A stretch of DNA of 64,000 nt, taken from Acidisoma cellulosilyticum (GTDB lineage Bacteria; Pseudomonadota; Alphaproteobacteria; Acetobacterales; Acetobacteraceae). The stretch spans positions 124,001-188,000 of the forward strand of contig NZ_JAESVA010000007.1 of the NCBI RefSeq assembly GCF_020621385.1, in the 5' to 3' direction. Below the pieces are notes generated by a model. That model made no database searches. It saw only the letters and a list, made by a program, of their open reading frames with translations, and was not told where the DNA came from. Positions 1-64,000 of this stretch are shown piece by piece. Positions within the stretch are counted from its first letter, which is position 1, and the number at the start of each line of letters is the position of its first letter. The position numbers were made by a program, and so were the translations under genes.

Positions 1-323
1 CCGGCCAGACGGCGCTGCCGACCGATCTCTGCCGGCACTTGGAGACGGCCTTTCTTGGGGCCACCGACCGGATCGATTTTTCCGGTCTTCTGGCGTCCAA
101 TCCCGCTATGCCGCTGTTGGAGCGGCGTCCGGCGGCAGCGACCTCCCCCATGGCGCCTGGAACCGCGCTGAAAACCAGCGCCGGCTGGCAGGCTCACTTG
201 GACAGAGGGGTCGCGAGCTATCGTCAAATCTTCAATGGCCAGGGACTTGCCTATGCGCTACCGGCTGCGCCGAGCGTGCTCTGGCCCGGCGGCAATCCCT
301 TTCTGCCGAACAGGACGGAGTGA
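1..323 (+). CDS. C-terminal fragment of an unidentified protein
   Basis: A reading frame enters from beyond the left edge (first complete codon at base 3) and stops with TGA at 321-323, giving about 106 residues of a protein whose N-terminus is outside the window. The internal ATG-type start at 39 is probably not the real start because the frame stays open to the edge. The fragment is soluble-looking, with no membrane segment, and ends in a proline- and tryptophan-containing tail (LWPGGNPFLP). I do not recognise a domain. It lies 27 bases before the phosphonate-type acetyltransferase on the same strand, so the two may be cotranscribed, but that is not enough to assign a function. Confidence 0.55.
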   Translation, partial: GQTALPTDLCRHLETAFLGATDRIDFSGLLASNPAMPLLERRPAAATSPMAPGTALKTSAGWQAHLDRGVASYRQIFNGQGLAYALPAAPSVLWPGGNPFLPNRTE

Positions 324-350
324 CGCGCGCAGAGCGGAGAGGCGAGCGGC

Positions 351-1016
351 ATGGTCCTGATCAATCAGGGTGAGTATCAGGATCCCTGGCGTGGCGACGG
401 CGAAATGGGCGAGGCGCCCTGGCTGCATGAGAGCGCGCTGATCCGCAATACCGAGATCGGTACCTGGACCTCCATCGGTCCGCGCTGCGAGATTTTCGAC
501 AGCACCATCGGCGACTGGACCTATCTCGTGAAGGACGATCAGGTCTTCAATGCCGAGATCGGCAAGTTCGGCAATATCGCGTCCAATGTCCGCATCAACC
601 CGACCAATCACCCCTTCTGGCGGGCGACGCTGCATCATTTCACCTATCGCAGCCGCGTACACGACTTGGCGGAGGAGGATGACATCGAGATCTTCAACTG
701 GCGCATGCAGAACCGTGTCACCATCGGTCATGATGTCTGGATCGGGCATAATGCGACGCTGCTGCCCGGTGTTTCGGTGGGCGATGGTGCGGCGATCGGT
801 GCCGGCGCCATCGTGACCAAGGATGTGCCCGCCTTCACTATCGTTGCCGGCAATCCCGCGCGGGTCATCCGGCGTCGGGTGAGCGAGGAGGTGGAGGCCG
901 CTTTGCGCCTGACTGGCTGGTGGCATTGGACCCACGCGCAGCTGAAAGCGGCTCTGCCCGATTTCCGCGCGCTGGATGCCGCCGACTTCGCGGCGAAATA
1001 CGCGCCGGAGCCGTGA
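351..1016 (+). CDS. hexapeptide-repeat acetyltransferase, phosphonate-associated (phn_thr) family
   Basis: 221-residue left-handed beta-helix acyltransferase. The N-terminal half shows hexapeptide-style repeats (residues roughly 25-75), followed by the INPTNHP / HFTYRS region and the block [17 protein letters not shown], then [21 protein letters not shown], typical of acetyl-CoA-using xenobiotic/chloramphenicol acetyltransferase-like enzymes. The overall pattern, including the C-terminal WWHW and ALPDFR segment, matches the family usually found in phn (phosphonate) operons. Its acceptor is unknown. Start ATG at 351 follows a GAGAGG-type ribosome site. No C-P lyase genes are visible in this window; the rest of such an operon, if present, would lie to the left. 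Family assignment is firm, the phosphonate link is from family knowledge only. Confidence 0.82.
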
Positions 1017-1084
1017 CCGCGCCGTGACGGCGAGCGGTCCCCGCTCTATCCTGCTGGTTTACAGGTAGAGAAATGAGGACCGCC

Positions 1085-2506
1085 ATGACGTCGGATTACA
1101 CGAAGTTCTATATCGACGGTGCCTTCGTCGATCCGATCGAGGCGCGGCCGCTCGGCGTCGTCAATCCGGCGACGGAGCAGGTTTTCGCGACGATCTCCCT
1201 CGGCAGCAGCCAGGACGTCGATCGCGCCGTCGCTGCCGCGCGCGCGGCGTTTGAGACGTTTTCGCTGACGACCCGTGACGAGCGCCTGGCGATGCTGGAG
1301 CGCATGCTGGAGATCTATAAAAGCCGTTACGAGGATATGGCCCAGGCGATCAGCGCGGAAATGGGCTCCCCCATTGCGCGGGCCCGCGACAGCCAGGCAT
1401 TCGCCGGCCAGGGCCATCTGGAAGCGCTGATCGAATCCTTCAAGAGCTTCGAATATGACGAGACGCGGGGCACGACCGTCGTGACGCATGAGCCGGTCGG
1501 CGTCGTGGCGCTGATCACGCCGTGGAACTGGCCGATGAACCAGATCATGTGCAAGGTCGCGCCGGCGCTGGCCGCCGGCTGCACGATGGTGCTGAAACCC
1601 TCCGAAATCGCGCCGATCTCCGGCATGGTCTTCGCCGAGATCATGCATGAGGCCGGTATCCCGAAGGGCGTGTTCAACCTGGTGAACGGCACCGGGCCTG
1701 AGGTGGGTGCCGCGATGTCCGCCCATCCCGGCATCGACATGGTGTCCTTCACCGGGTCGACCCGCGCCGGCACGGATGTCGCCCGCAATGCGGCCGCGAC
1801 CGTGAAGCGCGTGGCGCAGGAACTTGGCGGCAAATCCGCCAATATCATTCTGCCCGATGCCGATCTGGAGCAGGCGGTGAGCCAGGGCGTGCTGGGTTGT
1901 TTCGGCAATACCGGACAGTCCTGCGACGCGCCGACGCGCATGCTGGTGCCGGCGCATCTGCACGATGCGGCGCTGGAGATTGCCCGCAACACCGCGCTTG
2001 GCGTCGTGACCGGCGATCCGCGTGACGAGGCGACGGAACTGGGTCCGCTGGTCAGCGACATGCAGTTCAACAAGGTGCAGGCGCTGATCGAGAGCGGCAT
2101 CGCGGAAGGCGCGACGCTGGTCGTCGGCGGTCCCGGCAAGCCGGACGGCATGAATGCCGGCTATTTCGTGAAGCCGACCGTCTTCGGCAATGTCCAGCCC
2201 GGCATGCGCATCGAACGGGAGGAGATTTTCGGGCCCGTTCTCTCCATCATTCCCTATGAGACGGTGGAGCAGGCGATCACCATCGCCAATGACACGCCTT
2301 ATGGCCTGGCGGCCTATGTCCAGGGCAAGGACAAGGCGGAAGCGCATCGCGTCGCGCGTCGTCTGCGCGCAGGGTCCGTCTATCTGAACTATCCGGATTG
2401 GGATCTGTTCGCGCCCTTCGGTGGCTATAAGCAGTCCGGCAATGGCCGCGAATATGCCGATTTCGGTCTGCGCGATTTCATGGAGATTAAGGGCATCGTC
2501 TGTTAA
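1085..2506 (+). CDS. NAD(P)-dependent aldehyde dehydrogenase (ALDH superfamily)
   Basis: 473-residue aldehyde dehydrogenase, the usual length for the family. It oxidises an aldehyde to the carboxylate with NAD(P)+. Visible landmarks are the cofactor/oxyanion segment TPWNWPMNQ, FTGSTRAG, the general-base motif QELGGKSANI, the nucleophile in GNTGQSCDAPTR (Cys280 counted from this start) and the EEIFGPVLSI block. ATG at 1085 is preferred over 1073 because the GAGG at 1075-1078 is then correctly spaced. The gene stands alone between the acetyltransferase and a palindromic repeat, so context does not tell the substrate. The C-terminal GGYKQSGNGREYA segment resembles betaine-aldehyde/gamma-aminobutyraldehyde-type enzymes, but many ALDHs share it. 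Confidence 0.88.
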   Translation: MTSDYTKFYIDGAFVDPIEARPLGVVNPATEQVFATISLGSSQDVDRAVAAARAAFETFSLTTRDERLAMLERMLEIYKSRYEDMAQAISAEMGSPIARARDSQAFAGQGHLEALIESFKSFEYDETRGTTVVTHEPVGVVALITPWNWPMNQIMCKVAPALAAGCTMVLKPSEIAPISGMVFAEIMHEAGIPKGVFNLVNGTGPEVGAAMSAHPGIDMVSFTGSTRAGTDVARNAAATVKRVAQELGGKSANIILPDADLEQAVSQGVLGCFGNTGQSCDAPTRMLVPAHLHDAALEIARNTALGVVTGDPRDEATELGPLVSDMQFNKVQALIESGIAEGATLVVGGPGKPDGMNAGYFVKPTVFGNVQPGMRIEREEIFGPVLSIIPYETVEQAITIANDTPYGLAAYVQGKDKAEAHRVARRLRAGSVYLNYPDWDLFAPFGGYKQSGNGREYADFGLRDFMEIKGIVC

Positions 2507-2554
2507 GGCACTTCAGGCTGGATGCGCGAAGGCCGACAGCTGCCGAAGGCAGAG

Positions 2555-2640
2555 TGGATCGCCGGGTCAAGCCCGGCGATGACGATTATTGGGGCGATAT
2601 TTTTGCTTTGTCATCCCCGGGCTTGACCCGGGGACCCATC
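2555..2640. repeat. palindromic intergenic repeat, family 1, two opposed modules
   Basis: Two palindromic modules lie in the 150-base gap between the aldehyde dehydrogenase and the ABC ATPase. Module A (2555-2584) is centred on GCCGGGTCAAGCCCGGC and ends in ATGACG. Module B (2610-2640) is centred on CCCCGGGCTTGACCCGGGG and begins with GTCATC. The same two modules occur in the opposite order at 23198-23280. Similar GTCATCCC...GGGTCAAGCCCGG elements are common between genes in alphaproteobacteria. Either may also act as a terminator hairpin for the convergent genes here. Confidence 0.75.
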
Positions 2641-2656
2641 TTCTCGTTGCGGTGCG

Positions 2657-3427
2657 TCAAGCGGTTGCCAGCGGATAGATGGCGGTATGGCCGCCATCTA
2701 TCGTGTAGATGCCGCAATGGACGCCGAAGACCTCGGCCAGAAGATCGCTCCGCATGGCGTCCCGCACCGGACCGATATGCGCCAAGGCGCCGCCCGTCAG
2801 CATCAGCACGCGATCGGCGTAGCGGGTCGCGAGATTGAGGTCATGCAGCACCATGACCGTCGCGATCCCCTGCCGCCGGGTATAGTCGCGCACGATTTCC
2901 AATAGGCGCAGCTGATTGGCGAGATCGAGCGCCGATGTCGGCTCATCCAGCAGCAGAAGCCGGGGCCGGCGCACCAGCGCGGCACCGAGCGCCACCATCT
3001 GCCGCTGTCCGCCAGACATTTGGCTGGCGACCCGATGGGCGAGCGGCTGCAGATCCAGCAGATCCAGCATCTCCTCAGCCCGTGTCAGGCTTTCTGACGA
3101 CACGCCCCAGCCCAGACGGCTGCCGTTCTGCGCCAGCAGCAGCAGGTCGAGCGTGGTGAGGTCGGCGCTGGGCTGTGCCGACCCTTGCGCCATATAGCCG
3201 ATGCGGCGACTGCGCTCGGCCGCGTTCAGACTGTCCAGCGGCGTGCCGTCCAGCGCCACTTGGCCGCGATGGGCGAGAAGCCCGGCGAGGCCACGGACCA
3301 GACTGGTCTTGCCGGCGCCGTTGCGGCCGAGCACGGCCAGACATTCCCCGGCGGCGACGGCAAAATCCAACGGCCGGACGATCTCGGCGCGCCCGATGCG
3401 GACGGAAAACTGCGCGACCGACAGCAT
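2657..3427 (-). CDS. iron/siderophore-type ABC transporter, ATP-binding protein (FecE/FhuC family)
   Basis: 256-residue ABC ATPase that would power uptake of an iron-siderophore, haem or cobalamin through the adjacent FecCD-type permease at the inner membrane. Walker A is GRNGAGKTS (Lys40), the signature is MSGGQRQ, Walker B is LLLLDEP and the switch histidine lies in VLHDLN. The start ATG at 3427-3425 overlaps the last base of the permease stop (TGATG), so translation is probably coupled. The frame stays open upstream on this strand as far as 4828, but only the 256 codons after this ATG make a recognisable protein. It is the last gene of a three-gene minus-strand operon (binding protein, permease, ATPase). 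Confidence 0.9.
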   Translation of the reverse strand: MLSVAQFSVRIGRAEIVRPLDFAVAAGECLAVLGRNGAGKTSLVRGLAGLLAHRGQVALDGTPLDSLNAAERSRRIGYMAQGSAQPSADLTTLDLLLLAQNGSRLGWGVSSESLTRAEEMLDLLDLQPLAHRVASQMSGGQRQMVALGAALVRRPRLLLLDEPTSALDLANQLRLLEIVRDYTRRQGIATVMVLHDLNLATRYADRVLMLTGGALAHIGPVRDAMRSDLLAEVFGVHCGIYTIDGGHTAIYPLATA

Positions 3428-4527
3428 CAGACGCCAGCCTGCCGGCGATTGCCCAGGATCAGCGCCAGAAAGAAGGGAATCCCGAGCAGGGAGGTGATCA
3501 TGCCGATCGGCAGGATGACGCCCGGCAGCACGATTTTGCTGACGAGGGAGGCGAGCGTCAGGATCAGCATGCCGCAGGCGGCCGTCAGCGGCAAAGCGAA
3601 ACGCTGATCCTCGCCCACCAGCAGCCGCGCCATATGGGGGGCGACCAGACCGATGAAGCCGACGATGCCGATGCTGGCCGTGGCCGCCCCCGCCATCAAC
3701 GCGGCGCAGATCATCAGGAGGAAGCGCAGGCGTGCGACGCGAATGCCGAGCACCACGGCCTGTTCGCCGAAGCCGCGCAAAGCCGTCAGCGACCATGATT
3801 GCAGCAGCAGGACCGGCAGCAGGGCGACCAGCACGCTGGTATTGATCCAGACTTTCAGCCAGGTCGCGCGGAGCAGGGAGCCGAGCAGCCAGAAGACGAG
3901 GGACTGGAGCTGCGTCGCGTCGGCGAAATACTGCGCGAAGGCGAGCAGCGCGCTGAAGGTGAAGTGGACCGCAATGCCTAGCAGCGTGATCGTCTCCACC
4001 CTCATGCCGCGACGGCCGGCGAGCAGGGTGATGAGCACGACCGTCAGCAGCGAGAAGACGAAGGCATTGCCGGAGACGAAAAGCTCGCTCGGCATCCAGG
4101 CAAATATCGACTCGAAAATGCCCGCCTGGAAAATGCTGGTCTGAAAGACGATGGCGATGGCCGCGCCGAAGCCGGCGGCGGCCGCGATGCCGAGCGTGAA
4201 GGGCTCTGCCAGTGGATTGCGCAAAGCCGTCTGCAGCAAAGACCCCGACAGCGCCAGTTCCATGCCGGTGACGGCGGCGAGCAGCGTGATCGGCGCGCGG
4301 ATATCCCAGAGGATGGCGCGTGTCGTGGGGTCTGCCTGCGACGGGTGGAAGATCGCGCCCGCGACCTGCGCCAGCGTCAGCGTGCCGGAGCCGACGATCA
4401 GGTCCGCCACCATGGCGGCAAGACCGAGGAGGATCACCACAGCGAGCAACAGCCCACGGCCCAGGACAGTGCGCCGGTAATGGGCGGCAATGCCGGGCGG
4501 CGTGGCAGCCGAGGCCTGTGTGGTCAA
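3427..4527 (-). CDS. FecCD-family ABC transporter permease
   Basis: 366-residue polytopic membrane protein of the BtuC/FecCD/FhuB family, normally around 330-350 residues with ten transmembrane helices. Visible family marks are VGSGTLTLAQV near the N-terminus, RNPLAEPFTLGIAAAAGFGAA (the conserved NPLA-P-LG block), and GAATASIGIVGFIGLVAPHMARLLVG, the cytoplasmic loop that contacts the ATPase. The gene overlaps the binding-protein stop by four bases (ATGA) and the ATPase start by one base, so the three are one transcriptional unit. The N-terminus has a longer hydrophilic leader (about 25 residues) than most homologues. Confidence 0.92.
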   Translation of the reverse strand: MTTQASAATPPGIAAHYRRTVLGRGLLLAVVILLGLAAMVADLIVGSGTLTLAQVAGAIFHPSQADPTTRAILWDIRAPITLLAAVTGMELALSGSLLQTALRNPLAEPFTLGIAAAAGFGAAIAIVFQTSIFQAGIFESIFAWMPSELFVSGNAFVFSLLTVVLITLLAGRRGMRVETITLLGIAVHFTFSALLAFAQYFADATQLQSLVFWLLGSLLRATWLKVWINTSVLVALLPVLLLQSWSLTALRGFGEQAVVLGIRVARLRFLLMICAALMAGAATASIGIVGFIGLVAPHMARLLVGEDQRFALPLTAACGMLILTLASLVSKIVLPGVILPIGMITSLLGIPFFLALILGNRRQAGV

Positions 4528-5663
4528 TGCACGACCGGCGGCGCCGGTTCGGCAAAGGTGAAGGCTCCGACCGGCATATCGGTAAAGCGGGTGATGATTT
4601 CCCGATAAGTCGCTGCCGGATCAAGGCCAGCGAACGGCTTCGGATAGGCGAATTTCGCGAGATATTCGAGGCCGACGATATTGAAGGGATGGCTGTAGAA
4701 CTGGTGCCAGATGCCCCAGACCCTGCCGTCCTGCGCGGCACCCAAGGCCGCGAAACCGGGTCGCTGCTCCAGCCGCGCGAGCGAGGTCTGGATTTCGACG
4801 TTATTCGCATTATAGCCGAAATCGGCAAAGACGGGCGGCCGATGCGCGCCCTCCGAGCCGGTCATGACATAGACGTCCGGCTTTTGCGCCAGCACCGTTT
4901 CCAGCGTCACGTCGCCGCTTGGGCTATGCAGCAGATCGCCGCCGATATTGACGACACCGATGGCATCCAGCAGCGCGCCCCAGCCGAAATGGCCATGGGT
5001 GAAGCAGCATTGATCCGGGCCGGAGCGTCCGGCGAGCGCTTCCACGAAGACCCTTGCCTTGGGGGTGATGGCCTGCGTGACTTCGGTGATATGGGCGAGA
5101 TGGGACGCGTAGAAATCCGTGTAGTCTTTCGCCTCCGCCTCGCGGTTCAAAACCGCGCCGAGCAGCGTCACGGATTTGGGTGCATCGACCACGGGCTGGA
5201 CGACGCTATCCACGAAGATCAGCGGGATATGCAAAGCCGCGAGCTGTTGCATGACGCCGGCGCTGTTCAGGCTGCCTTCGGTGCGGCGCTCGGCAATGAC
5301 GAGATCGGGATGGGATGCGAGGATCCTCTCCATATTGACCTCACCGTCATCGCTGAAACCCATATCGGGGATCTTATCGGCGGCGGGCCATTTCTGGGCG
5401 ATGAGCCTCCAGAAATCCGTGTCATCGCGCCGTTCCAGATTGTTCCAGACCTTGACCCGGCCGGTCGGATTGGCGCGGTCGAGCAGCGCCAGCAGCATCA
5501 TGTCCCGCCCGTCTTGGAGGACGAGGCGTTCAGGCTCGTGCTGGATGGTGACGGTGCGACCGGCGGTATCGGTGACGGTCAGCGGATAGGTCGTGGCGGC
5601 AGCAGGTTTTGCGGCGATCAGCCCACAGACGAGTGTCGCGGCGGCGAGGCAGGATTTGAGCAC
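4524..5663 (-). CDS. periplasmic binding protein of an iron/siderophore-type ABC importer
   Basis: 379-residue substrate-binding protein with an N-terminal signal peptide (hydrophobic stretch to about residue 23, ending KPAAA). It then shows the FecB/BtuF-like pattern YPLTVTDTAGRTVTIQHEPERLVLQDG, a DLVIAERR segment and the C-terminal lobe with YNANNVEIQTSL. It would deliver a ferric chelate, haem or a similar ligand to the FecCD/FecE partners encoded downstream. The start codon is GTG at 5663-5661. A perfect inverted repeat resembling a Fur-family site lies about 40 bases upstream, favouring an iron-type ligand over cobalamin; no cobalamin riboswitch is visible in the leader. The exact ligand cannot be read from the sequence. 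Confidence 0.88.
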   Translation of the reverse strand: MLKSCLAAATLVCGLIAAKPAAATTYPLTVTDTAGRTVTIQHEPERLVLQDGRDMMLLALLDRANPTGRVKVWNNLERRDDTDFWRLIAQKWPAADKIPDMGFSDDGEVNMERILASHPDLVIAERRTEGSLNSAGVMQQLAALHIPLIFVDSVVQPVVDAPKSVTLLGAVLNREAEAKDYTDFYASHLAHITEVTQAITPKARVFVEALAGRSGPDQCCFTHGHFGWGALLDAIGVVNIGGDLLHSPSGDVTLETVLAQKPDVYVMTGSEGAHRPPVFADFGYNANNVEIQTSLARLEQRPGFAALGAAQDGRVWGIWHQFYSHPFNIVGLEYLAKFAYPKPFAGLDPAATYREIITRFTDMPVGAFTFAEPAPPVVH

Positions 5664-5702
5664 AAGACAATCCCTAGGAGTGCGCTCCGCCTCTACTGTT
5701 AA

Positions 5703-5717
5703 TGCGACCTAGTCGCA
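5703..5717. promoter_or_regulatory. candidate Fur-type operator upstream of the FecB-like gene
   Basis: Perfect inverted repeat TGCGAC-cta-GTCGCA. It sits about 40 bases upstream of the GTG start of the iron-type binding protein, where a repressor would cover the promoter. The TGC...GCA half-sites resemble alphaproteobacterial Fur-family targets. The assignment rests on geometry and context only. Confidence 0.45.
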
Positions 5718-5874
5718 AGTGAAGTCTGGGACATGTCTAGGTCCGAAATTGCGAAGGGCCTCTTCCTTTCCTGACCCGATTGCAGACGTCACAGGCATCC
5801 TGTCAGGCCGAGACGGCAGCCTAATATCGGAGGCATATCATCCGGCGCGCGGCGTCCAGATTAGACCTTGCGCC

Positions 5875-7161
5875 TTACTTGCCGAGGGGGGAGGCGATCG
5901 GGAATTCGCGTTCCGCGGCCAGGGCCGGCTGGCGATGCCTGGTCAGCGCCAGGCTCAAGAACCAGATCACCCCGCCAAAGAGATAGGTGGAGACAAGCAA
6001 TTTATCATAGAGGCCAGACCAGGCAGCGACTGGACTATGAAGCAAGGTCACCGGCGGGGAGATGAGAAGAATAGCCAGGATAGACAGCCAAGGTCGGCGT
6101 GGTCCCTCGGTCAGCGCTTTGATCGCGAAGGCGGCCGGCAATAGAAGCCAGCAATAGTAATGGGTCCAGGTTAATGGACTGCTGATCAGACAAAGGGCGA
6201 TCAGCGCCATATAGTCCCGATCCTGTTTGGCATAGGCCAAGTCAGGCGCGGCTGGCCGGTTCGGCCTTGTGCAGGTCCAGATGAAGACCGCGTAGAAAAC
6301 AAGGGTCAAGCAGAGCGCGATCCCCTTTATTTGCGGCGTGACAGCGTAGAGCTTCCAATCATTCAGCGCGGGTGCGGGATCACGCAGACGCAGCAGGAAG
6401 CTTTGCAGGGATTGGACATTGAAGGCTTCCAATGCATGCCCGTTGAAAGCGCCGATAGCGTCCTGGCACCATTGCAGATGCAGTTTGAGGCCGAAAAGCG
6501 CGATGGAGAGCCCTGTGAGCAGGGCGACCAGCCCGAAGAAACCCAAAGCGGCAAAGCGGTCCCGTCGAAAGACGAAATAAAGGCCGACCAGCAGGAGGGG
6601 GAGCTTGATCAAAGCCGCCATGCCGAGAAGCAAGCCCGCGAGCAAGGACCGCTTGCGGCGCAGAAGCCACAACCCGCCGGCGAGCATGGCGAGAATGATG
6701 TGGCTCGTATTGCCCAGTTTGAGGCTGTAGATCATCGGACCGTTCGCGGCCATGACCAGCAGCAGCCAAGCGCGACCCAGCTTCCCGAGTGCCGCCAGCT
6801 CGGCCAGAAGGAAAAAGGCCAGGGCGATCGCGCAGGCGCCGATGAGCGTGAAGATCGAGGCCGCGACCTTGACCGGCAGCAATGCGAAGGGGGCGAAGAT
6901 CCAGGCCAGAACAGGCAAATTCACAAAACCCAGGACGCCTTTGTGAATCAGCGGCGACAGCGAAACCCCATCGAGAACGGCGACCCCGGCAGGATAATAG
7001 GCATTCCGGAAATCCCAAAAGAGGGTCGTGGGGTCGCTGACCTTGAGTTCCAGAATAGCGATGACAATACTCGCGAGAGATAGGACGGCGAGAGAGGAAA
7101 GCAGGAAGAACAGGGAGTATAAAAAAAACGAGGAAACAGCGTCTTTTTTTAAGCCATTCAT
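5875..7161 (-). CDS. GT87-like (DUF2029) integral membrane glycosyltransferase
   Basis: 428-residue protein with about ten hydrophobic segments. It has the layout of the GT-C fold GT87/DUF2029 family, which transfers mannose or another sugar from a polyprenyl-phosphate donor on the outer face of the inner membrane. Early acidic/aromatic residues in the first loop (FWDFRNAYYPAG, about residue 50 onward) are where the family keeps its catalytic Asp. SGLLLG-like helices and LTWTHYYCWLLLP follow in the C-terminal half. I chose ATG at 7161 because GGAAGG lies seven bases upstream; TTG at 7179 in the same frame lacks such spacing. The gene faces away from the acyltransferase at 7743 across an AT-richer gap. 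Substrate unknown. Confidence 0.75.
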   Translation of the reverse strand: MNGLKKDAVSSFFLYSLFFLLSSLAVLSLASIVIAILELKVSDPTTLFWDFRNAYYPAGVAVLDGVSLSPLIHKGVLGFVNLPVLAWIFAPFALLPVKVAASIFTLIGACAIALAFFLLAELAALGKLGRAWLLLVMAANGPMIYSLKLGNTSHIILAMLAGGLWLLRRKRSLLAGLLLGMAALIKLPLLLVGLYFVFRRDRFAALGFFGLVALLTGLSIALFGLKLHLQWCQDAIGAFNGHALEAFNVQSLQSFLLRLRDPAPALNDWKLYAVTPQIKGIALCLTLVFYAVFIWTCTRPNRPAAPDLAYAKQDRDYMALIALCLISSPLTWTHYYCWLLLPAAFAIKALTEGPRRPWLSILAILLISPPVTLLHSPVAAWSGLYDKLLVSTYLFGGVIWFLSLALTRHRQPALAAEREFPIASPLGK

Positions 7162-7630
7162 ATTCACGCCTTCCGGCAATAGGGATCTTTCCGACCGGAT
7201 CTATCCAATTTCCGGGTCGAGGAAATGGTGCCGGTTTCGGGCAAAAGTCGCCATAGTCATTTCGATATAGAATAAAATTGGAAAATAGAAATTGGCAAGG
7301 AAAGGCTAATCCTTCCGCAATAGCCAGATTCCGAGGCGAGCAGGCATCCCGGCCTCAAGAAGGGAATTCCAAGCAATTTCCCGGAGAGGGTCGCAAATTT
7401 CCCCTGACGTCCTGCTGCCTTTGGCAGAGCGATGATTGCAGGCTGCGATCTTAAGAGGGGTAAAAGGCAAGCAGAATGGAGTTTTGCGGGCTCCAACTAC
7501 TTCCATCGCCCTAATCGTCAAACGCGAAGCTGGGGCGTTACGATCCTCCGGGTTGGGATTTATTGCAAAAGACAGGATTTCGTCTGCGGATTAAAGTATC
7601 CGCTGTTTTTATTCGTGCGAGATTTTGACT
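7162..7630. other. AT-richer divergent intergenic region, no convincing gene
   Basis: About 470 bases between the membrane glycosyltransferase and a tandem repeat. Base composition is clearly more AT-rich than in the flanking genes (for example 7261-7320). Several short frames exist on both strands but none has family resemblance or a good ribosome site. It probably holds the divergent promoters of the two flanking genes. Confidence 0.5.
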
Positions 7631-7684
7631 GGCAAGATTGTAAAGACGGGCAACATTGTAAAGACCGGCACCCTTGTAAAGAAT
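7631..7684 (+). repeat. three tandem copies of an 18-bp unit
   Basis: Three adjacent 18-bp units share the core GGCA....TTGTAAAGA: 7631-7648, 7649-7666 and 7667-7684. The units diverge mainly at positions 5-8 and the last two bases. They lie 59 bases upstream of the acyltransferase start. The unit length is a multiple of three, so in the frame 7432-7746 they would encode a six-residue repeat with a regularly spaced CK pair. Confidence 0.85.
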
Positions 7685-7742
7685 GGTTCGATTCTCTGTT
7701 TTGGATGCGACCTAAGGCTGAAAGCAGCGTCATGGGCGAGCG

Positions 7743-8882
7743 ATGAGCGAGACGGCAATAATGGAAGCCGCTAGCAAAACGGTGTTGCACCGTCGATCCT
7801 ATATCTACGGTATAGACCTGCTGCGTTTCACGGCGGCGGTTATGGTCGCCTTGTTTCATCTGACCTGGTTTGAGGCCAGCACAGCGCAGATCGACTGGTT
7901 CGGCTGGATCGGCGTGCAGATCTTTTTCGTGATATCGGGCTTCGTCATCGCGCAATCGGCGCAGGATGCGGGACCTGTGAGCTTCGCAATCTCACGCTTC
8001 CTGCGTCTTTATCCCGCCGCCTGGATTTGCGGTGCCATCAGCCTCGCCATTCTTCTCTACAATGGCAGCACGGCTCCTACTCTCCTGCCATTGCTGTCGG
8101 AGTTTTTCAGATCGGTCGTTCTTTATCCGATGGGACCGTTTATCGCGACGGCCTATTGGACCCTGCCGATCGAAATCACCTTTTATGCGCTGATCGGATT
8201 TGTTCTTTATCTGCGGGCATTCGATGACATTGAAACCATAGCGCTGGGCCTTTGTCTTTGCAGCGGCGCTTATCTCTGCGCTCTCGCTTTGCTGTATCTG
8301 GGCATCATCCACACCCCTTGGCTGGATTTCGGCTATGGCTGGAAGAACATTACATTGCTGAGGCATGGGATTTATTTTTCCGCCGGCATATTTTGCTGGC
8401 TGATATCGGAGAAACGGCTGGGTTGGCGTGGCGCGATCGGTCTTCTGGTTGTTTGCCTCTGCGCGCCGATGGAAATAACCTGCCGCACCGACGAACTCAC
8501 GAAGCTCATGCCGCGCGTGATGGATGTCCGGTCGATCGGCTGGGTGCCCGTTCTGATCTGGTTTCTGGCCTTGGCCTTCATTCTGGCTTCCGCCCATTGG
8601 CGGGAGCAATGCCAGCATCTTCCTCGACCCGTTTTGAGGACCGTTCGGCTGCTTGGCCTGACAACCTATCCCTTTTACCTGATGCATGAGCGGATCGGGC
8701 GCGCGGTGCGGCATATATTCCTGTCCAAGGGCTATAGTTCCGCGCTTGCCATTGCGATCGGCGGGCTGATCGTCACGGCCGTCGTCGCAATACTGGTCGC
8801 GCGATACGGGGAACCCCTGCTCAGAAAAGTCATGGCGGCCTGGATTTCTCGGCTCCGGAGACGGCAGAAGCGTCTGGCCTGA
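7743..8882 (+). CDS. acyltransferase family 3 (OafA/YrhL-like) membrane protein
   Basis: 379-residue integral membrane protein of the acyltransferase-3 family, which O-acylates surface glycans, lipids or antibiotics at the inner membrane. The N-terminal motif is YGIDLLRFTAAVMVALFHLTWF with the conserved R...H pair, followed by WIGVQIFFVISGFVI and ISRFLRLYPAAW (the RxxR-type motif). About ten transmembrane segments follow to a basic tail (RLRRRQKRLA). Length fits the family without a fused SGNH domain. The ATG at 7743 overlaps the TGA of a doubtful upstream frame by four bases. Together with the divergent GT87-like gene it may decorate an extracellular polysaccharide; the acceptor is unknown. 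Confidence 0.9.
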   Translation: MSETAIMEAASKTVLHRRSYIYGIDLLRFTAAVMVALFHLTWFEASTAQIDWFGWIGVQIFFVISGFVIAQSAQDAGPVSFAISRFLRLYPAAWICGAISLAILLYNGSTAPTLLPLLSEFFRSVVLYPMGPFIATAYWTLPIEITFYALIGFVLYLRAFDDIETIALGLCLCSGAYLCALALLYLGIIHTPWLDFGYGWKNITLLRHGIYFSAGIFCWLISEKRLGWRGAIGLLVVCLCAPMEITCRTDELTKLMPRVMDVRSIGWVPVLIWFLALAFILASAHWREQCQHLPRPVLRTVRLLGLTTYPFYLMHERIGRAVRHIFLSKGYSSALAIAIGGLIVTAVVAILVARYGEPLLRKVMAAWISRLRRRQKRLA

Positions 8883-8922
8883 CCGCCACCGCCACCGCCA
8901 CCGCCACCGCCACCGCCACCGC
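8883..8922. repeat. hexanucleotide microsatellite (CCGCCA)n
   Basis: Six full copies of CCGCCA plus CCGC follow immediately after the TGA stop of the acyltransferase gene (8880-8882). If the stop were lost, the array would extend the protein with proline-proline repeats. Perfect short tandem arrays of this kind are prone to length change. Confidence 0.9.
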
Positions 8923-9245
8923 AGGCGGGGCAGGGACCTCGACCAGGTCCGGGCGCAAGCGCCTTCGAATTTTAACGTGCCTCCCCCGCCGCCGCGTGAG
9001 ACGGTCAATCCAGCAGGGGAGTAGCGCGTGAGCGAGGGTCGCGACCGGTGGATTGGCCGAGCTTGGCTGGCCGGATTTCATCCGGGCTAGGCGAGAACCC
9101 AAATCATCAAAATGTCCCGGCCAATGAGCGGCTCCGCGATTTGCCCTCCGGCCAAAGCCCTAGCCCTTTCTCCTATCGGTGACAGCGCAGGCCAGTCTGT
9201 CGCCCAGGGAACCTAGCCTTATTTTATAAACACGGGAGAAACGTC
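8923..9245. other. intergenic region and leader of the glycogen phosphorylase gene
   Basis: About 320 bases without a recognisable gene. Near the right end an AT-rich TTATTTTATAAAC element (9220-9231) resembles a -10 region, followed by GGAGAAACGTC before the glgP ATG, a clear ribosome site. Nothing else can be supported. Confidence 0.45.
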
Positions 9246-11729
9246 ATGGACGATCTAGCCGATAAGTCGCTCTCGCCGGATCGCGAGCCCTTGGATCTGG
9301 CAGCGATGCCGGACGTCGATCAGCTCGCCACGCTCTTCGCGCAAAATCTTTTGTTCGATTCGGTGATCGACCCGTCGCAGGCCGGTCTGCGCCAGGTTTT
9401 CGAGGCGGCAGCCGGCTCCGTCCGTGATCTTTTGTCCGAGCGCTGGGTTCAGACCGAGCGCCAATACGACAGCGCCAATCCGAAGCGCATCTACTATATG
9501 TCGTTGGAATTTCTCATCGGCCGGTCCCTCGCCAATAACGTCTTCAATCTGATGGTCGAGCCCGTTCTGGAACAGGCCATTCGCGACAAGGCGCTGAACT
9601 GGATCGATCTGATCGAGCAGGAACCGGATGCAGGGCTTGGCAATGGTGGCCTCGGTCGTCTGGCCGCCTGCTTCCTCGACTCCATGGCCGCCATGCAGCT
9701 ACCCGCGATGGGCTATGGTCTGCGCTACGAATACGGGATGTTCAAACAGTCGATCGAGAACGGCTGGCAGCGCGAACAGGCCGATAACTGGCTGCGCAAT
9801 CAGGACCCATGGGAAGTCCGCCGGCCGCAGGATATCGTCGAGGTCAAGCTCGGCTGCAGCTTCGTCATGAATCATGGCAGGCTGGAATTGATTCCGAACC
9901 GTCCCTCCAGCCTTGTCGGTGTCCCTTACGACCGGCCGGTCGTGGGCTACGGCAATAAGACCATCAATACGCTGCGCCTGTGGAGCGCGACGTCCCATGA
10001 CGATTTCGATTTCCGCGAATTCAGCAGCGGCGATTTCGTGTCTGCCCTGATCGGCAAGATCGCGGCGCATACGGTGACCCGCGTGCTTTATCCGGATGAT
10101 TCGACCGAGATGGGCCAAGGGCTGCGCTTCGCCCAGGAATATTTCCTGGTCGCCTGCTCGCTCGCCGATCTCGTCCGCCGTTTCCGTCGCGGCAATAGCG
10201 ACTGGGCGCTTTTGCCCGAAAAATGCGCCATTCAGCTCAACGACACGCATCCGACGCTGGCCGTGCCCGAACTCATGCGTATCCTGCTCGACGAAGCCGG
10301 GCTCGGCTGGGATCAGGCCTGGGATCTGACGAAGCGGACCTTGGCCTATACCAACCATACCTTGCTGCCCGAGGCGCTGGAGAAATGGTCGCTGCATCAT
10401 TTCCAGACCATGCTGCCGCGTCAGCTTGAAATCATCTACGAGATCAACCATCGTTTTCTGGACGATGTGCGCGCGCGCTTCCCCGGCGACGAGGCGAAAG
10501 TGCAGCGCGTCAGCCTGATCGAGGAAGGCGCGGAAGACAAGGTCCGCATGGCCAATCTGGCCATCGTCGGGTCCCACAGCACCAATGGCGTCGCCGCCAT
10601 CCATTCCGAGCTGCTGCGCAAGCTGACGGTCCATGATCTGGCCGAGATATTCCCCGAGCGGTTCAGCAACAAGACCAATGGCGTCACGCATCGCCGCTGG
10701 CTGGCGCTGGCCAATCCCAACCTCGCGTCCGCGATTTCGACGGTGATCGGCACCGGCTGGTTGACCGATCTCACGGCGATCGCCGGGCTCAGGTCGGTCG
10801 CGGACGATCAGCACGTGCAGGATCTGTTCCTTGCCGCCAAAAGCGCCGCGAAGCAGGATTTTGCCGGCTGGCTGCTGCGCACTAGCGGGCAGAGCGTCGA
10901 CCCCGAGACCATCTTCGACTGCCAGGTGAAGCGTATTCACGAATATAAGCGCCAGATGCTCAACGCGCTGCGCGTGATCGTTCTCTACAATCGCCTGCGC
11001 GCCAATCCGGATATGGCGATGGTGCCGCGCACCTTCTTCTTCGCGGGCAAGGCGGCACCGGCCTATCAGCGCGCCAAGCTCATCATCAAATTCATCAATA
11101 ATCTTGCCGGCACGATCGACGGCGACCCGGCGGTCAAAGGGCGGCTCAAGATCGTGTTCCTGCCCGAATATTGTGTCTCTCTCGCCGAGCGGCTGATCCC
11201 GGCGGCCGATGTCTCGAACCAGATCTCGACCGCCGGTTTCGAGGCGAGCGGCACCAGCAATATGAAGTTCATGATGAATGGCGCGCTGACGCTGGGCACC
11301 CGCGACGGTGCGACGATCGAAATGGCACAGGAAGCGGGCGAGGAGAATTTCTTCCTCTTTGGTCTGACGGTCGATGAGGTCGAGGCCAGCCGGGGCTATT
11401 ACGACCCGCATTGGCATTACGAGAACGAACCTGAAATCCGTGCCGCGCTTGACCTGATCGCCAGCGGCCATTTCAGCGAGAACGAGAAGGGGGCCTTTAC
11501 CCCTCTGCTCGACAGCCTGCTGAAGGAAGGCGACCGCTATATGCATCTGGCCGATCTCTCGGCCTATATGCGGGCGGACGAAGCCCTTTGCGCCAACTAT
11601 GCCGACCGTCGGGCATGGGCGCGGAAGGCCATCCTCAATATCGCGGGTTCCGGCCAGTTTTCCAGCGACCGGACTATCGCGCAATATGCTTCCGAGATAT
11701 GGCAGGTGAAACCCTGCCCGGTCGCGTAA
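9246..11729 (+). CDS. glgP: glycogen/maltodextrin phosphorylase
   Basis: 827-residue alpha-glucan phosphorylase (family GT35), the expected size. It releases glucose 1-phosphate from glycogen or maltodextrin ends using inorganic phosphate and pyridoxal phosphate. The cofactor lysine lies in EASGTSNMKFMMNG (Lys674). Other landmarks are the N-terminal YYMSLEFLIGRSL, GNGGLGRLAACFLDS, LNDTHPTL and the KRIHEYKRQMLN block. GGAGAA precedes the ATG at 9246 at good spacing. Fifteen bases downstream comes phosphoglucomutase, which takes its product to glucose 6-phosphate, so the pair forms a glucan-breakdown unit. No glgA, glgB or glgC is in the window. Confidence 0.96.
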   Translation: MDDLADKSLSPDREPLDLAAMPDVDQLATLFAQNLLFDSVIDPSQAGLRQVFEAAAGSVRDLLSERWVQTERQYDSANPKRIYYMSLEFLIGRSLANNVFNLMVEPVLEQAIRDKALNWIDLIEQEPDAGLGNGGLGRLAACFLDSMAAMQLPAMGYGLRYEYGMFKQSIENGWQREQADNWLRNQDPWEVRRPQDIVEVKLGCSFVMNHGRLELIPNRPSSLVGVPYDRPVVGYGNKTINTLRLWSATSHDDFDFREFSSGDFVSALIGKIAAHTVTRVLYPDDSTEMGQGLRFAQEYFLVACSLADLVRRFRRGNSDWALLPEKCAIQLNDTHPTLAVPELMRILLDEAGLGWDQAWDLTKRTLAYTNHTLLPEALEKWSLHHFQTMLPRQLEIIYEINHRFLDDVRARFPGDEAKVQRVSLIEEGAEDKVRMANLAIVGSHSTNGVAAIHSELLRKLTVHDLAEIFPERFSNKTNGVTHRRWLALANPNLASAISTVIGTGWLTDLTAIAGLRSVADDQHVQDLFLAAKSAAKQDFAGWLLRTSGQSVDPETIFDCQVKRIHEYKRQMLNALRVIVLYNRLRANPDMAMVPRTFFFAGKAAPAYQRAKLIIKFINNLAGTIDGDPAVKGRLKIVFLPEYCVSLAERLIPAADVSNQISTAGFEASGTSNMKFMMNGALTLGTRDGATIEMAQEAGEENFFLFGLTVDEVEASRGYYDPHWHYENEPEIRAALDLIASGHFSENEKGAFTPLLDSLLKEGDRYMHLADLSAYMRADEALCANYADRRAWARKAILNIAGSGQFSSDRTIAQYASEIWQVKPCPVA

Positions 11730-11744
11730 GAGGAGCGAATAGCC

Positions 11745-13382
11745 ATGGCCTTGTCACCCCTTGCTGGAAAGCCTGCGCCCAAGGCTATGCTGATCGACCT
11801 GGCTGCGCTTGAAGCAGCCTACAGCGCCGTGACACCCGATCCCGCCAATCCCGAGCAGCGTGTCAGCTTCGGAACCAGCGGCCATCGCGGCTCGTCACTG
11901 CGCGGGTCCTTCACCGAAGCGCATATCCTGGCGATTACCCAGGCGATCTGCGATTACCGCCAGCAGCAAGGCGTGACGGGTCCGCTTTTTATGGGCAAGG
12001 ACACCCATGCGCTTTCCGGTCCCGCCGAGCGGACGGCGCTTGAGGTTCTTGCCGCCAATGGCGTGACGGCGGTGGTGCAGCCGGAGAATGGTTTCACCCC
12101 GACGCCCGTCATTTCGCACGCGATCCTGACCTATAACCGCGGCCGGTCCGAAGGGCTGGCCGACGGTATCGTCATTACCCCGTCCCATAATCCGCCGCAG
12201 GATGGCGGTTTCAAATACAACCCGACCAATGGTGGGCCGGCCGATACCGATGTCACCAAATGGATCGAGACGCGGGCGAATGCGCTGCTGGCGGAGGGTA
12301 ACCGGGATGTGAAACGCATCCCCTTCGAGCGGGCGATCCTGGCGGATACGACCCTGCGGCAGGACATGATGATGCCTTATGTCCGGGATCTGGGACAGGT
12401 CATCGATATGGAGGCCGTCCGCGACGCAAAGCTGCATCTGGCGGTCGATCCGCTGGGCGGCGCGGCGCTTGCCTATTGGGCGCCGATCAACGCGCTATAC
12501 GGTCTGGACATCACCGTCACCAATCCTGTCGTCGATCCGACCTTTTCCTTCATGACGGTCGATCATGACGGGATCATCCGCATGGATTGCTCAAGCCCTT
12601 ATGCCATGGCGCGGCTTGTCGATCTTAAAGACGAGTATCGGGTCGCTTTCGCCAATGACCCCGATTCCGACCGGCATGGCATCGTGACGCCGGGCGGCGG
12701 GTTGATGAATCCCAATCACTATCTGGCTGTCGCGATCGATTATCTGCTAGGGCATCGGCCGGGCTGGTCCGATGCGGCGGCCGTGGGCAAGACCCTGGTC
12801 AGCAGCAGCATGATCGACCGTGTCGTGCAAAGACGTGGCCGCAAGCTTCTGGAAGTGCCGGTCGGCTTCAAATGGTTCGCGCCGGGATTGTTCGACGGCA
12901 CCTGCTGCTTCGGTGGCGAGGAAAGTGCCGGTGCCAGTTTCCTGCGCCGCGACGGCCAGGTTTGGACCACCGACAAGGATGGACCGATCATGGATCTTCT
13001 GGCGGCGGAAATCACCGCCACGACAGGCCGCGATCCGGGTGAGCATTACGAGGGTCTGGCCGCCGACCTCGGCACGCCGCATTATGTGCGGATCGATGCG
13101 CCGGCAACGACCGAACTCAAAGCCAAGCTGGGGAAGATGAGCCCCGAGACGGTGACGGCGAAGGTGCTGGCGGGCGAGCCGATCACCCGTATCCTGACGC
13201 GCGCGCCGGGGAATGACGCGCCGATCGGTGGCCTTAAAGTCGAGACCGAGAGCGGCTGGTTTGCCGCGCGACCCTCGGGCACCGAGGCCGTCTATAAAAT
13301 CTATGCCGAGAGCTTCAAGGACGAGGCGCATCTGCAGGTCCTGGTGTCCGAAGCGCAGCAGCTGGTCGACGGCCTCGCCTGA
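11745..13382 (+). CDS. pgm: phosphoglucomutase, alpha-D-glucose phosphate-specific
   Basis: 545-residue enzyme interconverting glucose 1-phosphate and glucose 6-phosphate, nearly the same length as Escherichia coli Pgm. Domain 1 carries the phosphoserine loop [12 protein letters not shown] (Ser147). Domain 2 has the magnesium loop DPDSDRHG, domain 3 [11 protein letters not shown], and domain 4 the phosphate-binding [20 protein letters not shown] precedes ATG 11745. It follows glgP by 15 bases on the same strand, giving a direct route from glycogen to glycolysis. The convergent CorA-like gene ends 23 bases after it. Confidence 0.96.
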
Positions 13383-13405
13383 TCAAACCTGACAGGCGCG
13401 GCTGC

Positions 13406-14392
13406 CTAAAGCATGCGGCCGCGCTTGAGCAGCACAAGCGTGACGATGACGGTCACGACCATCAGCAGCATGCCGTACCAGAAGCCGAGATGCGCCTGGC
13501 CCCAGGGCAGGCCGCCCAGATTCATGCCGAATATGCCGCTGATCAGCGAGATCGGTAGAAAGAATACCGTGACGATCGAGAGGATATAAAGGTTGCGGTT
13601 CGTCGCCTCCATCAGCCGGGCGGAGGCCTGTTCCTGAAGCAGGCGGGCGCGTTCCTGCACAAGGTCAAGGTCATGACCCAAGGCGCCGAGCCCTTCTATG
13701 GCGCTGCGCAGCCGCACGGCATCATTCTCGGCGACCCAGTGCGGCAGTTTCGCGAGCAGGGTCAGCAAGGCGTGCTGTTGCGGAACCATATGCCGGCGAA
13801 GACGCGCCGCAAGGCGACGAATGCGGCCAAGCTCCTCCCCAGGGCGGCTCGGCCGGCCTTCCAGAATCTTTTCCTCAACGTCATCGACGCTGTCGGCAAG
13901 ACCAAGGATGAGGTCACCGAGCGTATCGGTTACGTGGAGCAGGAAATTGGTGACCAGCACGATGGGCCGCCCGTCCTGCAGACCCTCGCCGATGGTCTTG
14001 CGCAGCTTGTCGATCGCGGCCAGGGGCCGGTGGCGAACGCTGATGAGACAATGATTGTCCAGGTAAAGGCGCAGGACGTCCAGCCCGTCGGTTTGGCTGG
14101 CGAATTCATGGTGCAGATCGCCGATGATACCGCATAGCCCGCTACCGATCGCCTCGATGCGCATGTGATTGTCCGAGCCGAGGAGAAGCGCTTTGGCCGC
14201 CGGCGGCATTCTCTCGCAATGGCTGATCCATTGTCGCGCGCCGGCATCGCCATGGTCGAAATGGAGCCAGACCAGATTATCGGCCTGATTGAAGTGCAAC
14301 GCGATATCGGCGGCGCGGATCACCGTCATATTGCCGTCGGGCGCGATGCTATAGCCGCAGACAAGCCCTTTATCGTCGAGGGTCGATTCCAT
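13406..14392 (-). CDS. CorA/ZntB-family divalent-cation transporter
   Basis: 328-residue protein with a large N-terminal cytoplasmic domain and two C-terminal transmembrane helices, as in CorA (magnesium, cobalt) and ZntB (zinc). The pore-loop signature GMN is present in SGIFGMNLGG (residues 289-291) at the end of the first helix, and the protein ends with a short basic tail (KRGRML). The opening pattern (LVCGYSIAPDG, VWLHFDHGD) and the long RLRRHMVPQQHALLTLL helix look more like ZntB than classical CorA, so zinc or a proton-coupled metal flux is possible. It is convergent with pgm and apparently monocistronic. Confidence 0.87.
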   Translation of the reverse strand: MESTLDDKGLVCGYSIAPDGNMTVIRAADIALHFNQADNLVWLHFDHGDAGARQWISHCERMPPAAKALLLGSDNHMRIEAIGSGLCGIIGDLHHEFASQTDGLDVLRLYLDNHCLISVRHRPLAAIDKLRKTIGEGLQDGRPIVLVTNFLLHVTDTLGDLILGLADSVDDVEEKILEGRPSRPGEELGRIRRLAARLRRHMVPQQHALLTLLAKLPHWVAENDAVRLRSAIEGLGALGHDLDLVQERARLLQEQASARLMEATNRNLYILSIVTVFFLPISLISGIFGMNLGGLPWGQAHLGFWYGMLLMVVTVIVTLVLLKRGRML

Positions 14393-14518
14393 TGAAACGT
14401 CTCCGCGGCTGCGACATCAGGCTCGCCCGCACGCGGGAGCAAACCTTCTTCAGGGCGATAATTCCAGCTGCAAATCAGTGACGTTTAGCGGCGATCCGAC
14501 ACGGCTGGGCATTGGGTG

Positions 14519-15340
14519 CTACGCAGCAAGAGTCCGGAGAAAGGTTGCGACCCTTGGCGCGTCTTCGGCCGCCAGTCCGTGGGTGATGACAGGTCCCGCG
14601 AAACCCGTGGCACGCAAATGCTGAAAGAAAAGCGGAAAGTCGATGATGCCTTCGCCGGCAGCGACAATGCTGCCGTCCGCATCGCGATCCTTGGCATGGA
14701 CGATGGCGATGCAATCCCCGAGCAGCTCCATCGCCTCGGCGAAAATCCAGTCCTGATCGGTTTGCGGGGAGGCGACGATATTGGCCGGATCGAGTACGAT
14801 GCGAAGATGGGGCGAGCGTATATCGCGCAACAACTGCGCCGCTTGCATTGAAGAGGCAACGACATTGGCCATCTCGGGCTCGATACCGAGATCGACGTCG
14901 AACCGGTCGGCGAGGGCGGCCGCTTGTTCCATTTCGGCCAGCAGGGTCGCCCAGGCGCAGGGCCCCTCGTTCTGCGGATGATAGCGCCAGGGATCATGCG
15001 GATCGCGCGTGCCGGTGCAGAGCGTGACGAGATCCGTGCCGATGGTCCTGGCATGGGCGAGCAGGTGGGAGAGGCGGGTGAGGCCCTGACGGCGGGCCGC
15101 CGCGTCAGGGTGGATCATGTTATAGGTGCCGGAGAGCGCGGCGATGCCGACCCCGCTGTCAGCCGCGGCGGCAGCGATGCCGTTCAGCACCGCCGCGTCC
15201 AGATTGTCCGGCATGGCCGGCAGGCCGCAGCAGGAGAGGCTGAACTGCACGCAATCATAGCCGGCGGCCGCGGCACCGGAGAACACGGCCTCCGGCGTTT
15301 GGCCGGGAAACGTTCTGGCGAAGATGCCAATCGGGTTCAG
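14519..15340 (-). CDS. sugar phosphate isomerase/epimerase-like TIM barrel, apparent CTG start
   Basis: Xylose-isomerase-like / AP-endonuclease-2 superfamily TIM barrel of about 273 residues. Metal-ligand type motifs visible are LGIEPEMANV, RIVLDPANI and IVHAKDRD. The frame contains GTG at 15286, but starting there would delete the first beta strand: upstream codons encode NPIGIFARTFPGQTPE followed by GYDCVQFSLSC, a typical N-terminus. Between the in-frame TGA (15353-15355) and that segment there is no ATG, GTG or TTG. CTG at 15340-15338 lies seven bases after GAGGAAA and is the best start. The gene is last in the minus-strand sugar ABC operon, so it probably acts on the imported sugar or polyol. 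Confidence 0.78.
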   Translation of the reverse strand: MNPIGIFARTFPGQTPEAVFSGAAAAGYDCVQFSLSCCGLPAMPDNLDAAVLNGIAAAAADSGVGIAALSGTYNMIHPDAAARRQGLTRLSHLLAHARTIGTDLVTLCTGTRDPHDPWRYHPQNEGPCAWATLLAEMEQAAALADRFDVDLGIEPEMANVVASSMQAAQLLRDIRSPHLRIVLDPANIVASPQTDQDWIFAEAMELLGDCIAIVHAKDRDADGSIVAAGEGIIDFPLFFQHLRATGFAGPVITHGLAAEDAPRVATFLRTLAA

Positions 15341-15366
15341 CGGCGCGTTTCCTCACGAAAAGGCAT

Positions 15367-16122
15367 TCATTCCTGCCCGACCATCAGGCGCACGATTTCC
15401 TCGGGGTCGACATTTCCGACCTGACGCTCGCCCGCCACAATGCCCCGGCGCAAGACGACGATACGGTCACTGACCGCGAACATATCCGCGAGATTGTGGG
15501 AAATGAAGATGACGCCGAGACCCTTCTTTTTAAGCGACCGGATAAGGTCCATCACCTTGCGCTGTTCCGGCACGCCCAACGCCGCCGTCGGCTCGTCCAT
15601 GATCAAGACCCGCGCATCCCAATGGATGGCGCGGCCGATGGCGACGGCCTGACGCTGACCGCCCGAGAGCGCGCGCACCGGACGGTCCAGCCGATCGAGA
15701 TGCACGTCGAGCACCTCAATGGCCTTGGCGGCCTCTTCCCGCATGCGGCGACGGTCGATGCGCGGCAGGAACAGAAACTTCGTCTTCAGCTCGCGGCCGA
15801 GGAAGACATTGCCGCCGATATCGAGGTTATCGGCAAGCGCCAGGTCCTGGTAGATCGTCTCGATCCCCTGGGCGCGGGCCGCCTGCGGCCCATCGAAGGA
15901 GACGGGTTTGCCGCAATAGCGGATTTCCCCCTCGCTCGGCTGGAAAACGCCGGAGATGATCTTGGTGAAGGTCGATTTGCCGGCGCCATTGTCACCGGCA
16001 AGGGCCACGACCTCCCCGGCGCGGAGCGTGAAGTCCACCCGCTCCAGCGCATGAACGCCGCCGAAACGCTTGGAAATGCCATGCGTTTCGAGAACCGGAT
16101 CACCGGTCATGATGTCACTCAT
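15367..16122 (-). CDS. sugar ABC transporter ATP-binding protein, single-domain
   Basis: 251-residue ABC ATPase of the carbohydrate-uptake 2 type. It has one nucleotide-binding domain, as in FrcA of rhizobia, rather than the double domain of RbsA/XylG. Walker A is GDNGAGKST, the signature LSGGQRQAVAIGRAIHW, Walker B VLIMDEPTAALG and the switch ISHNLAD. ATG at 16122 is preferred because GGGAGGG lies upstream; it overlaps the end of the permease gene by eight bases. A homodimer would energise the permease encoded at 16115-17152. It is cotranscribed with the binding protein, permease and TIM-barrel protein. Confidence 0.93.
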   Translation of the reverse strand: MSDIMTGDPVLETHGISKRFGGVHALERVDFTLRAGEVVALAGDNGAGKSTFTKIISGVFQPSEGEIRYCGKPVSFDGPQAARAQGIETIYQDLALADNLDIGGNVFLGRELKTKFLFLPRIDRRRMREEAAKAIEVLDVHLDRLDRPVRALSGGQRQAVAIGRAIHWDARVLIMDEPTAALGVPEQRKVMDLIRSLKKKGLGVIFISHNLADMFAVSDRIVVLRRGIVAGERQVGNVDPEEIVRLMVGQE

Positions 16123-17152
16123 CCTGTCGCCCTCCCCCGAAGCGTCTTTGGCTCTGATCGACGAGCACGGACACGATGATGACAAGTCCCACGGCGATGA
16201 ACTGCCAGAAGGGCTCCACATTCAGGAAGACGAGCCCGTATTGGATGACGGCGATGATCAGCGCGCCGATGATGGTGCCGATGATGGTACCCGATCCGCC
16301 GAAAAGGCTGGCCCCGCCGATGACAACGGCGGCGATACTGTCCAGCAGCAGCGGTTCGCCCGCCTGCGGTGCGCCGGCGGCGAAGCGGCCCGTGTAGAGG
16401 ATGCCGTCGATCCCCGCCGTCAGCGCCGATAGCATGTACAAAATAATGGTAACGCGGCGGACATTCACGCCGGCCCGCAAGGTCGCCTGCCGATTGCCGC
16501 CGATCGCGTAGGTGTACTGGCCGAATTGCGTCTCCGACAGCAGATAATGCACCAGCGCGACGAAGATCACGGTCACGATGACGATGACGGGAATGCCGAG
16601 GATGCGACCATTGCCGAGATAAGTGAGCCAGCTGTTATCGACCGGCACGGTGGTGCCGCCGGCAAACAGATAGGCAGCACCACGCGCCACGCCATACATG
16701 CCCAATGTGCCGATGAAGGGCGGGATACGCAGTCGCGCGATCAACAGCCCGTTGATCCAGCCGGGGATGAGGGTCGCGGCCAAAGCAACGACCACACCGG
16801 CCAGCAGCCCTATCGGCGCGCCGGCAAATGCGCCGACATCATTGGCGACATGGGCGGCGATCACGGCAGCCAATCCCATGGTGAAACCCACGGACAGGTC
16901 GATGCCGCCGGAGATGATCACCAAAGTCTGGCCGAGGCCGAGCAGCACCGGGGCCACCGCGAAGACCGCGACGGAACGGATATTGAAGCTGCTGAAGATG
17001 AAGGTGGAGCCATAGGCAATCTGCGACCAGATTTCGAAGACGACCAGAAGCAGAAGCAGAAAAATCCAGGCCCGGGCTGAGGCGACCGCTGCGATTATGC
17101 GACGCCCCCGGAGATTTCCGGGGGCTGAACGCGTGGGTAAGGCCGAGCTCAT
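16115..17152 (-). CDS. sugar ABC transporter permease (RbsC/FrcC family)
   Basis: 345-residue inner-membrane permease with about eight to ten hydrophobic segments. Family marks are GLGQTLVIISGGIDLSVG in the first half, FAVGG-like YAIGGNRQATLRAGVNVRRV in the cytoplasmic loop, and AAVVIGGASLFGGSGTIIGTIIGALII near the C-terminus. It forms the pore for a monosaccharide (ribose, fructose, xylose or a polyol class). Its ATG overlaps the binding-protein stop by four bases (ATGA) and it overlaps the ATPase start, a tight operon. The specific sugar cannot be told from the permease. Confidence 0.93.
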   Translation of the reverse strand: MSSALPTRSAPGNLRGRRIIAAVASARAWIFLLLLLVVFEIWSQIAYGSTFIFSSFNIRSVAVFAVAPVLLGLGQTLVIISGGIDLSVGFTMGLAAVIAAHVANDVGAFAGAPIGLLAGVVVALAATLIPGWINGLLIARLRIPPFIGTLGMYGVARGAAYLFAGGTTVPVDNSWLTYLGNGRILGIPVIVIVTVIFVALVHYLLSETQFGQYTYAIGGNRQATLRAGVNVRRVTIILYMLSALTAGIDGILYTGRFAAGAPQAGEPLLLDSIAAVVIGGASLFGGSGTIIGTIIGALIIAVIQYGLVFLNVEPFWQFIAVGLVIIVSVLVDQSQRRFGGGRQDE

Positions 17153-18141
17153 GACGCGTAGATGAACTTCTGAATGCTGGCATCATCGACATTGGATTTG
17201 TCGATGACCGTGAATCCGGTCGCGATCGCGGGCGGGATAGATTGCCCTGTCAAATGGGCATAGGCCGCCGCGACACCGAACCAACCGATCTCGGCCGGGT
17301 GCTGGGCGATGGCGATATCGATCAGCCCGGTTTTGATATTGCCGATGATCGTCTGCGGCGCGTCGAAAGCGACGACCTTGACCTTCCCGCCGGCGCCGCC
17401 CTGCTGCAGGCCATTGGCGGCCCCCATGGCGGAAAACAGATTGGCACCGAAGATGCCGGCCAGATCGGAATTGCGTGCCAGGACCGACTGCGACTGCGAT
17501 GCCGCCTTATTGGCGTCATCATCATTGAACTGGGTGTTCAGAACGGTGATGCCGGGAAAGCTTTTTTTCATCTCATCGATGAAGCCGTCCTGGCGCTCGT
17601 CCGTCGTCGACACGCCGGGCTGCACGTTGGAGACATAGACCTTGCCCTTGCCGCCGATCGCCTTGGCCAGGGCGCGTGCCGCCATCTGGCCGCCCAGCGT
17701 ATTGTTCGACGCGATATAGGAGAGCGGAAAATCGGCATTGCCGCTGCCCGTCTGGTAGACGCCACCGCCGATATAGGTATCGACCGTGATCACCGGAATG
17801 CCGGCGCTGACGGCAGCCTGCAGCGGTTGGATCAACTGCACCTTATCGGTCGGCGCGATCAGCAGCGCATCCGGCTTGCGGGCGATGACGGCGTCCAGCA
17901 CCGGCACCTGCTCCACCGCGTTGAAGGAGGGCGCGCCCTGAAAGACGAGGTTGACGCCCAGCGCCTTGGCCGCCGCCGCCGCACCGCGATGCATGGTGAT
18001 ATAGAAAGCGTCAGTCGTCAGGCCCGGAATGAGGGCGACCGTGAAGGCCTTGCCCTCAGCCCGCGCTCGGCTTGACGATAAAAGGGTTGCAGCACCTGCC
18101 AGGCCCAGCCCCAGACCGCCGATTACGGAACGCCGTTCCAT
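17149..18141 (-). CDS. periplasmic sugar-binding protein (ribose/fructose type)
   Basis: 330-residue pentose/hexose binding protein of the periplasmic binding protein 4 (RbsB-like) class. The N-terminus reads ERRSVIGGLGLGLAGAATLL and has a twin-arginine-like RRSVIG motif, suggesting Tat export with cleavage after SRARA. Sugar-contact motifs are PTDKVQLIQPLQ, ITVDTYIGG and VKVVAFDAP. Start ATG at 18141 is chosen over TTG at 18177 because it places the signal motif at the N-terminus. It is first in the operon of binding protein, permease, ATPase and TIM-barrel isomerase, the usual position for the most highly expressed component. Confidence 0.92.
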   Translation of the reverse strand: MERRSVIGGLGLGLAGAATLLSSSRARAEGKAFTVALIPGLTTDAFYITMHRGAAAAAKALGVNLVFQGAPSFNAVEQVPVLDAVIARKPDALLIAPTDKVQLIQPLQAAVSAGIPVITVDTYIGGGVYQTGSGNADFPLSYIASNNTLGGQMAARALAKAIGGKGKVYVSNVQPGVSTTDERQDGFIDEMKKSFPGITVLNTQFNDDDANKAASQSQSVLARNSDLAGIFGANLFSAMGAANGLQQGGAGGKVKVVAFDAPQTIIGNIKTGLIDIAIAQHPAEIGWFGVAAAYAHLTGQSIPPAIATGFTVIDKSNVDDASIQKFIYAS

Positions 18142-18272
18142 CTTAGGTTTCCCCCGTTTTTGTTCTTCATTGGCCAAAATTCTGGCAGGCGGCCCCGTTC
18201 GGGTGCGCGCACATCGCTATCAGGCCAGGATTTCCGAGGCGGGGCTAGCCCTGTTTCGTAAATTTCGTCGAA

Positions 18273-19511
18273 CTAGGTTGACAGGCCGGGGCTCATTCTT
18301 GTCCGGCCGCGCAGAGCGACGCCTTCCGCATCCGCCGGCGTGAAGAGGGTCGCGCGGTTGCGGCCGGTCTCCTTCGCGCGATACAGCGCCCGATCGGCCG
18401 CCGCGATCAGCGATATACCGTCGATGACGCCGGTGTGGCGGGACTGCGGCTCCATCACCGCGATGCCGAGGCTGATCGAGACGACGCCGATGACGCCGCC
18501 TTCATGCGGCAAGTGGCGGGCGGCGACGGCCTGTCGCATGCGTTCGGCCAGCGCCATCGCGCCGCGCGCATCGGTCTGCCGTATGACGGCGGTGAATTCC
18601 TCCCCGCCGTAGCGCATCACCTCAGCGCGCTCGGGCGGCAGGCTGGTCTGCAGGCAGGTGGCGACCGTCTGCAGGCAAGCGTCACCGGCCGGATGGCCGT
18701 AACGGTCATTATAGGCTTTGAACTGATCGACATCGATCATGATGACGGCAAGCGGCTGTCCATCCCGCTGGGCGCCCTTCACGGCCGCCGTCAGGCGTTC
18801 ATCGAGCGAGCGGCGGTTGGGCAGGCCGGTCAGCGCATCGGTGAAGGCTGCGCGGCCATGCGCCCATTCCGATTCCTCCTTGACCAAAGCCACGAAGGCG
18901 AAGCTGAGCACAAGATAGAAGCCCATGACGGCGAAGGCCGAGACCGGGACGGTGGTGAGGTCGATCCCGAGCCCGAGGTCGCGGAAGATGGAGACCGCCT
19001 GCAACAGACCCCAGGCCAGGCACAGCACGGCGAGCAGACCGAGCAGGCCTGAGACGAACAGCCGGCCCGCGCGTTTGGGGATCGGGCTGGGCCACAATGC
19101 TCGCAGGGCGAGCAGCAAAAGGGGCACGACCAGCAGATAGGAGACGGCGAACCGCGCGCTGGGATTGTGGAGAAAGCGCGGGATACAGGCGCAAAGCAGC
19201 CAGAATGCGCCGGGCAGCGGCAGGGCCGCGATGCGCGGGCGATGACCCGCCGCGACGCGGCAGCCCATCCAGACGCAGCTGACGCCGGTCAGCACGGCGG
19301 GCTGCGCGAAGATCACGCCCTCCAGCCCGGGCCAGATCAGTCGCACAATGAATGTCGAGCCGCTGAGGAGGGAGGCCGCCACCATCCATAGCAAGGCGCG
19401 CTGCTGCCGGTTCTGGGACCAGATGACGAGATAGTTCAGGCAAGTCGCCAGTATGACCAGGGTCATGGTCAGGGCCATGGTCAAGGGTTCCGGAAGGTGA
19501 AATTGCGTCAC
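18273..19511 (-). CDS. membrane-anchored diguanylate cyclase (GGDEF domain)
   Basis: 412 residues. The first ~210 form an integral membrane sensor with about six or seven hydrophobic segments and no recognised ligand motif. The rest is a GGDEF domain that condenses two GTP into cyclic di-GMP. The active-site loop reads GGEEF (residues 302-306), the metal-binding segment is IMIDVDQFKAYND and the domain start is DALTGLPNRR, all intact. The RxxD product-inhibition site that usually precedes GGEEF by five residues is absent (the segment reads PERAEVMRY), so feedback inhibition at that site is not expected. Single gene, facing away from the M3 peptidase. Confidence 0.92.
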   Translation of the reverse strand: MTQFHLPEPLTMALTMTLVILATCLNYLVIWSQNRQQRALLWMVAASLLSGSTFIVRLIWPGLEGVIFAQPAVLTGVSCVWMGCRVAAGHRPRIAALPLPGAFWLLCACIPRFLHNPSARFAVSYLLVVPLLLLALRALWPSPIPKRAGRLFVSGLLGLLAVLCLAWGLLQAVSIFRDLGLGIDLTTVPVSAFAVMGFYLVLSFAFVALVKEESEWAHGRAAFTDALTGLPNRRSLDERLTAAVKGAQRDGQPLAVIMIDVDQFKAYNDRYGHPAGDACLQTVATCLQTSLPPERAEVMRYGGEEFTAVIRQTDARGAMALAERMRQAVAARHLPHEGGVIGVVSISLGIAVMEPQSRHTGVIDGISLIAAADRALYRAKETGRNRATLFTPADAEGVALRGRTRMSPGLST

Positions 19512-19581
19512 GCCGCCTCTCTAACATACGCGCAGAACACGCCGCTTGACCGGTGACGGCCATTCTGTCCGACTGGTCAGC

Positions 19582-21612
19582 ATGACCGAAGATAATCCGC
19601 TCCTGCTCCCTTGGACGACCCCTTTTGGGGTGCCGCCCTTTGATCTCATCAAGCCGTCGCATTTTTCGCCGGCCTTTACGGCGGCCATGGCAGAGAATCT
19701 GGCTGAGATCGCGGCGATCGGCAGCAACCCTGAGAAACCGAGCTTCGCCAATACGGTCGAAGCGCTGGAGCGGTCGGGTCGTGCTCTGAACCGCGTCAGC
19801 TCCGTCTTCTACAATCTCGTCAGCAGCCAGGGCGGTGAGGCGCTGGAGGCGCTGGACCGCGATCTGGCGCCGCAGTTGGCACAGCACGGTATGAAGGTGG
19901 CGCTGGACCCGGCGCTGTTCGCGCGGATTGCCACGCTGCAAGGGATGAGCGAATTGCTGGGGCTGGAAGAAGACCAGAAGCGGCTGCTGGACCGCTCCTA
20001 TCTCGGTTTCGTCCGCTCCGGCGCGGCGCTGGACGAGGCCGGCCGCGCCCGCATGACCGCGATTTCCGAGCGGTTGGCGGCACTGCATACGGCCTTCGGT
20101 CAAAACGTGCTGCATGACGAAAAGACCTGGTTCCTGCCGCTGAGTGAGGGCGACCTGGACGGCTTGCCGGATTTCGTCCGTGCCGGCGCGCGGGAGGCTG
20201 CCGTCGAGCGTGGACGGGACTTCTATGCCATCACCCTGTCGCGCTCGCTCATCGAGCCTTTCCTGACCTTTTCGGCCAGGCGCGATCTGCGCCAGACGGC
20301 CTATGAGGCCTGGATCGCGCGGGGCGTGCATCCTGGGGCGCATGACAACCGGGTGCTGATCCCCGAAATCCTGGCGCTGCGCGCCGAGCGCGCCAAGCTA
20401 TTGGGCTTTTCCGACTTTGCCGCGTTTCGCCTCGCGGATTCGATGGCGGGGTCGCCCGCTTCGGCGGAAGCGTTGTTGGCCGAGGTCTGGGAGCCGGCGA
20501 AAAGCAAGGCGGCCGCCGAGCGCGACCGGCTGCTGGCCGCCGCACGCACGGAAGGCTTCAACGATGCCATTCAGCCCTGGGACTGGCGCTATTACGCCGA
20601 GAAGGTCCGTCAGACCGATTACGCCTTGGATGAGACGGAGCTGAAACCCTATTTCCAGCTTGAACAGTTGCAGCAGGCGGTTTTCGACACCGCGTCCCGG
20701 CTGTTCGGTCTCAGCTTCGTGCCGCTGCCCGATCTGCCGCTGTATCACCCGGACGTGCGCGCCTATGAGGTGCGTGACGCGGACGGGCATGTCGGTATTT
20801 TCCTGGCCGATCACTTCGCGCGGTCGGATAAGCGGTCCGGCGCCTGGATGAGCAGTTTTCGCGACCGGGAAAATCTGGACGGGCCGATCTCCCCCATCAT
20901 CGTCAACAACAACAATTTCGCGAAGTCACAGCCGGCGCTGCTGAGCTTCGACGATGCCGAGACGATGTTCCACGAATTCGGCCATGCTTTGCATGGGCTG
21001 CTCAGCCGCGTGCGCTACCCCTCGCAATCCGGCACCTCCGTGCGCCGGGATTTCGTGGAGATGCCGTCTCAGATCTACGAGCATTGGATGTCGGTGCCGG
21101 AGACGCTGAAGACTTACGCGACCCATTATCAGACCGGTCAGCCGATCCCCGATGCCTTGGTCGAACGGCTGCTGGCGGCGCGGGGCTTCAATGAGGGGTT
21201 CGGCACCGTTGAATATACCTCGGCCGCCCTGATCGACATGGCGCTGCATCAGCATCCTGACCCAAGCGCCATCGATATCGAGGCCTATGAGCGCGCCTTC
21301 CTGGCCGGCATCGGCATGCCGAAGGAGATCGGCATCCGCCACCGCCCGGCGCATTTCCAGCATCTGTTTGCCGGCGGCGGCTACGCGGCCGGCTATTACT
21401 CCTACATGTGGTCGGAAGTGCTGGATGCGGACGGGTTCGAAGCCTTCAAGGAGGCCGGCGACGTTTTCGATCCCGTCATGGCAGCGCGACTTCGCGTGCT
21501 GCTGTCAGCGGGGGATACGCGCGACCCGATGGCGCTTTACATCGATTTCCGAGGCCGGCCGCCGCATACGGCGGCGCTGCTGCGCAGCCGGGATCTGATC
21601 CCGGCCGTTTGA
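19582..21612 (+). CDS. M3-family zinc metallopeptidase (oligopeptidase A / peptidyl-dipeptidase type)
   Basis: 676-residue peptidase of family M3, usual length about 680. The zinc motif HEFGHALH is intact (His464, Glu465, His468), with the third ligand expected in the downstream FVEMPSQIYEHW segment. The C-terminal GYYSYMWSEVLDADGFEAF block, which carries substrate-binding tyrosines, is also typical. It degrades short peptides in the cytoplasm (no signal peptide). I prefer ATG at 19582 (MTEDNPLLLPW) over a TTG at 19546. OpdA (PrlC) and Dcp are hard to separate by eye; the LPWTTPFGVPPFDLIKPSHF opening is Dcp/OpdA-like. Confidence 0.93.
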   Translation: MTEDNPLLLPWTTPFGVPPFDLIKPSHFSPAFTAAMAENLAEIAAIGSNPEKPSFANTVEALERSGRALNRVSSVFYNLVSSQGGEALEALDRDLAPQLAQHGMKVALDPALFARIATLQGMSELLGLEEDQKRLLDRSYLGFVRSGAALDEAGRARMTAISERLAALHTAFGQNVLHDEKTWFLPLSEGDLDGLPDFVRAGAREAAVERGRDFYAITLSRSLIEPFLTFSARRDLRQTAYEAWIARGVHPGAHDNRVLIPEILALRAERAKLLGFSDFAAFRLADSMAGSPASAEALLAEVWEPAKSKAAAERDRLLAAARTEGFNDAIQPWDWRYYAEKVRQTDYALDETELKPYFQLEQLQQAVFDTASRLFGLSFVPLPDLPLYHPDVRAYEVRDADGHVGIFLADHFARSDKRSGAWMSSFRDRENLDGPISPIIVNNNNFAKSQPALLSFDDAETMFHEFGHALHGLLSRVRYPSQSGTSVRRDFVEMPSQIYEHWMSVPETLKTYATHYQTGQPIPDALVERLLAARGFNEGFGTVEYTSAALIDMALHQHPDPSAIDIEAYERAFLAGIGMPKEIGIRHRPAHFQHLFAGGGYAAGYYSYMWSEVLDADGFEAFKEAGDVFDPVMAARLRVLLSAGDTRDPMALYIDFRGRPPHTAALLRSRDLIPAV

Positions 21613-21806
21613 CCGATGGATTGCCGCACGCTCCGGCAAGATTGGCCGGGGCGTGACTGGCGACATCTGGTTGACTCATTATACCACCAGACATAGTGTC
21701 CGCCCCGAATCGCAGCCCGCCGCCATAAGGCCGGTTGGTAGCCGCGACCGTCCAGGAACTTGCGCTCACCTTTTAAGCGCGAATGAAGCCCAGGGGAGGA
21801 CCTGCC

Positions 21807-23135
21807 ATGTCGGCAGATAATGCGGCCGTGCGCGCGACCGTCAGAAAAATTTCGTTTCGGTTATCAATTTTTATCGGGTTGATGTTTTTCGTCAACTTCC
21901 TTGACCGTGTCTCAATCTCCTTCGCCGGTCCGAGCGGGATGAACCACGATCTGGGTCTTTCCGCCGCACAATTCGGCTTTGCCGCCGGCATTTTCTTCAT
22001 CGGCTATATTATTCTGGAAATCCCGAGCAATCTGGCGCTGCACCGTTTCGGCGCGCGGGTCTGGCTGGCGCGTATCATGGTCACCTGGGGCATCGTCACC
22101 GTTCTGTTCACCTGGGTGCAGAACGTCCATCAGCTTTATTGGCTGCGCTTCTTGCTGGGCATCGCCGAAGCCGGTTTCTTCCCTGGCGCGATCCTGTTCC
22201 TCAGCCTTTGGGTGCCGCAGCGTTTCCGCAGCCAGGTTCTAGCGAGTTTCTATATCGCGCAGCCGCTGACCATCGTGGTCGGCTCTCCGCTGGCCGCTCT
22301 TCTGATGCAGCTGCACGGGCTGACGGGCCTTGCCGGCTGGCGGACGATGTATCTGGGCGTCGGTGCGCTGGCCGTAATCGTCGGTATCGTCACCTTCTTC
22401 CTGCTGCCGGACCGGCCGTCCGAAGCGAAATGGCTGACGCAGGGTGAGCGCGACTGGCTGAAGGCCGAACTCGCCCAGGAAGACGGCGTGCCGCGCCATG
22501 CCTCTCCGCTGCACGCTTTGACCAATGGCCGGGTCTGGCTGCTCTCCATCGTCTATTTCGGCCTGGTCTATGGGCTTTACGCCATCGCCTTCTTCCTGCC
22601 GACGATCATTGCCGGCTTCCAGTCCCACGCGGGCGTGCATTTCGGCGTGATGCAAAAGGCGCTGATCACCGCCATTCCTTATCTGCCGGCAGCGATCGTG
22701 CTGTTCCTGTGGAGCCGTGACGCGACCAAGCGCGGTGTCCGCGCCTGGCATGTCGGCATTCCGGCCATCGCCGGGGCCGTCGCCATTCCGCTCGCCGTGC
22801 AGGTGTCCGACACCGTGGCGGTGATGGCATTGATGACGGTCGTCGCCTGCGCCATCTTCGCGGCCCTGCCGGTCTTCTGGTCCATCCCCTCCCGCTTCCT
22901 GACGGGTGGGGCGGCAGCGGCCGGCATTGCCCTGATCAACACCGTGGGCAATGTCGCGGGCTTCGTGGCGCCTTATATCACCGGCTATCTGAAGGGGGCG
23001 ACCGGCGGCTATCAGCTGCCGATGCTGATCGTCGGCGTCTTCATGGCGCTGTCGGCGGTCGTCATCTTCAGCCTGACGCTGAAGCCGACGCCGCCCGAGG
23101 CGAAGGCGAACCGGGCAAGTCGGGTAGCTTCCTGA
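21807..23135 (+). CDS. major facilitator superfamily transporter, anion:cation symporter (ACS) type
   Basis: 442-residue MFS carrier with twelve expected transmembrane helices. The first helix carries NFLDRVSISFAGP, typical of the ACS branch (hexuronate, glucarate, tartrate, phthalate carriers). It is followed by GYIILEIPSNLALHRFGARVWLARIMVTWG and the loop between helices 4 and 5, RFLLGIAEAGFFPGAILFLSLW. ATG at 21807 has GGGGAGG at the right distance and is better than an in-frame upstream codon at 21783. It probably imports an organic acid or sugar acid by proton symport. No adjacent catabolic gene names the substrate. Confidence 0.88.
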   Translation: MSADNAAVRATVRKISFRLSIFIGLMFFVNFLDRVSISFAGPSGMNHDLGLSAAQFGFAAGIFFIGYIILEIPSNLALHRFGARVWLARIMVTWGIVTVLFTWVQNVHQLYWLRFLLGIAEAGFFPGAILFLSLWVPQRFRSQVLASFYIAQPLTIVVGSPLAALLMQLHGLTGLAGWRTMYLGVGALAVIVGIVTFFLLPDRPSEAKWLTQGERDWLKAELAQEDGVPRHASPLHALTNGRVWLLSIVYFGLVYGLYAIAFFLPTIIAGFQSHAGVHFGVMQKALITAIPYLPAAIVLFLWSRDATKRGVRAWHVGIPAIAGAVAIPLAVQVSDTVAVMALMTVVACAIFAALPVFWSIPSRFLTGGAAAAGIALINTVGNVAGFVAPYITGYLKGATGGYQLPMLIVGVFMALSAVVIFSLTLKPTPPEAKANRASRVAS

Positions 23136-23197
23136 GGTGTCTGGGTTAATTGAAACTGCCCAGCTAGACAAAAAAGGGCGGCACAAATCTCTTAAGT

Positions 23198-23280
23198 TGT
23201 CATCCCCAGGCTTGACCCGGGGATCCATTTGCCGTGGCGCCCCAACGACTGGATGGCCGGGTCAAGCCCGGCCATGACGA
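23198..23280. repeat. palindromic intergenic repeat, family 1, second copy
   Basis: Contains the two modules seen at 2555-2640 but in the opposite order. First comes the CCCCAGGCTTGACCCGGGG module (23198-23230), then the GGCCGGGTCAAGCCCGGCC module ending ATGACGA (23250-23280). It lies between the convergent MFS and mop genes and may help terminate both transcripts. Confidence 0.75.
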
Positions 23281-23316
23281 GTTTGGGGACGTTTCCAATC
23301 AATCGTTTGGCAGACC

Positions 23317-23526
23317 CTAATCAATCGCGACCATCACGTCCGACGCCTTGATCACGGCGATCGCGGGATCTCCGACCTTGAGGTCGAGCTCCGCGATCGC
23401 CGCATTGGTGATGGAGGAGGTGATGATGACGCCCTGGCCGATATCGATGCGGACATGGCCTGTGGTCTGGCCGAGCACGACCGAGACGATGGTGCCTTTG
23501 ATCTGATTGCGCGCGCTGAGTTTCAT
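23317..23526 (-). CDS. mop: molbindin-like Mop-domain protein
   Basis: 69-residue protein made of a single Mop/TOBE domain. It opens with the family signature KLSARNQIKGTIVSVVLGQTTGHVRIDIG and contains VIITSSITNAAIAELDLKVGDPAIAVIKASDVM. Molbindins of this length form hexamers that bind molybdate or tungstate in the cytoplasm and buffer or signal it. I start it at ATG 23526; the frame extends upstream to 23613 but that part is non-homologous. It lies 28 bases downstream of the fused permease-ATPase gene and is the last gene of the mod operon. Because the local ModE lacks its own molybdate-binding domain, this protein may matter for sensing. Confidence 0.9.
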   Translation of the reverse strand: MKLSARNQIKGTIVSVVLGQTTGHVRIDIGQGVIITSSITNAAIAELDLKVGDPAIAVIKASDVMVAID

Positions 23527-23554
23527 CGTTTCGTTCCCTGATGCGGAGACCAAC

Positions 23555-25405
23555 TTAGCCTCGCGGCGTCTCCGCGTCTCTGTCCCAAATCTGAATCGCG
23601 CCCGGCGGCACAATCACTTGAACAGGGCCGAGGCGAAGGTCTTCATCCGGCGCCTGGATCACGGGCAGTTCGGCATCGCCGAGCCGGATGATCACGCGCT
23701 GCCGTCCGGCGACGGGCGGTTCGATCGCGATGATCGCGGCCGGCAATCCGCCATCGGTCAGGATGCGGATGCGATCGGCCGACACCGTCCAGCCGATCGG
23801 GGCACCAGGGCGCAGGGCTGGGCCGGAGACCGCAAGCGTCATTTCGCCACCGATCGCGATAAGATCCGGCGCCACGACCTGCCCGAAGGCAGCACCTTCC
23901 GCACCGAGAAGGCGCGCGACGAGGGCCGAGCGTGGGCGCAGAAAGACGGTGTTGACCGGTCCCGCCTGCAATACCCGCCCGCCGTCCAGAATGATGATGT
24001 CATCGGCGAGCGCGAAAGCATCCGCCGGATCATGCGTGACGAGGACGCTGGTTGCCGCGATCTCCCTCTGCAAGGCCCGCAAAGCGGCGCGTAGCTCTGC
24101 CCGCAAGGGCGTGTCGAGCGCCGCGAAGGGCTCATCCAGCAATAGCAGATCGGCGGGACGGCCGAGTGCGCGGGCGATGGCGACGCGCTGTTGCTGGCCG
24201 AGCGAGAGGGCCGCGGGGCGCCGCTGTTCCAACCCGGCAAGGCCGAGCGTTCCGAACCAATGTCGCGCCTGGGCGAGGTCGGCATCGCGCGCGAAGCCGA
24301 GTTGGCGCTCGGCGGTCAGATGCGGAAACAGGCCGTAGCTTTGCGGCACATAGGCGACGCGGCGGTCCTCGGCCGAGGCGCTGTCCCAGATCCGGTCGCC
24401 GATGACCAGCCGATCGCCCCCTCGCGCGTCCAATCCCGCGAGCGCGCGGAGGGTGAGGGATTTGCCGGAACCGGACGGCCCCAGAATGGCGATCCGACGT
24501 GCCGTGCCGCTATAGGCGACGTCGAGCGAAAATCCGTCCAGTTGCCTTGCGAGCGCGAAGGTAAATTCTTGTACGGCCGCCGGTTCGGTCAGGGCAAAGG
24601 CTGGCGGCGGCAGCGCGCTGCCTGTCTCGGCCGGCCGTTCTCTCCTGCGGTTCGGGCTGACGATTGCTGTCGCTGCCAGCATGACGAGAAGAGCGGCACC
24701 GAGTGTCGGCAGCAGCACCGGCACCATGGCCGGCAGGCCTTCGCCGCCGAAAGCGACATAGGTGTAAACGGGCAAGGAATAGGGGTGATAGGCGACCATG
24801 ACGGTCGCGCCGAATTCACCGAAGGCGCGCAGCCAGGCGAGCAGCAGCCCGGCCAGAATGCCGCGGCCAGCGAGCGGCAGGGAGACGCGCAGAAAGACGC
24901 TGCCGGGCCGATGACCCAGTGTGCGCGCCACGTCCTCCAATACCGGATCGACCTCCGCGAAGGCGGAGCGCGCGGCGATGATGAGGAAGGGTGCGGCGAC
25001 GAAGGTTTCCGCGAGGACGATGCCAATGAGGCTGTCGGTCAGTGCGCCATGGGTAAGCTGGCCGATCGGGCTGGCATAGCCGAGCAGGAACAGCAGCAGG
25101 ATGCCGCTGGACAGTGGCGGCAGTGCCAGCGGCAGCTGCACCAGAAAGCCGAGCAGACCCATGGCTGGGCCTGGGCGTTTGGCGAGCAGATAACCGAGCG
25201 GAATGCCGCCCAATGCGATCAGCACCGTCGCGGCAGTGGCGCTGAAGACCGAGACAAGAGTTGCCTGACCCAGTCCCTGCCAATCCGCGCCGCGCCAATC
25301 CGCGAGGCCGAGATGGGCGATCCCGGCGACGAAGGGGGCGGCAAGATAGACAGCGAGGAGCGCGCCCAGGACCGGAAGAACCGGCCAGCGACCTCTCCTC
25401 GCCAT
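23555..25405 (-). CDS. fused ABC permease-ATPase for molybdate/tungstate (ModB-ModC fusion)
   Basis: 616-residue protein joining two normally separate subunits. Residues ~1-250 are a permease with about six helices and an EAA-type loop (LPLAGRGILAGLLLAWLRAFGEFGAT, about 176-201). After a proline-rich linker (about 251-275), residues ~280-500 are an ABC ATPase: Walker A GPSGSGKS (Lys315), signature LSLGQQQRVA (LSLGQ in place of LSGGQ, from residue 400), Walker B LLLLDEP and switch VTHD. The last ~90 residues look like a TOBE domain. It would dimerise to make a complete importer with the binding protein encoded nine bases upstream. Such fusions exist in some alphaproteobacteria; metal choice follows from the modA/modE/mop context. 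Confidence 0.88.
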   Translation of the reverse strand: MARRGRWPVLPVLGALLAVYLAAPFVAGIAHLGLADWRGADWQGLGQATLVSVFSATAATVLIALGGIPLGYLLAKRPGPAMGLLGFLVQLPLALPPLSSGILLLFLLGYASPIGQLTHGALTDSLIGIVLAETFVAAPFLIIAARSAFAEVDPVLEDVARTLGHRPGSVFLRVSLPLAGRGILAGLLLAWLRAFGEFGATVMVAYHPYSLPVYTYVAFGGEGLPAMVPVLLPTLGAALLVMLAATAIVSPNRRRERPAETGSALPPPAFALTEPAAVQEFTFALARQLDGFSLDVAYSGTARRIAILGPSGSGKSLTLRALAGLDARGGDRLVIGDRIWDSASAEDRRVAYVPQSYGLFPHLTAERQLGFARDADLAQARHWFGTLGLAGLEQRRPAALSLGQQQRVAIARALGRPADLLLLDEPFAALDTPLRAELRAALRALQREIAATSVLVTHDPADAFALADDIIILDGGRVLQAGPVNTVFLRPRSALVARLLGAEGAAFGQVVAPDLIAIGGEMTLAVSGPALRPGAPIGWTVSADRIRILTDGGLPAAIIAIEPPVAGRQRVIIRLGDAELPVIQAPDEDLRLGPVQVIVPPGAIQIWDRDAETPRG

Positions 25406-25414
25406 AGGCTGCGA

Positions 25415-26293
25415 TTACTGGCCGGACTTCGCGAGGGCCAGGATGGCAGGCGGCACCTTCGCGGCATCGCCCGTCACCTTAATCGCTGTCAGGCCGAGCC
25501 CATGTGCGCGCATGATGGCCGAACCCTCGTCACCCAGCAGGAAGGCGAGGAAAGCGACGCCGGCATCCGCATGCGGCGCGCCGTTCAGCACCGTCGCGGT
25601 GTAGTGCGCGCTGAGCGCGGTCTCCTTGGGCAGAGTGACGAAGGGGATCTTCAGATCGGTCGTCTCGGTCGAATAGAAGAAGGCGGCATCCATCTGGCCG
25701 GATTGCAGCCGGCCGACCAGGGTTTCCTCGGGCAGGACCTGGGCCGGGTTTTCCGCCGCACCGAGGACTTTTTCGCTGAGGCCGGGGAGCTTGTAGACGG
25801 TCTCGGCCTTCTTCAGCAGGTCGACCGTCAGCTTGCCCTTGGGGTCCAGCTTCGGGTCTGTGCGGCCGATGCGGATGCCGGGCATCTGCAGCACTTCGTA
25901 CCAGGGCTTGGTCTTCAGCGCGTCGGCGAATTTGCTGCTCGGGTTATAGCCGATGACCAGCGGGGACTGCGCGAAACCGACATACCAATCGACCCAGGCG
26001 CCATTGGCCGCACCCATCAGGCTGTCATTCACCTTGGGGGAGGCGCTGATGAAGACATCGCCCGGAACCAGCTTCCCCTTGATTTCATTGGCGAGCTTGT
26101 TCGATCCGCCGGCATAGCCGCGGAAGCTGCCGCCTGTGGCTTTGTCGAAGGCCGGCCCGACGCCGTGTTCCATCATATTCACCATGGAACCGGCATAGAG
26201 GACATTGACGGTGCCGATGCCGGTCCCCGCGCGGGCGACGACGGGAAGCAGAGTGAGCGACAGGCCAGCCAAAAGAACGTCACGACGTTGCAC
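25415..26293 (-). CDS. modA: molybdate/tungstate-binding protein (ModA/WtpA-like)
   Basis: 292-residue periplasmic oxyanion-binding protein. The N-terminus QRRDVLLAGLSLTLLPVVARA is a twin-arginine-type signal. The mature protein starts VNVLYAGSMVNMMEHGVGPAF, which resembles the WtpA/TupA class more than E. coli ModA, followed by GGSNKLANEIKG and ISASPKVNDSLM with Ser/Asn positions suited to tetrahedral oxyanions. The start is GTG at 26293, preceded by AGGAG at eight bases. A ModE-type palindrome lies 37-60 bases upstream. It is followed by the fused transporter gene and mop. Whether molybdate or tungstate is preferred cannot be read directly. Confidence 0.85.
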   Translation of the reverse strand: MQRRDVLLAGLSLTLLPVVARAGTGIGTVNVLYAGSMVNMMEHGVGPAFDKATGGSFRGYAGGSNKLANEIKGKLVPGDVFISASPKVNDSLMGAANGAWVDWYVGFAQSPLVIGYNPSSKFADALKTKPWYEVLQMPGIRIGRTDPKLDPKGKLTVDLLKKAETVYKLPGLSEKVLGAAENPAQVLPEETLVGRLQSGQMDAAFFYSTETTDLKIPFVTLPKETALSAHYTATVLNGAPHADAGVAFLAFLLGDEGSAIMRAHGLGLTAIKVTGDAAKVPPAILALAKSGQ

Positions 26294-26329
26294 GGCAAGT
26301 CTCCTGAACCATGTGACGCGCTTGATGCG

Positions 26330-26353
26330 CGTTATTCCCGGATGACGATAACG
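26330..26353. promoter_or_regulatory. ModE box upstream of modA
   Basis: CGTTAT-N12-ATAACG, a perfect 6-bp inverted repeat with the same half-sites and 12-base spacer as the E. coli modABCD operator. It lies in the gap between modE and modA, 37 bases from the modA GTG. ModE-molybdate is expected to repress modA and the downstream transporter and mop genes from here. The site also means modA has its own promoter separate from modE. Confidence 0.8.
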
Positions 26354-26379
26354 GGTGACAGGGCATCCGGCCAGACAGG

Positions 26380-26760
26380 CTAGCTCTCGGTTGGCTTGTG
26401 AATTTCGGCTTCGAGCGCCGCGATATCATCCTGTGACGCGGCGGTGATGGCAGCCTCGGCCGCGCGAAAGCGGGCGATGACCGTCTGGCCCAGCGGCGTC
26501 AGCTTGGCCCCGCCGCCATGCCGTCCCCCGGCATGGCGCGTGGTGACAGGCCGGCCGAAGATTTGGCCGGTTTCCCGCACCAATTCCCAGGCGCGGCGAT
26601 AGGACATGCCCATCTCCCGCCCGGCGGCGGCGATGGAACCGAGCCGCTCGATATGTTCCAGCAATTCGACCTTGCCGGGACCGATATGGCCGCCGTTATC
26701 CAGATAAATGCGAAAGCGGATCGCGGGCAGAGCGGCGTCTCCTGTCGTTTGCCGGGTCAT
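26380..26760 (-). CDS. modE: ModE-family regulator, DNA-binding domain only
   Basis: 126-residue winged-helix protein matching the N-terminal domain of ModE: a HIGPGKVELLEHIERLGSIAAAGREMGMSYRRAWELV helix-turn-helix region, then the GRPVTTRHAGGRHGGGAKLTPLG wing. Full-length ModE (about 260 residues) has two further molybdate-binding Mop domains, which are absent here. Such one-domain homologues are known, and how they sense metal is unclear; the separate Mop protein in the same locus is a candidate partner. A CGTTAT-N12-ATAACG box follows between this gene and modA, the obvious target. The PAP2 gene diverges from it across a short AT-rich region. Confidence 0.88.
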   Translation of the reverse strand: MTRQTTGDAALPAIRFRIYLDNGGHIGPGKVELLEHIERLGSIAAAGREMGMSYRRAWELVRETGQIFGRPVTTRHAGGRHGGGAKLTPLGQTVIARFRAAEAAITAASQDDIAALEAEIHKPTES

Positions 26761-26827
26761 AGTCCGGCCAGATGACCGGAAGACAAAACTGAATTATAAA
26801 ATTTTCAAAACAAACCGGAGACCGTCT

Positions 26828-27577
26828 GTGGCGCGTGCATGGCTTTACTGGGCGGTTTCAGGCTGCGTTTTGGTGCTAAGCGGGCCGGTCGCATCGGCGC
26901 ATAAGGCTGGCACTAAGGACAAGAGCGTCACGGCCTATTACATCGACCCGTCACAGGTCGATCTGGATCTGCTGCTGGCGCCGCCGCCGGTTCTGGGTTC
27001 TGCAAAGGAATCCGTCGATCTCGCGACCGTCGTGAAAGCGCAGGCGGACCGGACGGCTGAGGAGGCGGTCGACGCCGAGGCCGATCACGAACGCTCGGTC
27101 TTCCGCTTCGCCGATGTCCTGGGGCCGCAGTTCACGCCCGAAAATCTTCCCTTCGCGACAGGGTTTTTCGCGCGGGTCTATGCCGACGAGAAGCAGATCG
27201 TCTTTCAGACCAAAGCCCATTTCAACCGCCCCCGCCCCTTCATGGTGGATGCCAATCTGTCGCCTATGGTCGAACCGCGGAAGACGCCGTCCTATCCCAG
27301 CGGGCACACCACCTTCGCCTATGTCATGGCGATCATCCTGGCCAATATGGTGCCGGAGAAGGCGGGGCCGATCTTCGACCGGGCTGCCGAATACGGCTAT
27401 AACCGCGTCGTCGCCGGGGCGCATTTCCCGACCGATATCGAGGCCGGCCGCATTTCCGGCACCGTCATCGACAGCGTGTTTTTCCATGATCAGGCGTTTC
27501 TGGGCGATTTCTATCAGGCGCGGGCAGAGGTGCGGCAGGCGCTGGGCCTGCCCAGCATGGGCGACATGGACCGCTAA
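26828..27577 (+). CDS. periplasmic class A acid phosphatase (PAP2 superfamily)
   Basis: 249-residue secreted phosphatase of the PhoC/PhoN type. A signal peptide covers residues 1 to about 23 (WLYWAVSGCVLVLSGPVASA). The three PAP2 active-site motifs are intact: KAHFNRPRP (KxxxxxxRP), YPSGHTTF (PSGH) and RVVAGAHFPTDIEAGR (SRxxxxxHxxxD type). The GTG at 26828 is chosen because GGAG lies eight bases upstream and it puts the signal sequence at the N-terminus; the frame is open further upstream but would overlap the divergent modE start. Non-specific phosphate scavenging from organic phosphates is the likely role. Confidence 0.9.
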   Translation: MARAWLYWAVSGCVLVLSGPVASAHKAGTKDKSVTAYYIDPSQVDLDLLLAPPPVLGSAKESVDLATVVKAQADRTAEEAVDAEADHERSVFRFADVLGPQFTPENLPFATGFFARVYADEKQIVFQTKAHFNRPRPFMVDANLSPMVEPRKTPSYPSGHTTFAYVMAIILANMVPEKAGPIFDRAAEYGYNRVVAGAHFPTDIEAGRISGTVIDSVFFHDQAFLGDFYQARAEVRQALGLPSMGDMDR

Positions 27578-27614
27578 GACCTCGTTGGATTTAGTCGAGG
27601 GCGCGCCCTGATAT

Positions 27615-27743
27615 GTCGCCCGCGGGCTCGTCCCGCGGGTCTACCGTCTGACCCGGCACAAGGCCGGCGAGGCGCCACGGCGGATCGCACTCGACCGGGT
27701 CGCGCTCGACCGGGTAGATCCGCGCAACAAGTGCGCGGACGAC
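27615..27743. repeat. palindromic intergenic repeat, family 2, pair of elements
   Basis: Two opposed stem-loop elements. At 27615-27648 GTCGCCCGCGG is followed by a short loop and CCGCGGGTCTACC. At 27711-27743 CGGGTAGATCCGCGC is followed by AACAAGT and GCGCGGACGAC. An 11-bp CTCGACCGGGT direct repeat lies between them. The same family occurs at 47734-47860 and 50859-50933. The repeats occupy most of the roughly 315-base gap between the PAP2 and MFS genes; no gene is visible in it. Confidence 0.75.
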
Positions 27744-27892
27744 ACATTCCAATGGACCTGGCCAATGGACCTAGCCGAACCGAGGCGTCCGCTCATACAG
27801 GTTTGAGGGCAGGACCGGATGAGTCCAGACTTTCCGCGCGGCTTCGCCACTCCATCTAAGAAGGGCGCTGCACCCAAGGATTCCCCTCCGTT

Positions 27893-29119
27893 TTGATCTC
27901 CGCCTCCACCCACCTCGCCCTGATCAACTTCTTCACCGGCGATATCCAGGGCGGCCTTGGGCCGTTTCTGGCGACCTGGCTGGCCTGGCAGGGCGGATGG
28001 AGCCCGGCGCGCGTCGGCTCCGTCATGACCGTCATCGGTCTCTTTGCCCTGCTGCTGAACGGGCCGGCGGGTGCGATCGTCGATCATACGCGCTATCCGC
28101 GTCTGGTTCTGGCGACGGCCTGCGGTGCCATTCTGCTCGGCACGGCGATCATCGTGCATTGGCATGGGCTGGTCTGGGTCATCGTCTCGCAATGCCTGGC
28201 CGGGGCCGGCGGCACGCTGATGCTGCCGGCGCTGACGCTGTTTACGCTCGGCATCGTCGGCAAGGACCGCTTTCCGAAACAGCAAGGGCGCAATCAGGCC
28301 TTCAACCATGCCGGTATCGTCGTCGCGGCCCTGCTGATCATCGGCCTGAGTTCGCTGGTCGGTCCGACCGCGCCCTTCTGGGTTTTCGGCACCATGGCGC
28401 TCGGCGCCATCATCGCGATTTTCGCGACGCCGGCGCAGGCCTTCAACGGTCGCCGTGCCCATGGCTGGGAGGAGGGGGAGCCGGACCATGTCGAGCATCG
28501 CTCGGCCATCGGCGATATCCTGCGCAATGCCGGTCTGGCGCGGCTGGCCTTGGCGCTGACGCTGTTCAACCTCGCCAACGGCTATATGCTGGCTTTGATC
28601 AGCCAGCGCCTGGTCGTCGCCGGGCATAACGGCACCGGCTGGCTGGCGGCCTATGTCGTCATCGCCCAGGGCGTGATGATCCCGGTCGCCCTTTGGGCCG
28701 GACATCTGGCGGACCAAAAGGGCCGGCGCCGGCTGCTGACCATCGCCTGCCTGGCCTTGCCCCTGCGCGCGATCCTGTCGGCTTTCACGACCGATCCCTG
28801 GGTGCTGATCGTCGCGGAAGTGCTGGACGGGGTGAGTTCCGGCCTGATCGGCGTCGCCATTCCGGTCGTGGTCGCGGACCTGACCTGGGGCACGGGGCGG
28901 ACGCAGACGGCGCTGGGCGCGCTCAATACCATCCAGGGTGTGGGCGGCGCGCTGTCCGGCCTGTTCGGCGGCACCATGGTCAGCTGGCTCGGCTGGCAGA
29001 ACGCTTTTTTCGCCCTCGCCATTCCTGCGGCGGTCGCGGCCGTTCTGGTCTTCGGCATTCCGGAAAGCCATCGTGACATTGCGGGCGGTGTGCGCGAAGC
29101 GGTCCAGCCCGGCGATTAA
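27893..29119 (+). CDS. major facilitator superfamily transporter
   Basis: 408-residue MFS carrier with twelve hydrophobic segments. It begins SASTHLALINFFTGDIQGGLGPFLATWL, then ARVGSVMTVIGLFALLLNGPAGAIVDHTRYPRLVL, with the typical GAIVD-R motif between helices 2 and 3, and a second-half counterpart LWAGHLADQKGRRRLL. The start is probably TTG at 27893: the frame has a stop at 27857-27859, no ATG or GTG before the first helix, and AAGGA lies 12 bases upstream. It precedes the pentonate catabolic genes by 114 bases on the same strand and could import their substrate, but it does not belong to an obvious sugar-acid subfamily. Confidence 0.82.
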   Translation: MISASTHLALINFFTGDIQGGLGPFLATWLAWQGGWSPARVGSVMTVIGLFALLLNGPAGAIVDHTRYPRLVLATACGAILLGTAIIVHWHGLVWVIVSQCLAGAGGTLMLPALTLFTLGIVGKDRFPKQQGRNQAFNHAGIVVAALLIIGLSSLVGPTAPFWVFGTMALGAIIAIFATPAQAFNGRRAHGWEEGEPDHVEHRSAIGDILRNAGLARLALALTLFNLANGYMLALISQRLVVAGHNGTGWLAAYVVIAQGVMIPVALWAGHLADQKGRRRLLTIACLALPLRAILSAFTTDPWVLIVAEVLDGVSSGLIGVAIPVVVADLTWGTGRTQTALGALNTIQGVGGALSGLFGGTMVSWLGWQNAFFALAIPAAVAAVLVFGIPESHRDIAGGVREAVQPGD

Positions 29120-29233
29120 GGGGGCGATTAATTACGCCCGCCCCGGTAGCGGAGCTTGATTGCTGGCGTTATCATCCGAACATTCGCACCAAGACGATAA
29201 CGGCAAAACAGCCAATAAGCGGAAACGGATGCC

Positions 29234-30961
29234 ATGACGACAAAGAAGCCCCTGCGCAGCCAGGAATGGTTCGGGCGACAGGATAAGATGGGGTTCTACT
29301 ACCGGTCCTTCCTCAAGAACCGGGGTTTTCCCCAGGATCAGTTCGAAGGCCGCCCGGTCATCGGCATCTGCAATACCTGGTCCGAACTCAACCCCTGCAA
29401 TTCCCATTTCCGCACCATTGCCGAGCATGTCCGCTACGGCATTCTGGACGCGGGCGGCTTTCCGCTGGAATTCCCGGTCTCTTCGCTCGGCGAAGTGACG
29501 ATGCGGCCGACCGCCATGCTGTATCGCAATCTGGCGTCGATGGATGTCGAGGAGGCGGTGCGCGCCCACCCGCTGGACGGTGTCGTGCTGCTGATGGGCT
29601 GCGACAAGACAACGCCGGCCTTGCTGATGGGCGCGGCCTCCGCCGATCTGCCGACGATCGGCGTTTCCGGCGGGCCGCAGCTGCGCGGCGTCTACCGGGG
29701 CAAGATCATCGGTTCCGGCACCAATATCATTTCCATGAGCGAGCAGTTGCGGGCCGGCGAAATCACGCTGGAGGAGTTTCATGAGGCGGAAGCCGGTATG
29801 AACCGCTCCTCCGGTCACTGCATGACCATGGGCACGGCTTCCACCATGGCGAGCATGGTCGAAGCGCTGGGCGTGTCGCTGCCCGGCAATGCCGCGATCC
29901 CGGCGGTGGACGCGCGGCGCAACGAATTGGCCCGGTTTTCGGGCCGCCGCATCGTCGAGATGGTGAACGAGGATCTGACCCTCTCGAAGATCCTGACGCT
30001 GGATGCCTTCGAGAATGCCATCCGCACGCTGGCCGCGATTGGCGGATCAACCAATGCCGTCGTGCATCTTCTGGCGATCGCCGGACGCATCGGGGTCGAA
30101 TTGTCGCTGGATGATTTCGACCGTCTGGGCAAAGGCGTGCATTGCCTGGTGAACCTGATGCCCTCCGGCCAATTTCTGATGGAGGATTTCTATTACGCGG
30201 GCGGTCTGCCGGTGGTGCTGAAATCCCTGATCGAACAAGGCTTGCTGCATGAAGGCGCGTTGACCGCGAACGGTCGCAGCATCGGCGAGAATGTGGCGCG
30301 CGCCGAATGCTGGAACGAGGAGGTGATTACCCCCTTCGCCGAGCCCTTCAAGCCCGACGCCGGCATTGCCATTCTGCGCGGCAATCTGTCGCCGAACGGC
30401 GCGGTCATCAAACCCTCCGCCGCGTCGCCGGAATTGATGAAACATACCGGGCGCGCGGTGGTTTTCGAATCGGTCGAGGAGATGCATCACGCCGTCGATG
30501 ATGACGACCTCGACATCGATGCGTCCTGCATCATGGTGCTGAAGAATTGCGGGCCGAAAGGCTATCCGGGCATGGCCGAGGTCGGGAACATGCCTTTGCC
30601 GCACAAGCTGCTCCGCGAAGGTGTGCGCGACATGATCCGCATTTCGGATGCGCGCATGTCGGGCACCGCTTACGGCACGGTCGTGCTGCATGTGGCGCCC
30701 GAGGCCGCTGCCGGCGGCCCGCTGGCGCTGGTGCGGAACGGCGATATGATCACGCTCGACGTCTTGGCCGGCAGCCTGCATCTGCATGTTACGGATGAGG
30801 TATTGGCCGAGCGCCGGGCGGCCTGGGTGCCGCCGGCCCGCGCCGCCGATCGCGGCTATACCCGGCTTTACGTCGATCACGTCTTGCAGGCCGATAAAGG
30901 CGCCGATCTGGACTTTCTGGTCGGTCGCAGCGGTGCGCCCGTGCCGCGCGACAACCACTAA
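29234..30961 (+). CDS. IlvD/Edd-family sugar-acid dehydratase, probably L-arabinonate dehydratase
   Basis: 575-residue Fe-S dehydratase. The three cysteines expected to bind the [2Fe-2S] cluster are at 55 (NPCNSH), 123 (MGCDKTTPA) and 196 (SGHCMTMG), with the same spacing as the characterised Rhizobium L-arabinonate dehydratase. The GGSTNAVVHLLA and RMSGTAYGTVVLH blocks are typical. It removes water from a pentonate (L-arabinonate, possibly D-xylonate or D-fuconate) to give 2-keto-3-deoxypentonate. It is first in a three-gene operon with a DapA-type lyase-fold dehydratase and a semialdehyde dehydrogenase, together the non-phosphorylative route to 2-oxoglutarate. In Azospirillum the equivalent is called araC. 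The sugar 1-dehydrogenase and lactonase are not in the window. Confidence 0.9.
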   Translation: MTTKKPLRSQEWFGRQDKMGFYYRSFLKNRGFPQDQFEGRPVIGICNTWSELNPCNSHFRTIAEHVRYGILDAGGFPLEFPVSSLGEVTMRPTAMLYRNLASMDVEEAVRAHPLDGVVLLMGCDKTTPALLMGAASADLPTIGVSGGPQLRGVYRGKIIGSGTNIISMSEQLRAGEITLEEFHEAEAGMNRSSGHCMTMGTASTMASMVEALGVSLPGNAAIPAVDARRNELARFSGRRIVEMVNEDLTLSKILTLDAFENAIRTLAAIGGSTNAVVHLLAIAGRIGVELSLDDFDRLGKGVHCLVNLMPSGQFLMEDFYYAGGLPVVLKSLIEQGLLHEGALTANGRSIGENVARAECWNEEVITPFAEPFKPDAGIAILRGNLSPNGAVIKPSAASPELMKHTGRAVVFESVEEMHHAVDDDDLDIDASCIMVLKNCGPKGYPGMAEVGNMPLPHKLLREGVRDMIRISDARMSGTAYGTVVLHVAPEAAAGGPLALVRNGDMITLDVLAGSLHLHVTDEVLAERRAAWVPPARAADRGYTRLYVDHVLQADKGADLDFLVGRSGAPVPRDNH

Positions 30962-30983
30962 TAGAAGATAAAGGGAGAAAAAA

Positions 30984-31910
30984 ATGGCCGATATCACAAG
31001 GCGCTACACCGGTATCTTTCCCGTCGCCCCCACGATCTTTCATGAGGACGGCAATATCGATCTGCCGGGCCAGCTGCGCGCGATCGATTTTATGATCGAT
31101 TCCGGCTCCGACGGCATCTGCATCCTCGCCAATTTCTCCGAGCAGTTCGTGCTCTCGGATGAGGAGCGGGAGATGCTGACGACCGCCATCCTTGACCATG
31201 TCGCGGGCCGTATTCCGGTGATTGTGACGACGACGCATTTCAGCAGCCGCGTCACGGCCGAGCGCAGCCGCCGCGCGCAAGACCAGGGTGCGAGCATGGT
31301 CATGATCATGCCGCCCTATCATGGCGCGACCTTTCGCGTGCCGGAACATGCGATCTACAGCTATTTCCAGGTGGTCTCGGACGCGATCGACATTCCGATC
31401 ATGATCCAGGATGCGCCGGTCGCCGGCACGCCGCTGTCGGCAGCCTTCCTGGCGCGCATGGCGCAGGAGATCGAACAGGTTTCCTATTTCAAGATCGAGA
31501 CGCCGCAGGCCGCCCAGAAGCTGCGCGAGCTGATCCGCCTGGGCGGGGACGCCATCGAAGGCCCCTGGGATGGGGAGGAAGCGATCACCCTTCTCGCCGA
31601 TCTGGATGCCGGTGCCACGGGCGCCATGACTGCCGGCGCCTATGCCGATGGTTTGAAACCCATCATTCACGCCTATCTGGCAGGCGACCGGGAGGCGGCT
31701 GTGGAGGGTTACGGCCGCTGGCTGCCGCTGATCAATTACGAGAACCGGCAGGGCGGGTTGCTCGCCTGCAAGGCTCTGATGAAGGAAGGTGGTATCATCG
31801 CCTGCGATGCGCCGCGCCACCCGCTGGTGCCGCTGTCGCCTGAAACGCGGGCCGGGTTGCTGGATGCCGCCCGGCGGCTTGATCCGCTGGTCCTGCGCTG
31901 GGGCAAGTGA
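30984..31910 (+). CDS. 2-keto-3-deoxy-L-arabinonate dehydratase (DapA family)
   Basis: 308-residue TIM-barrel enzyme of the dihydrodipicolinate synthase family. The Schiff-base lysine is in VSYFKIET (Lys170) and the catalytic tyrosine in IMPPYHG. The sequence closely follows Azospirillum brasilense AraD as I recall it, including [21 protein letters not shown] and [10 protein letters not shown] at the end. It converts 2-keto-3-deoxy-L-arabinonate to 2-oxoglutarate semialdehyde by dehydration and deamination-like chemistry rather than aldol cleavage. GGGAGAA precedes the ATG at 30984. It lies 22 bases after the IlvD-type gene and 29 bases before the semialdehyde dehydrogenase. Confidence 0.9.
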
Positions 31911-31939
31911 GTGTCGGGCCTGAAACAAAGGAGAGACGC

Positions 31940-33517
31940 ATGAGCTTGACGGGTGAGATGCTGATCGGGGCCAGCGCATTGCGCGGCACCGGGCAGAGTT
32001 TTTCGGGTTTTGACGCAGCAAGCGGCGCGGAACTGGCGCCCCACTATGGCAGCGCCACGGAGGCGGATGTCGCCCGCGCCTGCACGCTGGCCGAGGAGGC
32101 TTTCGCCCCCTATCGCGCCGCTTCGCCCGATATCCGCGCGAAATTTCTGGAACTCGCTGCCAGCAAGATCGACGCGCTGGGCGATGCGCTGACGGACCGC
32201 GCCTGTGCCGAGACCGGCCTGCCGCGCGGACGTATTGAGGGTGAGCGTGGCCGCACCGTCGGCCAGCTGCGCCTGTTCGCGCAGGAAGTGCGGGAAGGCA
32301 GCTGGCAGGATGTTCGGCTTGATCCGGCGCTGCCGGATCGCAAGCCGCTCGCCCGGCCGGACCTGCGCATGCGCATGATCCCGCTCGGGCCCGTGGGTGT
32401 TTTCGGCGCCAGCAACTTCCCGCTCGCCTTCTCGGTCGCGGGTGGCGATACCGCCTCGGCGCTCGCTGCCGGCTGTCCGGTGGTGGTGAAGGCGCATCCC
32501 GCGCATCCCGGCACGTCCGAGATGGTCGGCCGCGCGATGCAGGCGGCGGTGAAGGAGGCTGGATTGCCGGAAGGCGTCTTCTCGCTGCTATTCGGTGTCG
32601 GTGACGCTCTCGGCACGGCCCTCGTCGCCGATCCGCATATCAAGGCCGTGGGCTTCACCGGCAGCCGCGCCGGCGGTCTGGCGCTGGGCAAGATCGCCGC
32701 CGCGCGGCATGAGCCGATCCCGGTCTATGCCGAAATGAGCAGCATCAATCCCGTGTTGCTTCTGCCCGGCGCGCTGGCTGCGAGTGGCGCGGCGCTCGGG
32801 AAGGCCTTCGTCGGTTCGCTGACCATGGGCGCGGGACAGTTCTGCACCAATCCCGGTCTGCTGCTGGCGATCCCCTCAGACGGGCTCAATGCTTTCGTGA
32901 CGGCGGCCGGCGAGGCCATGGGCGACGCCGCTGCCGGCGTCATGCTGCACAAAGGCATTCTGGCGGCCTATGAGAAGGGCGTTGCCAAGCTGGGCGATAC
33001 GGCCGGCGTGAAATCTTTAGGTGCGGGCCATAAGGCCGAGGGCAAGGCGGGTGCTGCCTTCTTCGGCACCGACGCGGCGACCTTCGAGAAGACACCGCAT
33101 CTGGCGGATGAGGTTTTCGGGGCCGCCGGGCTGCTGGTCGCGGATGCCGATCTGATGGCGCTCGCGCGTCTCATCCAGGGTCTGGAAGGGCAGCTCACCA
33201 TCACCGTGCATATGACGGATGATGACGAGGCGCTGTTCACGGCCCTGCTGCCGGTGCTGGAGACCAAGGCTGGTCGCATCCTGATAAACGGTTGGCCGAC
33301 GGGCGTGGAGGTTTGCCATGCCATGGTGCATGGCGGGCCGTTTCCAGCGACATCGGATGCGCGCACGACCTCGGTCGGCACGCTCGCCATCCGCCGCTTC
33401 CTGCGGCCGGTCTGCTACCAGAATGTCGCCGAGCCGCTGCTGCCGGATGCATTGCAGGATGCCAATCCGCAGGGTCTGTGGCGCCGGATCGACGGTGTCA
33501 TGACCGCGCCGGTCTGA
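31940..33517 (+). CDS. 2-oxoglutarate semialdehyde (2,5-dioxovalerate) dehydrogenase
   Basis: 525-residue aldehyde dehydrogenase, the typical size of the alpha-ketoglutaric semialdehyde dehydrogenase (KGSADH) group and longer than ordinary ALDHs. The catalytic cysteine is in [10 protein letters not shown] (Cys302), the general base in [10 protein letters not shown] (Glu265) and the cofactor loop in [10 protein letters not shown]. It oxidises 2-oxoglutarate semialdehyde to 2-oxoglutarate, closing the pentonate pathway into the citric acid cycle. ATG at 31940 has AGGAGAG just upstream; an in-frame GTG at 31907 overlaps the previous gene. A strong hairpin follows the stop. Confidence 0.92.
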
Positions 33518-33524
33518 AACACGA

Positions 33525-33556
33525 AGCGGGAGACGGGGCTGCCCCCGTCTCCCGCT
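33525..33556. terminator. bidirectional terminator hairpin
   Basis: Perfect 14-bp inverted repeat AGCGGGAGACGGGG / CCCCGTCTCCCGCT with a four-base CTGC loop. It lies between the convergent stops of the semialdehyde dehydrogenase (33517) and the EAL protein (33563). There is no T-tract on either side, so termination efficiency is uncertain. Confidence 0.75.
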
Positions 33557-33562
33557 GTCCGA

Positions 33563-35284
33563 CTATAGCGAAGCCGGCAGCGCCTGTTTGGGCAGCAGGC
33601 GCGCGAAATCCTCGCTCGGCACCGGCCGGCCGAAATGGAATCCCTGGAAGATGGTGCAGCCGTAGCTTTGCAGCACCGTCACTTCCGCGCCGCTCTCCAC
33701 CCCTTCGGCCAGTACCGCGATATCGAGACCATGCGCGAGTTCGATGAGCGCCTTGCAGATGGCGCGGCCGCTGGGCGATGTATCGACATCGCGCACGAAT
33801 TCCCGGTCGATCTTCATGGTGTCGAAGGTCATGTCGCGCAGATGGCTCATGGTCGAATAGCCGGTGCCGAAATCGTCGATGGCGACGGTGATGCCGAGTT
33901 CGCGGAGTTCGCCGAAGACGCGCCGCGTGACCGCGCGGTCCTGCATCGCCGCCGTCTCGGTCATTTCCACTTCCAGCCGATGCGCGGGCAGGGAGACGCG
34001 TCCGATGGCATCCGCGATCATCTGCACCAGGCGACGGTCGCTGAACTGCCGGGCCGACAGATTAACGGCGAGGCGCAGCGGCGGCAGCCCGCTTTTGTCC
34101 CATTCCAGCAGCTGGCGGCAGCCGGTGGCCAGAATCCAGGGGCCGATATCCTCGATCAGGCCAAGACGCTCGGCGATCGGGATGAATACCGCCGGCGAGA
34201 TGGCGCCGAGGCTGGGGTGGTTCCAGCGCAGCAGCGCTTCCGCGCCGATGATGCGTGGCGCGACCATTCCGTCATCCAGGGTCACCACCGGCTGGTAGTG
34301 CAGCGAAAACTCCCGCCTTTCCAAAGCCTGGCGCAATTCGCGCTGCAGTTCCATCTGCCGCCGCAGGGAAGACTGCGTTGCCGGGACGTAGAAGGCGATG
34401 TCCGGTTGCGTGGCGGCCGGGACAGCCGTCTGCGCCGCATTCAACAAGGTCTGTGCGTCCTCGGCATCGTCCGGCGCGAGCGCGATGCCCATGGTGATCA
34501 GCGGTGTGATCTGGAAGTCGTCATCCCGAATGTCCTGGCAAAGGTGAGCCAGGATCAGCTTCGCCTGATCGGCGAGGCTGGGCGCGTCCGGCGCGACGGC
34601 GGCGGTCAGCGCGAAACGCCGACCGTCGATACGAGCGACGATCGCCTGTTCCGCCGCGACCGATTGCAGGCGTGCCGCCATGGTGCGGAAGGCCGTGACC
34701 GCGCCGGGCTCGCCATAGGCAGCGATGATCTCATCCAAATTTTGCAGTGCCAGAACGCAGAGTGCGACAGGTCTGTGCTCGGCGAGCTGGCTTTCCAGGC
34801 GCCGCAGCAGATGGTCGCGGTTGGGCAGTCCGGTCATCTGATCGACATAGGTGAGCGTGTTGAGGGTCGCATCCAGCCTGAGCAGGGATGAGGCGGTATC
34901 CGCCATCAAGCGGCCCGCGTCATCCGTGAAGGTGAGCGGCAGCGACGGAAGGCGCCCTTGCGTCACATAGGCGCTGACCGCTTCGCGCGTCATGAGGATG
35001 GGCCGCAGCAGGCCGTTGAGGATGAACAGCGTGGCCCCTGTCCCCAGCAGCGTGGCGGCGAGCGCGACGCCGATGACCGGCAGGGCATGCCAGAAGCTGC
35101 CGCTGCGTAAGGCGAAGAAGATCAGGAGGGTTAGGAGCGGTACATGCGTGCCGAGGAAGGCGATGAGCATGATCTTATTGCGGTAGCTGACCGGCAGGAA
35201 ACGCGCCACGACCCCATAAAGCCTGAGCTGGCTTAACGTGGAGGCCGAGGATTCGGGCCTCGCAATTTGGTCCAAGCGGTTCAT
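33563..35284 (-). CDS. cyclic-di-GMP phosphodiesterase with degenerate GGDEF and intact EAL domain
   Basis: 573 residues: two N-terminal transmembrane helices (about 37-60 and 66-92), a HAMP-like linker, a GGDEF-fold domain from TYVDQMTGLPNRDHLLRRLE (about 145) and an EAL domain from about 310. The cyclase active site is replaced by IDGRRF (219-224), so it cannot make cyclic di-GMP. The EAL site is complete: GAEALLRW (Glu349), LAVNLSARQF, EMTETAAM, DDFGTGYS, MKIDREFV and LAEGVES. It should hydrolyse cyclic di-GMP at the membrane, perhaps opposing the diguanylate cyclase at 18273. Single gene, convergent with the pentonate operon. Confidence 0.92.
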   Translation of the reverse strand: MNRLDQIARPESSASTLSQLRLYGVVARFLPVSYRNKIMLIAFLGTHVPLLTLLIFFALRSGSFWHALPVIGVALAATLLGTGATLFILNGLLRPILMTREAVSAYVTQGRLPSLPLTFTDDAGRLMADTASSLLRLDATLNTLTYVDQMTGLPNRDHLLRRLESQLAEHRPVALCVLALQNLDEIIAAYGEPGAVTAFRTMAARLQSVAAEQAIVARIDGRRFALTAAVAPDAPSLADQAKLILAHLCQDIRDDDFQITPLITMGIALAPDDAEDAQTLLNAAQTAVPAATQPDIAFYVPATQSSLRRQMELQRELRQALERREFSLHYQPVVTLDDGMVAPRIIGAEALLRWNHPSLGAISPAVFIPIAERLGLIEDIGPWILATGCRQLLEWDKSGLPPLRLAVNLSARQFSDRRLVQMIADAIGRVSLPAHRLEVEMTETAAMQDRAVTRRVFGELRELGITVAIDDFGTGYSTMSHLRDMTFDTMKIDREFVRDVDTSPSGRAICKALIELAHGLDIAVLAEGVESGAEVTVLQSYGCTIFQGFHFGRPVPSEDFARLLPKQALPASL

Positions 35285-35435
35285 CGAAGCCTTTCAGCCC
35301 AGAGGATCTCAGGTAGCGGCCTACATTATGCTGATAAATTGTGGCGGGCGGTAAAAATCTTCCGAGCAGCGCCGATAGGCGGTACCGATTTTGCTGGGAT
35401 AAAGACGATTGAGCGGACAGCGAGGACAAGGCGCG

Positions 35436-36752
35436 ATGAGCGGACGGAAGATGCATCTGGTGGCTTTCCTGATGGCAGGCCCAACCTGCCATCACCATGG
35501 CGCCTGGCGGCATCCTGAAACGGATGTCGACGATATCCTGACGCCGGAGCGCTACGAGCACATCGCCCGCGTGCTGGAAGCCGGCAAGTTCGATGCGCTG
35601 TTCTTCGCCGATATTCTAGGCATTTACGACACCTATAACAGCAGCTTCGCGACGATGCTGGGCCGCGGCGGGCAGCTTTGCCTGCTCGACCCCGCCATCA
35701 TCCTGCCGATGATGGCGCGCGTCACCGACCGGATCGGGCTTGGCCTGACCTGCTCCACGACCTTCTTCAACCCTTATCAGATCGCCCGGCAGCTCGGCAC
35801 CTTGGACCATCTGAGCCGAGGCCGGGTGGCCTGGAACGTGGTCGCTTCGCATTCGACCCTGGAGGCGAATAATTTCGGCCTCGCCGAAATGCCGAGCCGC
35901 GCCCATCGCTATGACCGGTCGGATGAGGTGCTGGAAGCCTGCATGGCGCTGTGGAATAGCTGGGACGAAGGCGCCCTTGTTCTGGACAAGAAGCAGGGCA
36001 TCTTCGCCGATGCCTCGAAAGTCCATTACGCCGATTACAACGGGCAATGGATCAAGACCCGTGGGCCGCTGACGGTGCCGCGCAGCCCGCAAGGCCATCC
36101 CGTCATCATGCAGGCCGGCAGTTCCGACCGTGGTCGGGATTTCGGCGCGCGCTGGGGCGAGATCATCTTCACGCTGCAGCACCAGAAAGGCGACATGCAG
36201 ACCTTCTATAAGGACTTCAAGGGTCGCATGGCGGCGCGGGGCCGCGCGCCGGAAAGCTGCGTGGTGCTGCCCTCCATCGATGTCGTGATCGGGGAGACGG
36301 AATCGATCGCGCGGGAGCGCGCGGATTACGTCAATGGCCTGGTCGACACCCAGCTCGGCATGGCCTGCGTCTCCGGCCAGATCGGCTATGATCTATCCCA
36401 GCTCGATCCGGACCAGCCGCTGAAGGACGTGAAGGTGGAGACAGGGTCGCGCGGAACCATGGACGTCATCCTTCAGGGGACCGAGGCGGAAGGGCTGACC
36501 TTGGGCGAGGCCGCGCGGCGGTTTGCCACGAGCGAGCTTTGCCCGCAGCTGGTCGGCACGCCGGAGATGATCGCGGACAAGCTCATCGATCTGTTCCAGG
36601 ACTATGCCTGCGACGGTTTCGTGCTGACGCCCACCACCTTCCCCGGCATGTATGAGCAGTTCGCCAAGACCGTGGTGCCCATCCTGCAGGAGCGTGGCGT
36701 CTTCCGAAAAGACTACGCGGGCAGCACGCTGCGGGAGCATTTGCAGGACTGA
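35436..36752 (+). CDS. LLM-class flavin-dependent monooxygenase (NtaA/SnaA/DszA family)
   Basis: 438-residue luciferase-like TIM-barrel monooxygenase of the NtaA/DmoA/DszA group (normally 430-450 residues). These use FMNH2 from a separate reductase to oxidise chelators, dialkyl sulfides, sulfones or similar compounds. Recognisable blocks are HHHGAWRHPETD near the start, FDALFFADILGIYDTYN, TFFNPYQIARQLGTLDHLSRGRVAWNVVAS and VIMQAGSSDRGRDFGARWGEIIFT. ATG at 35436 has GAGGA upstream; a TTG at 35409 is less likely. No flavin reductase or sulfonate transporter is adjacent. The sugar ABC operon that follows starts 356 bases later, so it is probably not cotranscribed. Confidence 0.88.
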   Translation: MSGRKMHLVAFLMAGPTCHHHGAWRHPETDVDDILTPERYEHIARVLEAGKFDALFFADILGIYDTYNSSFATMLGRGGQLCLLDPAIILPMMARVTDRIGLGLTCSTTFFNPYQIARQLGTLDHLSRGRVAWNVVASHSTLEANNFGLAEMPSRAHRYDRSDEVLEACMALWNSWDEGALVLDKKQGIFADASKVHYADYNGQWIKTRGPLTVPRSPQGHPVIMQAGSSDRGRDFGARWGEIIFTLQHQKGDMQTFYKDFKGRMAARGRAPESCVVLPSIDVVIGETESIARERADYVNGLVDTQLGMACVSGQIGYDLSQLDPDQPLKDVKVETGSRGTMDVILQGTEAEGLTLGEAARRFATSELCPQLVGTPEMIADKLIDLFQDYACDGFVLTPTTFPGMYEQFAKTVVPILQERGVFRKDYAGSTLREHLQD

Positions 36753-37073
36753 TTTTCCAGGCCGCATTCGAGTTTTGAGCGATTTCAAGGAGATGGCTTG
36801 GTAGGCCTGTCTTGCCAAGCCGATCCCGTATGGAATTTGCGGTCGATATAAACAAAAAACTGGAATTCATGATCGAAATAGGCCAAAACCGCTTCTGCAG
36901 GATGCGGCCCTAAACGGCCGTGCTCGGGCGCCCGACTGAACCGCTCATCGACTATTACAAGAAGAAGAAAAAACCTTCGGGAGGAGGATAAAGCCGGCAG
37001 CCGGTCGCCGCGCCAGTTGTCTTCGTACGTCGCAAACAAAAGTCCAAATCAAAATCAGATGCGTCTGCGTTGA
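36753..37073. other. intergenic region before the second sugar ABC operon
   Basis: About 320 bases holding a hairpin at 36795-36821 and AT-rich stretches (36841-36880 and 36945-36975) but no gene-like frame. A GGGAGGAGGAT sequence at about 36980 looks like a ribosome site but no start codon follows in a usable frame. It probably contains the promoter of the sugar-binding protein gene. Confidence 0.45.
36795..36821. terminator. possible terminator hairpin after the LLM monooxygenase
   Basis: Inverted repeat GGCTTGG / CCAAGCC (7 bp) around a 13-base loop, 43 bases after the monooxygenase stop codon. No T-tract follows, so it is only a candidate. Confidence 0.35.
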
Positions 37074-37089
37074 TTGCCCTTAAGGGCAA
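37074..37089. promoter_or_regulatory. perfect 16-bp palindrome, candidate operator of the sugar ABC operon
   Basis: TTGCCCTTAAGGGCAA is a perfect palindrome without spacer ending 19 bases before the ATG of the sugar-binding protein. Its symmetry and position suit a dimeric repressor (LacI/GntR-like). No regulator gene is adjacent, so the binding protein is unknown. It is too compact to be a good RNA hairpin. Confidence 0.5.
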
Positions 37090-37108
37090 CAGGGAAGGAA
37101 CAAAAAGA

Positions 37109-38071
37109 ATGAACACTATTCTGCGGAAGCTCGTCGGTTGCTCTGCGGCCGTCGCTGCCATTGCTTTCACGACATCGCTAAGCCCGGTGAGCGCACAGGC
37201 GCAATCCGCGCACGACTATACCTTCGCCATGATCACCCATGCCCAGCCCGGCGATACGTTCTGGGACATCATCCGCAAGGGCGCCAATGCGGCGGCCAAG
37301 AAGGATCACGTCAAGCTGCTGTATCTGTCGAACCCGACCGCCTCGGGCGAGGCGCAGCTTGTCACCAATGTCGTGGCACAGAAGGTCGACGGCATTGCGA
37401 TCACCCTCGCCTTTCCGGATGCCGAGGAAACGACGATCAAGTCCGCGATCGCTGCCAATATTCCGGTCATCGGTTTCAATGCCGGCACGGATGCCTGGAA
37501 AAGCGCTGGCCTGCTCTCCTATGTCGGGCAGGACGAGACGATCGCCGGTAAGGCTGTCGGCGACAAGCTGAACAAGCTTGGCGCGAAAAGCGTCGTCTGC
37601 GTCGATCAGCAGCAGGGCGCGGTGCAGCTGGAAGCGCGTTGCGACGGCATCAAGGACACGTTCAAGGGCAGCTTCTACGTTCTTTACGTTCCTGGCTATG
37701 ACATGGCCCAGACGCAGTCCCGCATCGTCGCCAAGCTGCAGCAGGATAAGAGCGTCGATTATATCGTGACGCTGGGCGCGCCTTTCGCACCGACCGCCAT
37801 TCAGGCGGCCGATACGGCGGGCAGCCAGGCCAAGGTCGGCACCTTCGATCTGACGCCGCGTGCAGTCACCTTGATTCAGCAAGGCAAGCTGCAATGGGCG
37901 ATTGACCAGCAGCCCTTCGTCGAAGGCTATCTGGCGATCGACTTCCTTTGGCTGAACAAGGTGAACGGCGATGTCGTCGGTGGCGGCCAGCCGGTGCTGA
38001 CCGGCCCTGCTTTCGTCGACAGCACCAATATCGCCGATGTCGCGAAATTCGCCAAAGCCGGCACGCGCTAA
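37109..38071 (+). CDS. periplasmic sugar-binding protein (RbsB-like), second system
   Basis: 320-residue binding protein with a Sec signal peptide (KLVGCSAAVAAIAFTTSLSPVSAQAQS). The mature part shows FAMITHAQPGDTFWDIIRKGANAAAKKDHVKLLYLS, the DGIAITLAFPDA segment, VIGFNAGTDAW and GTFDLTPRAVTLIQQGKLQWAIDQQPFVEGYLAIDFLW, typical of periplasmic binding protein 4 proteins for pentoses, hexoses or polyols. GGGAAGGAA lies upstream of ATG 37109. It heads an operon with permease, ATPase and a TIM-barrel isomerase, the same composition as the 14.5-18.1 kb operon, but the proteins are clearly different sequences. Its ligand is unknown. Confidence 0.92.
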   Translation: MNTILRKLVGCSAAVAAIAFTTSLSPVSAQAQSAHDYTFAMITHAQPGDTFWDIIRKGANAAAKKDHVKLLYLSNPTASGEAQLVTNVVAQKVDGIAITLAFPDAEETTIKSAIAANIPVIGFNAGTDAWKSAGLLSYVGQDETIAGKAVGDKLNKLGAKSVVCVDQQQGAVQLEARCDGIKDTFKGSFYVLYVPGYDMAQTQSRIVAKLQQDKSVDYIVTLGAPFAPTAIQAADTAGSQAKVGTFDLTPRAVTLIQQGKLQWAIDQQPFVEGYLAIDFLWLNKVNGDVVGGGQPVLTGPAFVDSTNIADVAKFAKAGTR

Positions 38072-38078
38072 AGCAAGA

Positions 38079-38106
38079 TCCCATCAGGTGACATCACCTG
38101 ATGGGA
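38079..38106 (+). terminator. intra-operon stem-loop between binding protein and permease genes
   Basis: Perfect 13-bp inverted repeat TCCCATCAGGTGA / TCACCTGATGGGA separated by two bases, eight bases after the binding-protein stop. No T-run follows. In similar operons such hairpins stabilise the upstream mRNA or cause partial termination, so that the binding protein is made in excess. Confidence 0.65.
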
Positions 38107-38167
38107 CAAATTGCGGTCTTTACTAGGACCAAAAATTTCGGTCGGCAACGGCCGGGAGGAGGATCAG

Positions 38168-39223
38168 GTGAACGCTATCACGGAGAGCGTGGAGACACGC
38201 GTCAAGCGACGTCAATTGCAACAGACGCCGCTATGGAAACGCATTCTGAAGCGGCCGGAAGTTGGTGCCTTGGGCGGCGTTATTCTTGTCTTCGCGTTTT
38301 TCTACGTGATGGCACCGCCCTTCCGACAACTCTCGGCCTTGTCGACCGTTCTGTACCAGGCGTCCATTCTCGGCATTCCGGCGGTCGCCGTCGCTTTGCT
38401 GATGATCGGCGGCGAATTCGACCTCAGCGCCGGTGTGGCCGTAGTGTCATCATCGCTGGCGGCGTCGATGTTCGCGACGGAAGTGACGGGCAATCTCTGG
38501 ACCGGTATTCTGCTCGCGCTCGTTCTGTCCCTCGCGATCGGGGCCTTGAACGGTTACTTGCTGGTTCGCACCAAGCTGCACAGCTTTCTGGTGACGCTGT
38601 CGACCTTTCTGATGCTGCAGGGCCTGAACATCGCCATTACCAAGCTGGTGACAGGCAATGTCGCGACCGAGGATATCAGCGGCATGGTCGGGTTCGATCT
38701 CGGCCAGCGGATCTTTGCCTCCAACTTTCATCTTTTCGGCACGACCGTCAGCATTGCCATCGTCTATTGGCTGATCTTCGCCGTGATCGCGACCTGGGTT
38801 CTGCTGCGCACCCGCATGGGCAACTGGATTTTCGCGGTCGGCGGTCAGGGCGACAGTGCGCGCGCCGTCGGCATTCCGGTGAAGCGCGTGAAGATCGGCC
38901 TGTTCATGGTCGTCGGCTTCTCCTGCTGGTTCACCGGCATGCATATGCTGTTCGCCTATGACACCGTGCAGTCCGGCGCCGGTATCGGCAACGAGCTTCT
39001 GTATATCGCCTCCGCCGTGGTCGGTGGTTGTCTGCTCACCGGCGGCTACGGATCGGCGGCCGGGTCCGCGCTCGGTGCCTTCATCTTCGGCATGACGACC
39101 GAAGGTGTCATCTATGCCGATTGGGACCCGGATTGGTTCATGTTCTTCGTGGGGGCGATGCTGCTGCTGGCGACTGTCTTCAACGGTTGGCTGCGTATCC
39201 GCGCCCTGAGCCGGAGCAAGTGA
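38168..39223 (+). CDS. sugar ABC transporter permease (RbsC-like), second system
   Basis: 351-residue inner-membrane permease with about nine or ten helices. Family marks are IPAVAVALLMIGGEFDLSAG, FAVGGQGDSARAVGIPVKRVKIG and AVVGGCLLTGGYGSAAGSALGAFIFGMTTEGVIYADWDPDWFMFFVGAMLLLA. The start is GTG at 38168, directly after GGGAGGAGGATCAG, an unusually strong ribosome site; the frame is open further upstream but that part overlaps the hairpin. It pairs with the ATPase two bases downstream. Confidence 0.92.
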   Translation: MNAITESVETRVKRRQLQQTPLWKRILKRPEVGALGGVILVFAFFYVMAPPFRQLSALSTVLYQASILGIPAVAVALLMIGGEFDLSAGVAVVSSSLAASMFATEVTGNLWTGILLALVLSLAIGALNGYLLVRTKLHSFLVTLSTFLMLQGLNIAITKLVTGNVATEDISGMVGFDLGQRIFASNFHLFGTTVSIAIVYWLIFAVIATWVLLRTRMGNWIFAVGGQGDSARAVGIPVKRVKIGLFMVVGFSCWFTGMHMLFAYDTVQSGAGIGNELLYIASAVVGGCLLTGGYGSAAGSALGAFIFGMTTEGVIYADWDPDWFMFFVGAMLLLATVFNGWLRIRALSRSK

Positions 39224-39224
39224 G

Positions 39225-40040
39225 ATGACGAGCACCAATACACCGATCATTCAGCTGAGCAATGTCGGCAAAAGCTACGGCAATATCAGCGCCCTTCGCG
39301 ATGTCAGCCTGACGGTACGCCAAGGCGAGGTCACCTGCATCCTGGGTGACAACGGCGCCGGCAAATCGACGCTGATCAGCATCATCGCCGGGCTGATCAG
39401 CCACGACCAGGGCACCTATGCCGTGGACGGCGCGCCGATGCATTTCACCTCGCCGCGCCAGGCGCTCGATCTTGGCATTTCCGCCGTCTATCAAACGCTC
39501 GCCCTGGTGCCGCTGCTGTCCGTCTGGCGGAACTTCTATCTCGGCTCCGAAATCCGCAAAGGCAGCGGGATTTTCAAGCGGCTTGACGTGAAGACCATGC
39601 AGCAGACGGCCGAGCGCGAGGTGGAGCGCATGGGCATCAATATCCCTGACCTGGAGCAGCCGGTCGGCACGCTGTCCGGCGGTCAGCGGCAGGTCGTCGC
39701 TATCGCCCGCGCCGTGCATTTCGGTGCCCGCGTGCTTATTCTGGATGAACCGACGGCGGCGCTGGGCGTCACCCAATCCGGCCTCGTGCTGCGCTATATC
39801 GCGACGGCGGCGCGGGAGCAGGGGATCGGCGTCATCTTCATCACCCATAATCCGCATCACGCCTATATGGTCGGTGACCATTTCATGGTGCTGTCGCGCG
39901 GCGAGGTGGAGCTGGATACGCCACGCGCCGACCTCAGCCTGGAAGACCTCATGTTCCATATGGCGGGCGGCGCGGGGCTGAACGCTCTGCAGCACGAACT
40001 CCATCGCGGTGAGCCGACAACGGCCGGGCAGGCCGCCTGA
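39225..40040 (+). CDS. sugar ABC transporter ATP-binding protein, single-domain, second system
   Basis: 271-residue ABC ATPase with one nucleotide-binding domain: Walker A GDNGAGKST, signature LSGGQRQVVAIARAVHF, Walker B VLILDEPTAALG and switch FITHN. Its nearest neighbour in the window is the ATPase at 15367. It starts one base after the permease stop, and its own TGA overlaps the ATG of the next gene (TGATG), so the last three genes of the operon are translationally linked. Energises uptake through the permease encoded at 38168. Confidence 0.93.
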   Translation: MTSTNTPIIQLSNVGKSYGNISALRDVSLTVRQGEVTCILGDNGAGKSTLISIIAGLISHDQGTYAVDGAPMHFTSPRQALDLGISAVYQTLALVPLLSVWRNFYLGSEIRKGSGIFKRLDVKTMQQTAEREVERMGINIPDLEQPVGTLSGGQRQVVAIARAVHFGARVLILDEPTAALGVTQSGLVLRYIATAAREQGIGVIFITHNPHHAYMVGDHFMVLSRGEVELDTPRADLSLEDLMFHMAGGAGLNALQHELHRGEPTTAGQAA

Positions 40041-41002
40041 TGAAAATCGGTGTCGTCTCAGACAGTCTCGGGCATCTTCCTTTCGAGGAGATGCTGGATA
40101 GCGCTGCCTCTCTCGGTATCGAGGGGGTGGAGATCAATGCCGCCAATTGGACGGCCGCACCACACTTGGACCTGCCCGGCGTTTTGGCGAGCGCCGAAAA
40201 GCAGCGGCAGTTCACCCGCGCCTTTGCGGCGCGCGGGCTGGATCTGATCGCGCTGAACGCCAACGGCAATCAGCTGCACCCGACGGAGGGCGAGCGGCAA
40301 TCGGCCGCATTGCACGACACGATCCGCCTTGCGGGCGCGCTTGGCGTCGATACGGTCGTGCTGATGTCCGGCCTGCCGGCAGGCGGCCCGGATGACCGGA
40401 CGCCCAATTGGATCATCTCCTCCTGGCCGCCGGAAACGCAGACGATCCTGAAATGGCAATGGGAGGAGAAGCTGCTGCCCTATTGGCGGAAGCTCGCTTC
40501 TTTCGCCGAAACGCAGGGGGTGAAAAAACTCTGTGTGGAAATCCATGGCAATCAGCTTGTCTATAACGTCCCTGCCCTGCTGCGGTTGCGGCAGGAGATT
40601 GGGCCCATCGTCGGCGCCAATCTGGACCCCAGCCACCTGATGTGGATGGGCGCTGACCCGCTGGCGGCGGTGGATGCGCTGGGCGAGGCGATCCTGCATT
40701 GCCACGCCAAGGACACCTATCTCAACAAACCGCGTCAGGCGGTGACGAGCCTGCTGGAGAATGGGTCGCTGACCGATATCGCGGCGCGGTCCTGGAGCTA
40801 TATCACGCTCGGCTTCGGCCATCCTGAGGGCTGGTGGCGGGACTTCTGCTACCGGCTGCGTCTGGCCGGGTATGACGGCTGGCTGTCGATCGAGCATGAG
40901 GATGTGATCCTCTCCCGTATCGAAGGGCTGCGCCGGTCGGTGGATCTGTTGCGGTCGGCTGCCCCGATCGAGGCGAGTGACTTCAAGCTGCAGGCGTTCT
41001 GA
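40040..41002 (+). CDS. sugar phosphate isomerase/epimerase-like TIM barrel protein
   Basis: 320-residue member of the xylose-isomerase-like/AP-endonuclease-2 superfamily (IolE, hydroxypyruvate isomerase and sugar epimerase relatives). The opening is KIGVVSDSLGHLPFEEMLDSAASLGIEGVEI. Candidate metal ligands lie in LCVEIHGNQLV, GANLDPSHLMWMG, ILHCHAKDTY and WLSIEHEDV, all near expected positions. It overlaps the ATPase stop by one base and is the last gene of the second sugar ABC operon. It likely isomerises or epimerises the imported sugar or its derivative. The other such protein here (14519) is only distantly similar. Confidence 0.85.
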   Translation: MKIGVVSDSLGHLPFEEMLDSAASLGIEGVEINAANWTAAPHLDLPGVLASAEKQRQFTRAFAARGLDLIALNANGNQLHPTEGERQSAALHDTIRLAGALGVDTVVLMSGLPAGGPDDRTPNWIISSWPPETQTILKWQWEEKLLPYWRKLASFAETQGVKKLCVEIHGNQLVYNVPALLRLRQEIGPIVGANLDPSHLMWMGADPLAAVDALGEAILHCHAKDTYLNKPRQAVTSLLENGSLTDIAARSWSYITLGFGHPEGWWRDFCYRLRLAGYDGWLSIEHEDVILSRIEGLRRSVDLLRSAAPIEASDFKLQAF

Positions 41003-41005
41003 TCC

Positions 41006-41030
41006 GGGGGTGGGGGGCCGTCGCACCCCC
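41006..41030. terminator. terminator hairpin between convergent genes
   Basis: GGGGGTG / CACCCCC inverted repeat with an 11-base G-rich loop, four bases after the TGA of the TIM-barrel gene and 18 bases before the stop of the convergent fusion protein. No T-tract is present. Confidence 0.45.
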
Positions 41031-41047
41031 ATCCATCCTGGCGTCGG

Positions 41048-43513
41048 TCAGATGCCCCGGCGTCTCACCAGCGCCAGGATGGTAAAGAGACCGCAGGCGA
41101 GGGCTGCGAAATACGGCAGGCCATGCGTGGTGATCTGCATCGCGAGGCCCGCGCCGAAAGGCCCGACTGCGGCGCCTGCCCCCCAGGCGACGGACATGAC
41201 GGCATAGACCGAGACCAGGTCGCCGCCTTTGAAATGGCTGCCGACCTGCGCCATCATCACCGTATAGATGCCCACGAAAACGCCGCCCCAGACAAAGAGC
41301 AGCGGGTAGGCGAGGAAGGGCGAGTGGATCGCGATCGGCCACATAAGAGCACCGATCGTCGAGATGACGCCCAGCACGATGGCCAGACGGCGGCGATCCA
41401 TCCGGTCACCCAGCAAGCCGATGGGCAGTTGCAAAGCGATTGCGCCCACGAGCAGAACCGAAAGCAACAGCGTCGCGGCTTCCTCCGCCCAGCCGAGATG
41501 CATGGCGTAGATCGGCAGGAAGGACATGCCGGCCGTCTCCAGCGCCGCGTTGACGAAGGTCGCGAAGAGGGCGACCGGCGCCAGCGCGAGGTAGCGCAGG
41601 GGGTTGGAATGCTGCGGCTGTTCGAAGGCCGGCGCGCGGACCCAGGGCATGGCGACCGACATCAGGGCCACCAGGGCGATGCCGGCTGCGATGAGGAAGG
41701 GCAGCATGCCGTCCGTGCCCACCGCCGTGAGGATGAGCGGGCCGAGCGCGAAGCCAGCCGAGAGCGCCACCGTATAGCTCGCGATCGTGCGCGTGCGGCT
41801 TTTGTCGTCGCTGAGCTGGTTCAGCCAGGTCTCGGACATCACGAACATCGTTTCCGAGACGATGCCCAGCAGGATACGGAGCGGAAACCAAAGCCAGACC
41901 GTCGGCATGGCCGGGAACAAGGTTAGCAGGATCGCCGCCCCCAGCAGGGCCGCGGTCATGGGCAGTTTCGGCCCCATCCGCCAGGCGATGCGCGGCAGAA
42001 CCGGCGCCACCAGCAGCACGCCGAGCGCATGCATGGCGGCATTGGCACCGATGAAACTGTCGCCGAAGCCCATCTGCCGCAGCACGAGCGCGATGAGCGG
42101 CGCGGTCAGCCCGTAGGTCAGGCCGAAGATCAGGCCGGTCGCGATGAGCGATATGATGGCGGGCAGGCTCGATCGGGTCTGGTGCCCCTCCGCCGCCAGG
42201 TGTTGGCGCTGTTGCACGTATCGACTTCTTGTTTCGCGCAGACGGGCGAACCAGGTCATACGGCGGCCATCCAGAATATCCTTCAGCGTATGGGCGTAAT
42301 CGACGATGAGGCCCGGGGTCCAGGTCATCGCTTCGGCCCGCGCGCGCCATAGCGCCAGTAGCCACATCGCGGGATCGGTGAGCAGAAGAAACAGCCGGCG
42401 CCAGGGCCGCTCCTGGCCGAGCGCGCCCTCCATCGCGGCGTCGAGCGCGAGGGCGACGGTTGAGGAGCAGTTGCGGCTGGTCAGGTTGTAGATCGGCTTG
42501 GCTTTGTAATCGGTCAGGAAGGACCGCAGGGCCGCGCCGTTGTAGCGGTGGAAGACGATCTCCTGGTCCGGCCGGCGCCAGCCCTCGCATTCCTCCTCAA
42601 GCGACGGCCGGTAGGCTGCCGGCACGTCATTCTCGGCAGTGGCGCGCAGCAGGCGCGTGAATTCGCCCGTGGAGTGGTCAATGTCATTGGCAGGGCAAAG
42701 ACTGATGTAGATTTCCGGCGGCAGCGACATGGCGGCATGGCCGGTTGAAATGACACCGTTCTTGTCGGCGGCGGCGATATAGCGGTCGACCAGAAAGCGG
42801 CGCTGGGCGTTCGGCATGGAGCCGAGCGGCGTCCAGACATGGACGACGAGACCGGTCTCGTTGGTCCAGGAATCGGGCTCCTCGTGGGAGGAATGCAGCA
42901 GGCCGCGCGCATGCCAGTTGGGGCCGGCGTAAAGCGGCAATTCGGTGACCGACTCACCAGGTTTGAGGCGGCGCAGCTGGACGCTGAGATGCGCCAGGCT
43001 CCATGCCGCCGCGACCAGCGCGACGCCGATGCAGAAGGGCACCGTGTTGCGATAGGGCAAGGGATAGGGCAGCCAGATGAGGATGGCCATAACGAGTTCG
43101 ATCAGGCCGACGATCGCGGCCCGGACCCAGCGCACCGAGCGCACGATGATCGCGGCGGCGAGGCGAAACAGACCGTCGAGCAGAAGCGCGCCGCCCAGCA
43201 TGAAGGTCGCGACAATGTTGTCATCCCAGGGCACGTCGATCGCCATCAGGCCGAGCGCGAGGAAGCCGAGCGATTTCAGGACCGGCACCGTCGCATTGGG
43301 AAACCCGATCGCCGCGAGGGCGAGCAGCCGGACGCAGCCTTCAAGGATGAGCAGGGCACCGATGATGTCGGTCACGACGACGATGCCGATATGGAAAAGG
43401 TGCAGCGAGAAAACGATGCCGACAGCGACACAGAAAAGAGACAGTAAGGCGAAGACCCACCAATGCGTCCGCAACGAGCGTGCCCCGAGCAGGAGCAGGA
43501 TAAGACGAATCAC
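41048..43513 (-). CDS. HdeD-like / papain-like / MFS three-part fusion membrane protein
   Basis: 821 residues with an unusual architecture. Residues ~1-175 form six hydrophobic segments resembling HdeD/DUF308 acid-stress membrane proteins (MIRLILLLLGARSLRTHWWVFALLSLF...). Residues ~190-400 are soluble and contain a His (GHAAMS, His259) and a Cys (YNLTSRNCSSTVA, Cys349) in the order and context seen in permuted papain-fold enzymes such as PPPDE or DUF4105. Residues ~430-821 are a complete twelve-helix MFS-type carrier (LIFGLTYGLTAPLIALVLRQMGFGDSFIGANAAMHALG...; LGDRMDRRRLAIVLG). The frame is uninterrupted with codon use like its neighbours, so this is a real fusion rather than an assembly join. 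The substrate is unknown. The soluble domain assignment is by eye and tentative. Confidence 0.75.
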   Translation of the reverse strand: MIRLILLLLGARSLRTHWWVFALLSLFCVAVGIVFSLHLFHIGIVVVTDIIGALLILEGCVRLLALAAIGFPNATVPVLKSLGFLALGLMAIDVPWDDNIVATFMLGGALLLDGLFRLAAAIIVRSVRWVRAAIVGLIELVMAILIWLPYPLPYRNTVPFCIGVALVAAAWSLAHLSVQLRRLKPGESVTELPLYAGPNWHARGLLHSSHEEPDSWTNETGLVVHVWTPLGSMPNAQRRFLVDRYIAAADKNGVISTGHAAMSLPPEIYISLCPANDIDHSTGEFTRLLRATAENDVPAAYRPSLEEECEGWRRPDQEIVFHRYNGAALRSFLTDYKAKPIYNLTSRNCSSTVALALDAAMEGALGQERPWRRLFLLLTDPAMWLLALWRARAEAMTWTPGLIVDYAHTLKDILDGRRMTWFARLRETRSRYVQQRQHLAAEGHQTRSSLPAIISLIATGLIFGLTYGLTAPLIALVLRQMGFGDSFIGANAAMHALGVLLVAPVLPRIAWRMGPKLPMTAALLGAAILLTLFPAMPTVWLWFPLRILLGIVSETMFVMSETWLNQLSDDKSRTRTIASYTVALSAGFALGPLILTAVGTDGMLPFLIAAGIALVALMSVAMPWVRAPAFEQPQHSNPLRYLALAPVALFATFVNAALETAGMSFLPIYAMHLGWAEEAATLLLSVLLVGAIALQLPIGLLGDRMDRRRLAIVLGVISTIGALMWPIAIHSPFLAYPLLFVWGGVFVGIYTVMMAQVGSHFKGGDLVSVYAVMSVAWGAGAAVGPFGAGLAMQITTHGLPYFAALACGLFTILALVRRRGI

Positions 43514-43835
43514 GAATTAGTCCTTACGATCCAATGTGAGGCCAGCTCTGTCGGCGCTGACGCTGCGGCATGAACGGCTGGTCCTCACCGGCGAAGCCTG
43601 GGGTTGGTCGAGCGCGCAAGCTGAGACTGACACCGATCGGCGATAACATCCGGTTGGCATTGCAACGTCAATACATGCGGCAAGTGTCGACGCGGGGTGT
43701 TGCAGAAATGCCAGTGGGGCGCGGCCAGTGCTGCGGCGGTGACCGGGCTCCGGCCCGGCCAGAGGTGCGGCCAGGGGTGCCAGAGATGCGGTCGGTTGCC
43801 GAGGATGCAGGGCCGGCCTAACCTCTGTGGCTGCA
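43514..43835. other. intergenic region, no gene seen
   Basis: About 320 bases between divergent genes. The right part (43710-43800) contains degenerate GCGGCCAG / GTGCGGCCAGGG / GTGCCAGAGATGCGG repeats. Short frames on both strands have no family resemblance. It presumably carries both promoters. Confidence 0.4.
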
Positions 43836-44471
43836 ATGCTGCGCGCCGCAGGAATGACGCCGCCCGTGAAACGCCTCCCGATCAACCTGATTCTGGAACT
43901 GGCCGTGAATATCCTGGCCCCTTGGGCCGTCTATTCGCTGCTGGCGCCGCATTGCGGCGATACGATCGCGCTGATCGGCTCCGTCGCGCCGCCGCTGGTC
44001 TGGAGCATCGGCGAGCTGATCGTCCGCCGCCGGGTGGATGCGATCAGCGCCGTGGTGGTCGCCGGTATTCTGTTGACCGTGGTGGCGACCGGCCTGGGCG
44101 GCAGCGCCAAACTGCTGCAGATCCGCGAAAATGCCGTCACCGGCCTGGTCGGCGTGGTTTTTCTAGCGACGCTGCTGATGGAACGGCCGTTGCTCTATCA
44201 CCTGGCGGTGGCGACCTTCGCGCGGCAGGGGCCGGAAGCCGCCGCACGGCTGCAAGGATTCGGGTCTTCCGCCAGGGGCCGCGCCTTTTTCCGGCACCTG
44301 ACGGTGTTATGGGGCGTCGGGCTGATTTTGCAGACGGTCGTCATGGTCTGGCTGGTCTTTGTCTGGCCGATCGGCCGCTACCTGCTGCTGTCGCCGATCA
44401 TCGGCTACGGCATCCTGGGCCTGCTCCTCGCCGGCACCTTCTGGTACCGGCGCCGCGCGCAAGCGATTTAG
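43836..44471 (+). CDS. VC0807-family integral membrane protein
   Basis: About 211 residues with five or six hydrophobic segments, resembling the VC0807 family of bacterial inner-membrane proteins of unknown function. Features seen are an N-terminal helix NLILELAVNILAPWAVYSLLAP, the SVAPPLVWSIGELIVRRRVDAISAVVVAGILLTVVATGLGGSAKLLQIRENAVTGLVG stretch characteristic of the family, and a C-terminal helix pair ending in a basic YRRRAQAI. The start is uncertain: GTG 43827, ATG 43836 and ATG 43854 are all possible and none has a good ribosome site. It faces the methyltransferase convergently and is separated from it by a hairpin. Confidence 0.68.
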   Translation: MLRAAGMTPPVKRLPINLILELAVNILAPWAVYSLLAPHCGDTIALIGSVAPPLVWSIGELIVRRRVDAISAVVVAGILLTVVATGLGGSAKLLQIRENAVTGLVGVVFLATLLMERPLLYHLAVATFARQGPEAAARLQGFGSSARGRAFFRHLTVLWGVGLILQTVVMVWLVFVWPIGRYLLLSPIIGYGILGLLLAGTFWYRRRAQAI

Positions 44472-44478
44472 AGCAGAT

Positions 44479-44506
44479 CACAGCCAGATGGAATCATCTG
44501 ACTGTG
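44479..44506. terminator. hairpin between convergent genes
   Basis: CACAG-c-CAGATG / CATCTG-a-CTGTG with a GAAT loop: an 11-bp stem with one mismatch, eight bases after the VC0807-family stop. It resembles short intergenic palindromes of alphaproteobacteria that begin AGAGCAGATCAC. It probably terminates one or both convergent transcripts. Confidence 0.55.
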
Positions 44507-44531
44507 CGAAGATGCTAGCAAAAACAATAAT

Positions 44532-45242
44532 CTAGAGCTTTCGCGCGATCCACGCGCCCCAGAACAGGCTGCTGAAGAAGCGCAAGGGCGCATCGAAACC
44601 CGCTTCCGCCAGCAGAGCTGCCACGGCCTGCTCCCCATCCGGCGGGTCCGCGCCTTGTAGAATGCGGCCGAGCTTGGCTTGCACCTCATCAGGCGTCGCC
44701 CCCAGCATCCGCCAGCGTTCGCCCCAGGCCGCGAGCAGCAAGGGCTGGCTGGCATAGGGATAATGGTTGCAGGCCAGCACGAAGGGCGCCCCGGGACGCA
44801 GGCGCGCGGCGATATCGGAGAGGATCGCCCGCTTGGCCCCATCCCCAGGCAAGTGATGCAACACGCCGATCAGTGTCGCGGCATCGAATATGTCATCCAA
44901 AGGCAGATCGGCGACGGTGCCGGAGACCGCTGTCGTCCGGTCGCCAAGCCCCGCGCGCGCAACGCGATCCATGGCCAGATCCAGCATCGCCGGGGCCGGG
45001 TCTACCGCGACGAAGCGCCAGCCCGGCTCCAGACCGCCGGCGGTCAGGATTTCATTTCCCGTGCCGCCCGCGCCCGCGACCAGAAGTAGCGCCTCGGTGC
45101 CACTTCCCAGCGACGCCGCGAGAAGACAGGCTGCGAGCTCATGACACGCCTCATAACCGGCGAGCGCGATGCGGCTTTGCCGCTCGTATTCCTCGGCCCG
45201 GCTGCTATCGAATTTCTGCGCCGCCTGATCTGTCTGGCTCAT
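44532..45242 (-). CDS. class I SAM-dependent methyltransferase
   Basis: 236-residue methyltransferase with a Rossmann-type fold. Motif I is LLLVAGAGGTGNEILTAGG, the acidic residue after strand 2 is in FVAVDPAPAMLDLA, and motif IV-like FDAATLIGVLHHLPG follows. It resembles the methyltransferase-12/25 group that modifies small molecules; the acceptor cannot be told. It is divergent from the AraC-type regulator at 45315 with 72 bases between start codons, so that regulator may control it. Confidence 0.82.
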   Translation of the reverse strand: MSQTDQAAQKFDSSRAEEYERQSRIALAGYEACHELAACLLAASLGSGTEALLLVAGAGGTGNEILTAGGLEPGWRFVAVDPAPAMLDLAMDRVARAGLGDRTTAVSGTVADLPLDDIFDAATLIGVLHHLPGDGAKRAILSDIAARLRPGAPFVLACNHYPYASQPLLLAAWGERWRMLGATPDEVQAKLGRILQGADPPDGEQAVAALLAEAGFDAPLRFFSSLFWGAWIARKL

Positions 45243-45314
45243 CTATGTGGTCTTTGTCCGATGTCGATTGGGCCCCTTTATGTCATCATTAGGATCAAGC
45301 TTGGGACCAAAGGC

Positions 45315-46091
45315 ATGATCGAGAATACGAAGGCCGACCGGAAATATGATCGGCTGACGGCGTTTCTTCGGGCCTATGATTTGCGGGTCGAGGTTTTGGC
45401 AGCGGGTCAGATGTCAGCCGATGCGCAGCTTTTCATCGCCCGCGACCCTGAAACAGGCTCGGCGCGGCGCGTCGTCCTGTCCATGCAGGGTGGCACCGCC
45501 GACGCGGACGGCATTGCCGCAGAGGTCATCTTCGGCGGCGCGGTCAATCCGTTGCTGGCGGCTTTGCCTGAGCGACTGGTGGTCGATCTGGAGGCGGGGA
45601 CGGCGATGCGCGCGATCGTGGACCTGTTCGTTGCAGAAGCCTGCAGCCCTAGTTGTGGCGGGGCGACCGTGCGGTCCCGGCTGGGTGAGGTCATCGTCGT
45701 CCTCGCCATTCGCCGCGCCATCGATCGCGGCGTCGGCGCTGGCCTTCTCGCTGGATTGGCGCACCCGACGCTGCATCGCAGCCTGGTCGCGATGCATGAC
45801 GATCCTGGCCGCGCCTGGACGGTGGCGGAACTGGCCGCGCTGGCCGAGATGTCGCGCGGGCATTTCATCGCGCGTTTCCGCGACGTGGTGGGCCAGACGC
45901 CGACCGCCTATCTGACGGCCTGGCGCCTGACCCTCGGCCGGCAGGCTTTGCTGTCGGATGCGAGCGTCAAGACGGTCGCTTTCCGCAGCGGATTCGGCAG
46001 CGCGGCCGCCTTCTCTCGCGCGTTCTCCCGCCAGTTCGGCTATGCGCCGAAGACCGTCCGGGAAAACGCTCTTGAGCCCAGGCCGGCTTAG
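45315..46091 (+). CDS. AraC-family transcriptional regulator
   Basis: 258 residues. The N-terminal ~150 are a cupin-like ligand domain (VEVLAAGQMSADAQLFIARD, VVLSMQGGTADADGIAAEVIFGG, LVVDLEAGTAMRAIVDLFVAEA). The C-terminal ~100 hold two helix-turn-helix motifs (WTVAELAALAEMSRGHFIARFRDVVGQTPTAYLTAWRL and ALLSDASVKTVAFRSGFGSAAAFSRAFSRQFGYAPK), diagnostic of AraC/XylS proteins. ATG at 45315 is chosen because the upstream part of the frame overlaps the divergent methyltransferase. Its stop overlaps the convergent formamidase stop by four bases. Likely targets are its own promoter and the divergent methyltransferase. Confidence 0.9.
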   Translation: MIENTKADRKYDRLTAFLRAYDLRVEVLAAGQMSADAQLFIARDPETGSARRVVLSMQGGTADADGIAAEVIFGGAVNPLLAALPERLVVDLEAGTAMRAIVDLFVAEACSPSCGGATVRSRLGEVIVVLAIRRAIDRGVGAGLLAGLAHPTLHRSLVAMHDDPGRAWTVAELAALAEMSRGHFIARFRDVVGQTPTAYLTAWRLTLGRQALLSDASVKTVAFRSGFGSAAAFSRAFSRQFGYAPKTVRENALEPRPA

Positions 46092-47020
46092 AGGTTGGCC
46101 TTCGCCATCATCATATGGCAGCCCTTATTGCCGTCGACCGTCTGCGTTACCCGCAGGTCGCCGATCAGCGAGCACAGCATATAGGCCTGGTTGCGGGAGA
46201 GGTTGGTGCGGGCCGCGATATGATCGACCATTTCCCGCACCGCCTGTTTGGCGGCGTCGTCCAGATCCTCATCAAGGCCAATGGAGATGAGATGCGTGGC
46301 ACTTTCCGCGAAGGGCCGCTCGATCTTCATGTCCTTCCGCACGGTCAGACGGAAGGTGCCGGTCAGCGCGGTTTCCAGCGCCGTGACGCAGACCTCGCCG
46401 TCGCCCTGCACGCCATGGCCATCACCAGCCGTGAACAGCGCCCCTTCATTGAAGATCGGCAGATAGAGCGTCACGCCGGGCTTCAGCTCCTTATTGTCCA
46501 TATTGCCGCCGAAGGCGCGGGGTTGGATGGTGCTGACCTCACCCCAGGCGGCGGGGGGCGCCACGGCCATGATGCCGAAGAAGGGGTCCAGCGGCAGTTC
46601 CGTACCCCAGGGCAGCGTCATCACCTGCCGGTCATGGTCGATGGTCGGGTGGATCGTCTCATAGTCGAATTCCTCCGGCAGGGTGCCGACCAGCGGCATG
46701 ATGCTGACGAAGCCGAAATCGATGCATGGCTTGGCTTCCAGAATGTCGATCTGCAGCGTGTCGCCGGGCATGGCACCGCGCACGAAGACCGGACCGGTCA
46801 GGAAATGCCCGCCCTCGCGCGGATGAGCAGCCACACCTTGGCGCCAGATCTCCGGCACATCGGCGGCATTGGGTGGGAAGGCCGAAGCCCCGCCTGCGGG
46901 GAGTGAGGAGAGGCTGACGGTATCGCCTGAATCGATGGTCAGAATCGGCGGAAACGCCGCCGACATGACGGTGCGGATCATCGTCTCCGGCGTGAAGGGG
47001 ATCTCGTGATGCTGAGCCAT
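46088..47020 (-). CDS. acetamidase/formamidase family protein
   Basis: 310-residue amidase of the FmdA/AmdA family, which hydrolyses formamide, acetamide or related short amides to ammonia and the acid. Visible family blocks are GGHFLTGPVFVRGAMPGDTLQIDILEA, WGTELPLDPFFGIMAVAPP, FGGNMDNKELKPGVTLYLPIFNEGALFTAGDGHGVQGDGEVCVTALE (the core with catalytic/metal His and Asp residues) and AYMLCSLIGDLRVTQTVDGNKGCHMM. Single gene on the minus strand, tail-to-tail with the AraC-type regulator (four-base overlap). No amide transporter is adjacent. Confidence 0.93.
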   Translation of the reverse strand: MAQHHEIPFTPETMIRTVMSAAFPPILTIDSGDTVSLSSLPAGGASAFPPNAADVPEIWRQGVAAHPREGGHFLTGPVFVRGAMPGDTLQIDILEAKPCIDFGFVSIMPLVGTLPEEFDYETIHPTIDHDRQVMTLPWGTELPLDPFFGIMAVAPPAAWGEVSTIQPRAFGGNMDNKELKPGVTLYLPIFNEGALFTAGDGHGVQGDGEVCVTALETALTGTFRLTVRKDMKIERPFAESATHLISIGLDEDLDDAAKQAVREMVDHIAARTNLSRNQAYMLCSLIGDLRVTQTVDGNKGCHMMMAKANL

Positions 47021-47253
47021 GGCAGGACTGTTCCAGATGTGCGGCTGCTATCGAACCGTCTCTATGCTGTGTCGCGCAACCAAAACCACGCATGGCACGG
47101 CAAAAATCTGCGGCCTTCGGCATGGCTCGCAGAGATGTGGCCCCGCCGGGGGGCAGAATTTTGAAACGAATCTGACATGACCCTGATATGATTTCGACCG
47201 GATCACCAAGCGGGACGCAGACGCCCGCGATCGGCAAAGCCGGGAGAGGGACA

Positions 47254-47685
47254 ATGTCAGTCGAAAGGATTCTTCGGGGAAAAGGGCGCGACGTCGCCAC
47301 GGTGGAGCCGACACGCACATTGCGCGAGGTCGTCCAGAGCCTGGTGCAAAGGCGGATCGGCGCGATGCCGGTGGTGGCAGGGGATGGGTTGATCGGCATT
47401 CTGAGCGAGCGCGACATCATCCGCGCCTTGTCCGTCCATGGGCCGGCGGCGCTCGATCTGCCGGTCTCCTCCGTCATGACCCAGTCGGTTCAGACCATCA
47501 CGCGGCAGACCAGGGTCGAGGAGGCCATGGCGGTGATGACGGAAGGGCGTTTCCGTCATTTGCCGGTGCTGGAAGAAGGGAAGCTGATCGGCATCGTCAG
47601 CATCGGGGATGTCGTGAAGGCGCGGCTGGATGCGCAGCAGATGGAAGTGGACGAGTTGCGGTCCTATGTCGCCGGCGCGGCTTGA
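47254..47685 (+). CDS. CBS-domain pair protein
   Basis: 143-residue cytoplasmic protein consisting of two CBS domains. The first runs GRDVATVEPTRTLREVVQSLVQRRIGAMPVVAGDGLIGILSERDIIRAL and the second MTQSVQTITRQTRVEEAMAVMTEGRFRHLPVLEEGKLIGIVSIGDVVKARL. It ends with a short helix EVDELRSYVAG as in many stand-alone alphaproteobacterial CBS proteins. Such pairs bind AMP, ATP, NAD(H) or SAM and sense energy state; the target is unknown. ATG at 47254 follows GGGAGAGGG. It is divergent from the formamidase and followed by a family-2 repeat. Confidence 0.92.
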   Translation: MSVERILRGKGRDVATVEPTRTLREVVQSLVQRRIGAMPVVAGDGLIGILSERDIIRALSVHGPAALDLPVSSVMTQSVQTITRQTRVEEAMAVMTEGRFRHLPVLEEGKLIGIVSIGDVVKARLDAQQMEVDELRSYVAGAA

Positions 47686-47733
47686 GCGCAGCCGACTGAT
47701 TCGACGGCCGCCCGCGTTCATGCCGCTTCGGCC

Positions 47734-47860
47734 GTCGCCCGCGGCCTGTCCGGCCGAGCTTCATGCCGCGGGTCTACCCATTAGGGCGCCATCACGGCGT
47801 CTGGGCGCCGCGGCGGGTAGGTCCGCGGGCTAGGCGCCCCCCAACAAGTGCGCGGATGAC
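47734..47860. repeat. palindromic intergenic repeat, family 2, rearranged copy
   Basis: Pieces of the family-2 element are recognisable but interrupted: GTCGCCCGCGG (47734-47744), CCGCGGGTCTACCC (47766-47779), GGGTAGGTCCGCGGGC (from 47815) and CAACAAGTGCGCGGATGAC (47842-47860). TTCATGCCGC occurs at 47718 and again at 47760. The gap to the next gene contains nothing else. Confidence 0.6.
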
Positions 47861-47891
47861 TAAAGAGAGGGCCGGCGACAGTCGTTTGGTC

Positions 47892-49088
47892 TCAGAATGC
47901 CGCCAGGCCCGTAATCGCGCGGCCGAGAATCAGCGCGTGGACGTCATGCGTGCCTTCATAGGTATTCACGGTTTCCAGATTGGCGGCATGGCGCATGACG
48001 TGGAATTCGGCGGAAATGCCGTTGCCGCCATGCATGTCGCGGGCGGCGCGGGCGATATCCAGCGCCTTGCCGCAATTGTTGCGCTTGACGATGGAAATGG
48101 CTTCCGGTGCCAGGCGCCCGTCCTCGAACAGCCGGCCGACGCGGAGCGCGGCCTGCAGGCCAAGCGCGATCTCGGTCTCCATATCCGCGAGCTTTTTCTG
48201 CACCAGCTGGGTCGCGGCCAATGGGCGGCCGAACTGCTTGCGGTCCAGCGTATATTGCCTTGCTGCGTGGAAGCAGAATTCGGCGGCGCCCATGGTGCCC
48301 CAGGCAATGCCGTAGCGCGCCCGGTTGAGGCAGCCGAAGGGGCCCTTGATGCCGGAGACGCCGGGCAGCAGGTTTTCCTCCGGCACGATGACCTCATCCA
48401 TGACGATCTCACCGGTCACCGAGGCACGCAGGCTGAGCTTGTTCTCGATCTTCGGCGTCGTCAGCCCCTTCATGCCGCGTTCGAGCAGAAAGCCACGAAT
48501 GGCGCCGTCATGCGCGTCCGACTTGGCCCAGACGACCATGACATCGGCGACCGGGCTATTGCTGATCCACATCTTGCTGCCCGAGAGGCTGTAGCCGTCC
48601 GCGACTTTCACCGCCCGCGTCCGCATGCCGCCGGGGTCCGACCCGGCATCGGGTTCGGTGAGGCCGAAGCAGCCGATGAATTCCCCGGTCGCGAGTTTCG
48701 GCAGGAATTTCATGCGTTGTTCCTCCGAGCCATAGGCGTGGATCGGATACATGACGAGGGAGGACTGCACGCTCATGGCCGAGCGATAGCCGCTGTCCAC
48801 GCGCTCCACTTCCCGGGCGACGAGGCCGTAGGAAACATAGCCCAGACCGGCGCCGCCATACTCGACCGGGATCGTGGGTCCCAAAAGCCCGAGGGCTCCC
48901 ATCTCCTCCATGAGTTTGCGGTCGAAGTTTTCCGTCATATAGGCATCCGTGATGCCTGGCTGAAGCCTTGCCTGGGCGAAATCGCGCGCGGTATCGCGCA
49001 CCATACGCTCCTCCTCCGTCAGCTGGTCATCCAACTGAAACGGGTCGGCCCAATCAAAGGCCGGCTTGCTTACGCGTTCATGCGCCAT
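47892..49088 (-). CDS. gcdH: acyl-CoA dehydrogenase, glutaryl-CoA dehydrogenase type
   Basis: 398-residue flavoprotein of the acyl-CoA dehydrogenase family. The catalytic glutamate is in [19 protein letters not shown] (Glu378), the form typical of glutaryl-CoA dehydrogenase. The N-terminus [47 protein letters not shown] and the arginine in [19 protein letters not shown] region also fit that subgroup. It would oxidise and decarboxylate glutaryl-CoA to crotonyl-CoA in lysine/tryptophan or glutarate breakdown, passing electrons to ETF. No CoA-transferase is adjacent, so the assignment rests on sequence alone. Confidence 0.88.
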
Positions 49089-49402
49089 GGTTGCTTCCTC
49101 GGTCTGGATCGCCCCCGCTGCTTTCGGGGATCGGTCATGAAATCGTAGTGGCGATGGGCTAGTGTGGCGATTCGGAAATTCGCTATCGCATGGGGCAAGC
49201 GCGATGCGAATTTACCAATCGGCGCCAGACTAGCAAATATATGATTTTAGGGTGCTTTTCGAATTTGACCTTCGCAACGCGGTGCTGGCCAGGATCAAGC
49301 GAACGTCACATTCAGCACACGAGGGGCGGTAACGATCCGGGCGTTTCATAGCCGCCCGGTCGTGCTAGAGTGATGTTGCGGCTGCGAAGGGACACACATC
49401 GC
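49089..49402. other. divergent promoter region between gcdH and sthA
   Basis: About 310 bases with an AT-rich core (49205-49265, including CAAATATATGATTTTAGG) and no gene-like frame. It presumably contains the two divergent promoters. I see no clear operator. Confidence 0.4.
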
Positions 49403-50845
49403 GTGTTGGCATATGACTTCCTCGTCATCGGTAGCGGCCCTTCCGGTCGCCGCGCCGCCATTCAGGCTGCGAAGCTGGGCTATTCCGTGCTGGTCATCGA
49501 AAAGGGCCGGCGGGTCGGCGGCGTATCCGTGCATACGGGCACCATCCCGTCCAAGACCATGCGGGAAACCGTCCTCAACCTGACCGGATACCGGGAACGC
49601 GGCTTTTACGGCCGGGCCTATCGGGTCAAAAAGGATATCGAGGCCGAGGATCTCATGTCGCGTCTGCATAAGACGCTGGACCATGAGGTGGATATTCTGG
49701 AGCATCAGTTCGCCCGCAATTCCGTCCGCACCATGGCCGGCGCGGCGCGCTTCGTCGATCCGCATACGGTGGAAGTGACCGCCGAGCATGGCGAAGTCAC
49801 TCTGGTTCGTGGTGAAAAGATCCTGGTCGCCGTCGGCACCCGGCCTTATCGGCCGAAGGACGTCCCTTTCGACGGCGTCAGCGTGCTGGACAGCGATGAG
49901 ATCGTCGACCTGAAAAAACTGCCGCGCAGCCTGACCGTGGTCGGTGCCGGCGTCATCGGCGTGGAATATGCGACGATCTTCAGTGCGCTCGACGTCGCGG
50001 TCACCCTGGTCGAGAGCCGCAGCACCTTCCTCGATTTCATCGACCACGAGATTATCGAGGATTTCGTCCATCAGCTGCGCGACCGCAATATGGCGATCCG
50101 CTTCGGCTCCAAAGTCGCTTCCATCGCCATGGAAGACGGCTGGCCGGTGACGATATTGGAAAGCGGGCGGCGCGTGCGCAGCCAGATGCTGCTCTATTGC
50201 GCGGGGCGGGTGGGTGCGACCGATTCCATCAATATGGAGGCTGCCGGACTGACCGCCGATGATCGCGGGCGCCTGCATGTCAATCCGCAGACCCTGCAGA
50301 CGAATGTGCCGCATATCTATGCGGCGGGGGATGCGATCGGCTTCCCGAGCCTCGCCTCCACCTCCATGGAGCAAGGGCGGATTGCCGCCTGCCACGCCTT
50401 CCATATGCCGCTGCCGCCGGCGCCGGAATTCTTTCCCTACGGCATCTATGCCGTGCCGGAGATTTCGACGGTCGGGATGAGCGAGGAGGATGTCCGCAGC
50501 CGGGGCATTCCCTATGAATGCGGCATCGCGCGGTTCCGCGAAACGTCGCGCGGCCATATCATGGGTCTGGAAACGGGGATGATGAAGATGATCTTCTCCA
50601 TCCGCACCCATCGCCTGCTCGGCGTGCATATCGTGGGCGAAGGGGCGACCGAACTCATCCATATCGGGCAGGCCGTGCTGAACCTGAAGGGTAAGCTCGA
50701 ATACTTCATCGAGAATACCTTCAACTACCCGACGCTGGCGGAGGCGTATAAAATCGCCGCGCTCGACGCCTATAACCGGCTCGCCAAGGGCGCGACCGGT
50801 GTCGCGCCGGTCTCCTCGGAGACCGAGACCAAGGCGGCGGAGTAG
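49403..50845 (+). CDS. sthA: soluble pyridine nucleotide transhydrogenase
   Basis: 480-residue FAD enzyme of the pyridine nucleotide-disulfide oxidoreductase family. It opens YDFLVIGSGPSGRRAAIQAAKLG (FAD Rossmann motif), then GGVSVHTGTIPSKTMRE, where the paired redox cysteines of lipoamide dehydrogenase are missing as expected for SthA. TVVGAGVIGVEYATIFSALDVAVTLVE is the NAD(P) motif and HIYAAGDAIGFPSLASTSMEQGR the FAD ribityl motif. It moves hydride between NADPH and NAD+. The start is unclear: GTG 49403 gives the canonical N-terminus with AAGGGA 11 bases upstream, while an in-frame GTG/ATG at 49370-49373 adds an atypical leader. Confidence 0.88.
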   Translation: MLAYDFLVIGSGPSGRRAAIQAAKLGYSVLVIEKGRRVGGVSVHTGTIPSKTMRETVLNLTGYRERGFYGRAYRVKKDIEAEDLMSRLHKTLDHEVDILEHQFARNSVRTMAGAARFVDPHTVEVTAEHGEVTLVRGEKILVAVGTRPYRPKDVPFDGVSVLDSDEIVDLKKLPRSLTVVGAGVIGVEYATIFSALDVAVTLVESRSTFLDFIDHEIIEDFVHQLRDRNMAIRFGSKVASIAMEDGWPVTILESGRRVRSQMLLYCAGRVGATDSINMEAAGLTADDRGRLHVNPQTLQTNVPHIYAAGDAIGFPSLASTSMEQGRIAACHAFHMPLPPAPEFFPYGIYAVPEISTVGMSEEDVRSRGIPYECGIARFRETSRGHIMGLETGMMKMIFSIRTHRLLGVHIVGEGATELIHIGQAVLNLKGKLEYFIENTFNYPTLAEAYKIAALDAYNRLAKGATGVAPVSSETETKAAE

Positions 50846-50858
50846 TTTTCCGTTTGAT

Positions 50859-50933
50859 CGGGTAGACCCGCGGAACAAGTCCGCGGGCGATACTTTTCTT
50901 CGTCATCCGCGCAGTCGTTGCGCGGACCTACCC
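50859..50933. repeat. palindromic intergenic repeat, family 2, clean pair
   Basis: Two intact elements in opposite orientation: CGGGTAGACCCGCGG-aacaagt-CCGCGGGCGATAC (50859-50893) and GTCATCCGCGC-agtcgtt-GCGCGGACCTACCC (50902-50933). The second overlaps the end of the minus-strand gene, whose TAG stop (CTA at 50928-50930) is part of the repeat. Confidence 0.8.
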
Positions 50934-52100
50934 GGTGGCGCTGGCGGAACGGGCCATGAACGCCAAAATCGCTTCGGCCCCGCGCTCCCCGGCCGGGGTT
51001 TCGGTCATCGAAAACGTCAAATCCCGTCGTAATTCTTGTGCAGTCTTGAACGCGTCCGGATTGGTGATCGCCCGGTCAAGCGCGGCCGGTAGCGCATCGA
51101 CACGGGTGATGACCTCGCCCAGCGACCAATGGCCGAAATCGGGGGAGGTTGCGCGATCCTCCCCGCCGGTATTGAAGAAGATCGCCGGACGCGGTTGCGC
51201 GATCCACTCATAGATCTGGCTTGAGACGTCGCCGAGATAGATATCGGCCGCGCGCGTATAGCTCATGTCGACGGAGCGCCGGCTGCCGGTATCGATGCGG
51301 ATGCGCGGATGATCGAGCAGCGTTTTCGGCAGGTTGCCACGCCAACCGATGCGCTTGTGGATGGGCGTGATATGAATCGCGCGCTTGAACAGCATGGTAT
51401 GCGGCGCGAAAATCAGGTTGAAGCGATCCTGTTGCGCGAACCAATCCAGCACGGCGCGTCCGAAGGGATAAAAGGACGAAATATGCGGATTGAAATGCGG
51501 ATTGTAGACGACCGTCGGCAGGTCGTTGTCAAAGAAGCGCTCGACCGGCCTTCCGAGCGCAATATCGAATTTGGGATAGCCGATGATGGCGTGGTTGTCT
51601 GGGGTGATCAGTCCCCCTGACAGCATCCGGTCCCGCACCTTCTCACCCGACAGCAGCACCAGGTCGAAATGGCGCGTGGTCTTGCGGAAGCCGGCCGCAC
51701 CGTCACCGGCGCCATGCGGGATATAGATCAGTTTCGGTGCGCTGACACCGAAGCGGGTGCGCAGCAACGTCGTCGTCGTCTCCGGCACGACGATGGCGTC
51801 GAAACTGCCGAGAAGGGTCGCATGTTCGCGTAAGATAGCGATGCGCTTGAAGGGCAAGACAGGCCGCAGCAGATGATCCGCCAAGCGGTTCGGCCAGCTG
51901 AGCGTCAGGTCATGGAAGGTGACGGCGGTGCCCGGCGCAGCGACGCCGGGCGCAATCAGACTCGCCGCCGTCTCTCGCTGCTCGGCGCTCGATGTCAGCA
52001 CATGCACATCGACACCACGCGCCGCGAGGGCGGAAGCCACCGGGATCGTATGCGGGATCTGGTGGACGGCATCGTGATTATAGAGGAAGGCGATCTTCAT
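50928..52100 (-). CDS. TagF-like / GT-B-fold polyol-phosphate or glycosyl transferase
   Basis: 390-residue soluble protein with a GT-B-like layout. It begins KIAFLYNHDAVHQIPHTIPVASALAARGVDVHVLTSS, and the C-terminal half contains YIPHGAGDG, YNPHFNPHISSFYPFGRAVLDWF, LIFAPHTMLF and DIYLGDVSSQIYEWIAQPRPAIFFN. The paired His motifs and DVSSQ-E segment are typical of CDP-glycerol glycerophosphotransferases (TagB/TagF), which move glycerol phosphate to a lipid-linked acceptor. Its start overlaps the stop of the GINT1-like gene (ATGA), so the two are one operon that diverges from the acyl carrier protein and serine palmitoyltransferase genes. A role in adding a headgroup to ceramide is inference. 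The stop codon lies in a repeat element. Confidence 0.68.
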   Translation of the reverse strand: MKIAFLYNHDAVHQIPHTIPVASALAARGVDVHVLTSSAEQRETAASLIAPGVAAPGTAVTFHDLTLSWPNRLADHLLRPVLPFKRIAILREHATLLGSFDAIVVPETTTTLLRTRFGVSAPKLIYIPHGAGDGAAGFRKTTRHFDLVLLSGEKVRDRMLSGGLITPDNHAIIGYPKFDIALGRPVERFFDNDLPTVVYNPHFNPHISSFYPFGRAVLDWFAQQDRFNLIFAPHTMLFKRAIHITPIHKRIGWRGNLPKTLLDHPRIRIDTGSRRSVDMSYTRAADIYLGDVSSQIYEWIAQPRPAIFFNTGGEDRATSPDFGHWSLGEVITRVDALPAALDRAITNPDAFKTAQELRRDLTFSMTETPAGERGAEAILAFMARSASATG

Positions 52101-52999
52101 GCGGCTTTCGCCAGCTTATGCCGAAGGATGTGATAGAGCCGAGACACCGTCGCCGGCAGCGAGGCATCCATCCGCTTGACGTCGAGCAGCGTCATCTCCC
52201 CCACGGCCGAGAGCGTATGCAACCCGTCCGTATAGGGTGTCATCCAGGCGGGCGCTTGCAATCCGTCGCGGTCTGTCGCGGCGAAGGCGGTCTCGTCGAG
52301 ATGCGCAATCTCCAGAAGACGGATCGCGGCGCCGTAGGTTCTGCGGCAATCCTGAACTGGTAGGATGATCGATCCACCTTGCAGGATCGGCGTGCCGCCC
52401 GGCCGCGCGCTGGCGATGTCGATATGCACCGGATTGCCGGGATGGAGATGCCAAGGTCCGGTCAGACGATCGGCATAGGCGATGTGAAGATGGCTCTGCT
52501 TCGCGCGCTTGCTGTGCGATGGCGCATAAAACAGCCACCAGCGGTCTTGCCAGAAGAAGGGCGTCGCATCGATGGCGGCCCCGTCCAGCGGGATCTGGCA
52601 CACGGCCTCCCATTCACCGGGAAACGTCTTGGCGCGGTAGAGCGTCAGCGTGCCGGACTGGAAGGCTTCCGGCAGCATCCAGATCTCCCCCTCCGCCTCG
52701 AACACGAAGGGGTAGGACAGATGCCAGGGTTCCCGCAGCACCGTGCGGCTGTCGAGCAGGGTCAATTGCGCATCATAGACAAGAAGGTCGATATAGCCCC
52801 GGCGGTCGCGATAGCTGAAACCTTCGGCGAAGACATGCAACAGGCCGTCGCGCCAGAGGCCGAAGGGATCGGCCCGGAAGGATTGCGCCGGCATTGCTGG
52901 CCCCCAGGTGACGCTTGGCTCATCAAACCCTTCCGCCAGGATCGCGGTCAGCGGGCGGTTGATGATCGCGACACGCCAAAGATCCATCGGCCGCAGCAT
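52097..52999 (-). CDS. GINT1 N-terminal-domain-like protein (beta-propeller glycosyl enzyme family)
   Basis: 300-residue protein resembling the N-terminal domain of plant glucosamine inositolphosphorylceramide transferase 1, a family also present in bacterial surface-glycan loci. Motifs: QSFRADPFGLWRDGLLHVFAEGF, REPWHLSYPFVFEAEGEIWMLPEAF, AIDATPFFWQDRWWLFYAPS, GPWHLHPGNPV, and GGSIILPVQDCRRTYGAAIRLLEI, typical five-bladed glycosidase-like repeats. The ATG at 52999 (MLRPMDLWRVAII) is preferred over an upstream start at 53032. It is first in an operon with the TagF-like gene, divergent from acp-spt. The link to sphingolipid glycosylation is suggestive because the domain name comes from a sphingolipid enzyme, but catalytic activity is unproven. 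Confidence 0.68.
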   Translation of the reverse strand: MLRPMDLWRVAIINRPLTAILAEGFDEPSVTWGPAMPAQSFRADPFGLWRDGLLHVFAEGFSYRDRRGYIDLLVYDAQLTLLDSRTVLREPWHLSYPFVFEAEGEIWMLPEAFQSGTLTLYRAKTFPGEWEAVCQIPLDGAAIDATPFFWQDRWWLFYAPSHSKRAKQSHLHIAYADRLTGPWHLHPGNPVHIDIASARPGGTPILQGGSIILPVQDCRRTYGAAIRLLEIAHLDETAFAATDRDGLQAPAWMTPYTDGLHTLSAVGEMTLLDVKRMDASLPATVSRLYHILRHKLAKAA

Positions 53000-53173
53000 T
53001 CTCGCCTCAATCCTTCCTTCGAGAGACCCCATCCTGAGGGCAAAGCGGGGGTCAGCGTGACGGTCGGAGACCCATGGCAGGGGTCAGGACCATGCATGTA
53101 CCGCTAGATGCGACCGACCGACATTCGTGATAGAGGAGATCCAGAAAATCGATAGGACTGTCCGTGTCATGCC

Positions 53174-53476
53174 ATGCGCACGGACGCTTTTAGTCATGGA
53201 GACAAGACCTTGCCCAGCGAAGAGGACGTCATCGCGACGATTGTCGCGGTAATCCGCACCCTGGACGGCGTGACCCCCGCCATGGCGGATGCCGTGACGC
53301 CCGAGACCAATATCCTGCGCGATCTCAGCCTCGATTCCATCGCGGTGATGGATTTCATCATGGAGCTGGAGACCGCCTTCAACACCGTCATTCCGCTGGA
53401 TACCGTGGCCGAAATCGCGACCGTCGGCGATCTCGCCCGGGCGATCACGACCGAACAGGCGCGGACTGCCGCCTGA
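53174..53476 (+). CDS. dedicated acyl carrier protein of the sphingolipid locus
   Basis: 100-residue acyl carrier protein. The phosphopantetheine attachment serine is in LSLDSIAVMD (Ser55), flanked by helices EEDVIATIVAVIRTLDGV and MELETAFNTVIPLDTVAEIATVGDLARAI. It is longer at the N-terminus than housekeeping AcpP; a TTG at 53210 could give a shorter form. It ends one base before the serine palmitoyltransferase start. In Caulobacter and related bacteria a dedicated ACP is encoded beside spt and carries the fatty acyl group that is condensed with serine. It is presumably charged by the fatty acyl-AMP ligase encoded at 62867. Confidence 0.88.
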   Translation: MRTDAFSHGDKTLPSEEDVIATIVAVIRTLDGVTPAMADAVTPETNILRDLSLDSIAVMDFIMELETAFNTVIPLDTVAEIATVGDLARAITTEQARTAA

Positions 53477-53477
53477 T

Positions 53478-54686
53478 ATGCTCGGAAAATATGCGCATCT
53501 CGCCCAGTCCCTGTCGGGACTGCGCGAGGCTGGCACCAATCCCTTCACCGTCGCCTTCGACGAGATTCTGTCGCCGACCACGGCGCGGCTGAACGGCCAG
53601 ACCGTCGTCCTGCTCGGGACCAATAACTATCTCGGCCTGACCTTCGATGAGAGCTGTATCGCGGCAGCGGTCTCGGCGCTTGAGACCGAAGGCACCGGCA
53701 CCACCGGGTCCCGCATCGCCAACGGCACCTATAGCGCGCATGTCGCGCTGGAAAAGCAGGTCGCCACATTCCTTGGCCGGCAGGATGCGATGGTCTTCAC
53801 GACCGGGTATCAGGCCAATCTTGGCATCATGGCGGCGTTGGCCGGGCGCGACGATCATCTTCTGCTCGATGCCGACAGCCATGCCAGCATCTATGACGGC
53901 TCGCGCCTCAGCGAAGCGCAGGTGACGCGATTCCGCCATAACGATCCGGACGACCTCTATCGCCGCTTGCGCTATCTGGCCGATAAGCCGGGCGACAAGC
54001 TGATCGTCGTCGAAGGCATCTACAGCATGCTGGGCGATGTGGCGCCCTTGGCCGAATTCGCTGCCGTGAAGCGCGAGACGGGCGCCTATCTTCTCGTCGA
54101 TGAGGCGCATTCGCTGGGTGTGCTCGGCGAACACGGCCGTGGCCTTCAGGAAGTGGCGGGCGTCGAGGCGGATGTCGATTTCGTCGTCGGCACCTTCAGC
54201 AAAAGCCTAGGCAGCATCGGCGGCTTCTGTGCCTCCGACATGCCGGGTTTCGAGGTGCTGCGCGTCGCCTCCCGCGCCTATATGTTCACGGCCTCGATGC
54301 CGCCGTCGATCGCGGCGAGCGTGACCCAGGCTTTCGAGGTGATGGCCGCGCGTCCGGACCTGCGGCAGGCGCTGACGCGGAACGCGGAGGCTCTGTATCA
54401 GGGTCTGTCCAAGGCCGGGTTCCGCCTGGGCCCGACGCCGAGCCCGATCGTCTCCGTCCGGCTGACCAAGCCGGAGCTTGCGGTCGCCTTCTGGAACAAG
54501 CTTCTGGCGCGCGGGCTTTACGTCAATCTGGCTTTGCCGCCGGCGACGCCGGCGCGCGAATCTCTTCTTCGCACCAGTGTCAGCGCCGCCCATAGCGAAG
54601 CCGATATCCGCTTCGCGGTGGACGCCATCGCCTCCGTCGGCGAGGAGCTCGGTATCATCGGGGCGACGGTCGAAGCGGCGGAATAA
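53478..54686 (+). CDS. spt: serine palmitoyltransferase (alpha-oxoamine synthase family)
   Basis: 402-residue pyridoxal-phosphate enzyme that condenses serine with a long acyl chain to 3-ketosphinganine, the first step of sphingolipid synthesis. The cofactor lysine is in TFSKSLGSIGG (Lys242), the stacking histidine in DADSHASIYDG (His135) and the DEAHSLG motif (208-214) is intact. The segment GTGTTGSRIANGTYSAHVALE and the lack of a glycine/acetyl-CoA pattern favour serine palmitoyltransferase over KBL or ALA synthase, and the neighbouring acyl carrier protein supports it. It is soluble and about the length of the Sphingomonas enzyme. The Tam41-like gene ends tail-to-tail two bases away. Confidence 0.9.
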   Translation: MLGKYAHLAQSLSGLREAGTNPFTVAFDEILSPTTARLNGQTVVLLGTNNYLGLTFDESCIAAAVSALETEGTGTTGSRIANGTYSAHVALEKQVATFLGRQDAMVFTTGYQANLGIMAALAGRDDHLLLDADSHASIYDGSRLSEAQVTRFRHNDPDDLYRRLRYLADKPGDKLIVVEGIYSMLGDVAPLAEFAAVKRETGAYLLVDEAHSLGVLGEHGRGLQEVAGVEADVDFVVGTFSKSLGSIGGFCASDMPGFEVLRVASRAYMFTASMPPSIAASVTQAFEVMAARPDLRQALTRNAEALYQGLSKAGFRLGPTPSPIVSVRLTKPELAVAFWNKLLARGLYVNLALPPATPARESLLRTSVSAAHSEADIRFAVDAIASVGEELGIIGATVEAAE

Positions 54687-54688
54687 GG

Positions 54689-55576
54689 CTAGCTGAGCGC
54701 GCCTATCCTTCTGAGCCGCCAGAGTAGGAACGGGGCGGCGAGGATCGGGTGGCGGCGCTGCCAGGGCGAAAGCTCCAGGCGGACGCCGCTATGGCGCTGC
54801 AGCTTCCACAGCAGATAATCGGCGCCGCCGGCGAAGGTGAAGGCGGCTTTCACCAGCCGCAGCAGATTGAGCGGCTTGCCGCAGAAGCGGCGCAATGCCC
54901 AGCCGCCGAACGGGGCCTTGGCCGCCGGATGCCCTCCGGCATCGAACAGCCCGTCGAACCAGGCGGCATTGGTCTCATACAGCACGCTGGGCTGGTTCGC
55001 TCGCTCCGGCCGCAGCTCCGCCCGATAGGTTTCGCGGAAGAGCCCTTCCCAGACAGTACCCGCGTTTTCGGCGGCCGGGTTCAGCCAACGTCCCCAGGCG
55101 AGCGCGGTGCCGGCGGCTTGCGTCAGCAGGGCGGTCACGCGTTTTCGTGCCGCATCATCGCGTGCATAGAGGAGAGACGACGGCTGGGAAAAGCGCGTCC
55201 AGATCGTGGTGTCGAGCGAGCCTGGCCGCACGCGACGGTCGAATTGGCGGACCGAGAGCATGGCGACCTTGGCGCGCAATCCATCAGTCCCGGCCCCAGC
55301 GGCCATCAGCATGACATTGGGCGGCAGTGCCGCATTCATCAGCGCCGGAAAGGCGCGCCGATGAAAGGCGCGATGGCCATCGTACAGAATATAAAGATCG
55401 ATGAGACCGGTCAGATCGCCCGTCCGACGGCAGGAGCCATAGAACAGAATAGCCGCAACCGCTTTGCCTCGGCTGTCGAGAATCTCCTGGACCAAGGCGG
55501 CCATTGCCGGTGGGGCAGGGCGGTCCAGTTCCGCCGCGATCAAAGGCCCGAGCGCCTGTTCGGCGCCCACGGTCAT
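54689..55576 (-). CDS. Tam41-like nucleotidyltransferase-fold protein of the sphingolipid locus
   Basis: 295-residue protein with a nucleotidyltransferase-type motif: ILFYGSCRRTGDLTGLIDLYILYDG (residues ~44-67), i.e. GS followed by a D-x-[DY]-like acidic strand, as in mitochondrial-type phosphatidate cytidylyltransferase Tam41. The rest has VMLMAAGAGTDGLRAKVAMLSVRQF and an arginine-rich C-terminus with amphipathic helices (FLLWRLRRIG) that may touch the membrane. The second acidic position reads LIDLYI, so the usual DxD is D-L-Y and activity may differ. The start is uncertain (55576, or 55636 overlapping the kinase gene). It follows the lipid kinase on the same strand and probably acts on the phosphorylated lipid or its headgroup. 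Confidence 0.65.
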   Translation of the reverse strand: MTVGAEQALGPLIAAELDRPAPPAMAALVQEILDSRGKAVAAILFYGSCRRTGDLTGLIDLYILYDGHRAFHRRAFPALMNAALPPNVMLMAAGAGTDGLRAKVAMLSVRQFDRRVRPGSLDTTIWTRFSQPSSLLYARDDAARKRVTALLTQAAGTALAWGRWLNPAAENAGTVWEGLFRETYRAELRPERANQPSVLYETNAAWFDGLFDAGGHPAAKAPFGGWALRRFCGKPLNLLRLVKAAFTFAGGADYLLWKLQRHSGVRLELSPWQRRHPILAAPFLLWRLRRIGALS

Positions 55577-55586
55577 AAGGCGGATG

Positions 55587-56567
55587 TCACGGGGCGACGA
55601 CCGTGACGCTGGCGGCCGCAGAGAGAAGAACACCACCCGAGCGGGGCTCGAAAGCCTCCCCGTCCAGAATAAAAGGCTGGGTCAGCATCAGGCGCAGCGC
55701 ATTGCCCCGACCGGAGCGGTAGCCGCCGCGTAGCATCCAGGGTTTGGGGCGGCGCATCAGCATATTGGTGAGCCCGGCGACAAGGCGCCGGGGCGAGGCG
55801 TCGATATCCAGCCAGCGGATGCCGCCCTGACCCTTGCCCCAGAAAGGCCAGAGGCCGAGCATGAGGCTGTCCAGCGTTGTCGCCATCACCAGCATGCGCT
55901 GACCGTCGATCGCTGGGCGATCACCCACCGTCAAGGTCATCGGCCAGCCCTGTTTGATGGCGGGGTCGCGGCCGAGAATGGCGCGCAGCGCCGTCAAAGT
56001 GACGGTCGCGGCGACCTCCGCCCCATGGCGCAGCCCGCCGCCGCGCACGGCCGCATTGGCGGTGCGCTTGACCTCGGTGAAGCTCGCCGCGCCGAACAGG
56101 AAGCCGAAGATGGGGTCGCGCGCCGGTTCGTCCGGCCAGGAGACCTGCAGCAGCGGGCAGACCTTGCGGGTCAGCCGGTTCTGAGCTGCCGCGATGAGAA
56201 TCTTTTCGAGGGCGGCGCTGTCGCTGCCGGCACTGCCCAGAACGCGGGCCGCCAGATTGGTATTGCCAGCCGATAGAATGGCGATCTCAGGCATGTCGTC
56301 GGGATAGGCGTGCGGCATGGCGCTGATGACGTCGCGCAAAGTGCCGTCGCCGCCGCAGACGATCAGCAGCGTCACACCGTCCGCCGCGAATTGGGCGAGG
56401 GTCTTGTGCAGTTCGGGCAGACCATCCGGAGAGGCTGCCTGCACTTCAGGGTGGCGTGCCAGGACCGCGGTGAAGTCGGCCGGCTTCGTCTTGTTGGCGT
56501 GGCTGCGCGGATTGATAATCAACCCGATGCGCCGGGGCGCCTGCGTAGAAGAGGTTATCTGACCCAA
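55587..56567 (-). CDS. diacylglycerol/ceramide kinase-family lipid kinase
   Basis: 326-residue protein of the DAGK catalytic-domain family. IGLIINPRSHANK is the N-terminal strand, VCGGDGTLRDVISAM (GGDGT at 72-76) the ATP-binding signature, IAILSAGNTNLAARVLG the NDLAR-type motif, and the C-terminal domain contains GILLSAAASV-like strands and IDGEAFEP-like FILDGEAFEP. Bacterial relatives phosphorylate diacylglycerol, undecaprenol or ceramide. In this locus the likely substrate is ceramide or sphinganine; a kinase of this family does that job in the Caulobacter ceramide phosphoglycerate pathway. The start is TTG at 56567, whose last base abuts the ATG of the divergent phosphoesterase. Confidence 0.82.
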   Translation of the reverse strand: MGQITSSTQAPRRIGLIINPRSHANKTKPADFTAVLARHPEVQAASPDGLPELHKTLAQFAADGVTLLIVCGGDGTLRDVISAMPHAYPDDMPEIAILSAGNTNLAARVLGSAGSDSAALEKILIAAAQNRLTRKVCPLLQVSWPDEPARDPIFGFLFGAASFTEVKRTANAAVRGGGLRHGAEVAATVTLTALRAILGRDPAIKQGWPMTLTVGDRPAIDGQRMLVMATTLDSLMLGLWPFWGKGQGGIRWLDIDASPRRLVAGLTNMLMRRPKPWMLRGGYRSGRGNALRLMLTQPFILDGEAFEPRSGGVLLSAAASVTVVAP

Positions 56568-57499
56568 TGCAATTCAGCCTTGCCCATCTCTCCGACCTGC
56601 ATCTGCCGCCCCCGGCGGAAGCGATGTCGATGCGGGATCGAAATCTGAAAAGCGTCCTTGCCAAACTGTCTTGGCACAGGAAGCGCAAACGAATTTACAC
56701 ACTGCACCCGGCCGCGGCTTTACTTGCCGATATCGCGGCGCAGGCACCCGATCATATTGCCCTGACAGGAGACATCACGAATTTCGGCCATCCGGCGGAA
56801 TTCGTGGCGGCTAGACGCTATCTCCAACAGATAGGAGCACCGCATGATCTTTCGGTAGTTCCCGGCAATCATGATCGGACAGTTCCGTTGCCATGGCAAG
56901 ATAGTCTTGAGCAATGGCAAGACTGGATGTGCAGCGATGCAGAAGAAGCCGTCTTGAGCGAGGGGGGATTTCCTTTCCTGAGACGTAGAGGCGATCTGGC
57001 GATTATCGGGGTCGATTCGGCCATTTTGACCCCGGTCTTTAAGGCCTATGGCGAGATCGGCATGACTCAAATGCACAGGCTGGCAGAGCTGCTGGAGGCA
57101 ACCGGACGCCAGGGGCTGTTCCGTGCCGTCCTCATCCATCATCCCCCGACCATGAGCCTGGGCGGGGAACGCAAGGCACTGCGCGACCGGGCTGCGCTAT
57201 GCGCGGTTTTGGCGCAGCATGGTGCTGAGCTCATGATTTCAGGCCATCACCACATCACTCGATTGGATGGAGTGCAGGGGCCCAGCTATAGAATTCCCTC
57301 TTTCGGCGTGCCGGCGGCTTTGGCGAGCAAAGCGCGGCCCGAATGGGCTGGTTGGCATCTGCATCGCATCGAAAGGGTGGAGAGCGGTTGGCATCTCACC
57401 TCCGCCCTGCGTCGCTACAATCCGATACGCAATGTGTTTGAGCCTGGTGGGGAGTGGAGCTTCAGGCTTCCCGTCAGAACGGATGCAATGACATGGTGA
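56567..57499 (+). CDS. calcineurin-like metallophosphoesterase of the sphingolipid locus
   Basis: 310-residue two-metal phosphoesterase. All five motifs are visible: SDLHL (Asp10, His12), ALTGDITNFGHP, VVPGNHDRT, VLIHHPP and MISGHHHITR. It hydrolyses a phosphate mono- or diester; in this position the candidates are a nucleotide-linked headgroup donor or a lipid phosphate. No signal peptide, so it is cytoplasmic. Its ATG overlaps the divergent kinase start codon by one base, leaving no space for promoters between them, and its 3' end overlaps the convergent DUF2141 gene by 26 bases. The Tam41-like/kinase/phosphoesterase trio resembles the set I recall beside spt in Caulobacter. Confidence 0.85.
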   Translation: MQFSLAHLSDLHLPPPAEAMSMRDRNLKSVLAKLSWHRKRKRIYTLHPAAALLADIAAQAPDHIALTGDITNFGHPAEFVAARRYLQQIGAPHDLSVVPGNHDRTVPLPWQDSLEQWQDWMCSDAEEAVLSEGGFPFLRRRGDLAIIGVDSAILTPVFKAYGEIGMTQMHRLAELLEATGRQGLFRAVLIHHPPTMSLGGERKALRDRAALCAVLAQHGAELMISGHHHITRLDGVQGPSYRIPSFGVPAALASKARPEWAGWHLHRIERVESGWHLTSALRRYNPIRNVFEPGGEWSFRLPVRTDAMTW

Positions 57500-57977
57500 T
57501 GTGGGCACCTGCCGCCGTCACGGTGAAGGCGACGGCGTGAAAGCCCGGCGGCGCCAGCAGATTGCGCGGATTGTTGGAGAAACCGTAATCCTCGGCCGGC
57601 AATCCGAGGAAAGTCTTGTCGAAGCGGTGGTTGTTATTGGCGTCGTCATAGATCGCCACCGCATAGGTGCCAGGACCCGAGAGCGCGAAACAGCCCTGCA
57701 CGCTATTCGCTGTGACCGGCACGCGCATGATGTCGATGCTGCCGTGATGGGCCAGGAATTTGGCCGGGTCGTCGCCATAGAGCGTGAAGGTGATATTGCC
57801 CCCGGCATGGCGGATATTGGTGACGGTCATCAGCAGGCGCGGCGCCGAGGGCGACACGCCGGGCGCGTCACAGGCGACGCCGGACTCTGTCGCCGCCAAG
57901 GCGGGAAAATCGCCTGAAACGCCTAACAGAAGCCCAATCAGACAAGCCATAAGCCAGCGGCCGGGCGCAAATGTCAT
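57474..57977 (-). CDS. DUF2141 periplasmic protein
   Basis: 167 residues. A signal peptide spans about residues 1-29 (MACLIGLLLGVSGDFPALAA). The mature domain shows the DUF2141 pattern: VTNIRHAGGNITFTLYGDDPAKFL, VQGCFALSGPGTYAVAIYDDANNNHRFDKTFLGLPAEDYGFSNNPRN and a final beta strand. Function unknown. The DDANNNHRFD acidic loop looks able to bind calcium, which is my reading only. It lies in the sphingolipid locus between the phosphoesterase and the LptF-like gene, and being periplasmic could take part in lipid export or surface assembly. Its end overlaps the convergent phosphoesterase gene by 26 bases. Confidence 0.8.
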   Translation of the reverse strand: MTFAPGRWLMACLIGLLLGVSGDFPALAATESGVACDAPGVSPSAPRLLMTVTNIRHAGGNITFTLYGDDPAKFLAHHGSIDIMRVPVTANSVQGCFALSGPGTYAVAIYDDANNNHRFDKTFLGLPAEDYGFSNNPRNLLAPPGFHAVAFTVTAAGAHITMSLHPF

Positions 57978-58211
57978 CGGAACTCAGCCTCGAGGCAAGA
58001 ATACATGACGCGGATCACGCGACTGAATGATATTGCGACGCAATAGCATTGGAGGTCATAACAGTCAGCACACCAGCGCATGATGGCGGGCAGTCTCGCC
58101 GCCGTGACCTTTTTCTGCAAGAAGACCTTATCATCATCGGGCGCCCGGCGATCCATCGCCCTCGGCACCGACGCCGACTGGAATGAAACGGTAGATCTCT
58201 TGGGCTTTTCT

Positions 58212-59444
58212 GTGCGCGCCCCTCACGCGCGGTCCCCCCGCACGCTGGAACGCTATCTTCTGTCGCTCTGCGCCCGCCCTTTCGCGGCGACGTTGCTCGT
58301 GGTGCTGCCCGCGCTGCTGCTGGAGCGCCTGCTGAGGCTGTTCAACCTGTTGGCCGACCAGAACGTGCCGGCCCAGTTCGTCGGCCGCATGCTGGTCGAT
58401 CTGGTGCCGCAATACCTGGGTCTGGCCCTGCCGGCGGCGCTTTTCCTGGGTATCTACTTCGTCATCGCCCGGATGAGCGCCGATAACGAGTTGGAGGCGA
58501 TGCAGAATGCCGGCCTGTCCATGGTCTGGATCAGCCGTCCCTTCTTCATCCTCGGCTTCCTGCTCATGCTGGTCGCCTATGGGCTCTACGGCTATGTCCA
58601 GCCGCTGGCGCGCTACGCCTTCCGCGAGGCCTTTTGGGCCGCGACCGAAAGCGGCTGGAACGCGACCATTCCACCCGGCCAGATCATCCATGTCTCGAAA
58701 AACCTCGTCGTCACGGCCGATGGCGCCGAGCGCGGCACCGGCGCGCTGCGGCATGTGCTCGCCTTCCAGCGCAAGACGGATGGGACCGAGCAGGTGACGA
58801 CCGGCGTCACCGGAACCGTCTCCCTGGTCGGCCGGGGCGCCGATGTCCTGCTCACGCTCGACAACGGCAAGCGGCTGGATCTGAAGCCCGACGGCACGAT
58901 CGGCACCGAGACCTCGGCGACCTCGGCGATGGAGCGCCCCTTCGTGCTGCCGATGCGCGCCTTTCGCGCGCGGGGCAGTGACGAGCGCGAGATGACGACC
59001 GGCGAACTTTGGTCCGCGCGCCACGACAAGAATCCTCCGCAGCCGCTGCGCCGGATGAACGGTGAGCTCTACAGCCGCATCATCCGGTCGATCTCCATGG
59101 CGGTGCTGCCTCTGATGGCCGTTTCCATCGGCATTTCGGCCAAGCGCGCCAAGCGCCAATACGGCATCAGCGTCGGTTTCCTGATCCTGATCCTGTACGA
59201 TCACGCGATCCAACTGACGGCCGCGCTCGGCACGGCCGGGCTGATCGATCCGCGTGCGCCGCTCTGGGCGATTTTCGTTGTTTTTAGCGCTTTCTGCTTC
59301 TGGATGTTCCGCCGCGCCTCCCGTCATACCAGCGAGGGGCCGCTCGATCCGCTCTTCGCCCGGATGGAAGATGCGGCGTCCTTCTGTCTGCGCGGCGTGC
59401 GATGGCTGGGCGGCGGTTGGGCTCGGAAGCAGCCGGCCCGATGA
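58212..59444 (+). CDS. LptF/YjgP-family permease in the sphingolipid locus
   Basis: About 410-residue inner-membrane protein of the LptF/LptG family, which normally forms the half-transporter that extracts lipopolysaccharide for the LptB ATPase. The N-terminus RTLERYLLSLCARPFAATLLVVLPALLLERLLRLFNLLAD, the coupling-helix region ARMSADNELEAMQNAGLSMVWI and the central periplasmic jellyroll domain (about 150-280) are present. The C-terminal helices contain RIIRSISMAVLPLMAVSIGIS. The start is unclear: GTG 58212 gives a typical N-terminus, but the frame is open to ATG 58080. The gene overlaps the LptG-like gene by four bases. No lptB is in the window. Its position beside spt suggests a sphingolipid substrate. 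Confidence 0.85.
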   Translation: MRAPHARSPRTLERYLLSLCARPFAATLLVVLPALLLERLLRLFNLLADQNVPAQFVGRMLVDLVPQYLGLALPAALFLGIYFVIARMSADNELEAMQNAGLSMVWISRPFFILGFLLMLVAYGLYGYVQPLARYAFREAFWAATESGWNATIPPGQIIHVSKNLVVTADGAERGTGALRHVLAFQRKTDGTEQVTTGVTGTVSLVGRGADVLLTLDNGKRLDLKPDGTIGTETSATSAMERPFVLPMRAFRARGSDEREMTTGELWSARHDKNPPQPLRRMNGELYSRIIRSISMAVLPLMAVSIGISAKRAKRQYGISVGFLILILYDHAIQLTAALGTAGLIDPRAPLWAIFVVFSAFCFWMFRRASRHTSEGPLDPLFARMEDAASFCLRGVRWLGGGWARKQPAR

Positions 59445-60502
59445 TCCGCGCCTATCTCACCAGGCTTTTCCTCGGCCGGATGCTGGCGGCGCTGATCGGC
59501 CTCTCGGCCATGCTTCAGATCCTCAATCTGCTGGAGAATGCTGGCACCATCTTCGCCCATGGCGGCTTTCGGGACATCCTGCATTTCATCGCGCTGCAAC
59601 TGCCCGCCATCGTCAGCGAAATGCTGCCGCTCTCAGTCCTGATCGGCGCGCTGATGGCCTTCCGCCGCCTTGCGGCGGATCTGGAGGTCACGACGCTGCG
59701 CGGCGCGGGGATGAGCCTGTGGCAGATGGTGGGCGCGCTGATGCCCGTCTGTCTGGTCCTTTGCGTCTTGCAATTCGCCCTGCAGAACGAGGTGGCGCCG
59801 AAGGCCGACCGCGCTTTCGCCAATTGGTGGGCGGCGACCATACCGCCCGCCGCGGATAGTCCGCCGCCGCGCATCTGGCTGCGCGCCGGCAGCGACGTTG
59901 CCGCCGTCGACAGCGTTTCCACGGACGGGCGCACGCTGCGCGGTGTGATGGTGCTGGAGCGTGACGGGCAGGGTGAGATCAGCCTGCGGCTGGACGCGCC
60001 GATCGCCCATTTCGGGCCGGCCGGCTGGGTGCTGCAGCAGGTCCGCGTCACCCGGCCCGAGGCCGCGCGGGTGCAGGATGTGGCGACGATGCCCTGGCCG
60101 CAGGGACCCGAGCCCGCCAATATGCAGGCGCTCGCCTGGCCCACGGATAGCATCACTTTGGGCCGCATCCTCGCCGTGCTGCACGGGCATTGGGCAGGCT
60201 CGCAAGGGCTTGGCTATTACCGGACGGAATTGCAGGCGGCCTTCGCCGCTTTGCTCAGCCCGATGATCATGCTGCTGCTGGCGGCCCCCGTTCTGCTCGC
60301 CCCGCCGCGCTCCACCGGCAATACGCGGGCGACCGCGACCGGCCTGGCGTTGGGCCTTGGCTTCGCTGCCTCGGCCGGGCTACTGAATGCCTTCGGCCAG
60401 TCCGGCGCGCTGCCGCCCTGGCTCGCCGGCTGGATGGCGGCGCTGTTCTTTTTCGCTTTCGCCTGCCTGCGTTTGAGCCAGGCGGACGACAGCGAAGCAT
60501 GA
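59441..60502 (+). CDS. LptG-family permease in the sphingolipid locus
   Basis: 353-residue partner of the LptF-like protein. It starts IRAYLTRLFLGRMLAALIGLSAMLQILNLLEN, contains the coupling segment MAFRRLAADLEVTTLRGAGMSLWQM, a periplasmic beta domain (about 125-250, with RIWLRAGSDVAAVDSVSTDGRTLRGVMVLERD) and three C-terminal helices ending ADDSEA. ATG 59441 overlaps the upstream stop as ATGA. Conventional lptFG genes usually sit with lptD or pepA; here they lie inside a sphingolipid biosynthesis locus, so this pair is probably a specialised copy rather than the housekeeping LPS exporter. A search of the rest of the genome would be needed to confirm a second pair. Confidence 0.85.
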   Translation: MIRAYLTRLFLGRMLAALIGLSAMLQILNLLENAGTIFAHGGFRDILHFIALQLPAIVSEMLPLSVLIGALMAFRRLAADLEVTTLRGAGMSLWQMVGALMPVCLVLCVLQFALQNEVAPKADRAFANWWAATIPPAADSPPPRIWLRAGSDVAAVDSVSTDGRTLRGVMVLERDGQGEISLRLDAPIAHFGPAGWVLQQVRVTRPEAARVQDVATMPWPQGPEPANMQALAWPTDSITLGRILAVLHGHWAGSQGLGYYRTELQAAFAALLSPMIMLLLAAPVLLAPPRSTGNTRATATGLALGLGFAASAGLLNAFGQSGALPPWLAGWMAALFFFAFACLRLSQADDSEA

Positions 60503-60581
60503 CATTTATTCAAAACAAGCCGGCTAATTTCCTTGACAGTCTTACGCGACAGGATGTCTTGCGACGGCTGAGGAGAAGGTA

Positions 60582-60890
60582 ATGCACAGGCGCTGGCGGA
60601 AGGAGGGCCGAGATATCGATCTCGGCCGCATGCTGTTGAAGGACCCTTGTCCGGCCGATGCCGTTCATCCAACCATCCCATTTGATGTTGTGCTGGCATT
60701 TATCGCGGGCGTCTGTGAGATTGGACTAGCGCCCGTCCTGCGGCGTCTGACGGATGCCCATCGCCTCATGAGTCGTTTCTGCGCTAGAACGGTGGAATTC
60801 TTCGTCGCGCGCGTCATGTCTGGTCCTATGCCGGGACGCTGTTACGCCTCCAGACGCAACCCGCTGTTCTGCTCCGGCGAGGCCAATTGA
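60582..60890 (+). CDS. doubtful 102-residue frame with a good ribosome site
   Basis: Open frame in the 390-base gap between the LptG-like gene and the ceramide-synthase-like gene. In its favour: GAGGAGAAGG lies at the right distance before ATG 60582 and the frame runs up to the next gene. Against: no family resemblance, arginine/cysteine-rich composition (RRWRKEGRD, SRFCARTVEFF) unlike a folded protein, and codon use poorer than its neighbours. A TTGACA at about 60532 could be a promoter -35 element for it or for the downstream gene. It could be a leader peptide or simply noise. Confidence 0.25.
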   Translation: MHRRWRKEGRDIDLGRMLLKDPCPADAVHPTIPFDVVLAFIAGVCEIGLAPVLRRLTDAHRLMSRFCARTVEFFVARVMSGPMPGRCYASRRNPLFCSGEAN

Positions 60891-60892
60891 TC

Positions 60893-62047
60893 ATGGCAAG
60901 CACGACATTCGGCGATATCGAGATTCTGTCCGTGACGGGGCCTGCGCTGCTCAAGCGCTTCATCCGTCTGCCCGACCGCATCATGGCGCCGGATCCAAAC
61001 TACATCCCGCCGCTGCATTCGGAACGGCAGGCGGCGCTGACGCCCAAGGGCAATCCCTTCTTCGGCCATGCCGACGCGGCTTTCTGGCTGGCGCGAAAGA
61101 ACGGCGTCGATGTCGGCCGTATCTCCGCCCAGATCGACCATCTGACGAAGCCCGAGCCTGAGGCGCCGATCGGCAATTTCGGCATGCTGTCGGCCATCGA
61201 CGACAAGGCGGTCTTCGCGGCGCTGCTGGCGACCGCCGAGGCCTGGCTCGCCGAGCGTGGCATCAAGCGTGTGCAGGGACCGTTCAGCCTTTCGATTAAT
61301 GAGGAATCGGGGCTGCTGATCGACGGTTTCGATACGCCGCCGATGCTGATGATGCCGCATGACGCGTCCTATGTGGCCGCGCATATCGACGCTGCCGGCT
61401 ATGGCAAGATCCGCGATCTTTATGCCTATCTCTGCGACACCACGGCCGCCTTGCCGCCGCGTTCGGCCGCCATGGTGGCGCGCGGATTGCCGAGCAACGT
61501 CACCCTGCGCCCGATGCAGTTCAAGACGCTGAAGCAGGACATCGCCTCCCTCGTCAGCATCTTCAACGATGCCTGGGCGACCCATTGGGGCTTCGTGCCG
61601 ATCACCGAGCCCGAGGTCGATCACATGGCCAAGGCCATGCGCCCGCTGCTGCATGAAAAGCTGATCTGGTTCGCCGATGTCGACGGCGAGCCGGCAGCCT
61701 TCGGCCTCTGCCTGCCCGATCTGAATGCCGCGATCCGCGATCTTTCGGGCAGCCTATTGCCGCTGGGCTGGGCCAAGCTGCTGTGGCGCCTGAAGGTTTC
61801 AGGCGTGCCGACCGCGCGCGTGCCCCTGATGGGCGTGCGCAAGCGTTACGGCGAAGGCATGCTCGGCCGGCTGCTGGCGTTGCATGTGGTGGAATCCCTG
61901 CGCCGCGAGGCCTTGGCGAAGGGCATCAAGGCGGTCGAAATGTCCTGGATTCTTGAGGACAATCTGCCGATGCGGCATTTGGCGGAAGCGGTTGGCGGCC
62001 GCCAGTACAAAACCTACCGCGTCTACGAGAAAACCCTCACGGCATGA
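60893..62047 (+). CDS. ceramide-synthase-like GNAT-type N-acyltransferase (bCerS/YghO family)
   Basis: 384-residue protein of the YghO-like N-acyltransferase family, to which the bacterial ceramide synthase of Caulobacter belongs. Motifs: FIRLPDRIMAPDPNYIPPLHSERQAALTPKGNPFFGHADAAFWLARKNGVDVGRISAQIDH at the N-terminus, the GNAT-like IGNFGMLSAIDDKAVFAALLATAEAWLAERGIKRVQGPFSLSINEESGLLIDGF, and the C-terminal second fold WATHWGFVPITEPEVDHMAKAM with AVEMSWILEDNLPMRHLAEAVGGR. It would N-acylate 3-ketosphinganine or sphinganine to ceramide. ATG 60893 is preferred over TTG 60887. It overlaps the next gene by four bases. Confidence 0.82.
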   Translation: MASTTFGDIEILSVTGPALLKRFIRLPDRIMAPDPNYIPPLHSERQAALTPKGNPFFGHADAAFWLARKNGVDVGRISAQIDHLTKPEPEAPIGNFGMLSAIDDKAVFAALLATAEAWLAERGIKRVQGPFSLSINEESGLLIDGFDTPPMLMMPHDASYVAAHIDAAGYGKIRDLYAYLCDTTAALPPRSAAMVARGLPSNVTLRPMQFKTLKQDIASLVSIFNDAWATHWGFVPITEPEVDHMAKAMRPLLHEKLIWFADVDGEPAAFGLCLPDLNAAIRDLSGSLLPLGWAKLLWRLKVSGVPTARVPLMGVRKRYGEGMLGRLLALHVVESLRREALAKGIKAVEMSWILEDNLPMRHLAEAVGGRQYKTYRVYEKTLTA

Positions 62048-62823
62048 CCGGCCCGGCCACACTGACGGCCCTGATTCTGGCCGGCAGCCGCGACGGGGCT
62101 GCCGATCCGCTGGCGATCCAGGGTGGCGTCTCGCATAAGGCGCTGCTGCCCGTGGACGGCACGCCGATGGTGCTGCGGGTCATTCGCGCGCTGCAACAGA
62201 GCCCTGCCGTCGGTCGAATAATCGTCGTCTGCGAGCGCAAGGATCTGCTCGATGACTTGCCCGAAGCCGCCTCTGTTGCGGTCCGTCACGCCGAGACTTC
62301 ACCAAGCGCCAGTGTCGCTGCCGCTTTGGCAGAATTCGGCACGCCGTTGCTTGTGACGACGGCGGATCATGCGCTGTTGACGCCTGAGATCGTAAAATCT
62401 TTTCTCTCCCTGGCGCCATCCAGTGCCGACGCTGTGGCCGCAGTGGCACGGTCGGAGATTATTTGCGCGGCTTACCCTGATACGCGACGCACATGGCTGC
62501 GTCTGCGCGACGGGCTGTTCAGCGGCTGCAACCTCTTCCTGTTGCAGCACGAAAAAGCCAGTCTTGCCGTCGTTTTTTGGCGAAAATTGGAAGCCCATCG
62601 GAAGCATCCCTGGACCATGGCGCGACTGATCGGTTTATCGGCGCTCGTCGGTTATGCATTCAAAACCTTGACAATGGACAAGGCAACTAGGCTTCTTAGC
62701 CGTAGAAGTGGTGCTTCACTTGCGGTTATTACTCTTCCTTTCGCGGATGCGGCGGTCGACGTCGATAAACCCGCGGATCTCTTCCTTGTCGAAAGGACTC
62801 TGGCGGCGCGACGTGCGGCCTGA
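62044..62823 (+). CDS. NTP-transferase (MobA-like fold) protein of the sphingolipid locus
   Basis: 259-residue nucleotidyltransferase with a GT-A-like Rossmann fold. The N-terminal signature is LTALILAGSRDG...HKALLPVDGTPMVLRVIRAL, the metal/nucleotide region VTTADHALLTPEIV (a T-A-D-H in place of the usual TGD) and the C-terminal FADAAVDVDKPADLFLVE is the typical final strand-helix. Relatives activate a sugar, polyol or lipid headgroup as an NDP derivative. The ATGA overlap with the ceramide-synthase-like gene points to coupled expression. It may provide an activated headgroup donor (for example CDP-glycerol-like) for the TagF-like transferase; this is inference. Confidence 0.8.
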   Translation: MTGPATLTALILAGSRDGAADPLAIQGGVSHKALLPVDGTPMVLRVIRALQQSPAVGRIIVVCERKDLLDDLPEAASVAVRHAETSPSASVAAALAEFGTPLLVTTADHALLTPEIVKSFLSLAPSSADAVAAVARSEIICAAYPDTRRTWLRLRDGLFSGCNLFLLQHEKASLAVVFWRKLEAHRKHPWTMARLIGLSALVGYAFKTLTMDKATRLLSRRSGASLAVITLPFADAAVDVDKPADLFLVERTLAARRAA

Positions 62824-62866
62824 GTTCTCCCTTATGTCAAACGTTGCTTAGTCTGGATCACCGAAT

Positions 62867-64000
62867 TTGGATCTCCATCTTTCGACTGGACCGACTCCCA
62901 CGCTGAGCGGGCTTGCTCTGCGTGCCGGTGATTTCAGAACTTTGCCCGAAGCGCTCGACTATGCGGCGGAGGGTCTGACTGGTCTCAACTTCTACTCCGC
63001 GCAGGGCGAGCTCAGCGAAGCGCTCGGCTATCGCGGTCTGCGCCACGATGCGATCGATCTTGCCTATCGGCTGATGGGCCTGGGTCTCACCCGCGGCGAC
63101 AGCGTCGCGATCATCGCCGAGACCAGTCCGAATTTCGTGCGGATCTTTTTCGCCTGCCAATATGCGGGGCTGGTGCCCGTGCCGATGCCGCTGCCCTTCG
63201 CCTTCGGCGGGCGCGAGACCTATATCGCGCATATCGAGCGGCTGGCGGATGAGGCTGAAGCGCGCGCGCTTTTCGCCCCCACGACGCTGATTTCCTGGCT
63301 GGCGCCGATGGCCGAGGCCCGCAGCATGCGCCTGTGCGGCACCGTCGCCGATCTCGCGGAGATGGAGATACAGGACGTCGTCCTGCCGGAGATTAGGCCC
63401 GAGGATACCGCCTATCTGCAATTTTCCTCCGGCAGCACGCGCTTCCCGAAGGGCGTCGTCATCCAGCAGAAAGCGCTGATGGCCAATGCCGCCGGCATTT
63501 TGGCCCAGGGCATGGAAATCGGCCCGCAGGACCGTGCCGTCTCCTGGTTGCCGCTGTATCACGACATGGGTCTGGTCGGCTTCCTGCTCAGCCCGCTCTG
63601 CGGTCAGGTGACCGTCGATTTCATCGCGACGCAGGATTTCGCGCGCCGCCCGCGCCTATGGTTGTCTCTGATCTCCCAGAACCGCGGTACGGTGTCCTAT
63701 TCCCCGAGCTTCGGTTTCGATCTTTGTACCCGCCGCCAGCGGACCATCGACCGTGACAGCCTCGATCTGTCGACCTGGCGCATCGCGGGCATTGGCGGCG
63801 ATATGATCCGCCCGGCCGTGCTCTCCCAATTCGCCGATACCTTTGGCAGCTGCGGTTTCAAGCCGGAGGCTTTCCTGCCGAGCTACGGCATGGCCGAGGC
63901 GACGCTTGCCATCAGCTTCGCGCCGGTGGGCCTGGGCATCGAGACCGAGACGATCGATCTTGACCGGCTGGAGCAGGACGGACTGGCCATGCCGCCGCAG
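62867..64000 (+). CDS. fatty acyl-AMP ligase / acyl-ACP synthetase, 3' end outside window
   Basis: The frame is open from TTG 62867 (an in-frame TAG lies at 62849-62851) to the right edge, giving 378 residues of an adenylate-forming enzyme. AMP-binding motifs: YLQFSSGSTRFPKGVVIQ, LPLYHDMGLVGFLLSPL and PSYGMAEATLAI, the pattern of fatty acyl-AMP ligases and acyl-ACP synthetases of about 550-600 residues. GGATCACC precedes the TTG; no ATG or GTG occurs before the first conserved helix. In sphingolipid loci an acyl-ACP synthetase loads the dedicated acyl carrier protein, here encoded at 53174, for serine palmitoyltransferase. The missing C-terminus should carry the lysine-containing small domain. 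Confidence 0.85.
   Translation, partial: MDLHLSTGPTPTLSGLALRAGDFRTLPEALDYAAEGLTGLNFYSAQGELSEALGYRGLRHDAIDLAYRLMGLGLTRGDSVAIIAETSPNFVRIFFACQYAGLVPVPMPLPFAFGGRETYIAHIERLADEAEARALFAPTTLISWLAPMAEARSMRLCGTVADLAEMEIQDVVLPEIRPEDTAYLQFSSGSTRFPKGVVIQQKALMANAAGILAQGMEIGPQDRAVSWLPLYHDMGLVGFLLSPLCGQVTVDFIATQDFARRPRLWLSLISQNRGTVSYSPSFGFDLCTRRQRTIDRDSLDLSTWRIAGIGGDMIRPAVLSQFADTFGSCGFKPEAFLPSYGMAEATLAISFAPVGLGIETETIDLDRLEQDGLAMPPQ

Follow-up and report, generated by a model that had tools for sequence, protein, structure and literature searches.

A sphingolipid locus of Acidisoma cellulosilyticum largely shares the Caulobacter gene order but carries different headgroup genes

Which lipid is made by a bacterium whose sphingolipid genes follow a known order but whose headgroup genes differ? 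Acidisoma is a genus of soil bacteria, and we analysed a stretch of 64,000 nucleotides from Acidisoma cellulosilyticum (the window). The first-pass annotation had described a cluster of synthesis, headgroup and export genes that matched the Caulobacter core, and from it had proposed a complete pathway for an acidic or glycosylated ceramide. The clustering and the match hold, and the core and export genes agree with the proposal; the glycosylation and the known endpoint are not established. Because the headgroup genes differ, with no CpgA found, the final lipid cannot be read from the known Caulobacter pathway. We consider it probable that the locus encodes a phosphosphingolipid pathway of the Caulobacter kind whose headgroup is completed by a different cassette.

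All of the genes named for 50928-64000 are there as intact frames, and Pfam and NCBIfam searches placed their families (Table 1). The same order is seen again across many genera, which puts the gene set beyond chance. The locus extends past the window and, in window numbering, reaches about 68005. The 3-ketosphinganine reductase, expected right of base 64000, lies in this outer part as an epimerase-like CerR gene. The positions of CerR, GlyPB and the flippase were derived from locus L005.

Table 1. Genes of the sphingolipid locus in window coordinates.
Feature	Position	Strand	Evidence
GlyPA, TagF/TarL-like GT-B transferase, first of two paralogues	50928..52100	-	weak PF04464 match and fold
GINT, stand-alone GINT1_N-family five-bladed beta-propeller	52097..53032	-	PF24793
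AcpR-like acyl carrier protein dedicated to SPT	53174..53476	+	PF00550 E=1.6e-11; DLSLDSIAV site
Serine palmitoyltransferase (SPT)	53478..54686	+	NF047599; PDB 2x8u
Tam41-like nucleotidyltransferase, CpgC (CC_1161) homologue	54689..55636	-	gene order, YG..D.Y signature
Ceramide kinase candidate, CpgB / CC_1160 homologue	55587..56567	-	PF00781 E=4.6e-14
Calcineurin-like phosphoesterase, CC_1158 place	56567..57499	+	PF00149 E=1.6e-11
DUF2141 protein, CC_1157 place	57474..57977	-	PF09912 E=3e-26
LptF2, sphingolipid-locus LptF	58080..59444	+	PF03739 E=3.7e-56
LptG2, sphingolipid-locus LptG	59402..60502	+	PF03739 E=2.4e-64
FA_hydroxylase gene remnant	60582..60737	+	tblastn E=2.5e-10 to L108 homologue
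Bacterial ceramide synthase, CerS / CC_1154-like GNAT acyltransferase	60887..62047	+	PF00583 E=1.7e-06
CofC/MobA-like nucleotidyltransferase, CC_1153 homologue	62044..62823	+	PF12804 (NTP_transf_3) E=3.6e-18
AasR fatty acyl-AMP ligase / acyl-ACP synthetase	62867..64000, continues to 64618	+	NF006624 813.8 bits, cut-off 600; AMP-binding
CerR, NAD-dependent epimerase-like reductase	64615-65562, beyond window, after AasR		PF01370 (Epimerase) E=1e-19
GlyPB, second TagF-like gene	about 65543-66661, beyond window	-	PF04464 14.3 bits, below cut-off
Wzx-type flippase	about 66704-68005, beyond window		PF01943 E=2.5e-12

The rhodobacterial ceramide set is complete, with AcpR beside spt (directly upstream of it in most related loci) and AasR, CerR and CerS in addition. 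The SPT protein scored 640.6 bits against the SPT equivalog model (cut-off 500) in the NCBIfam profile search, and its top PDB match was the bacterial SPT 2x8u (E=6.5e-125). CerS is 45-76% identical to the gene at the same place in related loci; locus L108 was left out of the SPT and CerS comparisons, where its labels hit distant paralogues (34-36%). A published ceramide core is available within the same family, the Acetobacteraceae: in the acetic acid bacterium Gluconobacter oxydans, GOX2056-GOX2058 are SPT, AcpR and AasR (PMC9386255). Loci related to those of the acetic acid bacteria extend beyond this core, to CpgC, CpgB, LptF2/LptG2, CofC and often GINT. The acetous genera mostly have CerS and CerR at other places, and they keep the fatty-acid hydroxylase gene. 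That gene is intact at the same place in other Acetobacteraceae (PF04116 E=1.2e-19 for an intact homologue), whereas in the window only a remnant survives, recognisable over its N-terminal ~52 codons.

The closest experimentally studied counterpart is the Caulobacter crescentus locus CC_1168-CC_1152, which makes CPG and CPG2 (PMC11324152; CpgD, PMC12275187; CpgB, PMC10331486). The two loci have in common AasR, CerR, AcpR, SPT, CpgC, CpgB, the phosphoesterase, LptF2, LptG2, CerS and the CofC-like gene, in largely the same order and with a flippase nearby. CC numbers were assigned by gene order, with genome G236 as the Caulobacter-like reference locus. The CpgB-like kinase carries the DAGK_cat domain with GGDG at residues 72-75, conserved across 29 homologues, and the eukaryotic CxxxCxxC motif is absent from it; both features are criteria for CpgB ceramide kinases (PMC10331486). 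The Tam41-like gene gave no match in the Pfam search, and its family profile matched a nucleotidyltransferase domain weakly among solved structures (E=0.07). Its product retains the invariant YG..D.Y signature and is 41% identical to the same-place gene in the reference locus, and its profile finds hits across the class; we call it a CpgC homologue mainly because of its place in the Caulobacter-type order. Its start is probably the ATG at 55576. The phosphoesterase and the CofC-like protein are 40% and 43% identical to their counterparts in the reference locus, and the latter scored 26 bits against the CofC model TIGR03552, below the cut-off. Whether the DUF2141 protein belongs to the pathway is uncertain: the Caulobacter authors consider that CC_1157, at this place, probably has no pathway role. 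The protein is likely exported, judging by a hydrophobic N-terminal segment at residue 8, and its gene is retained in Acidisoma and the CpgA-type Acetobacteraceae but was not seen in acetous genera.

The export genes, too, are of the SPT-locus type. The genome holds six LptF/LptG genes, so that two further pairs exist besides the one in the window. In the nearest other SPT loci, the LptF2 proteins are 40-47% identical to that of the window, and the genome's own other pairs are not among its best matches; LptG2 is 38-45% identical to its counterparts in those loci, compared with 28% to the genome's own C1 copy. No LptC2 was noticed in the locus.

The difference from Caulobacter lies in the headgroup genes. 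There CpgA (CC_1159), a CDP-alcohol phosphotransferase, is required for ceramide diphosphoglycerate (CPG2). The Acidisoma genome gave no CpgA match at E<=1e-15, while six other Acetobacteraceae genomes have matches at E<=1e-137, and no CpgD (CC_1152) was found in the locus. An IPCT-like gene adjoins a myo-inositol-1-P synthase gene on contig 4. In CpgA's stead the locus carries two TagF-like genes, a GINT1_N propeller gene and the flippase. Two of these genes had been listed as transferase candidates; the first is GlyPA, a TagF-like GT-B protein, and the second is the propeller. Both belong to the variant part and follow the pathway through the family. GlyPA and GlyPB each scored 14.3 bits against PF04464, short of the cut-off of 22.1, and the GlyPA profile matched TarL at E=0.01. 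In a structural comparison of the GlyPA model (pLDDT 86), TagF ranked first (Z 24.3, rmsd 3.6, 317 residues aligned), with UDP-GlcNAc 2-epimerases tied at 23.9. The GlyP proteins appear to share a GT-B fold with the TagF/TarL teichoic-acid polymerases, and a weak sequence similarity with TarL, but they are bare GT-B proteins of 370-390 residues, and their acceptor is presumably a sphingolipid.

GINT matched PF24793 at 116.8 bits (E=1.3e-33, cut-off 27). In plant glucosamine inositolphosphorylceramide transferase 1 (GINT1), a GT64 catalytic domain follows GINT1_N. The Acidisoma protein stops after the propeller and has no GT64 match, so it is not a plant-type GINT1 enzyme. A classical GH43 hydrolase was rejected too: PF04616 matched below threshold only. 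The best folds for its model (pLDDT 94) were GH130, GH159, GH43 and GH62, with the GH130 phosphorylases nearest and GH117 also matched, and because of this spread we claim no activity for it. Decoration of a phosphosphingolipid headgroup is the role that the plant enzyme and this protein may have in common. The shared name is no evidence of a shared reaction, as bacteria that lack this pathway carry the domain too.

Could GINT, GlyP and the flippase instead belong to a surface polysaccharide pathway, O-antigen-like or teichoic-acid-like, that merely neighbours the sphingolipid genes in the same hosts? In many loci a Wzx-type flippase and GT4-type glycosyltransferases stand alongside GINT, and the module lies apart from SPT in most Sphingomonas and Caulobacter genomes and in several of Acetobacter. 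GINT1_N domains are also present where CpgC is lacking: 15 Acetobacteraceae genomes have more distant homologues, most of them part of longer frames, and at least one homologue (G278) is stand-alone. The close homologues are distributed differently. Among 200 Acetobacteraceae genomes, counted as raw co-occurrences with phylogeny not factored in, CpgC is present in just 54; close GINT homologues occur in 43 of these and in none of the 146 others. GlyP is found in 38 genomes, every one with CpgC, and 12 GINT genomes lack it. GINT also closes the sphingolipid cassette, adjoining CofC, in many genera (later loci were compared with homology-led gene calling, since calls by the first script were poor in low-GC relatives such as G017). 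Finally, CpgA and GINT partition at genus level: within the family CpgA is confined to six CpgC genomes without GINT, and the 29 genera with CpgC divide into 26 of the GINT type and three of the CpgA type. We regard a separate polysaccharide pathway as unlikely. The partition is not a general rule. Outside the Acetobacteraceae all 40 GINT genomes have CpgC, which is probably common in those orders anyway, and 31 of the 40 also have CpgA, so GINT is not always a CpgA substitute.

A second alternative is that the lipids of the locus are those of Caulobacter, CPG and CPG2, formed through unrecognised substitutes for CpgA and CpgD, with GlyPA and GlyPB simply acting as CPG2 transferases. Every gene known to be needed for CPG is present, the CofC and phosphoesterase homologues are retained, and a transfer of the TagF type with CDP-glycerate as donor would amount to the same chemistry; the TagD/TagF parallel is drawn in the CpgD paper itself (PMC12275187). 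Besides the absence of CpgA from the genome and of CpgD from the locus, it speaks against this reading that three genomes of the Acetobacteraceae (G148, G164, G198), and also G373/G468, have both GlyP and CpgA, so that no substitute is needed there, and that CPG2 leaves the propeller and a second GlyP without a role. We judge it improbable. That the SPT-like gene is instead a 2-amino-3-ketobutyrate CoA ligase (KBL), BioF or ALA synthase, in a locus unrelated to sphingolipids, which had been set beforehand as the refuting check, can be dismissed: these enzymes share its fold family, but all three models scored it below their cut-offs (BioF 330 bits against 426, KBL 317 against 460), its best PDB matches are SPTs, and AcpR, AasR, CerR and CerS lie nearby.

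For the preferred reading, a Caulobacter-type pathway with a different headgroup cassette, we infer the following steps. AasR would load a fatty acid onto AcpR, and SPT, CerR and CerS would make (dihydro)ceramide, from which the CpgB-like kinase would produce ceramide-1-phosphate. The CpgC homologue may then elaborate this product, perhaps via CDP-ceramide, and the CofC-like enzyme may supply a nucleotide-activated donor, perhaps of phosphoglycerate. GlyPA and GlyPB, replacing CpgA, would transfer phosphopolyol or similar units, and the GINT propeller might alter the headgroup by sugar transfer or trimming. The flippase would turn the lipid over, and LptF2/LptG2 would hand it to the outer membrane. 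Like the glycosphingolipids of Sphingomonas and Caulobacter (Sgt1, Sgt2; PMC6445935), which come from the same class of bacteria, the product would be a ceramide-based anionic lipid; in those lipids, by contrast, the sugar is joined directly to ceramide, and no Sgt1 or Sgt2 homologue was noticed among the genes of the Acidisoma locus.

Two Sphingomonas genomes, both lacking CpgA, bear on the origin of the variant genes. In both, GINT, GlyPA, GlyPB and the flippase occur together, with identities to the Acidisoma proteins of 45-65% over the four and of 57-65% for GINT and GlyP, whereas the adjacent CpgB and CpgC reach only 31-38%. Because the first values exceed the second, the GINT/GlyP set appears to have been transferred as a unit. 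A bolder version of our reading is offered only tentatively: in Acetobacteraceae and some Sphingomonas, GINT, GlyPA, GlyPB and the flippase would form a mobile cassette for a phosphosphingolipid headgroup not yet described, and the propeller would act on that headgroup directly.

CPG2, an anionic sphingolipid of Caulobacter, can serve as a partial substitute for lipopolysaccharide; it also renders the cell sensitive to polymyxin and has a link to virulence in insect larvae (PMC12275187, PMC11324152). An exchangeable headgroup branch would mean that bacteria vary their sphingolipid much as they vary lipopolysaccharide, and that acetic acid bacteria may produce an undescribed lipid. From the split of the 29 genera by CpgA and GINT follows a direct prediction for mass spectrometry of their lipids, and stand-alone GINT1_N proteins gain a testable role. 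Should the cassette prove mobile and GINT act on the headgroup, plants and bacteria would share a protein family in the decoration of their phosphosphingolipids.

Every gene that the first-pass annotation listed for this sphingolipid locus is present as an intact frame, and Pfam and NCBIfam models assign all of them except the Tam41-like gene. With the SPT equivalog NF047599 (cut-off 500) the serine palmitoyltransferase (SPT) reaches 640.6 bits, the BioF, KBL and ALAS models all stay below their own cut-offs, and its closest matches among solved structures are SPTs. The reductase, reported as missing, does lie outside the window, yet is present directly after AasR, which itself runs past the window edge to 64618. 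The observation of a sphingolipid locus is thus confirmed; its interpretation, a complete pathway for an acidic or glycosylated ceramide delivered to the outer membrane, is partly supported.

Features to the right of the window edge, in window coordinates
Feature	Position	Strand	Placement
CerR, NAD-dependent epimerase-like reductase	64615-65562		after AasR
GlyPB, paralogue of the 50928-52100 gene (GlyPA)	65543-66661	minus	after CerR
Wzx-type flippase	about 66704-68005		after GlyPB
Short exported protein and family-2-like glycosyltransferase	68081-69482		beyond the flippase; possible locus members

The core is an already known kind of locus. In C. crescentus, ceramide is made by five genes, and phosphosphingolipids form efficiently only with six more (PMC11324152). 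Among them, CpgB (CC_1160) is a ceramide kinase (PMC10331486). CpgC (CC_1161) is required for ceramide with one phosphoglycerate (CPG), the second phosphoglycerate depends on CpgA (CC_1159), and CDP-glycerate is the product of CpgD (CC_1152) (PMC12275187). A genome from the class survey (G236) retains the Caulobacter order (AasR, CerR, ACP, SPT, CpgC, CpgB, CpgA, phosphoesterase, LptF2, LptG2, CerS, CofC), and the genes of the window share 29-56% identity with that locus. There CpgA sits between CpgB and the phosphoesterase, whereas the window locus has no CpgA at that place, and a profile search of the whole Acidisoma cellulosilyticum genome gave no CpgA match at E<=1e-15.

GlyPA and GlyPB are GT-B proteins. 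The GlyP family profile matched TarL at E=0.01, and the GlyPA model (pLDDT 86) has TagF as its top VIA match (Z 24.3, rmsd 3.6, 317 residues), tied with UDP-GlcNAc 2-epimerases. Because PF04464, the TagF family, stayed below its cut-off for both, we call them TagF-like, as putative rather than proven members. GINT, a GINT1_N protein that stands alone (116.8 bits), is modelled as a propeller of five blades (pLDDT 94); its closest fold matches are GH130 phosphorylases and GH159, GH62 and GH43 enzymes (Z 19-22). Long GINT1_N proteins (500-610 aa) also occur (L178:1486-3324, L182:1468-2976); their N-terminal ~250 residues have no Pfam match. Acidisoma sp. L85 carries two tandem GINT genes (L037:10070-10987 and L037:12153-13073), each paired with a GlyP, which suggests that GINT and GlyP work as pairs.

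Co-occurrence was scored for all these families in one set of 200 Acetobacteraceae genomes. Of these, 54 carry CpgC, including all 43 with a close GINT homologue (Fisher 9e-34, phylogeny ignored) and all 38 with GlyP. CpgA occurs in six, each with CpgC and none with GINT (chance 1.8e-5 by simple draw). Of the 29 genera with CpgC, 26 have GINT and three have CpgA, with neither overlap nor remainder. Since many of these 26 are acetous genera, probably of a single clade, independent events are far fewer than the genus count. In many of the 26 GINT closes a single cassette as its final gene (AasR, ACP, SPT, CpgC, CpgB, phosphoesterase, LptF2, LptG2, hydroxylase, CofC, (GT4), GINT). Three Acidisoma genomes carry SPT, CpgC and GINT; two others (G001, G003) gave no SPT match, and G001 also lacks CpgC and GINT. 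Among more distant homologues the link of GINT with CpgC has an exception: G278, a genome without CpgC, encodes a stand-alone GINT1_N protein (L177:1405-2343) whose gene is flanked by those for a GNAT protein and a glycosyltransferase. The main rival reading, that GINT, GlyP and the flippase serve a surface polysaccharide, seems less likely to us: close GINT homologues and GlyP co-occur strictly with CpgC, though only about a quarter of the family's genomes have it.

Outside the family, close homologues of GINT turned up in a scan of named genomes, among them Sphingomonas, Caulobacter, Phenylobacterium, Sphingobium and Azospirillum. GlyP lies within the fetched flanks of 34 of 60 such loci, often directly adjoining GINT. 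CpgC was present in 40/40 genomes tested, all of them GINT-positive and from orders in which CpgC is probably common. CpgA was also present in 31 of these 40, so GINT is ruled out as a general substitute for it. In Sphingomonas populi and Sphingomonas sp. NFR15, where CpgA was not found, GINT, GlyPA and GlyPB are 57-65% and the flippase 45-46% identical to those of Acidisoma cellulosilyticum, against 31-38% for the CpgB and CpgC beside the cassette. This pattern fits a cassette that may have moved horizontally between sphingolipid producers.

Three LptF/LptG pairs are encoded in the genome. The one in the window shares 38-47% identity with those of the nearest other SPT loci, and its LptG only 28% with the copy on contig C1; this greater nearness to SPT-locus pairs supports a putative dedicated sphingolipid exporter, a role proposed for Caulobacter LptF2/G2 (PMC11324152). 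The third pair, on contig C4, adjoins genes for myo-inositol-1-phosphate synthase, an IPCT/MobA-like nucleotidyltransferase and a CDP-alcohol phosphatidyltransferase (L032:9881-17083); a glycosyltransferase and a flippase lie close by, and the pair is possibly part of a separate locus for inositol-phospholipid synthesis and export. A fatty-acid hydroxylase is a standing cassette member in Acetobacteraceae (L124:16788-17600 and most acetous loci) and in Caulobacter-like loci; other Acetobacteraceae have it intact between LptG2 and CofC or CerS. It is a candidate enzyme for hydroxylating ceramide. The window retains a remnant of about 52 codons (60582-60737) that has lost the histidine-box part.

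Ceramide synthesis and phosphorylation by the locus are well supported by family assignment. The Tam41-like protein would contribute a further step, CofC would supply a nucleotide-activated donor, the TagF-like proteins would carry out transfer and GINT would act on the headgroup, after which the lipid would be flipped and carried by Lpt-type transport. As far as we know from the open-access literature, this alternative branch for the headgroup is new, and so is the way in which it and CpgA divide the CpgC-bearing Acetobacteraceae between them.

Follow-up and report, generated by a model that had tools for sequence, protein, structure and literature searches.

Why should permeases of the LptF/LptG family, for whose structurally solved members LPS is the named substrate, be encoded among sphingolipid genes? 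The question is raised by a 64,000-nt stretch of the Acidisoma cellulosilyticum genome (hereafter, the window), and it touches on a wider problem, since the way in which bacterial sphingolipids cross the cell envelope was stated to be unsolved in 2024 (PMC11087976, PMC11324152), with no sphingolipid flippase or transporter identified by then (PMC11087976). The two genes, denoted here LptF2 (58212-59444, plus strand, GTG start, 410 aa) and LptG2 (59441-60502, plus strand, 353 aa), match PF03739 with E-values of 3.7e-56 and 2.4e-64, respectively, over their full length (191 and 218 bits, against a Pfam gathering score of 27.9), and their best NCBIfam models are TIGR04407 (LptF) and TIGR04408 (LptG). 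LptF2 comprises 6 TM helices and a periplasmic beta-jellyroll (residues 158-243), and its nearest named relative comes from Acidisoma silvae (Acetobacteraceae; 87%). For this gene, an upstream start at 58080 was passed over and the GTG at 58212 was taken. The most likely start of LptG2 is the ATG at 59441, which produces a 4-nt overlap with LptF2 (ATGA, 59441-59444); a -4 overlap is also the commonest F/G spacing among homologous loci (38 cases). AlphaFold2 models of both LptF2 (pLDDT 88.4) and LptG2 (pLDDT 95.6) adopt the Lpt fold, and in Foldseek comparisons all significant PDB matches of LptF2 were LptF or LptG; those of LptG2 were Lpt chains as well, with LptG at the top. A chance origin of the pair is excluded by the E-values, by these confident models and by the gene order, which is conserved in 79 of the 80 homologous loci described below.

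The neighborhood is a sphingolipid cluster. Upstream of the pair lie genes for an AcpR-like acyl carrier protein (53174-53476, plus strand; PF00550, 1.6e-11) and, beside it, serine palmitoyltransferase (spt; 53478-54686, plus strand; NF047599, 640.6 bits against a cut-off of 500), followed by a protein without a Pfam family in the position of Caulobacter CC_1161 (54689-55636, minus strand; our family A3), a DAGK-family lipid kinase assigned by position as CC_1160-like, the ceramide-kinase position (55587-56567, minus strand; PF00781, 4.6e-14), and a calcineurin-like phosphoesterase in a CC_1158-like position (56567-57499, plus strand; PF00149, 1.6e-11). The pair itself is flanked by a DUF2141 protein in a CC_1157-like position (57474-57977, minus strand; PF09912, 3e-26), which is probably unrelated, and by a GNAT protein (60887-62047, plus strand; PF00583, 1.7e-6) that we assign by its CC_1154-like position as the candidate bacterial ceramide synthase. 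Farther downstream are a CpgD-like nucleotidyltransferase in the CC_1152 position (62044-62823, plus strand; PF12804, 3.6e-18) and the open reading frame of an AasR-like acyl-CoA/ACP synthetase that extends beyond the window end (62867-64000, plus strand; full length at L009:868-2619). This order (spt, CC_1161-like gene, lipid kinase, phosphoesterase, LptF2, LptG2, ceramide synthase position, CC_1152-like gene) is shared with Caulobacter CC_1162-CC_1152 (PMC11324152), the gene-by-gene orthology being derived from order and domains. Two minus-strand genes adjoining spt on its other side (50928-53032; 390 and 311 aa) look transferase-like by eye only, and in several loci from Acetobacteraceae relatives are encoded close to the cluster. 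No lptD-like gene was found near the pair at this locus. Thus, the initial annotation, which had placed two overlapping LptF and LptG genes inside a sphingolipid locus and apart from LPS genes, agrees with the coordinates, the PF03739 matches and the location of the housekeeping pair, which resides elsewhere, beside lptD.

This arrangement is not peculiar to Acidisoma. We scanned GTDB genome contigs with an LptF2 profile, using a motif derived from the alignment, and retained the best 80 of 291 loci, a choice that biases the set toward the spt-linked type, so that the scan shows linkage and not prevalence. Among these best 80 of 291, sphingolipid genes occurred within 10 kb of the LptF2-type gene in 79 loci, the sole exception being a contig of 3.8 kb; Spt was present in 69, the CC_1161-like gene and DAGK in 71 each, the phosphoesterase in 70, the CpgD-like protein and the AasR-like synthetase in 64 each, and the ceramide synthase-like GNAT protein in 59. 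Neither lptD nor housekeeping lptFG was found in the flanks of any of the 80.

Within its own genome (G000; 6.0 Mb, 98.5% complete), the window pair is one of three. Six PF03739 genes form a pair beside lptD on contig C1 (LptF1/LptG1), the window pair on C7 and a divergent pair on C4, so that the idea of the window pair as the only lptFG is rejected and the second pair near lptD that the initial annotation called for is present. The third pair (L008:7877-10083; contig C4:38882-41070) has an inositol-3-phosphate synthase gene about 4 kb away and, in its vicinity, genes for a GT4 glycosyltransferase, a Wzx-like flippase and a radical SAM protein; by profile, its LptG3 fits the spt type better (169 vs 100 bits). 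The remaining components are single: one LptB above the cut-off (C7:4097-4807), accompanied at its locus by a single LptC and a single LptA, as well as one LptD and one LpxC. LptB was counted at an E-value cut-off of 1e-72; a looser one takes in 151 ABC proteins. Because the coupling-helix glutamates are present in the LptF and the LptG of every one of the three pairs, the economical reading is that they share the single LptB; of the two options previously considered, sharing or replacing LptB, one LptB per genome and conserved LptB-contacting residues favor the former.

The window pair and the housekeeping pair belong to the same family and occur in the same genome, presumably served by the same LptB, but they fall into separate clades. 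In a 73-row tree (IQ-TREE, LG+C20), for which bootstrap values had not fully settled, all 14 of 14 spt-linked LptF formed one clade (100/99) and the lptD-linked LptF another (100/94), while the 14 spt-linked LptG fell into one set (98/91) that included one long-branch row from genome G022, apart from housekeeping LptG (100/99). Group labels changed 5 times on this tree compared with 24 in shuffles, and with type-specific profiles most ordinary members of the spt type and of the housekeeping type were told apart by a margin of more than 200 bits. The tree thus bears out the expectation that spt-linked LptF and LptG stand apart from the lptD-linked copies, with the window pair outside the housekeeping permeases. 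The pairs classified from spt-negative genomes were of the housekeeping type, save an odd extra pair in G022, which lies in an operon-like run (L094:4996-15368) encoding an AOS-family (BioF/Spt-like) synthase, DUF4833, inositol-3-phosphate synthase, an SDR protein, a CdsA-like CTP-transferase, the divergent LptFG pair, GT4, an FGGY kinase and a CDP-alcohol phosphatidyltransferase. The gene content resembles that of an inositol-lipid locus equipped with an LptFG pair of its own, perhaps recruited separately.

Comparison with the LptB2FG LPS exporters of E. coli, Shigella and Klebsiella (PDB 6mhu, 6s8h, 5l75) revealed what the two types have in common. Despite roughly 11-24% identity in fold alignments, the window pair shares with them PF03739, the 6-TM plus beta-jellyroll architecture, adjacent F and G genes, the coupling-helix glutamates and the loop-2 arginines. 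We aligned 91 spt-type and 21 housekeeping LptF and 80 spt-type and 20 housekeeping LptG (E. coli numbering). LptF E84, which contacts LptB through the coupling helix (PMC5548808), corresponds to LptF2 Glu93 (codon 58488-58490, plus strand) and is invariant in 91/91 spt-type and 21/21 housekeeping sequences; LptG E88 corresponds to LptG2 Glu82 (codon 59684-59686, plus strand) and is likewise invariant (80/80 and 20/20). The other LptB-contacting positions are conserved in the spt type as well (LptF Y6, 91/91, and R292, 89/91; LptG Y10, 78/80, and R301, 77/80), and the window pair has equivalents of both R292 and R301. The differences lie elsewhere. The spt type is diagnosed by an acidic-basic dipeptide in LptF TM1 (91/91; LptF2 Glu38-Arg39, 58323-58328, plus strand), at the position of E. 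coli Q29-K30, which in housekeeping copies is mostly T-Q, with a basic second residue in 2 of 21. Moreover, the basic pair LptG K40/K41, which in Shigella contacts the 4'-phosphate and inner core of LPS (PMC6744409), is present in 17/20 and 19/20 housekeeping sequences but only in 8/80 and 7/80 of the spt type, and is lost in the window pair. Given that K40E/K41E is tolerated in E. coli (PMC5548808), this loss is a marker of divergence and not proof of a substrate change. We used only these two lysines because the other phosphate contacts of E. coli LptG that we considered, K34, K62, R133 and R136, do not discriminate, not being basic in alphaproteobacterial housekeeping LptG either.

These shared features, namely PF03739 membership, the retained LptB interface and the precedent of LPS as the substrate of the solved relatives, would fit a second LPS permease pair, devoted to modified LPS or to a particular condition and placed in the sphingolipid cluster by history. 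We consider this very unlikely in view of the linkage in all but one of the best 80 loci, the loss of the lysines on the LPS-phosphate side and the genomes without lpxC that keep only this type (below). Both proteins also miss the NCBIfam LPS equivalog cut-offs (LptF2, 186.6 vs 230 bits; LptG2, 208.3 vs 240 bits), a shortfall that is weak evidence alone, the TIGR04407/TIGR04408 scoring having covered the window proteins and no alphaproteobacterial LptF1/LptG1.

To see which pair is kept where, we surveyed 142 genomes of the host's class, roughly one per family, of which 17 encode Spt, 131 LptFG and 118 LpxC. The spt-type pair was present in 14 of the 17 spt-positive genomes, which, together with the locus scan, upholds the proposed co-occurrence of this subfamily with spt. 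Seven spt-positive genomes carry LpxC (G000, G026, G027, G079, G095, G123, G124); all seven have the housekeeping pair and six additionally have the spt type, which was not found in G079. Ten lack LpxC, and eight of these (G012, G037, G039, G058, G076, G080, G093, G131; each at least 99% complete) encode exactly one LptFG pair, always of the spt type, along with one LptD and one LptB. Accordingly, among spt-positive genomes with LptFG, LptF1/LptG1 occurred in 7/7 with LpxC vs 0/8 without (Fisher p = 1.6e-4); this value is uncorrected for kinship, but the lpxC label requires at least 3 changes on the LptFG2 tree. This split and the retention of LptB and LptD indicate that with lpxC loss LptF1/LptG1 goes and LptF2/LptG2 stays, with the caveat that a missing LpxC stands in for missing LPS as a proxy only. 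Among lpxC-negative genomes of at least 95% completeness, some LptFG was kept by 8/9 with spt vs 3/7 without (p = 0.11), which is only a weak difference, and the force of the survey lies in which type stays.

The other two lpxC-negative spt-positive genomes carry no detected LptFG. In G071 (82% complete, fragmented), LptB and LptD are present and no LptFG was found; in G066 (L074; 5.4 Mb, one contig), none of LpxC, LptFG, LptB, LptC and LptD was found, making it a sphingolipid producer apparently without Lpt, and the CC_1161-like headgroup gene is missing from among its ceramide genes. Separately, G059 (L041), G062 and G134, all at least 95% complete, have LptFG (housekeeping type in G059) with no LpxC or Spt detected, which may point to a further role of Lpt outside LPS export or to an LpxC of divergent sequence.

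Which lipid, then, would the pair carry? Of the 142 genomes, 14 have the CC_1161-like gene, and every one of these is spt-positive; the gene is present in 13 of the 14 genomes with LptFG2. G012 has the pair without the gene, and G071 has the gene without detected LptFG. In G079 and G066, spt and ceramide genes are present, and both the CC_1161-like gene and LptFG2 are absent. Because the two co-occur and are jointly missing there, the permeases seem to go with the phosphate headgroup branch, and LptFG2 tracks the phosphosphingolipid headgroup genes more tightly than spt alone, a pattern that is suggestive only (p = 0.06 within spt-positive genomes, small numbers). The same tracking of CC_1161-like and DAGK genes, along with the two genes adjoining spt at 50928-53032, could be read to mean that the pair exports another product of the headgroup genes, for example, a glycerophosphate-type glycolipid, with ceramide as a bystander; we give this hardly any credence, given that every CC_1161-like gene found sits in an spt-positive genome and that in Caulobacter the making of ceramide phosphoglycerates requires these headgroup genes (PMC11324152). 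The most likely cargo would be anionic phosphosphingolipids of the ceramide-phosphoglycerate type.

The idea of sphingolipid transport by Lpt proteins has already been published for Caulobacter, where CC_1168, CC_1156 and CC_1155 were named LptC2, LptF2 and LptG2, phosphosphingolipid transport was proposed, untested, and CC_1156 (lptF2) mutants showed a cofitness of 0.60 with CC_1159 (PMC11324152). In the open literature we found nothing beyond that study on tested sphingolipid Lpt transport or on Sphingomonas LptD, although subscription papers may exist. The window pair, of the same family as CC_1156/CC_1155 but from a different lineage, is a further case with strong comparative support. What this analysis adds is the distribution of pair types among genomes without lpxC, a single LptB common to the pairs, a residue signature and an association with headgroup genes. 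The tree, the linkage and the lpxC-negative genomes all support the earlier suggestion of a paralogous pair dedicated to sphingolipid, and we infer that LptF2 and LptG2 are probably exporter permeases working through the Lpt chassis, with substrate, direction and use of LptC, LptA and LptD predicted from comparative data. They would make up the membrane-embedded part of an ABC transporter for complex sphingolipids; where LPS is also made, LptF1/LptG1 would load LPS onto the same chassis, and where LPS has been lost, LptF2/LptG2 would be the only permeases and the whole bridge would serve sphingolipid.

The involvement of LptA, LptC and LptD is deduced from their single copies and co-retention, and here an alternative has to be weighed, namely, that LptB2F2G2 extracts sphingolipid but bypasses the LptA-LptD bridge, handing its cargo to a dedicated LptC2, to another carrier or to enzymes of the periplasm. 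For this reading speak the periplasmic reduction of ceramide by CerR (PMC11087976), the second LptC reported from Caulobacter (PMC11324152) and the lack of an LptC match to PF06835 in G058 and G131, two of the eight genomes without lpxC, which is perhaps owing to the low sensitivity of that profile. However, LptD and LptB are kept in all eight, and in contrast to Caulobacter, no second LptC was detected near spt in the window genome, whose single PF06835 match lies beside lptA and lptB, although a divergent LptC2 could be missed by this profile. Furthermore, some species with the phosphosphingolipid cluster lack CC_1168 (PMC11324152), and we therefore do not treat LptC2 as essential to the Caulobacter-type pair. 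Overall, we regard transfer to a different acceptor as unlikely and favor delivery along the Lpt bridge.

More broadly, Lpt might be a general lipid-delivery chassis, in which one LptB-C-A-D set accepts exchangeable LptFG cassettes, each for one class of lipid. Sphingolipid bacteria that lack LPS would then use the entire bridge, LptD included, for sphingolipid only, and the third Acidisoma pair and the G022 pair would serve further lipids; we advance this generalization tentatively, as somewhat doubtful in its full extent. The retention of the spt-type pair together with LptB and LptD in genomes without lpxC leads to the prediction that the LPS bridge can carry sphingolipid and that the permease pair sets the substrate, and it implies that Lpt genes alone are no proof that a genome makes LPS.
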